A program made the translations under genes and the position numbers. The notes under the pieces are model-generated. The model did no database searches, was not told the origin of the DNA, and was given only the letters and a program-made list of their open reading frames with translations. This document shows, in pieces, positions 1 to 41,540 of a stretch of 41,540 bases of DNA. Each line of letters opens with the position of its first letter. The stretch's first letter is position 1. The DNA is from Acidobacteriota bacterium (GTDB lineage Bacteria; Acidobacteriota; Thermoanaerobaculia; Gp7-AA8), in NCBI GenBank assembly GCA_016184115.1, contig JACPDH010000121.1, positions 1 to 41,540 on the forward strand, written 5' to 3'.

Positions 1-309
1 GCGAAGGCACTCGTCGCGCGTCCCTCCTTCAACTTCCAGCATCTGGCTTCGCTCGAGCTGCATCAGCCGCGGATGTGCGAGATAGAAGGGAACCGAGAAG
101 CCGGTGATGCCGTCGGGTGTGAACCACTCATTCGAAAGCCATGCGTGAGGCCGGAACGCGAGGCCCCGTCGGTCGAGCTCGTGAAACAGTGCCTCGAGAC
201 GCTCTTCGAGCCACGTTCCTTCGATCTTCAGCTCGAGGTCGCACATCCGAAGATCGAGTAGTTGTTCGTCCGGATAATCAGCCCACGAGTGCCTGCGAGT
301 GCGCGGCAT
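1..309 (-). CDS. Conserved hypothetical protein, possible zinc-metallopeptidase-like (partial, C-terminus off the window)
   Basis: Open frame of 103 codons that starts at ATG 309 on the minus strand and runs off the left edge. The visible part reads as a globular protein: an acidic helix-rich start, then an aromatic-rich stretch (FRPHAWLSNEWF, TPDG) followed by FYLAHPRL and LEVEGGTRDECL. I associate this pattern, from memory only, with uncharacterised proteins annotated as putative zinc-binding metallopeptidases, in which an HExxH helix would follow just beyond the window edge. No catalytic motif is inside the window, so the function is unproven. Codon use is like the neighbouring genes. The macrodomain gene lies upstream on the same strand with a gap of about 60 bases, so co-transcription is possible. 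Confidence 0.6.
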   Translation of the reverse strand, partial: MPRTRRHSWADYPDEQLLDLRMCDLELKIEGTWLEERLEALFHELDRRGLAFRPHAWLSNEWFTPDGITGFSVPFYLAHPRLMQLERSQMLEVEGGTRDECLR

Positions 310-370
310 GAAGTCATTGTAATGGCAACGGCCTCCGCCATGATGCGCGTCAGGCACCGCCGCGTCACCC

Positions 371-880
371 TCACCCCTCGGCGATCACCTTCGCGTACGC
401 CGCATGCGTCGCCCCGATGCAGGCGAGGATGACACGCCTGATTGACGGTTCCCGATCGAGGAACGCGCCTATCTCGCGAAGTGCGACGCGGCACGCCTCG
501 TCGTTCGGATAGCCATAGATGCCGCAGCTGATCGCAGGGAACGCGATCGACGTCACGCCCTTCGCGAGCGCGAGCGCGAGACTGTTTCGATAGCACGAGG
601 CGAGCAGCTCCGCCTCGCCGCGATCGCCACCGTGCCAGACCGGACCGACAGTGTGGATGATGAACTTCGCGGGAAGGCGGTAGCCACGCGTGAGGCGCGC
701 CTCGCCAGTCGGGCACCCGCCGAGATTGCGGCACTCATCGACGAGCTCAGGCCCGGCGGCACGATGGATCGCGCCGTCGACTCCGCCACCGCCGAGGAGC
801 GTCGAATTCGCCGCATTCACGATCGCGTCAACGGAAAGTTTCGTGATGTCGGTGTCGAGAAGCTCGATGCGCGCGTGCAT
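371..880 (-). CDS. Macrodomain protein, O-acetyl-ADP-ribose deacetylase / ADP-ribosyl hydrolase (YmdB-like)
   Basis: A 169-residue single-domain protein, the normal length for the YmdB/MacroD class. It carries the family signatures in order: [26 protein letters not shown] near residues 18-43 (split here by motif: the NAAN loop and the glycine-rich [10 protein letters not shown] loop), the HTVGPVW strand at 76-82, and [13 protein letters not shown] at 113-125. These build the ADP-ribose pocket, and the Asn and Asp of the NAAN and GVD segments are the usual catalytic residues. The known reaction is removal of O-acetyl-ADP-ribose or mono-ADP-ribose from acidic residues, in the cytoplasm. The ATG at 880 is chosen because the family begins with a short strand just before the DIT segment; upstream frame is non-homologous. 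Tandem hairpins separate it from the carboxylase gene. Confidence 0.93.
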
Positions 881-924
881 GCTAACGAGTATGAACGCGG
901 CGCGGCAATTTGGCGTCCAATCGT

Positions 925-947
925 GGCGGAGGCCTTTGGCCTCCGCC
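925..947. terminator. Terminator-like hairpin 1 of a tandem pair
   Basis: Perfect 10-bp stem (GGCGGAGGCC with its complement) around a TTT loop, directly followed by a second hairpin. It lies downstream of the carboxylase stop codon and before the macrodomain start. There is no U-tract, so it may act as a Rho-type pause, an mRNA stabiliser or a REP-like element. Confidence 0.5.
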
Positions 948-968
948 GCAACGGCCAGAGGCCGTTGC
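948..968. terminator. Terminator-like hairpin 2 of a tandem pair
   Basis: Perfect 9-bp stem (GCAACGGCC with its complement) around an AGA loop, abutting the previous hairpin with no gap and about 20 bases past the carboxylase stop on the minus strand. No U-tract follows. Confidence 0.5.
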
Positions 969-987
969 CACGAGCCGCTCGCGGGCC

Positions 988-2538
988 TTACAGCGGAATG
1001 TTCCCGTGCTTCTTCGGCGGGTTCGAGTCGCGCTTGTTGCGCAGCATCGCGAACGCGGTGATCACTTTGCGGCGCGTGAAGCGCGGCGCGATGATCTCGT
1101 CGACGAAGCCGCGCTCGGCCGCGATGTACGGATTCGCGAACTTTTCTTTGTACTCCTCGATCTTTGCGGCGCGCGCAGCGACCGGATCCTCGGCCTTTTC
1201 GACGTCCTTCTTGTAGAGAATATTGACCGCGCCCTCCGCTCCCATGACGGCGATCTCCGCCGTCGGGTAGGCGTAGTTCATGTCTGCGCGGATGTGCTTC
1301 GAGTTCATGACGCAATAGGCGCCACCGTACGCCTTACGGGTGATGATCGTGATCTTCGGAACCGTCGCCTCGGCGAGCGCATAGAGCAGCTTCGCGCCGT
1401 GGATGATGATTCCGCCGTACTCCTGCTCGGTGCCGGGAAGGAACCCGGGCACGTCTTCGAGAACGAGCAGCGGAACGTTGAACGCGTCACAGAATCGAAC
1501 GAAACGCGCCCCTTTTCGCGAGGCGTTGATGTCGAGCACACCAGCGAGGTATGCGGGCTGATTCGCGACGATACCGACGGGACGACCGTCGAAGCGCGCG
1601 AAGCCGACGACGAGGTTGCGTGCGTACGACTCGTGAACCTCGAAGAAGTGCCCCTCATCGGCGATCGCGTGGACGATGTCGCGAATGTCGTAGGGCTGGT
1701 TCGACGACTCCGGGACGACGGTGTCGAGAGCCGGGTCGATCCGGTTCGGATCATCCTTCGTCGACGCCCTGGGGGGATCTTCCATGTTGTTCGATGGGAT
1801 GAATGAAAGCAGCTCGCGAACGCCGGCGAGGCAATCCTCGTCGCTCTCGGAGGTGAAGTGCGCGACGCCCGAGACCTGCGCGTGCGTCTGCGCTCCGCCT
1901 AACTTTTCCTTCGTCACCTCCTCGTGGGTGACCGATTTGATGACGTCGGGGCCGGTGACGAACATGTAGCTCGTGTTCTTCACCATGAAAATGAAGTCTG
2001 TGATCGCGGGAGAGTAGACCGCTCCGCCTGCACAGGGGCCCATGATCGCCGAGATCTGCGGCACGACGCCGGAGGTGAGCGTGTTGCGAAGGAAGATATC
2101 GGCGTAGCCGCCGAGAGAAACGACTCCTTCCTGGATGCGCGCCCCGCCCGAGTCGTTGAGGCCGACGACCGGAGCGCCATTCTTCACCGCGAGGTCCATG
2201 ATCTTGCAGATCTTCGCCGCGTACGTCTCACTGAGCGAGCCGCCGAAGACGGTGAAATCCTGTGCGAATGCGAAGACCTGACGCCCATTGATCGTGCCGT
2301 AGCCGGTTACGACGCCGTCGCCGGCGATCTTCTGCTTGTCCATCCCGAAGTCGGTCGAGCGATGGACGACGAGCTGATCGAGCTCCTGAAACGACCCGGG
2401 ATCGAAGAGGAGGGAAATGCGCTCGCGCGCGGTCAACTTCCCGTCGGCGTGCTGGCGCGCGATGCGCTCCTCGCCTCCGCCAAGCTCGCTCTGGCGCTTC
2501 CTCCGCTCGAGCTCTTCCAGTTTCTGTTCGATCGACAT
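988..2538 (-). CDS. Acyl-CoA carboxylase, carboxyltransferase (beta) subunit, PccB/MmdA type
   Basis: 516 residues, full length for the biotin-dependent carboxyltransferase family. The N-terminal half has the TARERI start segment, the FGGSLSE and [12 protein letters not shown] motifs and the oxyanion-hole sequence [12 protein letters not shown]; the C-terminal half has the second crotonase-like domain with [11 protein letters not shown], the [13 protein letters not shown] strand and [10 protein letters not shown]. The enzyme moves a carboxyl group from carboxybiotin to propionyl- or acetyl-CoA in the cytoplasm; the biotin carboxylase/BCCP partner is not in the window. A methylmalonyl-CoA decarboxylase role cannot be excluded. 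The ATG at 2538 is preferred over one 12 codons upstream because GGAG lies 8 bases before it. With the CoA-transferase upstream and same strand, it suggests acyl-CoA metabolism. Confidence 0.93.
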
Positions 2539-2709
2539 CGGCACGCTCCGTTCGGCGCGCCTGTCGCGCACCATGATCGGCGAAGAGTATCGCGGCGTGG
2601 CGGGAATTGAGAATCGGGAATTGAGCGCCGTGCGACGGTTACCGCGCGGGCGCCGGCCGCGGCGTCGCGGTCTCCTGGTTCTCGAGCCTCGATCCGGAGC
2701 GGCGCCGCG

Positions 2710-3900
2710 CTAGGCGACGACCCCCCGTTCGTACAGCGCCGCGATGACTTCGGCATCGAAGCCTAACTCGCGCAGCACGCTCTCGCTCTGCTGGCCGACC
2801 ACGGGAGGCGGCGATACTGGCTCGAGCCGCAGACCATTCCAGACGACCGGGTTACGAACGAGCTCGACCCGTCCAATCGTCGGATGGTCGACGGCGACGC
2901 GCATCTGCGGATTGCGCGCGAGCGCCTCGTCGACGTGCTCGACGATCGCGGCCGGAATGCCGGCGCGGCGCGCGGCCTCGACCCAATGCTGCGCTGGCTT
3001 CGTCGTGAAGACACGCTCGAGATCCTCGATCAGCGAACCACGGTTGTCGACGCGGTGCGAGTTCGTCCTGTAGCGCGGGTCGTCGAGCAGCTCGGGACGC
3101 ATGACGACACCGGCGCAGAGGAGCTCGAATTGTCGATCGGACGCGGCCGCGACGACAAACGGCCGGTCGGCTCCGTGGAACTGCTGGTACGGCACGATCG
3201 ACGGGTGCTCGTTGCCATACCGCTTCGGGCGCTCCCCGGTCAGAAGGTACGATTGCGAAACGTTCGCGAGTGACGCGAGAGTCGCCGCGACGAGCGAGAC
3301 CTCGATCGTCTGCCCAGGTGCGCCTCGTTCTCGGGCGAAAAGCGCGGTGAGGATCGCCCCGTAGGCATAGTGCGCCGTCAGAACGTCGGAGAGCGCGACG
3401 CCGACTTTCATCGGATCGCCGTCCTTCTCGCCTGTGATCGACATCAGTCCGCCGGCCGCCTGCGCGAGCAGGTCGTAGCCAGGCTGCGCCGCGTCGGGGC
3501 CATCGCTGTCGAAGCCGACGATCGAACAGATCACGGCAGCTGGATTCGTCGCATGTACCGTCTTCGCATCGACACCGAACTTCGCGCGGTCTTCCGGCTT
3601 GAAGTTCTCGATCACGACGTCGGCCTTCGCCACGATCTTGCGCGCGATGTCGAGCGCCGCGGGGTGCTTGAGATTCAGCGCGATCGACTCCTTGTTGCGG
3701 TTGATCGCGAGGAAGTAGCCGCTCTCGTCGCCCACGAACGGAGGGCCCCAACGCCGAGTCTCGTCGCCGCGCGGCTCCTCGATCTTCACGATCCGCGCCC
3801 CTGCGTCGCTCATGAGCATTGTGCAAAGCGGCCCCGCGAGAATGCGCGAGAAGTCGGCAACGAGAATCCCTTCGAGGTGCCTCAGCTGTTGTCCGGTCAT
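2710..3900 (-). CDS. CaiB/BaiF-type class III CoA-transferase
   Basis: 396 residues, the usual length of the family. It shows the N-terminal nucleotide-fold signature (LVADFSRILAGP near 13-24, then DAGARIVKIEEPRGDETR), the NRNKESIALNL segment, and VGVALSDVLTAHYAYGAI, where Asp172 aligns with the catalytic aspartate that forms the acyl-anhydride intermediate. Family members move CoA between carboxylic acids (for example oxalate/formate, carnitine, succinate/mesaconate or benzylsuccinate); the substrate cannot be told from sequence. The start is placed at ATG 3900 because the family motif begins ten residues later; a GAGGAG lies somewhat far upstream. Gap of about 170 bases to the carboxylase gene on the same strand. 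Confidence 0.92.
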   Translation of the reverse strand: MTGQQLRHLEGILVADFSRILAGPLCTMLMSDAGARIVKIEEPRGDETRRWGPPFVGDESGYFLAINRNKESIALNLKHPAALDIARKIVAKADVVIENFKPEDRAKFGVDAKTVHATNPAAVICSIVGFDSDGPDAAQPGYDLLAQAAGGLMSITGEKDGDPMKVGVALSDVLTAHYAYGAILTALFARERGAPGQTIEVSLVAATLASLANVSQSYLLTGERPKRYGNEHPSIVPYQQFHGADRPFVVAAASDRQFELLCAGVVMRPELLDDPRYRTNSHRVDNRGSLIEDLERVFTTKPAQHWVEAARRAGIPAAIVEHVDEALARNPQMRVAVDHPTIGRVELVRNPVVWNGLRLEPVSPPPVVGQQSESVLRELGFDAEVIAALYERGVVA

Positions 3901-4183
3901 AAGGTCACGCGGCGCTCCTCGTGGATCGTTCCCCTTTTTTCGCCCATCGATCGACCGCACGAGACGCGCGGGAAGGAAAGGATACCGGAGTTAGGGGCGG
4001 GAGCGAGTGACGGTCGTCTCTCGTGAAAGAGATGAACGGGCAGGGAGCTCGAAAGTCAAAAGCCGGGCTCGGGCGCGTTCACGGGAGAGTCTTCCACAGC
4101 CGGCGTGCACTCCATGAACGTGAACGCTTCCGGGCCCGTGAACGGCTTCTCGCGGCTCACGTGCAGCTTCGCGGCCGCGTGGC
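3901..4183. other. Gene-poor spacer with a possible coding remnant
   Basis: No confident gene. On the minus strand, an open stretch ending at TGA near 4056 gives about 34 protein-like residues (…REKPFTGPEAFTFMEC…) directly after the zinc-ribbon gene but in another frame and without a ribosome site. It may be the degraded tail of a lost gene, or chance. Confidence 0.25.
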
Positions 4184-4513
4184 CTACTCGTACTTTGTCT
4201 TCAGCCTCTCGAGATCGTTCAGCGCCTTGCGGAGGATCTCTACGACGTGGCCAACCTCGTGCCCGTAGAAACGCATCTCGGCGTCGCACTCCCCCAGCGA
4301 GTAGATCGCCTCGTCGCGCTCGAGCCGGTCGCGCTCGAGGCGAAGGCGCTCGGCCAGCTCTTCGATCTCGGATCGGAGCACGTAGCGGAGATCCTTCTCG
4401 CCGAGGTATCGCTTGCACTGCGGGCAGTGAATCGAGGCGTCAGAAACGTCGTCGACCAGTTCGAACACGAACTGGCGGTTGCATGTCGGGCACTCGAATA
4501 CTTCGGGCAGCAC
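4184..4513 (-). CDS. Small zinc-ribbon protein with coiled coil and an HEVGH motif
   Basis: 109 residues starting at GTG 4513, chosen because GAGG lies nine bases upstream and the zinc ribbon would otherwise be preceded by the antisense of the tRNA region. The N-terminal third is a zinc ribbon with two cysteine pairs (C8-P-T-C11 and C30-P-Q-C33), of the type seen in FmdB-like and nucleic-acid-binding ribbons. Residues about 45-75 are Glu/Arg/Leu rich and predicted to be a coiled coil. The last segment contains H85-E-V-G-H89 in a helical context, which looks like a metalloprotease HExxH but lacks other peptidase hallmarks. Function unknown. It is divergent from the tRNA-Gln gene, with a 21-base palindrome between them. 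Confidence 0.7.
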   Translation of the reverse strand: MLPEVFECPTCNRQFVFELVDDVSDASIHCPQCKRYLGEKDLRYVLRSEIEELAERLRLERDRLERDEAIYSLGECDAEMRFYGHEVGHVVEILRKALNDLERLKTKYE

Positions 4514-4544
4514 AGTGCGAATCCTCGAATCCAGAATAGGCCTG

Positions 4545-4565
4545 AACCCTTGGAATTCAAGGGTT
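4545..4565. promoter_or_regulatory. Perfect 21-base palindrome, possible operator
   Basis: AACCCTT, GGAATTC, AAGGGTT: a perfect inverted repeat lying between the divergent zinc-ribbon gene and the tRNA promoter; its right end overlaps the first two bases of the -35 hexamer. This position would suit a repressor site acting on the tRNA promoter. A short terminator reading away is the alternative. Confidence 0.4.
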
Positions 4566-4592
4566 GACAGTGAGGTTTGTCGCGAATACGAT
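4564..4592 (+). promoter_or_regulatory. Sigma-70-type promoter of tRNA-Gln
   Basis: TTGACA (4564-4569), a 17-base spacer, then TACGAT (4587-4592). The -35 is a perfect consensus, the spacer optimal and the -10 matches four of six. Predicted start near 4599 leaves about 25 bases of leader before the tRNA. Confidence 0.75.
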
Positions 4593-4598
4593 CGCGCA

Positions 4599-4627
4599 CC
4601 CGAAGTGCTGGGGCCCGAAGTGCTGGG
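4599..4627 (+). repeat. Tandem 14-base direct repeat at the tRNA 5' end
   Basis: CCCGAAGTGCTGGG occurs at 4599-4612 and again at 4614-4627 (period 15). The second copy runs into the first four bases of the tRNA, so the leader carries a decoy copy of the tRNA 5' end. Probably a slippage duplication. Confidence 0.6.
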
Positions 4628-4697
4628 AGATCGTTCAATGGTAGGACAACCGGCTCTGGACCGGTGAATCGGGGTTCGAGTCCCTGTCTCCCAGCCA
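4624..4697 (+). tRNA. tRNA-Gln (anticodon CUG), CCA encoded
   Basis: A 74-base cloverleaf. Acceptor arms TGGGAGA and TCTCCCA pair fully, with a U1-A72 pair typical of tRNA-Gln and discriminator G. The anticodon stem ACCGG/CCGGT holds the loop CTCTGGA, giving anticodon CTG, which reads CAG. The T arm has GGTTCGAGTCC. CCA is encoded at 4695-4697. It has its own upstream promoter. Confidence 0.95.
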
Positions 4698-5182
4698 CAA
4701 CTTCCGATGCGAGGCGCTCCGCGGTCTGACCCGCGCGACCTTCGCTCCACCTCCACAACGTGGCCAGCCCAGCGAGCGCGGAACCGGGATTCTCCGTCGC
4801 ATCATCAACTCCTGACGCCCACAGTTAGGCATTCGCGACGAACGGCCTCGTGTTGCCTGATCCCGGCGCGCTGAACGAGCGCGACCAAATCTCACATGCA
4901 GGGTCGCAGGACACTCAAAGGAAGGTCAGATCCACTCGCAGGATCGAACCGTGAACGGCGAAGCGATGAGAACTTCGAGCGCGGATGACCCACGAGAATT
5001 CGCTGCAGCGAGAGCTCGAAGTGCATGGATACGAGGCTCGCGAGCTTTCGTCGAGTCGGTTGGGCTACCCCGACACACGCCGCCGTTGTGATTTGAATTC
5101 CATGGATCGATTCGATATGGTGGCGACTCTTTGCCGCATTCTTCGTCAGGCTCTCAGGCCCCGAACACGAAGGAGGACCGAC
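4698..5182. other. 485-base spacer between the tRNA and the DUF11 gene
   Basis: No supported gene. The plus frame of the downstream gene stays open upstream to an ATG at 4985, but that stretch lacks protein-like composition and the strong ribosome site is at 5171. A candidate promoter is at 5093-5121. One GTTAGGC motif falls near 4825. Confidence 0.5.
5093..5121 (+). promoter_or_regulatory. Candidate sigma-70-type promoter for the DUF11 gene
   Basis: TTGAAT, a 17-base spacer, TATGGT: each hexamer matches the consensus at four of six positions. The predicted start would leave a leader of about 55 bases before the GTG at 5183. Confidence 0.35.
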
Positions 5183-7618
5183 GTGCCTTTCCGCAACCTC
5201 ATCGCAATCGCTTTCTCGATTGGCATCGCAGCTTCCGTATTCGCGCAGTCCGAGGTGGACATCGAGAAATTCACGAATGGTCAGGACGCGGACACCGCCC
5301 CCGGACCGGTCGTGATCGTAGGGGACACGGTTTCATGGACGTATGTCGTGACGAACACCGGCAGCAGGCCACTGACGAACATCAGTGTGACGGACGACCA
5401 GGGTGTGACCGTCACCTGCCCAGGCACGACGCTCGATGCAGGCTTCTCGTTCACCTGCACCGCGAGCGGCACCGCGTTGTCGGGCCAGTATGCAAACATC
5501 GGGACCGTTAGCGCGGAACTACCTGATGCGACGCCAGTCAGCGATTCTGACCCAAGCCATTACTTCGGGCAGGCTGTCGCGTCGATCTCGATCGAGAAGC
5601 GGACGAACGGATTCGATGCCGACATCGCTCCCGGCCCTTCCGTCCCGGTGGGCAGCACAGTGAACTGGGAGTATGAGATCACGAACATTGGTGCTGACGA
5701 CCTTTCCGATATTTCGGTCACAGATGATCAAGGAGTGGTGGTCTCGTGCCCTGGAACGACCTTGGCTCCCGGCGCATCGATGACCTGCACGGCGTCGGCT
5801 CTTGCCCAGGCTGGTCAGTATTCGAACATCGGTACGGTCAACGCGACCCTTCCCAGCGAAGACCCAACGGCAGCTTCGGATCCGAGTCACTACTACGGCC
5901 AAACGCTCGTTCTGGTGAAAAGGACCAACGGAATTCAATCGGAAACCCCGCCGGGGCCCGCGGTCGCGCCCGGCTCAACGGTCACATGGACCTACCAAGT
6001 GACGAACCCGGGACCTGCGACGGTCACGGGACTCTCGGTCACGGATGATCAGGGCGTCACCGTCACTTGCCCGCAAACGACGCTCGCCGCCGGCGAAAGC
6101 GTCACGTGCACGGGCAGCGATATCGCGCAAGCAGGTCAGTACACCAACGTCGGAACTGCAAGCGCGACCCTGCCGCTCGGCGGAATCGTCACCGCGACCG
6201 ACAGCGGCTTCTACTTCGCAAATTCCATCGCGATCGAGAAGTCCACCAACGGAGTCGATGCCGACCTCCCTCCTGGTCCGTCATTGAGTCCCGGGTCGGT
6301 GGTCGACTGGACCTACGTCGTCACGAACCTCGGAAGCGAGACCCTAACAGCCGTGGGCGTGACCGATGACCAGGGCGTCACTGTTACCTGCCCGGGGACC
6401 ACACTCGGCCCCGGTGCATCGATGACCTGCACCGCCTCGGGCGTCGCAATCTCCGGCCAGTATGCCAACGTCGGAACCGTCGATGCGACATCGCCGACGC
6501 TCGGAGCTCTCTCAGCATCTGACCCGAGTCACTATTTTGGTCAGACCGTCGATCTCGACTTCGGCGACGCGCCCGATCCAGCATTCCAGACACTCTTCGC
6601 GTCGAACGGCGCACGTCACATTCTCGGCGGTGCCGTGTTTCTGGGCGCGTGTGTCGACGCCGAGGCCGACGGACTCACGAGTGCTGGAGCGGACGGCGAC
6701 GACCTCGCGGCAGGGACGACCTTCGGAACCTGCGCGACGCCTGGAGACGATGAAGATGGCGTCGTGTTCACGACAGCCCTCCTCACCGGCATGACCGCGA
6801 GTGTCGATGTCGTCGCATCCTTACCGTGCACCCTCTCCGCATGGATCGATTTCGCCGGCGACGGCGACTGGGGAGACGCGGGTGAGAATCTTTTCCCTGG
6901 TGGGACGGCGCTCGCTGCCGGCACGAACTCCCTCAACTTCGCAGTGCCGGCCTCCGCAGTACCGGGAACGACATCTGCCCGGTTCCGCTGCACCACCGAC
7001 GGCGCAGTAGGCTTCACAGGCGAGGCGGGCGACGGCGAAGTCGAGGACTACACCGTCACGATCGAACTTCCAGTCGTTTCCGTTTCGGCAACCAAGGTCG
7101 CATCGCTGTCGGTCGACGTGGACAGCGACAGCCTTGCCGACCCGGGCGACACACTCCTCTACACGATTACCATCGTGAATAGCGGCACCGATGACGCTAC
7201 CGGGGTCACGTTCATCGACGCGCCCGACGTCAATACGGCGCTCGTCGCCGGTTCCGTGACGACGACCGCCGGTACGGTTACGACGGGAAACACGGTCGGC
7301 GATTCGACAGTCGCCGTAAACGTGGGAACAGTCGCGGCGTTAGGCGGGACCGTGACGATCACGTTCCAGGTCACGATCGACAATCCGTTCCCCATCGGTG
7401 TGGCGGAGGTCTCGAATCAGGGGGTTGTCTCCGGCGACAACTTCGCCGACACGCCGACCGACGATCCCGCCGCGGGGGGTGCGGCTGACGCGACGACCAC
7501 GCCCATTTCCGCCGCCGCGGCGGCCGGGGCTCCGATCCCAGCCACCGGCACCTGGGCGCTGATTGCGATGATCGCGATTCTCGGGCTTGTGGCCGTGCGG
7601 AGGATTGCAACCGGTTGA
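5183..7618 (+). CDS. Secreted DUF11-repeat / GEVED-domain protein with IPTL-CTERM-like tail
   Basis: 811 residues. Start is GTG 5183, fixed by a perfect AGGAGG six bases upstream and by the signal peptide that follows immediately (hydrophobic residues 5-20, cleavage after VFA near 21). Four DUF11-like Ig-fold repeats of about 105-110 residues follow (DNA starts near 5262, 5590, 5912 and 6232), each with the pattern IEKxTNGxDAD, a PGP turn, WxYxVTNxG, VTDDQGVTVTCPGTTL and SDPSHYFGQ. Next comes a GEVED domain (DFGDAPD, DDEDGV, WIDFAGDGDWGDAGE, GEAGDGEVEDYTV), then a fifth, diverged DUF11 domain. The C-terminus (PIPATGTWALIAMIAILGLVAVRR, given as segments: PxP, WAL, hydrophobic helix, RR) resembles IPTL-CTERM sorting signals, implying outer-surface anchoring by a dedicated protease. 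Likely structural or adhesive surface protein. Confidence 0.9.
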   Translation: MPFRNLIAIAFSIGIAASVFAQSEVDIEKFTNGQDADTAPGPVVIVGDTVSWTYVVTNTGSRPLTNISVTDDQGVTVTCPGTTLDAGFSFTCTASGTALSGQYANIGTVSAELPDATPVSDSDPSHYFGQAVASISIEKRTNGFDADIAPGPSVPVGSTVNWEYEITNIGADDLSDISVTDDQGVVVSCPGTTLAPGASMTCTASALAQAGQYSNIGTVNATLPSEDPTAASDPSHYYGQTLVLVKRTNGIQSETPPGPAVAPGSTVTWTYQVTNPGPATVTGLSVTDDQGVTVTCPQTTLAAGESVTCTGSDIAQAGQYTNVGTASATLPLGGIVTATDSGFYFANSIAIEKSTNGVDADLPPGPSLSPGSVVDWTYVVTNLGSETLTAVGVTDDQGVTVTCPGTTLGPGASMTCTASGVAISGQYANVGTVDATSPTLGALSASDPSHYFGQTVDLDFGDAPDPAFQTLFASNGARHILGGAVFLGACVDAEADGLTSAGADGDDLAAGTTFGTCATPGDDEDGVVFTTALLTGMTASVDVVASLPCTLSAWIDFAGDGDWGDAGENLFPGGTALAAGTNSLNFAVPASAVPGTTSARFRCTTDGAVGFTGEAGDGEVEDYTVTIELPVVSVSATKVASLSVDVDSDSLADPGDTLLYTITIVNSGTDDATGVTFIDAPDVNTALVAGSVTTTAGTVTTGNTVGDSTVAVNVGTVAALGGTVTITFQVTIDNPFPIGVAEVSNQGVVSGDNFADTPTDDPAAGGAADATTTPISAAAAAGAPIPATGTWALIAMIAILGLVAVRRIATG

Positions 7619-7678
7619 TACGAATGAGGCGATCGGACCTGCACCAGACGCTGGGGCGCCGCGGAAGGTATCTCCGGA

Positions 7679-7698
7679 GCACGGCTCCAGTGCCGTGC
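7679..7698. terminator. Weak hairpin downstream of the DUF11 gene
   Basis: 7-bp stem GCACGGC/GCCGTGC with a six-base loop, 60 bases past the stop codon, no U-tract. Possible transcription stop for the surface-protein gene. Confidence 0.3.
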
Positions 7699-7848
7699 CA
7701 GGCGCAACGACCAAGCAGCTGACCCCGCCACCGCGGCACCGCTGCGGCACCAGCGAAGCAGTAGCGCGCTCGCTCCGTCAGGGAGGAACCGCACGTCCCC
7801 GCGCGATATACTGACGAGCCGAAATCCCCGCGGCGCTCCGACTCCGGA

Positions 7849-8736
7849 ATGGCGAGCAAAGACACTACGACTTCCGACTTCTCCGCTGAGGACTCAGCAG
7901 TCCTTCGCATCCCGGCGTGCATCGTTCAAATCTACGGCGGTGACATCGGCAAGCGGGTAGCGTTCGACACTGACGAGATCACGATCGGCCGCGACGACGA
8001 CAACACGATCGTGGTCGACCTGTCGACCGTCTCGCGTCACCACGCGCGACTCGTGCAGCACGCCAGAACGTGCCACGTCGAGGACCTCGGAAGCACGAAT
8101 GGCTCGTTCATCAACGGCGATCGCGTCACAGGCCTTCGCGAGCTGCGAAGCGGCGATCTTCTGAAGGTGGGCGGCGCCGTCTTCAAGTTCATCGAGGGTG
8201 GCAACATCGAGGCGCTCTACTACGAGGAGATCTACCGCCTAACGATCATCGATGGGCTGACCCAGATACCGAACAAGCGCTACCTCCTCGATTTTCTCGA
8301 TCGTGAGCTCGCGCGCTCCCGACGACACCAACGCCCCCTCCACCTCGCGATGCTCGACGTCGATCATTTCAAGAGGGTCAATGACGAGATGGGCCATGTC
8401 GCCGGAGACACGGTCCTGCGCGGCATCGCGCAAATCCTTCAGAGCGAAGTGCGTCGCGACGAGCTCGCCGCGCGCTTCGGTGGCGAGGAGTTCACCATCG
8501 TCCTCCCGGAAACCGAACTCACGGGAGCCATCGCCTTCTGCGAACGCATCCGCGAGAGTGTCGCATCACACCCGTTTCGCGAGAATGCGCGGGAGATCAA
8601 CGTCACGGTGAGCATCGGCCTTGCGGGAGTCGAGCCCGACTTCGACGGCGACCAGTTCATCGCAGCCGCCGATCGACGCCTCTACAGCGCAAAGGCATCC
8701 GGGCGTAATCGCGTCGTGTACGACGAGAGCGAGTGA
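7849..8736 (+). CDS. FHA-GGDEF diguanylate cyclase
   Basis: 295 residues, no membrane segment, so cytoplasmic. An FHA phosphothreonine-binding domain occupies about residues 24-115 (G47-R48, S62-RHH, GSTNGSFING with the key Asn). A GGDEF domain follows from about 125, starting with the characteristic DGLTQIPNKR and carrying LDVDHFKRVND and the active-site G211-G-E-E-F215. It should make cyclic di-GMP from two GTP, with activity gated by binding of a phosphorylated protein. The product-inhibition I-site RxxD normally five residues before the GGDEF is changed to R202-R-D-E205, so feedback may be weaker. A Ser/Thr kinase lies 0.6 kb downstream on the other strand and is an obvious candidate partner. 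A TATACT -10-like hexamer lies at 7807-7812 without a good -35. Confidence 0.93.
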   Translation: MASKDTTTSDFSAEDSAVLRIPACIVQIYGGDIGKRVAFDTDEITIGRDDDNTIVVDLSTVSRHHARLVQHARTCHVEDLGSTNGSFINGDRVTGLRELRSGDLLKVGGAVFKFIEGGNIEALYYEEIYRLTIIDGLTQIPNKRYLLDFLDRELARSRRHQRPLHLAMLDVDHFKRVNDEMGHVAGDTVLRGIAQILQSEVRRDELAARFGGEEFTIVLPETELTGAIAFCERIRESVASHPFRENAREINVTVSIGLAGVEPDFDGDQFIAAADRRLYSAKASGRNRVVYDESE

Positions 8737-8831
8737 GTGGGAGTCTTTTCTCGCGAATAGCTCGACAGTGGCACCAAGGGCAGCAGGGTCGCGAACAGAG
8801 CCTTGTTGCACCCTCGATCGCCAAAGGAGGA

Positions 8832-8855
8832 AGGCGCCGGCTTGCGCCGGCGCCT
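8832..8855. terminator. Bidirectional terminator-like hairpin
   Basis: Perfect 10-bp stem (AGGCGCCGGC and its complement) with loop TTGC, placed between the convergent ends of the diguanylate cyclase gene and the small beta-rich protein gene. No clear U-tract on either side. Confidence 0.55.
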
Positions 8856-8895
8856 GGCATGCGGAGACGAGAAACTAAAATCGCTAGCTGCAGGA

Positions 8896-9252
8896 TTAGG
8901 ACGACTTGTACCTCAGGTTCATCGGTCCATGTTCTGGGTCGTTGTCAACTTCGGGATCGAGGTTGTACGGCTGCCCGTTGTACGTGATGTTGATTCCGTA
9001 CGAATAGCCGACGTCCTGGCCGCTCGTGTTCGTGTTGTCGTCGGCAAGCGAATACTGTGTGTCGGTCACACGGGTCAGGGTTCCCGGTGAAGTTCCCTTG
9101 AAGTAGATGCCATTGGCCGCAAACGTTGCGCCAGGGGTCTGGAGGTTCCAGGTCACAGACTGGCTGTTGCCGTAGGGAACGTGAACGGGGTCGGGATTGC
9201 ATTGAATCTGCGGCGTGGAGCTGGAGTTGAAGGTGATGGTTACGATAGACAT
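8896..9252 (-). CDS. Small unrecognised protein, probably beta-sandwich
   Basis: 118 residues, not recognised. Composition is rich in Thr, Asn, Ser, Pro and Gly with alternating hydrophobic positions (VTITFNSS, SVTWNLQTPGATF, GINITYNG), typical of an all-beta Ig-like or sandwich fold. There is one Cys (C18) and no signal peptide or membrane helix, so a cytoplasmic location or unusual export is likely. The tail is acidic (DPEVDNDPEHGP) then basic. It starts about 40 bases after the kinase stop on the same strand, so both are probably co-transcribed and this may be a kinase substrate or effector. The ribosome site is weak, which would fit translation depending on the upstream gene. Confidence 0.7.
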   Translation of the reverse strand: MSIVTITFNSSSTPQIQCNPDPVHVPYGNSQSVTWNLQTPGATFAANGIYFKGTSPGTLTRVTDTQYSLADDNTNTSGQDVGYSYGINITYNGQPYNLDPEVDNDPEHGPMNLRYKSS

Positions 9253-9292
9253 GGCTGATCTGCTTTCTGCGCGCGAGGCGCGGTTGTCGCGC

Positions 9293-11914
9293 TCACGCGC
9301 GGTTGGTTGGATTGCCGTTTCGCGTTGCTTCCCAAAGTGTCATCAGAGCACGTCCGCGATATCCAGTTTTCAAGAGCCGTTCCACTAGCGGTGTTGCGTC
9401 GCCGACTCGTCCCATGTGGAGCAGAGCGCGTGCGAGCAGCACGAGCTCGATATTGCGGAGCGAATCGCGTGCGGGCCAGAGTGCCTCCACCACGGAGCCC
9501 CACTCCTGTGTTGCGACGGACGAATCACCCATTCGAGCGGCGACTAGTCCGCGAGTGATCGCGATCTCCCATGCCAATCGCCTATCGGCCTCCGTCGCCG
9601 GTATGCCTGAAAGTGTCGCGTGGGCGGATTCGATCTCCTGACGCGCTCCTGCCACGCTGCCTCGATCCAGCAGAAGGAGTGCAAGTCTATCGTGGATCGT
9701 CGCGACGTCGTTTCTCCAAAGGACGCGGCGAGGGTCCTTGTTAAGCAGCAGCCCAAGGCGTGTCAGGTCACGACGATACGCCGCCTCGGCGGAGTCCAGC
9801 TCGCCGCGGTGATGAAGTAGGTTCGCGATGTTCGAGTCAGCAACGGTCAGCTCCCGCTGCCAGCTCGCGTTCTCCGCGTCGCGCCCCACCAGCTTCGTCA
9901 GCAGCCGATGCGCCTCCGAGAAGTGTTTCAGAGCAAGCTCCTCCACGCCCATTTCCTCGGCGAGCCTGCCGAGGAAGTTGAGATTCGCGGCCATGCGCTG
10001 CATCCACTTCGAATTGTCCGGCTCCGATCGCAGTGCATTCGTCAGGAGCTCGTGCTCCCGCTGGAGGGCTTGTTCCGCCTCTCCGTAGCGTCCGAGAAAG
10101 CGCAGCACGACTCCGATCTTGTTGACCGTTCTGGCGAGGTCGGCGTTCCAGGCAACATTCTGCGGCTCGCGCTTGAGCCTTCGCTCCTTGATCACCACCG
10201 CGCGCTGGTAATGTGTGAGGGCGCCTTCCAGGTCGCCCCGCTGTTCGAGAATCGTGCCTACATTGGCGTGGCCATAGGCAACTTCGAGTTGGTAGTCAGC
10301 GTTCTGCGGCTCGGTGGCGGCGAGCTTCTCACTGATTCTGAGGTATCTCGTGTAGTGATCGAGCGCGCCAGCGAGATCGCCCTGCTTCTGACGCAGGCTT
10401 CCCATCCAGAAGTGGCTGGCGCCTAACTCGATCTGGTTCTCTCCGTCGCGCGGATCGCGCTTGACGGCGGCCGTCGCGAGGTCGATCGACGAACGGAGCA
10501 CCTCCTCCGCTCCGGCAAGATTCCCCTGCGCCATCCGCACCTCGCCAAGTTGGTTGAGCGTCTTCGCGTTGCGACGGAGCTCCTGGGGACTGATCTCCTC
10601 GGGACGCAGCGATTTGAAGTAGTCGAGCGCGTGGGCACCGACGTCATCGAGGACGTCGAGGCGCCCGACCGGCTCGAGCTTCGTGCGGAGGTCACCGACC
10701 ATGAATCCGATGAGCGCCTCAGCCTGACCGCGGCGGCGATCGGCATCGGCGCGCGCGCTGATGGCGGTGTTCCTCTCGCGCTGAACGTCGGTGACGTATT
10801 TCGCGGTTGCGAGAACGATCAGCGCGACCGCCGCAATCGCCGCCACACGCTGCAGCGCGCGGCGCGAGCGCGTTGCGATTCGCGAAAGTCGGCCGATCAC
10901 GGTGAGCGCCGTGGGACGATCGCTCGGTGCGAGCACCTTGAGACTGTCGATGAGATTCGCAACGTCGCGATCGACCCCCGTGTACCGTTCCGACTCTCCG
11001 CGTGCGGCTCGCTCCAGTACCTGCTGCACCGTCAACGAGTCTTCGTGCGGATCTCGCCCCGTGAAGAGCACTTGAAGAAAGAGGCCGAACGAGTACATGT
11101 CGCTCGCGGTCGTGACGGACTCACCCCGTGCCTGCTCGGGACTCATGTAAGCAGGTGTGCCGACGGCGTCGCCCACGCGCGTGTCGTTGCTTTCGGGCCT
11201 CGGCACGAGAGAAAGCTGTTTGACGAGGGTCTCGCCATCCTCGGCGCGCGGATGACGCTCAGGTTCACGATCGTCCGCGCGCTCCTCGCGGCCGCGAAGC
11301 TCGTGGATCGACGTCGCGATTCCGGCCCTCGGCTCCTCTTCACAAACGGCCGGCGCTGACGCGTCGCCCTCCACGGCGACCGCCGGTTCGACTGATTGAG
11401 CCCGAATCTCGCTCGGTCCGGTCTCCTGCGCCGAAGAAACGGTCGGGCGCGCGAGTCCGAAATCGAGAACTTTCACGTTGCCGTCGGCCGTGAGCATCAC
11501 GTTGTCCGGCTTCAGGTCACGATGGACGATGCCGATGCGGTGCGCCGCGGCGAGCGCACGAGCGACCGCTTCGGCGATGCTCAGCTTCTCGCGGAATCCA
11601 AGGCCGTCAGCCAGCGCCCGGCGTACCGTCCGCCCATTGATCAATTCGAGGACGAGATAATCGCAATCCTCACCCTCGACGTAATCGTAGATGCGGCAGA
11701 TGCCAGGGTGGTCGAGCTGCGAGAGCATTCGCGCTTCGCGCAGGAATCGATTGCGCGCCGAGTCATGGAGGCGCCGTTCAGCGCGGATCGTCTTGAGTGC
11801 AACGGAACGCTGCAGCCTCTCGTCGAAGCCCTCATACACCTCACCCATCCCGCCACGCCCAAGGACACCAGTCACCCGGAAATGGCCGAAGCGCCCCCCG
11901 ATAGCGGTCAACAC
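9293..11914 (-). CDS. Membrane Ser/Thr protein kinase (Pkn type) with C-terminal TPR repeats
   Basis: About 873 residues from GTG 11914; a TTG one codon later is better spaced from the AAGGAG at 11918-11923. The N-terminal kinase domain has the glycine loop GRGGMGEVYEG (19-29), VALKTI, catalytic HRDLKPDN (131-138) and DFG (151-153), then GTPAYMSPEQARG only from about 252. Between DFG and that segment lies an inserted Glu/Arg/Ala-rich stretch of about 90 residues, where kinases normally have about 20-30. A single TM helix (about 357-375) follows, then a long TPR region to about residue 830 (repeats with LGxxxxxxGDLxxAxxHY patterns) that should lie outside the membrane. Likely a receptor-type Pkn kinase sensing through TPR contacts. 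It precedes the small beta-rich protein gene. Confidence 0.92.
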   Translation of the reverse strand: MLTAIGGRFGHFRVTGVLGRGGMGEVYEGFDERLQRSVALKTIRAERRLHDSARNRFLREARMLSQLDHPGICRIYDYVEGEDCDYLVLELINGRTVRRALADGLGFREKLSIAEAVARALAAAHRIGIVHRDLKPDNVMLTADGNVKVLDFGLARPTVSSAQETGPSEIRAQSVEPAVAVEGDASAPAVCEEEPRAGIATSIHELRGREERADDREPERHPRAEDGETLVKQLSLVPRPESNDTRVGDAVGTPAYMSPEQARGESVTTASDMYSFGLFLQVLFTGRDPHEDSLTVQQVLERAARGESERYTGVDRDVANLIDSLKVLAPSDRPTALTVIGRLSRIATRSRRALQRVAAIAAVALIVLATAKYVTDVQRERNTAISARADADRRRGQAEALIGFMVGDLRTKLEPVGRLDVLDDVGAHALDYFKSLRPEEISPQELRRNAKTLNQLGEVRMAQGNLAGAEEVLRSSIDLATAAVKRDPRDGENQIELGASHFWMGSLRQKQGDLAGALDHYTRYLRISEKLAATEPQNADYQLEVAYGHANVGTILEQRGDLEGALTHYQRAVVIKERRLKREPQNVAWNADLARTVNKIGVVLRFLGRYGEAEQALQREHELLTNALRSEPDNSKWMQRMAANLNFLGRLAEEMGVEELALKHFSEAHRLLTKLVGRDAENASWQRELTVADSNIANLLHHRGELDSAEAAYRRDLTRLGLLLNKDPRRVLWRNDVATIHDRLALLLLDRGSVAGARQEIESAHATLSGIPATEADRRLAWEIAITRGLVAARMGDSSVATQEWGSVVEALWPARDSLRNIELVLLARALLHMGRVGDATPLVERLLKTGYRGRALMTLWEATRNGNPTNRA

Positions 11915-12436
11915 GAGCTCCTTTTTGGAATGCTCGGGACTATAGCAGAATCGAGAAAACCGGTGAATCGCGGCACCGGCACGAAGGCTCGGAAGGTCGC
12001 CATTCACTGCTCGCGCGCCCGAAGGCGAACCCTCACTCACCCACGCGCCCGAGATCGCCTAGCGCGTCGCGCGGAGCGACGAGGGGATTAGGGGTCACGC
12101 GCGACCGGAGGCCGGTCGCCGGTCGGATCTGCTTCTATGTTGCTACGGTTAGGCTGGAGCGCGCCTTACGCGAGCCGTGCACGCATCGATGCGCAGTCCT
12201 CAGCGAGCGATGAGTCGTCGCGCATCGCGGCCTCGGCGGCGCGCGTGAGGTCGCTCACGCGCCCGAGGCTCCGGAGGCCGAGCGCGCCGGCGATCACCCA
12301 CAGAATGCGCGGCTCACGCAGGATTGTCGCAGCTTTCGCGCTCTTTCCAGTCGTCGAACGCCAGGAAAACGCCTGTCTTCGGGCCGTCCGCTTTCAATTC
12401 CTCCGGCGCGCGACTCGCTGGCCGCGTCAATGACGT
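11915..12436. other. 522-base spacer with a hairpin and a possible decayed small gene
   Basis: Between the kinase start and the VOC gene end. It holds a hairpin (12101-12119), a GTTAGGC motif near 12148, and on the minus strand two short protein-like stretches in different frames: one following the VOC stop and ending near 12314, the other from about 12396 to the TAA at 12166. Their overlap in adjoining frames suggests a frameshifted remnant, but neither has a convincing start. Confidence 0.3.
12101..12119. terminator. Hairpin in the kinase upstream region
   Basis: 8-bp stem GCGACCGG/CCGGTCGC with loop AGG; same style as the tandem hairpins at 925-968. No U-tract. Terminator or REP-like element. 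Confidence 0.35.
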
Positions 12437-12913
12437 TCAGCCGCGCCGCGCTGCCTCGATGGTGGCGATGTCGATCTTCTGCATCGTCATCATTGCGCCG
12501 AAGGCACGCCTGGCCTCGTCGCCTCCCGCGGCGAGCGCGTCGGTCAGGGCACGCGGAGTAATCTGCCAGGAGAGGCCCCAGCGATCTTTGCACCAGCCAC
12601 ACGCGCTCTCCTGCCCGCCATTGTTGACGATCGCGTTCCAGTAGCGGTCGGTCTCGTCCTGATCATCCGTCGCGACCTGGAACGAAAAGGCCTCACTCTG
12701 TTTGAACGCCGGACCGCCGTTGATACCGAGACAGGGAATGCCCAGAACGGTGAATTCCACGGTCAACACATCGCCTTTCTTCCCGCCCGGAAAGTCGCCC
12801 GGTGCCTCGTGAACCGCGGTCACTGCACTCTCCGGGAATGTGGCGGCATAGAACCGCGCAGCGTCGACCGCATCTTCGTCGAACCAGAGACAAATCGTGT
12901 TCTTCGGCTTCAT
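12437..12913 (-). CDS. VOC/PhnB-like protein (3-demethylubiquinone methyltransferase-like fold)
   Basis: 158 residues from ATG 12913; another ATG at 12919 is possible, but AAGGAG is only three bases before it and nine before the chosen one. The protein has the family's start (ICLWFDEDAVDAARFYAATFP, read as CLWFD then AxxFYxxxFP), a central LGIPCLGINGGPAFKQSEAFSF strand pair, the D-ETDRYWNAIVNNGGQESACGWCKDRWGLSWQITP region (key parts: GGxE, CGWCKDRWGLSWQI), and a C-terminal MMTMQKIDIATIEAA helix. These are glyoxalase-fold dimers of uncertain substrate; few have a demonstrated activity. Cytoplasmic. Stands alone, facing away from the efflux operon. Confidence 0.9.
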   Translation of the reverse strand: MKPKNTICLWFDEDAVDAARFYAATFPESAVTAVHEAPGDFPGGKKGDVLTVEFTVLGIPCLGINGGPAFKQSEAFSFQVATDDQDETDRYWNAIVNNGGQESACGWCKDRWGLSWQITPRALTDALAAGGDEARRAFGAMMTMQKIDIATIEAARRG

Positions 12914-13037
12914 TCTCATCTGCTCCTTTCGGTTTCATCAGGGTCACGACGCGGTCTGGAGTGGCGAATCTCGTCATGTTCCGCCACCTCGTCTCCGCGC
13001 GGACGTCATCCCCCGGGCGTCGCCATCGTGTGTTCGG

Positions 13038-13091
13038 CTAGTGGCCTGTATTGGAGGAATTGGTACCAATTCCTCCAATACAGGCCGCTAG
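13038..13091. repeat. Palindromic element A (54 bp)
   Basis: Near-perfect palindrome without a loop: CTAGTGGCCTGTATTGGAGG leading to the centre GGTACC at 13062-13067 and back, with 27-base arms and one mismatch. Shares its arm with elements at 25781 and 26963 and more loosely with 38552. It sits alone in the 12920-13252 spacer, 119 bases from the VOC gene start and 162 bases before the efflux operon. Confidence 0.75.
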
Positions 13092-13252
13092 TGTATCCGC
13101 GGACGGCAGAGTCGACGGTACCGACCTCTCGCACTGGCGCTTCCGATTCCTCTATTACCAGCCCGTACCAGCCCCTCGCCGAACTCGCAGTCGTTTCACT
13201 TCGTTACATTCTCGACATCAGCTCGACACGTTGAGAACGCACTCTGTGCGTC

Positions 13253-14131
13253 GTGAGAAAGATCTTCACCCTAACCACACTCGCGATCGCAGTCGTCATC
13301 ACACTCGCGCTCCTGGCGCGCACACGCCCGGAAGAGCAACCTCCGTCTGCCACGATCGCTCCCACGCCGCAACGAAGGGTTGAAACGGTCGTGAAGGCCA
13401 CCGGCGTCATCAACCCGATGATCGGCGCCGAGGTGCGCGTGGGATCGCGGAGCTCCGGCGTCGTGCGACGGCTTTACGTGCGCGTCGGAGACACGGTTCA
13501 GAACGGTCAGCCGCTCGCCGAGCTCGACGATCGCGACCTCGCCGCACGCCGCGACGAAGCACGCGCCGCACTCGAGCTCGCCGAAGCGAATCTCGCCTGG
13601 GCGCACGCCGATGTCGCGCGCAAGCGCGATCTCCATCGGGCAGGGCTGCTCGCAAGGGCCGATCTCGACCTCGCGGAGCGCGGGTTCGCGGTCGCCGAAC
13701 AACAGCGTGACGGCGCGAGCGCGACGCTTGCGTTCGCGACGACGCAGCTCGGCTACGCGAAGATCGTCGCGCCGATCGCGGGTGTCGTTGCGTCCGTGTC
13801 GACGCAGGAGGGCGAAACGGTCGCTGCCAACTTCGCCACCCCGACATTCGTGACGCTCATCGATCTGAACCGACTCGAAGTCTGGGCGTACGTCGACGAG
13901 ACCGACATCGGCCGCATCGAGATCGGACAGCCGGCTCGATTCACCGTCGACACGTATGGCGACGAGCAATTCGAAGGTCGCGTGACCGCGATCTATCCGA
14001 AGCCCGAGATCCGCGACAACGTCGTGAACTACGTGACCGTCATCCGCTTCGAACCTCCGCGCAATCGCGTGCTCCGTCCGGAGATGACGACGACCGTACA
14101 GATCGAGCTCGATCGACAGGAGACGAAATGA
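13253..14131 (+). CDS. MacA-like periplasmic adaptor (membrane fusion protein)
   Basis: 292 residues from GTG 13253. An N-terminal membrane anchor (about residues 5-22) is followed by a beta-barrel strand, a lipoyl-like half (VGSRSSGVVRRLYVRVGDTVQNGQPLAELD, key part VxxGDxVxxGQxLAxLD), a short alpha-helical hairpin (about 96-150, Ala/Arg/Glu rich), the second lipoyl half (YAKIVAPIAGVVASV) and a beta-barrel domain with EVWAYVDETDIGRI. These bridge an inner-membrane ABC transporter to an outer-membrane channel; no TolC-like gene is in the window. Its stop overlaps the next start by four bases (ATGA), so it is the first gene of a translationally coupled operon. Confidence 0.9.
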   Translation: MRKIFTLTTLAIAVVITLALLARTRPEEQPPSATIAPTPQRRVETVVKATGVINPMIGAEVRVGSRSSGVVRRLYVRVGDTVQNGQPLAELDDRDLAARRDEARAALELAEANLAWAHADVARKRDLHRAGLLARADLDLAERGFAVAEQQRDGASATLAFATTQLGYAKIVAPIAGVVASVSTQEGETVAANFATPTFVTLIDLNRLEVWAYVDETDIGRIEIGQPARFTVDTYGDEQFEGRVTAIYPKPEIRDNVVNYVTVIRFEPPRNRVLRPEMTTTVQIELDRQETK

Positions 14132-14832
14132 TTGAACTGCAGGGAATCACAAGGGTCTACGCACCGTCAGGACGGCCGCCGGTGCACGCGCTGAGCGACG
14201 TTTCTCTGCGCATCGAGCGCGGCGAGTTCGTCGCCGTCGTCGGCACATCGGGCTCCGGCAAGTCGACGCTGATGAGCATTTTCGGCCTCCTCGCTCGCCC
14301 CACCTCAGGACGTTACCTCTTCGACGGGCACGACGTCACGACCCTGAGCGTCGAGGAGCAGGCGCGCTTCCGCAATAAGCGCGTCGGCTTCGTCTTCCAG
14401 GGTCTCCACCTCCTGCCGCGGACGAGCGCTCTCGAGAATGTCGAGCTTCCGCTTCTCTATTCGGAGCGCACGGCGATCGACGGCCTGGGTTCGAAAGCAC
14501 TGGCCGCCGTCGGCCTCACCGATCGCATGCAGCACACGCCGGCGGAGCTCTCCGGCGGACAACAGCAGCGCGTCGCCATCGCACGCGCGCTCGTCAACGA
14601 GCCCGACATCGTGCTGGCCGACGAGCCGACCGGGAACCTCGACCCGCGCTCCGCGCTCGAGGTGATGTCGTTGTTTCGCGAGCTGAACCGGCAAGGCCAC
14701 ACGATCGTGATCGTCACGCACGACATGGCGATGGCGGGCCACGCGAAACGCGTCGCTCGCATCGAAAATGGTCGAATCGTCGCCGATCGAACGACGACGC
14801 CAGCGCGAGAGCGCGCCTCGGAGGCACGATGA
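14128..14832 (+). CDS. ABC transporter ATPase, MacB/LolD family
   Basis: 234 residues, the usual length of a stand-alone LolD/MacB-type nucleotide-binding domain. Walker A is GTSGSGKST (39-47), the Q-loop FQGLHLLP, the signature LSGGQQQRVAIARAL starts at 141, Walker B IVLADEPTGNLD at 161-172, and the switch His is in VTHD (198). It powers the two FtsX-type permeases encoded next; starts and stops overlap by four bases on both sides, which implies stoichiometric translation. Cytoplasmic face of the inner membrane. Confidence 0.95.
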   Translation: MIELQGITRVYAPSGRPPVHALSDVSLRIERGEFVAVVGTSGSGKSTLMSIFGLLARPTSGRYLFDGHDVTTLSVEEQARFRNKRVGFVFQGLHLLPRTSALENVELPLLYSERTAIDGLGSKALAAVGLTDRMQHTPAELSGGQQQRVAIARALVNEPDIVLADEPTGNLDPRSALEVMSLFRELNRQGHTIVIVTHDMAMAGHAKRVARIENGRIVADRTTTPARERASEAR

Positions 14833-16040
14833 ACGCGATCCGGCTCGTGCGGCACAGCATTCGCGCAATTTCACGCTACAAGCAGCGCAGCGCGTTCATC
14901 ATGCTCGGCAGTTTCGTCGGCACCGCGGCGCTCACACTCGTCGTCGCGGTCGGAGCGGGAGCCGAGCGCAAGATGCTCTCGACAGTGCGCCAGCTCTTCG
15001 GAGTATCGTCGATCATCGTGATGGCGGGAGGCGCCCATCTGATGGGGCCGCCACGCGCGAACGCGGCGCGCCTAACGCTCGACGACATCGAAGCGATCGC
15101 GAGCGACGTCTCCGCCGTCGAGATCTGGGACCCTCAGCAGGCCCTTCCTGAGGCGTCAGTCCGGTACGAGGGAAGGACGGCGACGGCGCGCGTGCTCGGA
15201 CAATCGGAGCGCGCCGAGCGCGCGTGGCAGCGAACCGTCACTCGCGGCGTGTTCATCGACGAAACCGCCGTGCGCGCCTCCGCACGCGTTGCGCTGATCG
15301 GCGAAACGACTGCCCGAGAGCTATTCGGTGACGGCGATCCAATCGGCCAGGAGATTCTCGTCGGCAACGTCCCACTCCGGATCGTCGGCATTCTCGAGCC
15401 GTTCGGCACCGACCTCCACGGAATGGATCGCGACGACGAAGTTGTCGTACCGATCTCGACGATGATGCGTCGATTGATGAACGTCGACACGATCATTCTC
15501 GCGAAGATCCTCGTGAGAGACCCATCGCAGGTAGAGGGCGCCGTGCGTGACATAACGCGGGTTCTGCGTGAACGTCACGGAATCCCGGCAGGGCGACCCG
15601 ACGACTTCACGCTCGTCTCCCCCATCACCGTTCAGAAGATGGTCGCCCGAACGGAGCGCATTCTCAAACTCTATCTTCCGCTCGTCGCCGCGATCGCGCT
15701 TCTCGTCGCGACGATCGTCGCGGCGGCGTTGATGCTCGCGTCGGTGAACGAACGCGTCGGCGAGATCGGGTTACGGCGCGCCGTCGGCGCGCGCGTTGAA
15801 GACGTGCTGCTCCAGTTCGTCGTCGAGACGTCGGCTACGATGCTGAGCGGAGGGCTCCTCGGAGTCATCGCCGGCAGCGTTGCGGCCGAGGCGATCGCGG
15901 CACGCCTTCATCTCGGCCAGCTTCTTCCGTGGCGCGCTGCGCTGCTCGGGATCGTGGTGTCGATCATCACGGGAATTCTCGCGGGCGTGCTTCCGGCGCG
16001 CCGCGCTGCGCGGCTCGACCCCGTGGAAGCGCTTCGATGA
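14829..16040 (+). CDS. MacB-type ABC permease (first of two)
   Basis: 403 residues with the FtsX/MacB architecture: TM1 at about 24-44, a large periplasmic MacB_PCD domain (about 45-275, with ARVALIGETTARELFGDGDPIGQ, the family's VxLIGxTxxxxLFG…DPIGQ pattern), then three C-terminal helices (about 278-303, 328-355 and 365-386). The NERVGEIGLRRAVGA loop and the PARRAARLDPVEALR end are the coupling and terminal signatures. It is probably paired with the next, different permease as a heterodimer driven by the preceding ATPase. Substrate unknown: antibiotic, peptide or lipid. Confidence 0.93.
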   Translation: MNAIRLVRHSIRAISRYKQRSAFIMLGSFVGTAALTLVVAVGAGAERKMLSTVRQLFGVSSIIVMAGGAHLMGPPRANAARLTLDDIEAIASDVSAVEIWDPQQALPEASVRYEGRTATARVLGQSERAERAWQRTVTRGVFIDETAVRASARVALIGETTARELFGDGDPIGQEILVGNVPLRIVGILEPFGTDLHGMDRDDEVVVPISTMMRRLMNVDTIILAKILVRDPSQVEGAVRDITRVLRERHGIPAGRPDDFTLVSPITVQKMVARTERILKLYLPLVAAIALLVATIVAAALMLASVNERVGEIGLRRAVGARVEDVLLQFVVETSATMLSGGLLGVIAGSVAAEAIAARLHLGQLLPWRAALLGIVVSIITGILAGVLPARRAARLDPVEALR

Positions 16041-17239
16041 GGCTTCGCCGCAATGTCGTCGCATCGATTCGCGCGCTCTCGGCGCAGAGGCTACGCTGGA
16101 CGCTGGCCTTGAGCAGCGTGTCGATCGGCGTCGCCGCCGTCATTCTCACGAGTGCAATCGGAGCCGGCGCCAGCCGCGAAGTCGAACGAAGCATGGATGC
16201 CATGGGGTCGAACCTCATCGTCGTGAGACCCGCCCAGGTGCAGCGCTTCGTCGCGCGGAAACCGATCCGAGGCTTCGTCACGACACTCGAGGTCGACGAC
16301 TGTGACGCGATCGCGCGGCTTCCATTCGTCGTCGCGACGGCGCCGGGCGCTGAACGCCCCGTTCGCGCGAAGGCGGGCAACGACGCGACCGTGACGAAGG
16401 TACTCGGCACATCGCCCGCGTATCTCTCCGTGCGTAACGCGCGCGTGCGTAGCGGTCGCTTCTTCGATCACGAAGACGATTGGGGCTCGCGTCGCGTCGC
16501 GGTGCTCGGCTTCCGCGTCGCCGAGGCATTGTTCGAAGAAGCGGACCCCCTGGGCAGCGAGATTCGCGTGCTGGGCGTTCCGTTTGAGGTGATCGGGGTA
16601 CTCGAATCCAAAGGGGCGATGCCCGACGGTTCCGACGAAGACAACCAGATCCTCATCCCGATCACGACCGCGCTGCGCCGCGTGCTCAACACGACGTGGC
16701 TGACGAGCGTGTTCGTGAGCGTCAACGATCGCGCGGCGATGGACACCGCAGCCGAAGGCATCGAGGATCTCGTTCGGGCACGCCACGCGCGCAGCGATTT
16801 TTCAGTCCAGAACACCACGAAGTTCGTTTCGATGCAGTCGCAGGTCGCCAGCTTCCTGACGAAGCTCGCGACCGGGCTCGGAGTCATTACGCTTGCGGTC
16901 GGCGGAACGGGTATTCTCGCGTTGATGATGATGTCGGTGAAGGAACGGACGCCGGAGATCGGCCTGCGGATGGCGATCGGCGCCACTCCCAATGATGTCC
17001 TCGTGCAGTTCCTCTTCGAATGCACGCTGCTCGCGTCGGCAGGATGGGTCCTGGGAATTGCAATCAGCGGAGCCGGTGCGATCGCGGTGTCGCTCGTGAC
17101 GGAATGGACGCTTGCCGTTCCGTTCGACGCCCTGCTTGCGTCGGCCGCGATGGTGCTCGTCGCGGGGCTCGGCTTCGGCGCGTTCCCTGCTCGCAAGGCT
17201 TCGATGATGACGCCGATCGCGGCGCTTCAGTCACGGTGA
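16037..17239 (+). CDS. MacB-type ABC permease (second of two)
   Basis: 400 residues from ATG 16037, which overlaps the previous stop (ATGA); a longer in-frame stretch upstream is only an overlap with the first permease. Same architecture: TM1 (about 20-43), a periplasmic MacB_PCD domain containing GSNLIVVRP and VAVLGFRVAEALFEEADPLGSEI, and three C-terminal helices with KERTPEIGLRMAIGA and a PARKASMMTPIAALQS end. It is clearly divergent from the first permease, so the two likely form a heterodimer rather than one being a recent duplicate. Confidence 0.93.
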   Translation: MRLRRNVVASIRALSAQRLRWTLALSSVSIGVAAVILTSAIGAGASREVERSMDAMGSNLIVVRPAQVQRFVARKPIRGFVTTLEVDDCDAIARLPFVVATAPGAERPVRAKAGNDATVTKVLGTSPAYLSVRNARVRSGRFFDHEDDWGSRRVAVLGFRVAEALFEEADPLGSEIRVLGVPFEVIGVLESKGAMPDGSDEDNQILIPITTALRRVLNTTWLTSVFVSVNDRAAMDTAAEGIEDLVRARHARSDFSVQNTTKFVSMQSQVASFLTKLATGLGVITLAVGGTGILALMMMSVKERTPEIGLRMAIGATPNDVLVQFLFECTLLASAGWVLGIAISGAGAIAVSLVTEWTLAVPFDALLASAAMVLVAGLGFGAFPARKASMMTPIAALQSR

Positions 17240-17244
17240 GCGCG

Positions 17245-17931
17245 ATGCCGACACGTGTCCTCATCATTGACGACGACGAAAAGCTGAACGCGCTGCTCAC
17301 CGAGTACCTCGGCCGCTTTGACGTTCGAGTAACGACGGCGGTGCATCCCGAGGCGGGACTGCGCGCTGTGAGGAGCGATCCACCCGACATCCTCATTCTC
17401 GACGTCATGCTCCCGGGGATGGACGGCTTTTCGGTCTGTCGCAAGATTCGCGAAAGCAGCCGGATTCCGATCATCATGCTCACCGCCCGTGGCGACGTGA
17501 CCGACCGGATCGTCGGGCTCGAAATGGGTGCCGACGACTATCTCCCGAAGCCGTTCGAGCCGAGGGAGCTCGTCGCACGCATTCAAGCGGTGCTGCGGCG
17601 AGGGAAGGGCGAAGAGACAGAGGTCTCTCGCTACGGCACGCTGGAGTTGAACTGGGCGGCGCGCTCGGCGCGGCTCGCGGGTGAGGAGCTCGAGCTGACC
17701 GGTGCGGAATTCGAGCTGCTCGCGCTGCTCGTACGAAACCGCGGGCGCGTGCTCTCGCGCGAGCGGATCATGGATGAAACGCGCGGCGTCGATTGGGGGG
17801 CTTTCGACCGGTCGATCGACGTGCTCGTCAGCCGCCTTCGACAGAAGCTCCGCGACGATCCTAGGCGGCCGTCGTTGATCCGCACGGTTCGCGGCTCGGG
17901 GTACAGCTTCATCGGCGGCGATAATGTCTGA
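17245..17931 (+). CDS. OmpR/CpxR-family response regulator
   Basis: 228 residues. Receiver domain (1-120) with the acidic pocket D10-D11, phosphoacceptor Asp53 in LILDVMLPGMDG, the conserved Thr in MLTARGD and the Lys in LPKPFEP; then a winged-helix DNA-binding domain (about 130-225) with LTGAEFELLALLVRNRGRVLSR and the RTVRGSGY end. ATG 17245 is used; an in-frame GTG at 17236 overlapping the permease stop is also possible. It lies in the transporter operon just before its cognate kinase (8-base overlap), so it probably controls this operon in response to envelope or drug stress. Confidence 0.94.
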   Translation: MPTRVLIIDDDEKLNALLTEYLGRFDVRVTTAVHPEAGLRAVRSDPPDILILDVMLPGMDGFSVCRKIRESSRIPIIMLTARGDVTDRIVGLEMGADDYLPKPFEPRELVARIQAVLRRGKGEETEVSRYGTLELNWAARSARLAGEELELTGAEFELLALLVRNRGRVLSRERIMDETRGVDWGAFDRSIDVLVSRLRQKLRDDPRRPSLIRTVRGSGYSFIGGDNV

Positions 17932-19207
17932 GCACGCCCGATCACATTCGTCGGTCTTCGCAAAGCTGCTCGCGATCATGCTGACCATGGCAATCAGCCT
18001 CTTGCTGCTCGTCAGCGGCTTCTTTCTCTTCGTGCTCGTCCCCACGCTCAACAGCTCGGTCGACGCGCTCGGCGAGGAGTACGTTCACGACTTCGCGGCA
18101 TCGCAGCCGAACTTCGACGAGGCGAAGCGAATCAGCGAACGACTCGACCTCGAGGTACGCTACGAAGGACCCGACGGAACATGGTCGACCTCGGACGAGC
18201 TCCCTCCGATCGCACAGGTCGAGCTCGGCGGCGGCCACTGGCTCTTCGGCGGACGGGGCTACCATCTCGGCAGCGCGCCTAACGGCGGAACCTACCTCGT
18301 TTACTGGAATTTTCGGCAGAAGACTCTTTCCGCGCACCACGCGCTGCTTGCGCTCCTGCTCGCCCTCATCGGAGGAACGATCGTCGTGACGCACGTGGTC
18401 ATCCGCGGGCTGCTTCGCCCGCTGCGTTCGCTCGGCGACGGCGTGGAGCGCCTCAGCGCCGGGCACCTCGACGTCGTACTGCCGGAAGAGACTCGCGACG
18501 AGTTCGGCGTGCTCACGAGGGCCTTCAACGAAATGGTCGGTCGCGTCCGCGAGATGATCCGCGCGCGCGACCAGCTGCTCGTCGACGTGAGCCACGAGTT
18601 GCGGTCCCCATTGACGCGATTACGCGTAGCGACCGAACTGCTTCCCGAGCAGTGCGATCGCTCGAGCATGACGGCCGACCTCGCCGAAATGGAGATGATG
18701 ATCGCCGAGCTGCTCGAGCTCGAGCGGCTTCGCGACGGGCGCGGCATCGCTGCGGTACGGCAGGACCTCGCGCCGATCATTCGCGAGGTCGTCGGGAGTT
18801 TCGAGAATCGTCCGCCCGGCGTGCGCATCGTCTCACTGCCGGACGAGATCACCGCCGAGATCGATGGAGAGAGGATTCGCACCGTCGTGCGCAATCTCAT
18901 CGAGAACGCGATCAAGTTCTCCCGCCCTGACAGCCACGTCGTCGAGCTCTCCGCGATGTGCGACACTGCGACGGTCGTGTTGCGCGTCACCGACGACGGC
19001 CCGGGCGTACCCGACGAAGACCGCGCTCTGATTTTCGAGCCCTTCTTCCGCGCGAGCCGTTCGCGCTCCAAGAGCCCGGCCGGTTATGGTCTGGGGCTCA
19101 GCATCTGCAAGCGCATCGTCGAAGCGCACGGTGGAACGATCAGTGTGCGCAGCGGGGGCGGACCGGGGGCAGTGTTCGAAGTGACGTTGCCGCGGAGGGC
19201 GCCTTAG
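17924..19207 (+). CDS. Sensor histidine kinase, CpxA-like
   Basis: 427 residues: TM1 (about 13-39), a short periplasmic sensor domain (about 40-135), TM2 (about 138-160), HAMP (about 161-215), the H-box VSHELRSPLTRLR with His224, and an HATPase domain with N (LIENAIKF), G1 (DDGPGVP) and G2 (GYGLGLSICKRI) boxes. The H-box and short periplasmic domain resemble CpxA. It phosphorylates the response regulator encoded just upstream with an 8-base overlap. Last gene of the transporter operon. Confidence 0.94.
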   Translation: MSEHARSHSSVFAKLLAIMLTMAISLLLLVSGFFLFVLVPTLNSSVDALGEEYVHDFAASQPNFDEAKRISERLDLEVRYEGPDGTWSTSDELPPIAQVELGGGHWLFGGRGYHLGSAPNGGTYLVYWNFRQKTLSAHHALLALLLALIGGTIVVTHVVIRGLLRPLRSLGDGVERLSAGHLDVVLPEETRDEFGVLTRAFNEMVGRVREMIRARDQLLVDVSHELRSPLTRLRVATELLPEQCDRSSMTADLAEMEMMIAELLELERLRDGRGIAAVRQDLAPIIREVVGSFENRPPGVRIVSLPDEITAEIDGERIRTVVRNLIENAIKFSRPDSHVVELSAMCDTATVVLRVTDDGPGVPDEDRALIFEPFFRASRSRSKSPAGYGLGLSICKRIVEAHGGTISVRSGGGPGAVFEVTLPRRAP

Positions 19208-19367
19208 TCGCGAAGGGAGCGTGTGACTCGTCGCCTGCTCCACACGGCGGCGCTTCTGTGCGCCTTACGGCTCGGGTGCAGGCCATGGTTCCGGGTTCCC
19301 TCGCGTCGAACACCAATCCGTTCGCATCGCGCCTCACGCGCTCTGCATTTCGCGACTTGCGTTCCGA

Positions 19368-19373
19368 TATAAT
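19368..19373 (+). promoter_or_regulatory. Perfect -10 element (TATAAT)
   Basis: TATAAT about 29 bases before the channel gene start; predicted leader of about 20 bases. No recognisable -35 at 17-18 bases upstream, so strength is uncertain. Confidence 0.5.
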
Positions 19374-19401
19374 CGCGTTTTCGGCACAAAGGAGAATGCG
19401 A

Positions 19402-20127
19402 GTGACGTTACGCGACCGAGTCGCTGCGGAGACCGCCACCGCTGGCGATGAGTTCCGATTGCGCGCCACCGACGTGACGCGGCTCGAGGCGTTTAGCGAC
19501 TCGGTTTTTGCGTTCGCGCTCGCCCTTCTCGTCGTCTCTACCGACGTTCCGGCCACCACGGCCGAGCTCTTCACCACGCTTCGCGAGTTTCCCGCCTTCG
19601 GTCTGACGTTCGCCGTCCTCGTCTGGCTCTGGCACATGCACGTCGTCTATTTCCGCCGCTACGGGCTCGACGACGCGGTCACGAGCGCGCTCAATGCCCT
19701 TCTCCTCTTCGTGATCCTCTTTTACGTCTATCCGCTCAAGTTCATGTTCACGGCGCTCTACCGCGGCTTTACCGGTGCGGGATGGTCGATCACCTTCGGA
19801 GACGGGCGGATGCTCATGGCGGTCTACTCCGCCGGCTTCGTCGCCGTGTTCCTGATGTTCGCTTTGCTGTACGGCCACGCGCTCAGGCTCCGCGACCGTC
19901 TTGCCCTCGATGCCGCGGAAACGCTGATCACGCGCGCGACACGCGATGCCCATCTCATCCTTGCGGCGCTCGGCGTCGTCTCGCTCGGCCTGCTGACCTC
20001 GCGCTCCTGGTGGACGGTCCCGGCAGCCGGCTATCTCTACGGGATGATCGGCCCGCTCATGTGGTGGCACTGGAGACGGGCGAAGAAGGCATCTGCCGCG
20101 TTGCGCGCGATCGAAGCTCGAGCGTAA
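19402..20127 (+). CDS. TMEM175-like (DUF1211) potassium channel family protein
   Basis: About 241 residues. GTG 19402 is preferred because the ribosome site AAGGAG is seven bases before it; ATG 19396 is only one base from that site. The diagnostic signature of the family, R-x-E-A-F-S-D-S-V-F-A-F-A-L-A-L-L, is present in the first helix (near 29-45), with the conserved FSD. Six hydrophobic segments follow in total, unlike the fused twelve-TM animal form, as expected for bacterial members, which form tetrameric K+ leak channels. A short loop has WHMHVVYFRRYG. It has its own promoter and is independent of the sensor kinase operon. Confidence 0.9.
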   Translation: MTLRDRVAAETATAGDEFRLRATDVTRLEAFSDSVFAFALALLVVSTDVPATTAELFTTLREFPAFGLTFAVLVWLWHMHVVYFRRYGLDDAVTSALNALLLFVILFYVYPLKFMFTALYRGFTGAGWSITFGDGRMLMAVYSAGFVAVFLMFALLYGHALRLRDRLALDAAETLITRATRDAHLILAALGVVSLGLLTSRSWWTVPAAGYLYGMIGPLMWWHWRRAKKASAALRAIEARA

Positions 20128-20145
20128 GGCGTCGGATTGACGAAA

Positions 20146-20171
20146 GGCCGTGCCGGGCGCGTTTCACGGCC
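20146..20171. terminator. Possible hairpin between convergent genes
   Basis: 7-bp stem GGCCGTG/CACGGCC with a 12-base loop, in the 67-base gap between the convergent channel and DUF2339 genes. Weak candidate. Confidence 0.3.
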
Positions 20172-20194
20172 CAGTTGTGCGCCTCGCTCACGCC

Positions 20195-23100
20195 TCACGA
20201 ATCGGCACGATCTCTCTTCAATACGAACTTCTGCAGGAGGATCGCGACGAACGCGAGAGCGATCGCGAGACCGACGAGCGAGCCGACGCGGTAAAGCCCG
20301 CCGAGGCGCATCAGGTCGTGGAGGAAGCACTTGAGGATTGCAACGACGAGCAGCCCCAGCGCCGCGATGCGCGCGGCGCGTACGCGCTTGACGATCCCGA
20401 CGACGAGCATCGCGATCGCGTAGACCGCCCAACCTAACGTGTAGGTCAAATCCTGCGCGAGGCCCGCATCGAAGTCGAAGGTGATCGACTCACCCGTCGA
20501 GTAGTAGTCGGCGATCTCGATGTTGAGCAACAGGAAGAGGAGGATCGCGCCACCCGCGTTGAGCGCCGCGGCGAAGCGCCGCAGCCACGGCCAGTCGAGC
20601 CCCGTTCTTCCGGCGAGCCACGACGCAACGAAGAACGCCGCTGCTGGAACGAGATAGGTGTAGAGGTACCAGTTGACGATCGGTACGTCGCTTCGCGGAT
20701 GGTAGTCGAGCACCGCCGGGTTGAGCGCGAGTCGCGCGAAGGCGACGAGGGCAAGTCCCGCGGCCCACGCGAGCAATCCCGGATGGCGCAGCTTGCCGAT
20801 GAGCCAGACGAGTGCCGCGACCTCGAGCGCCCACGCAATCGTGACGAACTCCTTGTCGAGCTGCACCGGCACGGCGAGCGTGATGAATGCAAGCACCGCA
20901 GCCGCCACCATCGCCCGCGTCCCGCTCGCCGGCTGGTCTTCCGGCTCGCGGCGCGCGAGACGGTCGAGCAGAAAGGCGAGCAGCCCCGCCTGCGCGAGCG
21001 GCAGGAGTCCGATCGCGCGGAAGCCGACCCATTCGAGGCTCTCTTTCGCGAAGACGAAGAAGGTCGCGCTCATCACGATCGACGCCAGGTACGGCTCGAT
21101 CCGCCCTCGGCTCCGCTCCCTCAACACGAGCGGATAGAACGCGAGAATGAGGTAGAGCACGAAACCGAGCAGCATCGCTCCGCCCCACGTCGCACGGTCA
21201 AAACTCTCTCCGCGCCAAACGAAAATCGCCGTCGTCACCGGAACGGTCGCGACGATTGCGATCGCGTGCCATTCCATGATCCAGGCGACGGCGAGGAGTA
21301 AGGCGAGCACGGCGGCGTGGGCGGCGAGAATCAGTGGCGTCGCCGGCCGGCCCGCCAATTCGCCGCTCGAGATCAGGACCGTCTCGGCGACGAGCGCGGT
21401 CAGAAGTGCGCCCACGGCGACCTTCGCGCGGAATGCGCCGTCCCCAAAGCGCGTCAGCGCAACAAGACCGAAGGCGAGGGCTGCAAGCACGACCGCAAGG
21501 ATCACACCACGGGTCACGGTCGGGGCGCTGCCAGCCGTCTCGATCCAGATTCCGACGGCGACCTCGCCAAGCACGCCTGCGGCGATCGCGAGAACACCGC
21601 GACGCGCCGCGAGTGACGTCGCGGCGACCATCACCGCGAGCGCGATCAACGCGCCGGCGAAGCGCCCGTCGGGATGCGCATACGCGGCGTTCCCGGCGAC
21701 GACCATCATGAAGACGAAGCCGGAAAGGACGACGTACGGGCTGTAGTCTTCGCGTTCGCCCTCCGCGCGTGCACGCATCAGCCTCACCGACGCGCCGAGC
21801 GAGAGCGCCGCGAGTACGAGCATCGCCGCAATTGCCTTGCCCGCGCTGATCTCGAGCCCGGCGACGCCCCACCAGAACGCGAGCACGACCCACGACGCGA
21901 GTACCGCGAGAAACATGAAACCGTAGCGACGACGCGACGACGCGGCCACGGTCGCCGCACCGAGCGAGAGCACAACGACGAGACCGATCATGCCGAGCGT
22001 TAGGCTCGCGACATGCGCGCGCGTCGCGAGCCCCATCACGACGATCTGCAGCACGGGAACGATCGCAACCGCGCGCGTTTCCGCCAGCGGCGAAGCGAAG
22101 TCGCGCGCGAGCAGCGGAACTGCGAGGAAAAGCAGGGCGAACCCGACGTGCATGACCGCGGCCGTGCCGACGTTGCTCGGAACGAGATAGCCAAGCGACC
22201 AGGAGAACTGTGCCGTCATGGCGAAGAAACCGGCCACGAGCCAGATCGCGTCCGAACCACGGCGCACCGCGACGACCGCGAGCAGTGCGGTCAGCGCGAA
22301 GAGCACGCCGAACGGTAGTCGCGCGTCCACCGAGCGGAGCTCGATCTCCGACAGCACCGTGAACATGAAGAGAAGCGCGGCTGCCGCGAGCGTCGCGTGC
22401 CGCCCCACGCCTTCGTATCGCCGCCCGAAGACTGCGAGAAGCCCAGGCACCAGCGCGTAGAGGAGGACGAATGCCGCGACCCATCCGACGATGGCCGGCC
22501 ACGCGAAACTGCGGTACGAGAATCCCGACCACACCGCAAACACGAGCACCGTCGTTGCTCCGCCTAGCAGATGCAACGCCTCCGCATCGCGCTTCCACGC
22601 CGCGATCAGCGCAAGCCCCAGGTCGACGCAGAGAAGAAAGCCGAAGAGAATCGCGAACCGGTCGGCATAACCACCAACAGCCGCCCCGTAGATCGCGAAG
22701 ACGAGCGGCAGCAAGGCGCTCATCTGCGCGGTCTTCTCGAACAGACTCCCGGGTGGCTCGCCCTCCTTTCGGCCCGCGAGCCAGAGCGCGATCACCGCAA
22801 CGATCGGGAAGACGAGGAACACCGCGGCCGCGAGCCCCACGCGTGTCCCATCGACGAACTTCACCACCCACACCCACTGGTAAATCGTCGTGAAGACGAG
22901 CGTCAGCAGCGACAGCAACGGCCACTTCTTGCGGTAGGCGACCCACGCGATTCCCGCGTTGAGCAGCAAAAGGTAGCCGAATAGGCTGAAGGGCCGGTCG
23001 TCGCCCGTCGAAAGCAGCGCCGGTGTCGAGAACCCACCGAGCAGGCCTAGTAGCGCGATGAAGACGGAGTCGCGGCGAATCGAGAGAACGACGGCGACTG

Positions 23101-23992
23101 CCGTCACGACGACCATCAGGGCGAACGCCGCCGTCTGGGGAATCAGCTGCCACCGATCGTGCGCGGCGAAGAGCGTCGCATAGAGAATCGCGATTCCCGC
23201 GCCGTCGAGCGCATTCGCCGTCGTGCGATACGCGCCGGCGAACTTCCGTTCACAAACAACCAGGAGTCCGGTACCGGCCGCGATCCCGATGAACATGCGC
23301 ACGGGCGCCGTCACCCAGCCCGCGTCGATGGAGAGCTTGATCGCGAAGAGCGCACCGAGCACGAGAGCAATCGCGGCAATCCACGAGAAGAGCTTCACGC
23401 CGACGAACTGTTCCCAGTCGAACGCTGGTTTCGGGGCGGGAGGCGGCGGCGTCACGGGAGGAGGCGGAACCTCGGGAGCGGCCTCTCGCGGGCTCTCCGC
23501 CGACGGCGCGGCCTCGAAGGCCGCCTGCGGGGTCAGGTCTTTGACGTCAGGCTCCGGGCCGACAGGCTGCGCCGCGACCTCCGGTTCACTCACGGTGGTT
23601 GCCGTGTCCGTCGTTACGGCCACGGGTTCGGGTGGCGCGATGTCGGGCGCCCCCTCCGCGATCGCTTCAAGAACTTCGGGGGGAGCTTCCGCGGGGAGCG
23701 GCTCAGCAGGTGGAGGCTCCCCAGGTAGCGTGGCGGTCATCGCAGCGGCCGCCGGCGCAGGTTCGGGTGGCGGCGCAGGCTGCGGCGCAGCAGGCGCCGG
23801 CTGCGGCACCTGCATCGCACCAGGTGCCATGCGCCGGCTCTGCGCCGCCACGCGCGCCTTCAGCTCTGCAAGCTGCGACTCCAGCGACTTCACACGCCCG
23901 CGAAGCTGCGCGTTCATGAAGAGGGAGATCACCGGAAGCGCAAGCAGCGCCAGCGACACGGCGAATGCCAGTAGTACGGCGCATCCTTCCAT
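20195..23992 (-). CDS. Giant DUF2339 integral membrane protein
   Basis: 1265 residues. An N-terminal helix (about 5-26), a short coiled coil (LESQLAELKARVAAQ, about 36-50), then a Pro/Ala/Glu-rich low-complexity linker (about 55-190) lead into a very long membrane region with roughly 25-30 helices. The start of this region, FDWEQFVGVKLFSWIAAIALVLG followed by FAIKLSIDAGWV, is the hallmark of DUF2339 (in segments: W-E-x-F-x-G, ALVLG, A-x-x-x-GW). Function of the family is unknown; inner membrane. Start at ATG 23992 has GAGAG nine bases upstream. A TTGACA with a 17-base spacer and a poor -10 lies just upstream. Confidence 0.92.
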   Translation of the reverse strand: MEGCAVLLAFAVSLALLALPVISLFMNAQLRGRVKSLESQLAELKARVAAQSRRMAPGAMQVPQPAPAAPQPAPPPEPAPAAAAMTATLPGEPPPAEPLPAEAPPEVLEAIAEGAPDIAPPEPVAVTTDTATTVSEPEVAAQPVGPEPDVKDLTPQAAFEAAPSAESPREAAPEVPPPPVTPPPPAPKPAFDWEQFVGVKLFSWIAAIALVLGALFAIKLSIDAGWVTAPVRMFIGIAAGTGLLVVCERKFAGAYRTTANALDGAGIAILYATLFAAHDRWQLIPQTAAFALMVVVTAVAVVLSIRRDSVFIALLGLLGGFSTPALLSTGDDRPFSLFGYLLLLNAGIAWVAYRKKWPLLSLLTLVFTTIYQWVWVVKFVDGTRVGLAAAVFLVFPIVAVIALWLAGRKEGEPPGSLFEKTAQMSALLPLVFAIYGAAVGGYADRFAILFGFLLCVDLGLALIAAWKRDAEALHLLGGATTVLVFAVWSGFSYRSFAWPAIVGWVAAFVLLYALVPGLLAVFGRRYEGVGRHATLAAAALLFMFTVLSEIELRSVDARLPFGVLFALTALLAVVAVRRGSDAIWLVAGFFAMTAQFSWSLGYLVPSNVGTAAVMHVGFALLFLAVPLLARDFASPLAETRAVAIVPVLQIVVMGLATRAHVASLTLGMIGLVVVLSLGAATVAASSRRRYGFMFLAVLASWVVLAFWWGVAGLEISAGKAIAAMLVLAALSLGASVRLMRARAEGEREDYSPYVVLSGFVFMMVVAGNAAYAHPDGRFAGALIALAVMVAATSLAARRGVLAIAAGVLGEVAVGIWIETAGSAPTVTRGVILAVVLAALAFGLVALTRFGDGAFRAKVAVGALLTALVAETVLISSGELAGRPATPLILAAHAAVLALLLAVAWIMEWHAIAIVATVPVTTAIFVWRGESFDRATWGGAMLLGFVLYLILAFYPLVLRERSRGRIEPYLASIVMSATFFVFAKESLEWVGFRAIGLLPLAQAGLLAFLLDRLARREPEDQPASGTRAMVAAAVLAFITLAVPVQLDKEFVTIAWALEVAALVWLIGKLRHPGLLAWAAGLALVAFARLALNPAVLDYHPRSDVPIVNWYLYTYLVPAAAFFVASWLAGRTGLDWPWLRRFAAALNAGGAILLFLLLNIEIADYYSTGESITFDFDAGLAQDLTYTLGWAVYAIAMLVVGIVKRVRAARIAALGLLVVAILKCFLHDLMRLGGLYRVGSLVGLAIALAFVAILLQKFVLKRDRADS

Positions 23993-24027
23993 CGGCTTAA
24001 GCTCTCAGCGGTTCCGGCGACTGCCAA

Positions 24028-24056
24028 AGCATGGCGTTCCGCCTGACGGCTGTCAA
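24028..24056 (-). promoter_or_regulatory. Candidate promoter of the DUF2339 gene
   Basis: On the minus strand TTGACA, a 17-base spacer and CATGCT; the -35 is perfect, the -10 matches three of six. The -35 overlaps the acyltransferase stop codon. Confidence 0.35.
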
Positions 24057-25141
24057 ACGGCAGGCGGGTTGGTGGCTGGATGTGCCGCGACAGCACGGCG
24101 CGGCATGCGGCGGAAAAACGCCTCGAGCGTGTAGTACGACAGCGCTGCGATCGCGTACGACGTGACGAACGAGAGCAGAGCCGTCAGCGGTGGCGTAAGG
24201 CCGCGCTGCAGCATCCACCAGTTCACCGGAAAATGCCAGAGATAGAGGCCATAGGAGATGAGGCCGGTCCACCGCAGCGGAGAGAGCTCCAGGAGTGTCG
24301 CAATCGACGACGGCTCGCGTCGCCGGAGGTGATTCGCAATCACGCACGTACAGAGACTCACGACGGTGAACCCTCCCCCCCAGAAGAAGTTCTTGTTAGG
24401 CACTGTAAAGGTGGCGATCAAAACGGCGAGCGCGGCGAACGCCACCGCCTCACTCCACGGGCGTCTCCGCGTCGATGCCACCGACGGCGACGTGAACAGT
24501 GCCAGCGCGCAGCCAAGGATGATGGCATCGACTCGGAAGTAAGCGAACGCCCCGAGCCATCTCCACGGACTGATTCCCCACCAGTGGCCCACGAAGCGGA
24601 TTGCAGCCAGACCGATCACCGCGGTCGTCGCTCCGATCCGGAGCGCGCGCCACCCGTTCTTCCGCCCCGCTAGAGCGACGAGAAGGGGCCAGACCAGATA
24701 GAAGTTCTCTTCCCAACCAAGCGACCAGAGATGAATCAGCGGCCCCGGCAGGTCGTCCATCATGATCTGCCACTGCGTGAGGAATACGAACGCGATCCCC
24801 GCCGAGTGGAAGAAGGTGTCCGGCGACACGAATCGCGGGTCGAGCAGTACGACAACGGTTAGCATTGCGAGCATCGACCAGAACGCAGGCAGGATCCTCC
24901 GCGCCCGCCGCGTGTAGAAATCAGCGAACGGTACGCGATGCTCCTTCGCGAACCGCGACTGGAGAATGCGGGTGATCAGAAAGCCGCTCAGGACGAAGAA
25001 GACGTCGACGCCGACGAACCCTCCTCGCAATCCCGGCACGCCGAAGTGGTGCAGAATTACCGCGAGCACGGCGATTCCGCGCAACCCGTCGAACCCCGGG
25101 ATGTAGTTCAGCGACGGTGCAGCGTCCCGACTCGTCGTCAT
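24053..25141 (-). CDS. Acyltransferase-3 family membrane protein (OafA/YrhL type)
   Basis: 362 residues, about ten hydrophobic helices, and the family signatures: PGFDGLRGIAVLAVILHHF (split: GxDGLRG, the conserved His of HHF), VGVDVFFVLSGFLIT, the FYTRRARRILPAFW arginine segment, and SLGWEENFYLVWP (SLxxExxFY). These enzymes transfer acetyl, succinyl or other acyl groups to sugars or lipids at the outer face of the inner membrane. The SGNH hydrolase domain sometimes fused to this family is absent. It could modify surface polysaccharides made by the glycosyltransferases about 4 kb away, but that link is only positional. Confidence 0.93.
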   Translation of the reverse strand: MTTSRDAAPSLNYIPGFDGLRGIAVLAVILHHFGVPGLRGGFVGVDVFFVLSGFLITRILQSRFAKEHRVPFADFYTRRARRILPAFWSMLAMLTVVVLLDPRFVSPDTFFHSAGIAFVFLTQWQIMMDDLPGPLIHLWSLGWEENFYLVWPLLVALAGRKNGWRALRIGATTAVIGLAAIRFVGHWWGISPWRWLGAFAYFRVDAIILGCALALFTSPSVASTRRRPWSEAVAFAALAVLIATFTVPNKNFFWGGGFTVVSLCTCVIANHLRRREPSSIATLLELSPLRWTGLISYGLYLWHFPVNWWMLQRGLTPPLTALLSFVTSYAIAALSYYTLEAFFRRMPRRAVAAHPATNPPAV

Positions 25142-25236
25142 CGCGCTGACCGTAGCACGGTCGCGAGCGGCACGGAAGCAGGGGCGGAATTGTCCTCGTG
25201 GCGCACGCTACCCAATCGTGGCGAACCCTGATCTGG

Positions 25237-25746
25237 CTATGCTTCCGGCAGTGGTCCGCACTCGTCGCGGTAGTAGACGAAGTCGGTTCCGGGAGGTGTC
25301 GCTCCCGCCTGACGCAACATTGAAGCCAGCTGCCCGCGGTGGTACGTCGAATGATTGGCAACATGCACGAGCAGGTCGCCGAGGCGATGCTCCCCCGCCT
25401 TTCCGCTCAGAAACTTGAATGCCAATCGCGCATTGAGGCTGCTCTCGTCGAGTGCGCCGAGGAACTCGGCACGTCGCTCATTCACGATGCGCATCTGCTC
25501 GACGATCGCCGCCGCGCCACGCTCATCCATCCACGCGGGGGGATCGGCCGGGCTCAAACCGTTCCAGCGCTCGAGCCAGATCCATTCGGACGCGACGACG
25601 TGCGCGAACGCATCACGCAACGTCGGATGGCTCCCACCCCAGTCGCGATTGAACGTCTCTTCCGGCAACGGCAGCAACGCGGCAGCGATCCGCTCGTTCG
25701 CCCATTCCGTGTAGCGGTAGAGATCGAGAATGTCGGCACAGTTCAT
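25237..25746 (-). CDS. DinB family protein (putative metal-dependent, thiol-transferase-like)
   Basis: 169 residues, a normal DinB four-helix bundle length. Start segment YTEWANERI is typical, and the three metal-binding histidines are visible: H49 in DAFAHVV, and H132 and H136 in LVHVANHSTYHRGQL. Family members bind a divalent metal and some act as mycothiol/bacillithiol-dependent transferases or nuclease-like damage proteins; the substrate here is unknown. Cytoplasmic. One palindrome arm lies just upstream of its start region (element B at 25781). Confidence 0.9.
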   Translation of the reverse strand: MNCADILDLYRYTEWANERIAAALLPLPEETFNRDWGGSHPTLRDAFAHVVASEWIWLERWNGLSPADPPAWMDERGAAAIVEQMRIVNERRAEFLGALDESSLNARLAFKFLSGKAGEHRLGDLLVHVANHSTYHRGQLASMLRQAGATPPGTDFVYYRDECGPLPEA

Positions 25747-25780
25747 TGCGATCGAGTCCTACGGATTAGTGAAACACTAC

Positions 25781-25798
25781 ACTAGTGGCCTGTATTGG
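25781..25798. repeat. Palindromic element B (single arm)
   Basis: ACTAGTGGCCTGTATTGG, identical over most of its length to the left arms of elements A and C, but with no matching right arm. It lies 8 bases beyond the DUF3011 gene stop codon (25807-25809) and upstream of the DinB gene. Probably a truncated copy. Confidence 0.65.
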
Positions 25799-25806
25799 TT
25801 CTCGAA

Positions 25807-26931
25807 TCAGCGGGCCACGGCGAACTCGGCGCTGCAGCCGTCGCTGACCCAGATTCCATCGCGGTCGTAGCCCCAGGTTCGGTTGAGCACGCACGCCGAC
25901 CCAGTCTTCTCGTGCACGAGCCCTACGCCGTGCGATGTGTCGGCCGGGCACACAGTTCGATTTCCCGCGTCCGAGGCGCACACGACCCGCAGCGCCGTCG
26001 CTGGCACGGCGGAGTCGTCGATACGGAATCCGCCGAGCGCGAACTTCGCGTGACAGCCCTTGCTCACCCAGACTTCGTCGTCGTCGAAACCCCAGCTTGC
26101 GCCGAGGGTGCACGGGGCGTCGCCGAGGACTCCGGCCAGCGCCACACCGAGCTTCGCGTCGGCGGGACAGCGAACCTCGTCGCCTCCTTTTGCGTCGCAG
26201 ATGACCGTGTTCAGAATCGGCCGGCCTCGCACGGCGAATTCCGCGCTGCAACCGTTCGCGACCCACACCCTCGCCTCTTCGAACCCCCAGTCGCGCCCGT
26301 AGGCGCATCGCTTCTCGCCTAACTCACGAACGATCTGCGCGCCCCCGGAGGTGTCGGCTGCGCACTCGTGGCGCTTTCCAGCGAGCGCCTCACAGACGAC
26401 GCGCCCGCCGAGCCGCTCCTCCGGCTGCACGGCGCCGCGCAGTGCCCCGAGGACGAACTCGCCGCGACAATCATCGTCGACCCAGATCCGTCTGCGACTC
26501 TCGTCCCGCCCCCAGCTCTTTCCTTCGACACACGGTGTCGTACCAAGCTGACGGGCGAGAGCGATGCCTCGGCCTCCGTCGGCGCGACAGGTCTCGAGCT
26601 TCCCGTCCAGCGATTCGCATACCACTCGACGGCCACTCCCGCCGCGCGCTTCCGTGCCCGTCTCGACTTCGAACATCGCGCTGCAGCCGCCGCTGACCCA
26701 GACGACTCCTTCGCTCGCGGTTCCCCACGACAGATCCTCGTTACAACGCCGGTTGCTCAGCTCGAAAACGAGCCTCACACGTCCGTGCCCACCAATACGG
26801 CATTCTCGATAGCTGCCGTCGGGAGACTCGCAACGCAGCGTCTGCGCAGCCGCGGGAAATGACACGGCAAGAAGGGCGACGATCGTGGTGACCGCGACCT
26901 TGACCGGCTTGAAGGCTGTTCGATGGCACAT
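25807..26931 (-). CDS. Secreted five-repeat DUF3011 protein
   Basis: 374 residues with a signal peptide (hydrophobic 10-28, cleavage after AAA/AQ near 29). It consists of five DUF3011-type repeats of about 60-70 residues, each ending in a motif like C-x-x-G-x-x-W-G-x-x-x-x-x-I/VWV-x-x-G/DC-x-x-x-F. Examples are SWGTASEGVVWVSGGCSAMF and TWGYDRDGIWVSDGCSAEF. Each repeat has paired cysteines (VxCES…C…C…GC) that are likely disulphide-bonded after export. DUF3011 domains occur in periplasmic proteins of environmental proteobacteria; no activity is known. It probably acts in the periplasm or outside as a carbohydrate- or peptidoglycan-binding scaffold. Confidence 0.9.
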   Translation of the reverse strand: MCHRTAFKPVKVAVTTIVALLAVSFPAAAQTLRCESPDGSYRECRIGGHGRVRLVFELSNRRCNEDLSWGTASEGVVWVSGGCSAMFEVETGTEARGGSGRRVVCESLDGKLETCRADGGRGIALARQLGTTPCVEGKSWGRDESRRRIWVDDDCRGEFVLGALRGAVQPEERLGGRVVCEALAGKRHECAADTSGGAQIVRELGEKRCAYGRDWGFEEARVWVANGCSAEFAVRGRPILNTVICDAKGGDEVRCPADAKLGVALAGVLGDAPCTLGASWGFDDDEVWVSKGCHAKFALGGFRIDDSAVPATALRVVCASDAGNRTVCPADTSHGVGLVHEKTGSACVLNRTWGYDRDGIWVSDGCSAEFAVAR

Positions 26932-26962
26932 GGCGTGCTCCGCGTGCCGATTCTATCGCCGG

Positions 26963-27032
26963 ACTAGTGGCCTGGATTGGAGGAATTGTTACCGTCGTTG
27001 CGGTAACAATTCCTCCAATCCTAGCCACTAGT
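26963..27032. repeat. Palindromic element C (70 bp)
   Basis: Inverted repeat with arms of about 31 bases (ACTAGTGGCCTGGATTGG then AGGAATTGTTACCG) and a six-base loop TCGTTG; two mismatches between arms. One base from the stop codon of the two-TM protein gene (27034-27036) and about 32 bases from the DUF3011 gene start. Same arm family as elements A and B. Confidence 0.75.
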
Positions 27033-27033
27033 T

Positions 27034-27639
27034 TCATCGCCCACCGACGAGCCGCACTTTCGGAACCGCCTCACGGAGCAGCTGGAGGACATCATCCCAG
27101 TCGTCGTCCGACCGGAAGAAGCTCCGGTGGAGGGGAAGCCCGTCGAAGCCGAGAGTCCTCGGTGTCCGTTCCTCCTCGCTCCGGAAAAGCAGCATCGCGG
27201 AATCGCTCACCCAGGCGGACGAGTACTCGTTCCACGCAACGCGACCATCGAGCTGGTCAACGACGATGCCGACGGAGTGCACGCGCCCCGTGACGACGAC
27301 GCCGTCGAGATGGATCGCCCAACCCTCGTGAAAGCCCCACCACGCGACGAACATCACTCCCGCACCTGCGAGCGCCTGGAAAGCGTCGCCATAGCGTGCC
27401 GGTTCTTCCTGAGCGAGCTGGAGCTGGAAGCCCGTGAGCACGAGCCCGACGATGCCGAGCGCGAGCAGCAGATACTCGCGAACGATCGCCTTGCGTTTGA
27501 AGAGCCTGTGCAGGTCGTGGATGACGCGCCGGTCGATTGCGCCGGAAAACTCCTTCGGCTTCTTGCGCTCGGCGTCATCCCAGTCCGCTGCAGCGCTCCG
27601 CCCCTCGGTCCCGGACGCGATCTCCGGCTCGTTCGTCAA
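27034..27639 (-). CDS. Two-helix membrane protein, function unknown
   Basis: 201 residues from TTG 27639, selected because CTAGGAG lies eight bases upstream; further in-frame sequence upstream runs antisense into the reductase gene. The N-terminal about 50 residues are polar and charged; two hydrophobic helices follow (about 58-78 and 89-107). The C-terminal about 90 residues form a soluble alpha/beta-like domain with GVVVTGRVHSVGIVVDQLDG, WNEYSSAWVSDSAMLLF and a W-rich acidic end (SDDDWDDVLQLL). This resembles YcxB-like (C-terminal) membrane proteins in layout, but I cannot assign a family. Element C lies immediately after the stop. A TATACT -10-like hexamer is about 28 bases upstream of the start. 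Confidence 0.65.
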   Translation of the reverse strand: MTNEPEIASGTEGRSAAADWDDAERKKPKEFSGAIDRRVIHDLHRLFKRKAIVREYLLLALGIVGLVLTGFQLQLAQEEPARYGDAFQALAGAGVMFVAWWGFHEGWAIHLDGVVVTGRVHSVGIVVDQLDGRVAWNEYSSAWVSDSAMLLFRSEEERTPRTLGFDGLPLHRSFFRSDDDWDDVLQLLREAVPKVRLVGGR

Positions 27640-27735
27640 CTCGTGTTCTCCTAGGATCGAAAAAGTATAGCGCTGCACCTCGCGCCCCGTCGCAAAGAAC
27701 GCGGTACGATTCCCGGATCTCTCCGGAGGGACAGT

Positions 27736-28665
27736 ATGAAAATCGCCATCATGGGCTCGGGCGGCGTCGGCGGCTATTACGGCGCGCGGCTCGCCACGAG
27801 CGGGCACGACGTTCACTTCATCGCTCGCGGCGAGCACGCGCGGGCGATGCGTGAGAGCGGTCTCCGCATCGAGAGCGGCACCGGCAATTTTGCGATCCCG
27901 CGCGTCCGCGTCGCGGAAGACTCCTCCGAGGTTGGTGCCGCCGACCTCGTCGTCATCGCCGTCAAGCTCTGGGATACTGAGGCCGCCGCTCACGCGGTCG
28001 TCCCTCTCGTTGGCCCGTCGACGATCGTCGTGTCACTCCAGAATGGAGTTGAAAAGGACGACGTCATCGGCGCGATCGTCGGGCGCGAGCATCTGATCGG
28101 CGGGGTGACCTGGATCATCGCGCGGATTCTCGAGCCAGGCGTGATCGCGCATACCGGTGCGATGCAGCGCGTAGTCGCCGGCGAGCTCGACGGGACTACG
28201 TCGGAGCGAGTCGGCCGCGTCGTCGACGCGTTTTCCGGCGCGGGTGTCAACGCCGCCGCGAGTGATGACATCCGTCGCGCGACATGGGAAAAGTTTGCGT
28301 TCCTCGCCGCGAGCGCCGCCGTCACGGCCGTCACGCGTCTCTCCATGGGACCGGTCCGGAATCATCCCGCGACGCGCGCGCTACTCCGCGACGCGATTGC
28401 CGAGACCGTCGCCGTCGCGCGGGCGAATGGAATCGCGATTCCCGAGGCTTTCGTCGACGAACAGATGTCGTTCGTCGACTCGCTTCCCGCCGCCGGACGC
28501 GCGTCGATGGCGAACGACATCCTTCATGGCGGACGGCTCGAGCTCGAATGGCTCAGCGGCGCCGTGATCAGGCTCGGCGAGAAGGCGGGCGTCCCGACGC
28601 CGGTCCACCGTACGCTCTACGCAGCCCTCGCGCCTTACGCGAACGGCGCGCCGGAAGCTGGCTAG
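27736..28665 (+). CDS. panE: Ketopantoate reductase family protein (2-dehydropantoate 2-reductase)
   Basis: 309 residues, the normal length. NADPH-binding GSGGVGGYYG (7-16) at the N-terminus, LQNGVEKDD (the conserved N-G-V-x-x-D), the catalytic Lys186 in TWEKFAFLAA, and the C-terminal substrate-binding Glu269 in RLELEWLSG with S257 nearby (RASMANDIL). It reduces ketopantoate to pantoate in pantothenate/CoA synthesis, with NADPH, in the cytoplasm. Ribosome site GGAGGG lies six bases before ATG 27736. The family also contains paralogues acting on other 2-oxo acids, so the symbol is by homology. It faces away from the two-TM gene and converges on the methyltransferase. Confidence 0.9.
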   Translation: MKIAIMGSGGVGGYYGARLATSGHDVHFIARGEHARAMRESGLRIESGTGNFAIPRVRVAEDSSEVGAADLVVIAVKLWDTEAAAHAVVPLVGPSTIVVSLQNGVEKDDVIGAIVGREHLIGGVTWIIARILEPGVIAHTGAMQRVVAGELDGTTSERVGRVVDAFSGAGVNAAASDDIRRATWEKFAFLAASAAVTAVTRLSMGPVRNHPATRALLRDAIAETVAVARANGIAIPEAFVDEQMSFVDSLPAAGRASMANDILHGGRLELEWLSGAVIRLGEKAGVPTPVHRTLYAALAPYANGAPEAG

Positions 28666-28692
28666 ACGTCTCGACGAAAGGATGCGGCCACC

Positions 28693-29568
28693 TCACCCAC
28701 GGCGCACCCCCAGCGCCTTGATTCCCGTTGCCTGACCTCGATGCGCTTGCACGCCCTTTCGCACATCGCTCGTCGCGAGCTCGAGAAACTCGGGCCAATG
28801 CTCGAGTAGCGACTCCTCGCCAAATCGCTCCATCGCAAACCACACCAACGGCTGCATCGGAAACCAGAATGTCCCGGCGATCTCCTCCACCGAAACGTCG
28901 TTCCATTCGAATGACGCTCTAAGCCCTTCGGCTGAATAGCCGGGGCGAACATGTTCATGCAGAACCATCTGTTCCTTGATCAGTGTCTCGTTTCGAAGGT
29001 CCTCGTCAGAGGCGAAGGGCACTTCAACATAGAGCATTCCTCCGGGAGTCACGCGCCGCGACATCGCGCTGAATACCTCTCGATCATCGGAAATGTGCTC
29101 GAGGCACTCGATGGAGAAGACGAAATCCGCGAAGGGCAGTTGTTTGGCGAACGAAGCATCCGTCAAATCGCCACGCACAAATCGTAGGTTATCCAGCTTG
29201 ACGTCGACGTAGGGCTCTCGCAGATCGACGCCGACTACCTCGACCTGAGGGAAGAGCCGGGCGAGCACAGCCTCATGAATCCCTCCACCGCTACCTACCG
29301 ACAGTATCGAGCGAAGCCTGCCGCGATTCGCCGCGTTGGTGAGCGCGTCGTGGAGGTGCACCAATCTGTAGAGTCCCAACCCGGAGTCGAGAGTGAAGAG
29401 TCTCCGACCCAACTGGGAGAGCAAGGGGTCCGCGAGCATGGACGCTCGCAGCGCCGGTTGATCCCGAGTCCGGTAGAGTCTGGTGAAGGTCTCGACGAGT
29501 CTCGCAATCCGGCTATGCAATCGCCACGCTCCGAATTGCGGTGGGTCTTCGGTGCTGCGCTCGCGCAA
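28693..29568 (-). CDS. SAM-dependent class I methyltransferase
   Basis: 291 residues from TTG 29568 (no strong ribosome site; an internal ATG around residue 44 is a possible alternative). Rossmann motif I is ILSVGSGGGIHEA (88-100), followed by an acidic VVGVDLREPY, FVFSIECLEHI as motif IV, and GGMLYVEVPF as the post-motif strand. The layout matches glycan-cluster methyltransferases (FkbM/Methyltransf_11-like). Divergent from the GT2 gene with about 100 bases between, so it is probably a sugar or cap methyltransferase in the polysaccharide cluster. Substrate unknown. Confidence 0.8.
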   Translation of the reverse strand: MRERSTEDPPQFGAWRLHSRIARLVETFTRLYRTRDQPALRASMLADPLLSQLGRRLFTLDSGLGLYRLVHLHDALTNAANRGRLRSILSVGSGGGIHEAVLARLFPQVEVVGVDLREPYVDVKLDNLRFVRGDLTDASFAKQLPFADFVFSIECLEHISDDREVFSAMSRRVTPGGMLYVEVPFASDEDLRNETLIKEQMVLHEHVRPGYSAEGLRASFEWNDVSVEEIAGTFWFPMQPLVWFAMERFGEESLLEHWPEFLELATSDVRKGVQAHRGQATGIKALGVRRG

Positions 29569-29669
29569 TCGCGCTTCGACCAGGTTTCACAACCGTAACT
29601 ACGGCACGAGACTGGCGGACGTCCACGGCGGCTGCCGCTCGGCCCGCATGTTATGATCCGCGCCGGTTT

Positions 29670-30842
29670 ATGGCACCTTCCGAGCCCCGCGCAACGGTCA
29701 TCGTCCGCACGCGCAACCGCCCAGCGATGCTCGCCGAGGCACTCGGAAGCCTCCGCGAGCAGAGCTTCCGCAACTTCGAAGTGGTTGTCGTCAACGACGG
29801 CGGCGACGCACCTTCGATTCCCGCCGATCTCGGTGTGCCATGCACGGTGGTCGGCACCGAGGAACCGCGCGGGCGCGCGCGCGCGCTCAACACAGGAGTG
29901 CGCGCGGCTCGCGGCCACTACGTCGCCTACCTCGACGACGACGATCTCTACCTTCCGGGCCACCTCGAGACGCTCATCCGCTTCCTCGACGGCAGCGATC
30001 AGTATCAGGCTGTCTACAGCGATGTCGAGATCGTGGAGCTGACGCTCGGCGACGATGGGCATTACGTCGAGACGGCACGCCGAAGCGGATTCGGACGCGA
30101 CTTCGTTCCCGGGCGCATCCAGTTCTCGAACTTCATTCCGTTGATCTCGCTCGCACACCGCCGATCGCTCTTCGACGTCGTCGGACCGTTCGACGAGACG
30201 TTCGACCTCTTCGAAGACTGGGAGTTCATGATCCGCCTCGCCGCGGCGACGCGCCCGCACCGCCTGCGCCACGTAACGTCTCTATATCGCGTCCGCGATG
30301 ACGGAACGAATGCCGTGACCGCGACCGCGTGGGGTGGACCGGTTGCGCAGGCGGCCCGCAGGCGCATCTACGAAAAGCACTGGGCGCTGCACACTCCGGA
30401 GACTGAGATGGCAGCGTTCGACATGCTCGAGCGCGACCTCACCACCTTACTACCCTGGCAGGCGCGGGCGATCGAGGCCGAGACGCTCGCCGCGCAGCAG
30501 CGGGAGACGATCGCGCGCCTGGGATCCGACGTTCTCGCGCTTCGCAACGACTCTGCACGCGCGGCACAGCTCGGCTATGAGCGCGAATCGAAACTGCACG
30601 ACGAGGTTGCCTCGCTCCGCGCGCAGCTCGCGACGGAGCGCCAGGAGCGCGAACAGCTCGTTGCGAAGCTCGAAGAGCAGGTCGCGCACGTCACGCGAGA
30701 TCGCGACGATCTCTCCGCGAAGCTCCGCCAGGCGTACGACGCGGGCACCGCACTCCAGCAGCGCCTCGACGCGATGGAGGCCTCGTTAGGCTGGCGAATG
30801 CTTTCGCCGTGGCGGCGGTTCAAGGCATGGATAGGCCGCTGA
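29670..30842 (+). CDS. GT2 glycosyltransferase with C-terminal coiled coil
   Basis: 390 residues from ATG 29670. GT-A fold glycosyltransferase domain (1-about 255) with TVIVRTRNRPAML, VVVVNDGGD (Asp43) and the metal-binding YLDDDDLYL (D89-D92). The C-terminal part (about 265-375) is rich in Glu, Arg, Gln and Leu heptads, a strong coiled coil, and ends in SLGWRMLSPWRRFKAWIGR, an amphipathic basic helix often found in GT2 enzymes that peripherally bind the membrane. It probably adds a sugar to a growing surface glycan. A TATGAT-like -10 ends 12 bases upstream of the start, so the message may be nearly leaderless. The next gene overlaps it by 16 bases. Confidence 0.9.
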   Translation: MAPSEPRATVIVRTRNRPAMLAEALGSLREQSFRNFEVVVVNDGGDAPSIPADLGVPCTVVGTEEPRGRARALNTGVRAARGHYVAYLDDDDLYLPGHLETLIRFLDGSDQYQAVYSDVEIVELTLGDDGHYVETARRSGFGRDFVPGRIQFSNFIPLISLAHRRSLFDVVGPFDETFDLFEDWEFMIRLAAATRPHRLRHVTSLYRVRDDGTNAVTATAWGGPVAQAARRRIYEKHWALHTPETEMAAFDMLERDLTTLLPWQARAIEAETLAAQQRETIARLGSDVLALRNDSARAAQLGYERESKLHDEVASLRAQLATERQEREQLVAKLEEQVAHVTRDRDDLSAKLRQAYDAGTALQQRLDAMEASLGWRMLSPWRRFKAWIGR

Positions 30843-32683
30843 CACTTCGCCAGGCGCGCTGCGACCTCGTCATTCCGGTCCACAACGCGCTCAAGTCGAC
30901 ACGCAACTGCCTCGAGAGCGTACGCCGCTACGCTCCTGCCTGGGTGCGCGTGATCGTGGTCAATGATCGAAGCGACGCGCGCACGACCGCGTGGCTCGAG
31001 GAACAGCGTGACGTCCTCGTACTCCACAACTCCTGGAACCTCGGCTTCGTCGCATCCGCGAATCGCGGCATGCGGTTTTCCGAGGCGCCGTACGTCTGCC
31101 TCCTCAACAGCGACACACTTCTCACCGAGGGAGCAATCGAGCGGATGGTGGCGAGGCTCGATCGCGAGCCATCGATTGGCGTCTGCTGTCCGCTCTCCAA
31201 CAACTCGATGAATCTCTCGGTCAATATCCCACCGGGCGAAGACATCTTCAGTTTCGCGAGACGCGTCGCCGCAACGAGCCCGGCGATCTATCCCGACGTC
31301 GTCACGGTCGTAGGATTCTGCCTCCTCATCCGCCGAAGCGTCCTCCAGACAGTCGGCGTCTTCGACGAGATCTTCGGACTCGGCTACTGCGAGGAGAGCG
31401 ACTTTCACTACCGTGCCCGCTCCGCGGGCTGGCGCGCCGTCGTCGCCGACGACACATTCGTCTACCACAAACAGGGAGCGAGCTTCGCCGACGGTAACGA
31501 GCGGATGCATAGGAATCTCGAGATCTTCCGCAGACGGTGGCAGTGGACGCACGGTCCTGCACTCGAAGAGTTCGACAGCCGCGACGAGATGGGCGCATTC
31601 CGCGACCGCGACAGCCGCGAGTGGATCCTGCCGCCAGACGGCGATCACGAGCCGTTCGACGTCCTCTTCGTCCTCCCGATGATGGGTGTATTCGGCGGCG
31701 TTGCCGACGTCCTCGAAGTGGTCAACGCACTGATCCTCGAGGGAGTGCGCGCGGGTGTCGTCGTGCTCGAGAACGTCACGCCCGAGATCGACCTCGAGAT
31801 CTTCTTCCGGCCCATCCGAATCTCGGCACATGACCTCGCCGCGCACCTGCCGAAAACGCGCGTACTCGTCGCGACGTCGTACCAGACGGCGTCAGTGGTT
31901 GCGGACGCGGCCATCGCGAATCCCGGCACGCAGACTGCCTACTTTGTACAGGATTACGAGGGATGGTTCGGCCAGGACGGTCCCGAGATCGTCGGCAAGA
32001 CGTACGAGCTCATCCCGCGTATCACGGTGATCTCGAGTTGGCTGAAGCGGGAGATCGAGGCGCGACATGGCATTTCGTCGACGGTCGTACCGATGTCGGC
32101 CGACCCGGAGGTTTTCTATCCGCGCGGGAATCGCGCGAGCGCGGGACCGATCCGGATCGTCGCGATGCTGCGCCCCGAGGAGCGCCGCGGAAAGCACATC
32201 CTGCTCCCGGCACTCGAGCGGCTCTGGCAGCACGCGGCCGAGAACGGACGCGACGTCGAGCTCCAGTTCTTCGGCGTGCACGGGCCCGATCCCGACGAGG
32301 CGACCTTCCCGTACCATCACAACTGGGCGCTCTCGCGCGACGGCGTCGCGCGCCTGCTTTCGAGCGCGCACATCGTCGTCGATCCGTCGCTTTTCCAAGG
32401 CTTCGGCCTCGTCGGCATCGAGGGGATGGCGTCGGGCGCCGCGTGCGTGCTGACGCGAAGCGGCGGCGCGGAAGAGTATGCGGAGGATGGCGTCAACGCT
32501 CTTCTCGTGCCGCCAGGCGACGTCGACGCGCTCGCCGCCGCCTTGATCCGCGTGGTCGACGACGATGTGCTGCGCGAGTCGCTCGCCACGCGCGCGATCG
32601 AGACGGCGCGACGCTTTACCTGGCAGGCCGCGGCGCGCAAGTACATGGCATTCCTCGACGCCATTCCGCCGTGTGGTGACTGA
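30827..32683 (+). CDS. Fused GT2-GT4 glycosyltransferase
   Basis: About 618 residues from ATG 30827; GTG 30809 is an in-frame alternative, both inside the end of the previous gene. The N-terminal half (about 10-235) is a GT-A domain with DLVIPVHNALKST, VIVVNDRSD, LLNSDTLLTEG and FDEIFGLGYCEESDFHYRA. The C-terminal half (about 265-615) is a GT-B (family 4) domain of WsaF-like type with the acceptor-side FVLPMMGVFGGVADVLE, and donor-side DPSLFQGFGLVGIEGMASGAACVLTRSGG containing the E-x7-E motif. One polypeptide could thus add two successive sugars. Translationally coupled to the previous glycosyltransferase, so the two likely act in one glycan pathway. Confidence 0.92.
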   Translation: MDRPLTLRQARCDLVIPVHNALKSTRNCLESVRRYAPAWVRVIVVNDRSDARTTAWLEEQRDVLVLHNSWNLGFVASANRGMRFSEAPYVCLLNSDTLLTEGAIERMVARLDREPSIGVCCPLSNNSMNLSVNIPPGEDIFSFARRVAATSPAIYPDVVTVVGFCLLIRRSVLQTVGVFDEIFGLGYCEESDFHYRARSAGWRAVVADDTFVYHKQGASFADGNERMHRNLEIFRRRWQWTHGPALEEFDSRDEMGAFRDRDSREWILPPDGDHEPFDVLFVLPMMGVFGGVADVLEVVNALILEGVRAGVVVLENVTPEIDLEIFFRPIRISAHDLAAHLPKTRVLVATSYQTASVVADAAIANPGTQTAYFVQDYEGWFGQDGPEIVGKTYELIPRITVISSWLKREIEARHGISSTVVPMSADPEVFYPRGNRASAGPIRIVAMLRPEERRGKHILLPALERLWQHAAENGRDVELQFFGVHGPDPDEATFPYHHNWALSRDGVARLLSSAHIVVDPSLFQGFGLVGIEGMASGAACVLTRSGGAEEYAEDGVNALLVPPGDVDALAAALIRVVDDDVLRESLATRAIETARRFTWQAAARKYMAFLDAIPPCGD

Positions 32684-32869
32684 ACGCGCCTGAAGCGGCG
32701 CATCACCCGACCCGCTCCCGGCAGATTTCCAGCACCTTCTGCCCCGCACAGGAGTAGGCTCTGTGCATAACCGGGATTCCGCAACCGCTCTGCACCGGCC
32801 ACGCCCTGCGCGAGAACGCCGTCGCGGCCGACGGAGTTATTACGAACCTTGGCTCTTTGCGGAGGCTAC

Positions 32870-34462
32870 ATGAAATCCGGGCACTTCCCCCTTCTGGCCG
32901 CCCTCCTCATCCTCTTCACAGCGCAGTTCGCCGGTGCGGCCGAATTCGTCGCCGAAAAATCGATCGAACTGCCATCGGCCTCGTTCAATCGGGCGGAGCA
33001 TTTCGCGACCATGACGGCTCTGCAGTCGCGGCTCAGCCGTTCCGCCGTCGAGCTCGCGTATGCTGCGCCGCTCGACGTTCGCGTTTCACCCGAGCGAATT
33101 CGCGCCGTACGGCAGCAGGCGACGGGAGCACAGAAGCTGCGCGTCGGCGTCGTGACCGAACTGGCGATTCCGGTGACCTTCGCGCGCGATCGCGTGCGAT
33201 CGGGTCGCGCGACGCTGCACGATACCGTTGGCGCACTCCACGGCACCGACGACGGGGGCTTCGAATGGACCGCCGTCATCCGCTCGCCCGAGGCGGCCGC
33301 GGTGCGCGTCGGCTTCTCCGGCTTCGACCTGCCCGATGGATCGGAGCTCTACGTCTTCACCGACGGTGGGATGGCATTCGGACCGTACACGGGAAGGGGA
33401 CCTAACGGCGACGGGGAGTTCTGGACGAACACCGTCGCGGGAAGCGAGATCGTCATGGAGCTCCACGCCGGACGGGCGGGAGCGCCTCGATTCACGATCA
33501 GCGCGTTTGGTCATCTCACGGACGCGTTCGCGATCGCGGGAGCTCTCGCACCGAGACCCGAGGCCGCGCAGCCTAACTGCAGCGTGAACGCGAACTGCGT
33601 CGTCGGCGCCAACTGCGTTGCCACCAACAGCGCCGTGAACACGGCCAAGGACGCCGTGGCCCACATCCTCTTCGCCTCTGGCGGCTGGCTCTACATCTGC
33701 TCCGGAGGCCTCGTCGCCGACAGCGACACCGGCACGAACATCCCCTACTTCGTGACCGCGAACCACTGCATCAGCCGCGCGAGCGAAGCAAGCAGCCTCG
33801 AGACGTTCTTCTTCTACGAGGCGGCGTGCGGGAGCTGTCCTGACCCCGGTGCCGCAGCGACGACCGGCTCGACGATCGCATCGACGAGCAAGACGAGCGA
33901 CTACACGCTGCTTCGCCTCAGTCAGAACGCGCCTTCGGGCGCTGCGTTCCTCGGATGGAGCAGCGCCGAGATTGCGTTCACGAACAATGCACCGCTCTAT
34001 CGCATCAGCCACCCGAAGGGCGCACCCCAGTCGTACTCCGAACAGGTCGTCGACACGTCGAAAGGCGTCTGCCGCTCGTGGCCCAGGGGCAACTGGATAT
34101 ACAGTCGCGATACGTTAGGCGCGACGGAGGGCGGCAGCAGCGGCTCGCCTGTCGTCAACGGTTCGGGCCAGCTCGTCGGCCAGCTGTCGGGTGCCTGCGG
34201 CACGAACGTGAACGACGTGTGCGATTCCGCGAAAAACGCCACCGTCGACGGCGCGTTTGCGGCGTACTACCCGGGAATCGCCGCAATCCTCGGCCCCGGC
34301 GGGGACGGCGGTTGCATCGATGCCGACGGCGACGGTGTCTGCGCGTCTGAAGGCGACTGCAATGACAACGACGCGTCGATCTACCCGGGAGCCAACGACA
34401 CGAAGGGCAAGCGCGGCCGCGACGGTATCGACAACGACTGCGACGGCACGCCCGACGCGTAA
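32870..34462 (+). CDS. Secreted Lys-C-like (trypsin fold) serine protease with MopE-like C-terminal motif
   Basis: 530 residues from ATG 32870 (GGAGG four bases before). Signal peptide to about residue 24. A propeptide-like region with a beta-rich P-domain-like part (about 60-235) precedes the catalytic domain. Catalytic triad: His299 in VTANHC, Asp344 in SDYTLLRL and Ser424 in GGSSGSPV. Several cysteines (CSVNANC, CGSC, CGTN, C-D) suggest disulphides. The last about 50 residues hold CIDADGDGVCASEGDCNDNDASIYPGA… DGIDNDCDG (in segments: DxDGDGVC, EGDCNDND, DGIDNDCDG), a MopE-like metal-binding motif common at the end of exported proteins. Likely an outer or secreted endoprotease, perhaps Lys-specific. 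Hairpin downstream at 34484. Confidence 0.92.
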   Translation: MKSGHFPLLAALLILFTAQFAGAAEFVAEKSIELPSASFNRAEHFATMTALQSRLSRSAVELAYAAPLDVRVSPERIRAVRQQATGAQKLRVGVVTELAIPVTFARDRVRSGRATLHDTVGALHGTDDGGFEWTAVIRSPEAAAVRVGFSGFDLPDGSELYVFTDGGMAFGPYTGRGPNGDGEFWTNTVAGSEIVMELHAGRAGAPRFTISAFGHLTDAFAIAGALAPRPEAAQPNCSVNANCVVGANCVATNSAVNTAKDAVAHILFASGGWLYICSGGLVADSDTGTNIPYFVTANHCISRASEASSLETFFFYEAACGSCPDPGAAATTGSTIASTSKTSDYTLLRLSQNAPSGAAFLGWSSAEIAFTNNAPLYRISHPKGAPQSYSEQVVDTSKGVCRSWPRGNWIYSRDTLGATEGGSSGSPVVNGSGQLVGQLSGACGTNVNDVCDSAKNATVDGAFAAYYPGIAAILGPGGDGGCIDADGDGVCASEGDCNDNDASIYPGANDTKGKRGRDGIDNDCDGTPDA

Positions 34463-34483
34463 CGCCACCTTGATCGCCGCTCG

Positions 34484-34517
34484 TGACAGGGTGGGACCGC
34501 AAGGTCCCGCCCCGTCA
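34484..34517. terminator. Strong terminator-like hairpin with GCAA tetraloop
   Basis: TGACAGGGTGGGACC paired with GGTCCCGCCCCGTCA around GCAA: 14 of 15 positions pair (one G·U, one mismatch). It sits between convergent genes (protease and membrane protein). No U-tract. Confidence 0.55.
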
Positions 34518-34539
34518 TAACGCTCGCATCGAGCCCCTA

Positions 34540-35031
34540 TCAGTGTGCGCGATGCGACGACCAGTAACCGATCAGTGCGACCGGAAGACCGACGAGAACC
34601 AGGTGCCCCCCGAAGTTCGCGGCAAACCACGCCGGGTTGAATGCCGCCTGATTCGCGTTCGAGAGCGGGATCACGATGCGGTTCATGACGAGGTAGACGA
34701 GCGCTCCGTATGCCATGCCGAAAATCACCGGCCTTCGGTTGAGCGCGGGAACTGCGCGACAACCGAGATACCAGACGCTCGCGATGCTGAACGCGATGAG
34801 GCAGTGGAGCAAGGCGCCGATCGACGCGGTCGTGACTCCACCCGAGAACGACTCGCGGCCGAAGATTCCAGCTGCAACGCTCTGAAAAATCATGCGTGGA
34901 GGGGTACCGCGATAGAGATGCCAGAAGACGATCGCGTTGGCAATATCGAGGGTCGCGACGGCCGCGCCGCCTAACACAATCGTCGTAAACGCCTTCGGCC
35001 GTCGTATCGATTCGTTCGGAGTCTCCAACAC
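34540..35031 (-). CDS. Four-helix integral membrane protein, unknown
   Basis: 163 residues with four hydrophobic segments (about 15-37, 63-85, 101-120 and 136-157). Small-residue and Gly/Ala motifs inside the helices (GGAAVATLDIANAIVFW, GGVTTASIGALLHC) recall the DUF1440/YagU-like group of small membrane proteins, but this is not a firm match. The C-terminus is short and basic. A hypothetical inner-membrane protein; it starts 157 bases from and diverges from the RiPP cyclase gene, so a shared control region is possible. Confidence 0.7.
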   Translation of the reverse strand: MLETPNESIRRPKAFTTIVLGGAAVATLDIANAIVFWHLYRGTPPRMIFQSVAAGIFGRESFSGGVTTASIGALLHCLIAFSIASVWYLGCRAVPALNRRPVIFGMAYGALVYLVMNRIVIPLSNANQAAFNPAWFAANFGGHLVLVGLPVALIGYWSSHRAH

Positions 35032-35188
35032 ATCCTCCCTCGTCGCGATGTCCAGCCCGACATTCGCTCGGTTTTCCGCTTACTTGCGTTCTGATTCCTT
35101 CGCACTCTACCGCTCCGGCGAATCCGATTCGTAACGCCGTGGTGAATTCTCCATAGGACGATGCGGCAGCCATGTAGGATCTACCCAG

Positions 35189-37021
35189 GTGAAGGCGTTT
35201 GCCGCAGTTCTTCGCCTCGACGGCAGGGCCGTCCACGACGCTGAAGTCGAGCGCATGGCGCGCGCCTGCGACCTCGGCACCGCAACCACGACGTGGACCT
35301 CGGGCGCCGCGGGACTCGTCGCCGGCGTCAGCGCAGCGCCAGGACGGCTCGACCTCGCAATCAGCGCCGACTGCCGGCTCGACAATCGAGAGGAGCTCGC
35401 CGATGCGTTGGAGATCGAGCGGAGCCGGCTCCCGGAGACGAGCGATGACGCTCTCATTCTCGCCGCCTGGGAACGATGGGGGACCTCGTGCTGCGATCGG
35501 CTTCTTGGCGACTTCTCGTTCGCAATCGTCGATGCGCACACACGACGGCTCTTCTGCGCGCGCGACCCAATCGGCGCAAAGCCTCTCTATGTCTTCCGTT
35601 CGCCAGATGTGCTGGCCGTTGCGTCGCGCGTTTCCCCGATTCGCATGCTCCCCGACGTCACTCTGACGTTGAACGAGCGGCGTGTCGCCGACGTCTTCGT
35701 CTCCGCACTCGAAGGCTTCGATCACGAGAGTACCTTCTTCCGCGAGATCGAACGGCTCGCACCGGCTCACTGGCTTCTCGTCGAGAATGGCAATGTCACG
35801 AGACGCCGGTATTGGACGCCGCCCGAGCCGGTCGAAGCGTTCCAAGACGAAGAAACCGCAGACGAGGCGCTTCGCCATGTGCTCAGCGCCGCCGTTCGCT
35901 GCCGTCTCGATCGCGACGGCTCCTCGGCGATCATGTTGAGCGGAGGGCTCGACTCCTCCGCGATCGTCTCGCTCGCGTGTGCAGCGCGAGGCGCAGCCGT
36001 ACGTACCTGTTCGGTGGTCAGCGATGAGCCTGACTGCGTCGAGTCGGCCCGCATCAGGACCGTCGCGGGCGCGCGCGGCGTCGAGTCGCGACTCTTCGTT
36101 GCGAGCGACGTGTCGGCGATGGGGTCGGATCTCGAGTCGGTCGTCCTCGTGGGTGAAGAGCCGTTCGACGCGTTCATGGCGCTGCCACAATTGGTGTATG
36201 CGAAGGAAACCGGAACCTCGTCATCGATCGTCGACGGAGTCGACGGAGATCTCGCCGTGTCGCTCCTCGGCTCACCCATTCCCCACTTGATCCGAACGGG
36301 CCGATGGGCGAGCGCGCTACGGCAGACGTTCAGCGAATCGGAGGGTCGCGCCCTTACTGCCGTGAGGCGCTTCGCGGGAAGCCTACTCACCACCGCGCGA
36401 CTTCGCCGGCCCTTTACGAGCACGGACGAGCTGGCGTCGATCGCTGTCGATGAAGGCTTCGCCCGTCGCCACGCGGTGAGAGAACGCACGCGCATCGTCT
36501 CGGAACGGCTTCGCTTCGACCCACGCCTGCCGGTCGCGCACGAGCAGTGGCGCGTCCTCACCGATCCGTTCGTCGCGAGCGGACTGGAGCGCTACGCGCG
36601 CGTCGCGGGAAGGTTCGGCATCGAGCCGCGCCATCCCTTCTTCGACCGGCGCGTGCTCGAATTCTGCGCGTCGCTGCCCTGGAGCCTCAAGCTTCGCGGC
36701 CGGCACCGAAAGTACCTGCTCCGGCGCGCGTTCGCCCAGGCACTACCACGCGAGATCGTCTGGTCGGAGGAGCGACGGCATCTCGGCATCGACGTCTACC
36801 GCGCGCTGCTCGCACGCTTCGACGAACAGATTCGTGACGCTCTTTCAATGACCGGTGCCATCGGTGAGGTCGTCGATCTGGAGCGAGTTCATCAATCCTA
36901 TCGAAAGATTTGTACGAAATTCGGGTCTATTGAGGACTGTACTGTTGTGTGGAGGGCTGCAGTCTGCTCGATCTGGTTGAACCGGATCGCCACACAAGGA
37001 CGGTTCAGTGCTCAAACGTGA
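35189..37021 (+). CDS. Asparagine-synthetase-like RiPP macrocyclase (lasso cyclase, McjC-like)
   Basis: 610 residues from GTG 35189 (AGGA nine bases upstream). The N-terminal half keeps the Ntn fold of glutamine amidotransferases (DCRLDNREEL, GDFSFAIVDAHTRRLFCARDPIGAKPLY) but starts MKAFAA, lacking the catalytic Cys2, so it cannot hydrolyse glutamine. The C-terminal half is an adenylating synthetase with the PPi-loop SGGLDSS (251-257) and a later GIEPRHPFFDRRVLEF. Lack of the Cys with an intact ATP loop is the lasso-cyclase pattern: AMP-activation of an Asp/Glu side chain, then ring closure with the N-terminal amine. Overlaps the precursor gene by 14 bases; GHMP/HPrK-like and PqqD-like genes follow. 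Confidence 0.88.
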   Translation: MKAFAAVLRLDGRAVHDAEVERMARACDLGTATTTWTSGAAGLVAGVSAAPGRLDLAISADCRLDNREELADALEIERSRLPETSDDALILAAWERWGTSCCDRLLGDFSFAIVDAHTRRLFCARDPIGAKPLYVFRSPDVLAVASRVSPIRMLPDVTLTLNERRVADVFVSALEGFDHESTFFREIERLAPAHWLLVENGNVTRRRYWTPPEPVEAFQDEETADEALRHVLSAAVRCRLDRDGSSAIMLSGGLDSSAIVSLACAARGAAVRTCSVVSDEPDCVESARIRTVAGARGVESRLFVASDVSAMGSDLESVVLVGEEPFDAFMALPQLVYAKETGTSSSIVDGVDGDLAVSLLGSPIPHLIRTGRWASALRQTFSESEGRALTAVRRFAGSLLTTARLRRPFTSTDELASIAVDEGFARRHAVRERTRIVSERLRFDPRLPVAHEQWRVLTDPFVASGLERYARVAGRFGIEPRHPFFDRRVLEFCASLPWSLKLRGRHRKYLLRRAFAQALPREIVWSEERRHLGIDVYRALLARFDEQIRDALSMTGAIGEVVDLERVHQSYRKICTKFGSIEDCTVVWRAAVCSIWLNRIATQGRFSAQT

Positions 37022-37220
37022 CGACATTGCTGACGACTTCGACGCCTTCCCGAACGGGGAAGCGAAGCGAATCCTCGGACAGCCTGTCCGCGCGCCTTAC
37101 GTGAGCCCCGTTCTCACCCGCCTTGGCGGCGTCGCCGAGCTTACGGCTCAGCTCTCGCCGTCGCAAAAAGCGGCCGACAAGGTCGAGAACTTCGGACACC
37201 CCGACGGATTCAGGTTTTGA
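37008..37220 (+). CDS. Lasso-type RiPP precursor peptide
   Basis: 70 residues from GTG 37008 (AAGGA seven bases upstream), overlapping the cyclase gene end. Residues 31-46 are Y-V-S-P-V-L-T-R-L-G-G-V-A-E-L-T, an exact fit to the lasso leader motif YxxPxLxxxG(x5)T with the Thr at leader position -2. This places the cut after Ala47 and a 23-residue core starting at Gln48. An unusually long 30-residue acidic/basic extension precedes the motif. In the core (QLSPSQKAAD…GHPDGFRF) the first acidic residue is at position 10 (Asp57), not 7-9. Substrate of the flanking cyclase; a RiPP of undetermined type. Confidence 0.75.
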   Translation: MLKRDDIADDFDAFPNGEAKRILGQPVRAPYVSPVLTRLGGVAELTAQLSPSQKAADKVENFGHPDGFRF

Positions 37221-37231
37221 AGGAGGGCACA

Positions 37232-38227
37232 ATGACCGCCGCATCAGCTGGTTCCTTGCCTCGTTCGGGTGGCGAGTTTGCGCCTAACGCATACCGCTAT
37301 TTCGATTTCACGATCTCCAGCAGCTTCCCGATTCCCGAGCTGCCGGCGGCGCCCGAGACCACGCCGGCGCTTGCGATCGCAATGTCTCCGGCCATCGAAC
37401 GCGGCGACCGATTCGAGCCCGTGCTCGAGTGGCGCAACTCCGAGGGAGACATCGCATCGAAGCTCTTCGCATTCGAGCGTCGTCTCGTGCTCGATTTTCC
37501 GGGTCTCGGAGCGTTCGAAGTGTCGGCCGGGAGCGGAGCCGTGCGATGCATCACAGGCGGCACGAACCCATCCGAGGCGGTTCGCCATCTGCTGCTCACA
37601 TCGGTCTTGCCGCTGCTCACCGCCGGACGGGGCAACCTGGTTCTTCACGCGTCGTGCGTCGCGATTGACGCCGCGGCGGTGCTCTTCGTCGGACACTCCG
37701 GCGCAGGCAAGTCGACGCTCGCCGCCGGTCTCGCGCACGAAGGGTATGAGTTCATCTCAGATGACTGTGTGCTCGTGACGCCGTCACGGGACGGCGCGCT
37801 ATGTGTCGCACCGTTCGACGAACTGCGTCTCTGGCCCGACAGCGCTGCCGCCTTACTCAACGACGCCTCGTGCACCGGGCCTGTTCCTGGAGCGCCAGGA
37901 AAGCTTCGCACGAACGCGCATGGACCGGTGCATCGCGCGACCGCCAACTCCGTGCCGCTTCGCGCGATCTACGTCGTCGAGCCGATGCCGTCGTCGAGCT
38001 CGCCCGCAATCGTGCCGCTGAGCCCTGCCGAGGCGTTCGAGGCGCTCCTCTCGAACCAGTTCCGGCTCGATCCGAGAGACGAAGGCTGCGCGCGCGCTCA
38101 CTTCGATGCACTCGCGGAACTGACGGCGAGCTGCGCGACGTCGCGCCTCCAAGTTCCGCGGAGCCTCAGCGCACTGCCATACGTCTGTCGTGAGATCGTC
38201 GCGGACACCAGGGATCGGGTCGAGTGA
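37232..38227 (+). CDS. HPr kinase/phosphorylase-like protein of the RiPP locus
   Basis: 331 residues from ATG 37232, with GGAGG a few bases upstream; its frame begins in the end of the precursor gene. It has the P-loop FVGHSGAGKST (Walker A G154-T161) in an LHASCVAID…AVLF context, followed by FISDDCVLV with two conserved aspartates (177-178), the layout of HprK-like kinases found in RiPP clusters. The N-terminal HPrK domain of the metabolic enzyme is replaced by a divergent beta-rich region. In the paeninodin pathway such a kinase phosphorylates the precursor's C-terminal Ser; here the core ends in Phe, so the target Ser (for example 50 or 52) or a different role is open. Same operon as the cyclase. 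Confidence 0.85.
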   Translation: MTAASAGSLPRSGGEFAPNAYRYFDFTISSSFPIPELPAAPETTPALAIAMSPAIERGDRFEPVLEWRNSEGDIASKLFAFERRLVLDFPGLGAFEVSAGSGAVRCITGGTNPSEAVRHLLLTSVLPLLTAGRGNLVLHASCVAIDAAAVLFVGHSGAGKSTLAAGLAHEGYEFISDDCVLVTPSRDGALCVAPFDELRLWPDSAAALLNDASCTGPVPGAPGKLRTNAHGPVHRATANSVPLRAIYVVEPMPSSSSPAIVPLSPAEAFEALLSNQFRLDPRDEGCARAHFDALAELTASCATSRLQVPRSLSALPYVCREIVADTRDRVE

Positions 38228-38242
38228 CGGGAAGCGCGCGCG

Positions 38243-38509
38243 TCAATCCGACTCGATCAGGATGCGCTTCTCGAGAAGCTCGGCTACGAGCTTGTGCAGA
38301 TCTTCGCGAATCTCGGGCGCATCTGTATCGAAGCGTTCGAGCATCGTCCGCACGATTGCGTCGTCATCGGCACCGTTCAGCAGCAGCTCGAGCATGCTCC
38401 GTCCCGTGGTATTGAGCGCGTAGTAGACGCCATTCCCAAGCTCGAGCATCACGAGATCGGCGCCGAGCTCTCGCGTCATGACGCTTTCAGAAAGGCGGTA
38501 TCGCGGCAT
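38243..38509 (-). CDS. PqqD-like RiPP leader-recognition protein
   Basis: 88 residues from ATG 38509, the usual length of a stand-alone RRE. It begins MPRYRLSESVMTRELG and continues with LVMLELGNGVYYALNTTGRSMLELL, the classic PqqD strand-helix pattern; a C-terminal helical part (about 50-85) follows. It should bind the YxxPxLxxxG leader motif and present the precursor to the cyclase. Convergent with the HPrK-like gene (15-base gap) rather than in the same operon, which is unusual. An in-frame extension further upstream would pass through palindrome D and is rejected. Confidence 0.88.
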   Translation of the reverse strand: MPRYRLSESVMTRELGADLVMLELGNGVYYALNTTGRSMLELLLNGADDDAIVRTMLERFDTDAPEIREDLHKLVAELLEKRILIESD

Positions 38510-38551
38510 GACGACGATTATCGCGCCGTCCGGCTCGTTCGCGAGCCTCGC

Positions 38552-38595
38552 GTTCTGTATTGGCGGAACTTGTGTCTGTTCCGCCAATACAGAAC
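38552..38595. repeat. Palindromic element D (44 bp hairpin)
   Basis: Perfect 18-base arms GTTCTGTATTGGCGGAAC with an 8-base loop TTGTGTCT. It ends one base before the stop codon of the M48 protease gene and begins about 42 bases upstream of the PqqD-like start. Shares CTGTATTGG-N-GGAA with elements A-C. Likely a terminator for the protease gene. Confidence 0.75.
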
Positions 38596-38596
38596 T

Positions 38597-40045
38597 CTAC
38601 TTCGGCAGCTCGCCTCCGGTGACCCGCTTGACGACCTGACCCTTCAGGATCTTGCCCCCTTTGTCGAGGCCGTTCATCGTCGCGAGCGTTTCGAGCGGAA
38701 TGGACGACGGGTAGCGCTGAGCGAACTCGTCGACGGTCATGTCGCGATCGGCCCTTACGAGACTCACGTGCGCGGGCTGAACGGCAAGAGCCTTCGCGTC
38801 GGTAAGTCGGGTAAAGCTCAACGCCGTCGCGTTGAAGTCGTTCGCGAGCGTGTCGAGCTTCGCGCCGCTCGTGACCGCAACGATCCGCCATGTCGTTCCG
38901 CCATGCGCGACGAACGAGGCGAGCCCGCCGAGCTCTCCCTGCTGCGTCGCCGCCTTGAAGTAGCTGCGCCACGCGTCGAGCCCGTTGATCCGCTCCTCGA
39001 TCACCGTCCCTCGCGTGATCCCCTGCTGCGATACGAACTTCTCTCCGGCGCTGCGAGGCGCCTCCTTCCCTGCGGCGTCGAGCGCGATCATCGCGTCGCC
39101 GTTAGGACTCACCGCAACGACCGCGTCAGGTCGGTTCTGGAACTTCCAATTCGCGGGAAACTCGAGCATGAACTCGAATTCGGGATGGTTGAAGCGCCGC
39201 CCGGCGAAGTAGCCATGGCGGGGATTCTCGCCGAACGCCAGTCCGTCGAGCTGGCGCATGAGCGCATCGCGACCGATCGAGAGTCCCGACACCGTTGGTG
39301 GCAGCTTCGCGACACGCTCCATCGTCACCGCCACGCGGTTCTCCGGCGCCGGATGCGTCGATGCCCATTCCGGCACGCCGCTCGCGCCTGTGTTCGTTCC
39401 GTAGCGCTCGAGCGTCCGGAACATCGACGCCATTTCACGCGGGTCATATCCGCGTCGAAGCATGTAGTCGAACCCAAGTTTGTCCGACTGCCGTTCGTCG
39501 TCGCGACCGAACTTGAGGAACAGAAGACCGAGCCCCGCACCAGCGAGTTGGTCGAGCCCGTACTTTTGCATTTCGGGATAGAGCACCGTACCTAGGCCGA
39601 GCCCGATTGTCGCGAGTTGCGCCTTTGAGATCTGACTCACCGAGTGCTTCGCCGTCACGTGGCCGATCTCGTGCCCGAGCACGCTCGCAAGCTCCGCCTC
39701 AGAGGTCATGTAGGTCAGGATTCCGCGCGTCACGAAAATGAAGCCTGCCGGAAGCGCAAACGCATTGACTGCCGGGTCGTCCAGCACCTGAAAGCTCCAC
39801 GGCAGCTTCGGTCGCTCCGACTCCTTCGCGATTGCCATGCCGAGGTCGCTCACGTACTTCTGCAGCTCGGGCTCCTGCACGAGGCCAATCGTCGCGACGA
39901 CCTTCCCCGCCTCCTCGCGTCCAATCTCGATCTCCTGAGCTTCGGGGATGAGTGACAACTCCGTCTTTCCGGTAACCGGGTTCGTAGCGCACGCTGCGAG
40001 CGCGAGCGACGCGGCCGCAACGAGCAGGATCGTTCTCTGTTTCAT
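38597..40045 (-). CDS. M48 family metalloprotease lipoprotein
   Basis: 482 residues from ATG 40045 (GGAGAG before it). Lipoprotein signal: hydrophobic 5-16 and lipobox LAAC with Cys19. The peptidase domain has HEIGH (125-129) in ASVLGHEIGHVTAKHS, and a downstream E-x-x-S-D (DERQSDKLGFDYM) giving the third zinc ligand. C-terminal half carries a beta-rich region (WKFQNRPDAVVAVSPNGDA) and a LysM-like segment (VDEFAQRYPSSIPLETLATMNG, then KGQVVKRV). Related to BepA/YggG-like outer-membrane quality-control proteases, sometimes with TPRs, here with a LysM-like tail. Periplasmic, zinc-dependent. Nearest gene to the RiPP locus but of a general housekeeping type, so I do not assign it as the missing leader protease. 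Confidence 0.92.
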   Translation of the reverse strand: MKQRTILLVAAASLALAACATNPVTGKTELSLIPEAQEIEIGREEAGKVVATIGLVQEPELQKYVSDLGMAIAKESERPKLPWSFQVLDDPAVNAFALPAGFIFVTRGILTYMTSEAELASVLGHEIGHVTAKHSVSQISKAQLATIGLGLGTVLYPEMQKYGLDQLAGAGLGLLFLKFGRDDERQSDKLGFDYMLRRGYDPREMASMFRTLERYGTNTGASGVPEWASTHPAPENRVAVTMERVAKLPPTVSGLSIGRDALMRQLDGLAFGENPRHGYFAGRRFNHPEFEFMLEFPANWKFQNRPDAVVAVSPNGDAMIALDAAGKEAPRSAGEKFVSQQGITRGTVIEERINGLDAWRSYFKAATQQGELGGLASFVAHGGTTWRIVAVTSGAKLDTLANDFNATALSFTRLTDAKALAVQPAHVSLVRADRDMTVDEFAQRYPSSIPLETLATMNGLDKGGKILKGQVVKRVTGGELPK

Positions 40046-40163
40046 GGTTCTCTCCAGACTTTCAAGGGGTCGTTCATCCGACGATAGGGACCATCTTTCC
40101 ACAGGACTTGCCCTACGCCGCCTTTCGATATGATCTGATCTCTCGCCAGGAGGCAGTTCCCGG

Positions 40164-40985
40164 ATGAGCAAGCTCGAGAGTCGCGTCGTCTTCATCACCG
40201 GCGGCAGTCGCGGCATCGGCCGCGCAATCGCACTTCGCTGTGCGCGCGATGGCGCCTGCGTCGCCATCGCCGCAAAGACGAGCGAGCCGCATCCAAAGCT
40301 CGAAGGGACGATCCACACCGTCGCCGCAGAGATCGAAGCTGCCGGCGGCCGCGCGCTGCCCCTTCACGTCGACATCCGTCACGACGATCAAGTTGAGGAC
40401 GCACTGCGGAAGACCGCCGAGACCTTCGGCGGTATCGATATCGTCGTCAACAACGCGAGTGCGATCAGCCTCACCCCCACGCTCGAGACCGAGATGAAGA
40501 AATTCGACTTGATGTTCTCGGTCAACGTTCGCGGGACGTTCGCAACGTCGCGCGCCGCGGTTCCGTATCTGAAACGATCGTCGAACGCGCACATCCTCAA
40601 CCTTTCGCCTCCTCTCAACATGAGCCCGAGGTGGTTCAAGAACCACGTCGCCTACACGATGGCGAAGTATGGAATGTCGATGTGCACGCTCGGAATGTCG
40701 GAGGAGCTGCGGCGCGACGGGATCGCCGTCAACTCGCTCTGGCCGCGAACCGCGATCGCGACTGCGGCGATCGAGATGCTGCTCTCGTTCGCAGGGCTCG
40801 AGGCGAGTCGCACGCCGGAGATCATGTCCGACGCTGCGTACGCGATCATTACGCGTCCGAGCCGCGAGTACACGGGACACTTCGCACTCGATGAGGAGGT
40901 ACTCGCCGAGGAAGGAGTGACCGATTTCGACAAGTACGCCAACAAACCGGGGACGCCGCTGCTCCCCGACTTCTTCCTCGACTGA
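40164..40985 (+). CDS. HSDL2-like short-chain dehydrogenase/reductase
   Basis: 273 residues. NAD(P)-binding TGGSRGIGRAIA (12-23) at the start, VNNASAISLTPTLET, NVRGTFATSRAAVPYLK, and the active-site Y-x-x-x-K in AYTMAKYGMSMC; the family-specific LNLSPPLNMSPRWFKNH segment and the LWPRTAIATAA end match the hydroxysteroid dehydrogenase-like 2 (HSDL2) group, without the SCP2 domain of the animal form. Probably a fatty-acyl or steroid/lipid-related oxidoreductase. AGGAGG lies ten bases before ATG 40164. Followed with a two-base gap by the HPt gene, then an enoyl-CoA hydratase gene, so the three seem to form an operon of lipid metabolism with a signalling gene inserted. Confidence 0.93.
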   Translation: MSKLESRVVFITGGSRGIGRAIALRCARDGACVAIAAKTSEPHPKLEGTIHTVAAEIEAAGGRALPLHVDIRHDDQVEDALRKTAETFGGIDIVVNNASAISLTPTLETEMKKFDLMFSVNVRGTFATSRAAVPYLKRSSNAHILNLSPPLNMSPRWFKNHVAYTMAKYGMSMCTLGMSEELRRDGIAVNSLWPRTAIATAAIEMLLSFAGLEASRTPEIMSDAAYAIITRPSREYTGHFALDEEVLAEEGVTDFDKYANKPGTPLLPDFFLD

Positions 40986-40987
40986 GC

Positions 40988-41425
40988 ATGACGATGAAGC
41001 AGGACGTCGACTTCTTCGTTCTCGAGCAGCAGGCAGAGTGGTCTGACAGCTACGCCGGACCGGGACCGATCGAGCTCGACGGTTTCATGATTCTCGACCT
41101 GAAGTCGTACCGCGAAGGCTTGTTCGAGTCGATGCTCAAGCTGTTCGAAGATCAGACACCGATGCGGATCGATGCGATACGTGCCGCACACGCGGCCGGA
41201 GAGCTCGATCACCTAAGGCACCAGGCGCACGAGCTCGCGGGAGGAGCCGCCTACATCGGTGCGGCGTGTCTCGCGAGGCACGCTCGTGCGATCGAGACGC
41301 ACGCGAAGCATGGAGAGCTTGCTCCAGCCAGAGCGCTTATCGAATCACTCGACGAGCACGCGGAGAGGACGATCGCGGCACTTCGAGTCATACTCGCGGA
41401 GTCGAAAGGAGACCCCGCAACGTGA
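40988..41425 (+). CDS. Stand-alone histidine phosphotransfer (HPt) domain protein
   Basis: 145 residues from ATG 40988, two bases after the dehydrogenase stop. The HPt four-helix signature is in LRHQAHELAGGAAYIGAACLARHARAIE, with the phosphoacceptor His81 and the following small residues (H-x-L-x-G-x-A-x-x-x-G-A). The N-terminal 40 residues are polar and acidic, of unknown role. It would pass a phosphoryl group between a hybrid kinase and a response regulator; neither partner is adjacent. Its stop overlaps the next gene's start (GTGA). Finding an HPt inside a metabolic operon is unusual. Confidence 0.85.
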   Translation: MTMKQDVDFFVLEQQAEWSDSYAGPGPIELDGFMILDLKSYREGLFESMLKLFEDQTPMRIDAIRAAHAAGELDHLRHQAHELAGGAAYIGAACLARHARAIETHAKHGELAPARALIESLDEHAERTIAALRVILAESKGDPAT

Positions 41426-41540
41426 TTCAACGCGAACAGAACGGCGACGTCGCGATTCTCCGGCTCGCGCATGGTAAAGCGAGCACGCTCGATCTCGAGT
41501 TTCTCGGCGCGATCAGCCGCGCGGCGGACGACGCTCGCGA
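41422..41540 (+). CDS. Enoyl-CoA hydratase/isomerase family protein (partial, N-terminus)
   Basis: The first 39 complete codons of a gene that continues past the window, starting at GTG 41422 with AGGAG ten bases upstream and overlapping the HPt stop codon. The start VIQREQNGDVAILRLAHGKASTLDLEFLGAI (in segments: G-D-V-A-I-L-R-L, then K-A-S-T-L-D-L-E-F-L) is the typical first beta-strand and turn of crotonase-fold enzymes. With the HSDL2-like dehydrogenase upstream, fatty-acid oxidation or a similar pathway is likely. Confidence 0.8.
   Translation, partial: MIQREQNGDVAILRLAHGKASTLDLEFLGAISRAADDAR

Follow-up and report, generated by a model that had tools for sequence, protein, structure and literature searches.

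The four genes at positions 35189–38509 of the window (the whole stretch of DNA that was analysed, 41,540 nucleotides) probably form a phosphorylated-type lasso-peptide cassette, as judged from gene content and motifs; that the product is phosphorylated and folds as a lasso is a prediction. The cassette is accompanied by no B2 leader protease on its contig. The reading that we consider the most probable is that exchangeable lasso cassettes are served in trans by a B2 that is resident elsewhere in the genome. Gene identities, motifs, the synteny of B2, an empty insertion site and an unrelated B2-less cassette in a congener can all be read directly from the sequences. The window is the entire contig C41 of a genome of 4.42 Mb in 126 contigs that is 97% complete.

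Gene content of the cassette

The features discussed here are as follows.

35189–37021, plus strand: lasso macrolactam cyclase (C) of the Asn-synthase family, 610 aa; assigned from PF00733, NF033535 and the cyclase tree
37008–37220, plus strand: precursor peptide (A), 70 aa; assigned from the exact leader motif and a position matching that of relatives' precursors
37232–38227, plus strand: HPrK-type lasso precursor kinase (K); assigned from TIGR04352 (below cut-off) and the H-G-G-G-K-S-D-D motif
38243–38509, minus strand: PqqD-like leader-binding protein (B1/RRE); assigned from PF05402, NF033530 (below cut-off) and TbiB1
32690–38596, no strand: accessory slot holding a trypsin-like gene, a membrane protein and the lasso cassette; delimited by flank alignment with the congener G004

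The first-pass annotation had recognized the same set of cyclase, precursor, HPrK-like kinase and convergent PqqD-like protein, and this assignment stands. It had described them as an overlapping run; the cyclase and precursor genes do overlap by 14 nt, but there is no other overlap if the kinase starts at 37232, where an ATG is preceded by AAGGAGG, a strong ribosome-binding site. All four genes are open and their motifs are intact. A profile search across contig C41 returned zero PF13471 matches, in agreement with the earlier remark that no B2 transglutaminase-like protease lies nearby; one is present elsewhere in the genome. The locus does not fit the description of a linear polyphosphorylated peptide (LPP) system, as the cassette has a cyclase and the locus contains no SpI-like peptidase. 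The trypsin-like protein that shares the accessory slot with the cassette (32849–34462) carries a C-terminal MopE-type metal-binding motif.

The cyclase, which starts with GTG, matches PF00733 (1.5e-38) and GATase_7 (2e-22). Its best match is the NCBIfam lasso cyclase model NF033535 (4e-103), yet the score is under the 525-bit cut-off of that model. The SGGLDSS PP-loop is intact and, since residue 2 is Lys, Cys2 is absent, both as first described. In the cyclase tree the protein falls in a supported clade of 11 that is nested among lasso cyclases and spans Proteobacteria, Planctomycetota and two further genomes of the window's class. The other members of this clade mostly carry B2 close to PqqD; five of the 11 loci are without B2 in the DNA examined. 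A search of viral contigs with the window cyclase found zero relatives.

The kinase matches TIGR04352 at 2.4e-13, under the cut-off, and contains the lasso-kinase motif H-x14-G-x2-G-x-GKS-x15-DD exactly; the H-G-G-G-K-S-D-D motif and its spacing have been reported for BsfK (PMC10368454). Two unrelated cassettes (L027:3145-4067 and L169:2447-3589) have a PRMT-like methyltransferase gene directly 3′ of their lasso kinase gene, and it may provide extra tailoring. The PqqD/B1 frame starts with ATG, and a longer alternative on the same strand starts with TTG at 38587. The protein matches PF05402 (8e-14) and NF033530 (4.8e-14, under the cut-off), and the solved structure most similar to it is that of the lasso RRE TbiB1 (2.8e-6), so that it qualifies as a discrete RRE.

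The precursor and its displaced ring acceptor

The precursor gene starts with GTG and encodes the leader YVSPVLTRLGGVAELT followed by the core region AQLSPSQKAADKVENFGHPDGFRF. The 70-residue frame singled out in the first-pass annotation is well founded: the leader reproduces the motif YxxPxLxxxGx5T exactly, the only ORF to do so among the 405 of at least 35 aa in the window; the probability of the motif after shuffling of the precursor residues is 1.5e-5; and the codon-position GC is gene-like. With the NF033521 lasso leader model the precursor reaches 18.3 bits, just short of the 19-bit cut-off. Equivalents of the frame were sought in homologous loci and occupy the same place in most of them.

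Ten precursors were compared, taken from the window's cyclase clade plus the complete cluster in the genome of one clade member (G150). The acceptor Asp/Glu is at Thr+9 in nine of the ten, and Ser/Thr is found at Thr+4 (core residue 3) in eight. The window precursor has Ser at both Thr+4 and Thr+6, and its first Asp/Glu is at Thr+11, a position also seen for the acceptor in a few other surveyed precursors. Canonical cleavage, with Thr at −2, puts this acceptor at residue 10 and not at core residue 7–9. The sequence would thus imply either a ten-residue ring after canonical cleavage or cleavage shifted by two. Two residues inserted between leader and core would give the ring S-P-S-Q-K-A-A-D with Thr at −4, and this shifted reading preserves Ser3 and Asp8. 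If true, either Thr at −4 or a ten-residue ring would be an exception to the rules of lasso biosynthesis, and the displaced acceptor makes it possible to test directly which of two enzymes, B2 or the cyclase, imposes the Thr(−2) rule. The window tail, ENFGHPDGFRF, resembles an NGH stretch in the precursor tails of L079:11705-11890, L031 and L030, clade members from other phyla.

An unlinked B2 and its candidate clients

The genome-wide PF13471 search that had been proposed with the first-pass annotation recovered a single clear B2, on contig C124 (1030–1488, minus strand), adjoining malQ and pfk. The protein scores above both the Pfam and the NCBIfam cut-offs (PF13471, 1.5e-18; NF033537, 68 bits with the cut-off at 33); Cys82 and His116 are invariant and an Asp is located at His+12. 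The proposal that the genome lacks B2 was rejected on this basis. A linked B2 could still lie past the contig end, 3 kb to the right, though the 97% complete genome holds one clear PF13471 copy. The proposal that B2 came with this cassette is also unsupported: the C124 protein does not belong to the lineage that partners the window's cyclase clade (the nearest relatives of the cyclase have B2s on other branches), and the B2 tree lacks resolution at its position and leaves its origin unplaced.

In the congener G004 a B2 occurs in the same neighbourhood order, uracil-DNA glycosylase–B2–malQ–pfk. The two B2 proteins are 68% identical (dN 0.24, dS 1.17, dN/dS about 0.21); because the two congeners are kin, this retention counts once. 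Each genome has one B2 and one recognized lasso cyclase. The G004 cassette, on contig C366, comprises PqqD, cyclase, precursor, HPrK and a PRMT-like methyltransferase, again without B2. Its cyclase is 28% identical to that of the window and lies in a different part of the cyclase tree, and its precursor (YVEPRVVLLGSVAKLT-QGNNGSNFD...) has a canonical core with the acceptor at Thr+9. The place of B2 is fixed in both genomes, whereas the cassettes differ in kind and location. The slot that holds the window cassette is recognizable in G004 from flanks that align on both sides (DNA identities of 80% and 78%), with flanking glycosyltransferase and M48 proteins that are 91% and 77% identical. The cassette is absent there and only 1.7 kb of other genes lies between the flanks; the cassette is therefore an accessory insertion, or was lost in G004.

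A scan of named genomes yielded 77 loci with related cyclases. Most of them group PqqD, B2, cyclase, precursors and HPrK, typically in the order PqqD–B2–cyclase–precursor–HPrK, and since most relatives carry the full gene set the window cassette belongs to a known kind of cluster. No B2 was found nearby in 13 of the 77 loci, in the DNA examined, and PF13471 is present elsewhere in ten of those 13 genomes; in the cyanobacterial cases L050, L058 and L060 a B2-less cluster lies next to a complete one. Lasso loci that have no B2 nearby are thus encountered repeatedly. L027 (cyclase–precursor–HPrK, B2-less) was discounted as strong evidence because its contig begins at the cyclase and the B2 of relatives is often upstream. 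Within the 18-genome family, B2 is present in all five genomes with a recognized lasso cassette and in one of the 13 others (hypergeometric 7e-4, a value that ignores kinship and to which contig ends hiding further cassettes could be relevant). The same family also contains a further RiPP-like cassette (L201, L205, L196, L211/L216) that consists of PqqD, a peptide of ∼50 residues with the pattern YxTPxI..MSEREILNTFQ.TQ..M..WW, and HPrK. An Asn-synthase that keeps Cys2 is found near it in L216, and PF13471 is absent from three of the four genomes concerned.

In other split-B lasso systems, B1 takes up the leader and delivers it to B2, B1 also assists the kinase in phosphorylating a core Ser, and ring closure is the task of the cyclase (PMC5067487, PMC10368454). 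By analogy, the window PqqD/B1 would bind the YxxPxL leader, the HPrK-type kinase would phosphorylate a core Ser (Ser3 in either cleavage register), the C124 B2-type cysteine protease would cut the leader in trans, and the cyclase would activate the acceptor Asp and join it to the newly freed N-terminus to close the ring. The cassette would be an accessory insertion and B2 a resident of the genus genome, serving whichever cassette is present. We favour this model as a whole, including cleavage of the window precursor by the C124 protein, with somewhat better than even confidence; the misfit of the core to canonical cleavage with a 7–9-residue ring counts against it. The first-pass annotation had left three options for the leader. 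The C124 B2, its synteny and the G004 cassette favour a protease elsewhere; another protease is possible but less supported, and retention of the leader is unsupported. The fuller combination, in which interchangeable cassettes share one vertically inherited B2 encoded at a housekeeping locus and the core lies two residues further from the recognition Thr (Thr at −4 with an S1-P2-S3...D8 ring, or else a ten-residue ring), is put forward tentatively, as it has less than an even chance of being correct.

Removal of the leader by another protease, with the cyclase closing on the freed N-terminus, appears unlikely. Candidates would be a signal-peptidase-I-like protein on contig C14 of this genome, the trypsin-like protein at 32849–34462, an M48 protein or a housekeeping protease. 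The C14 protein is encoded beside HPrK and PqqD, and in the synthesis of linear polyphosphorylated peptides an enzyme of the signal-peptidase-I-like type removes the leader (PMC13381572). A shifted acceptor would also suit a different cut site, and pseudomycoidin synthesis without leader or leader peptidase has been reported (Zyubko 2019, cited in PMC10885120). Further, in G100 (99% complete), which has a cyclase and precursor of the window's clade, PF13471 was not found, so that a B2-independent route may exist. On the other hand, the C14 protein has its own kinase, RRE and radical SAM gene, the trypsin-like and M48 neighbours appear to be exported, as judged from their N-termini, and the genome does encode a B2 of the lasso type, which is under constraint. 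The two neighbours were accordingly retained as a weak rival only. Two of these loci have features of their own. At L028:9379-11562 in G100 the cyclase and its 63-residue precursor (YTPPKV...VTGGPSGRVEQ) have no B1, B2 or kinase nearby. On C14, the signal-peptidase-I-like, HPrK, PqqD and radical-SAM-like genes lie together (L022, G000 C14:42000-57516, positions 6386–8876); the set resembles the LPP genes of PMC13381572 apart from its additional radical SAM gene, and in the signal-peptidase-I-like protein Cys replaces the usual Ser before Met.

Less likely again is an incomplete and non-functional cassette that lost its own B2 in a rearrangement, the C124 protein serving others such as rSAM-type RiPPs. 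The B2 found close to PqqD in most cyclase-clade relatives, the inverted B1 and the displaced acceptor are consistent with such decay, and two further PqqD–HPrK–rSAM loci in the genome are possible clients of B2. Against this, none of the four genes is interrupted, their motifs are intact, the kinase has a strong ribosome-binding site, G004 repeats the arrangement with a different cassette and a canonical core, and the occurrence of B2 in the family tracks lasso cassettes. Finally, a product that keeps its leader, or a non-lasso product in which the cyclase forms another amide on the uncut precursor, would suit a locus without B2 but is highly improbable given that the cyclase is inside the lasso cyclase tree among B2-bearing clusters, that lasso ring closure uses the new N-terminus (PMC10885120) and that B2 is present in the genome.

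Genome mining expects B2 to adjoin the cyclase. If supply in trans by a resident B2 is true, many 'incomplete' lasso clusters would be functional, and heterologous expression would have to include a gene taken from another part of the genome. An enzyme able to process unrelated lasso cassettes in two congeners would, in addition, make a useful tool.

Comparison with known systems

Phosphorylated lasso clusters of the paeninodin type have the order C-A-K-B1-B2-D in firmicutes (PMC5067487). The window cassette shares with them the C-A-K order, a discrete B1, an HPrK-type kinase and a YxxPxL leader with Thr; it differs in having no B2 in the cluster and in the B1 gene being on the opposite strand. 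The substrate of the Paenibacillus kinase is a C-terminal Ser (PMC7533575), whereas the window core has Phe at its end. The kinase motif spacing is shared with the bsf cluster of Bradymonas sediminis (BsfA/K/B1/B2; PMC10368454), in which BsfK phosphorylates core Ser3 (PMC10368454); Ser3 is present in the window core whichever register is assumed. The bsf cluster contains its B2 and has Ile at −2; Thr takes that place in the window, where B2 is locally absent.

Among the surveyed loci, L042, L079, L092 and others likewise have a cyclase and precursor without a nearby B2 and a B2 elsewhere in the genome. In several of these genomes B2 is part of another lasso cluster or of a B1–B2 pair; that of the window's genus is a solitary gene at malQ. 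Leader proteases outside the gene cluster are known for lanthipeptides (PMC8960859; PMC10885120), which are a different RiPP class served by other protease families. No unclustered protease for lasso peptides was found in the open papers searched, which cover the lasso literature in part, and priority is not claimed. The first-pass annotation had called the locus a divergent RiPP system, which goes too far: its C-A-K-B1 gene set has the known phosphorylated-lasso layout (PMC5067487), and it diverges in its unlinked B2 and in the two-residue shift of the acceptor relative to the leader Thr.
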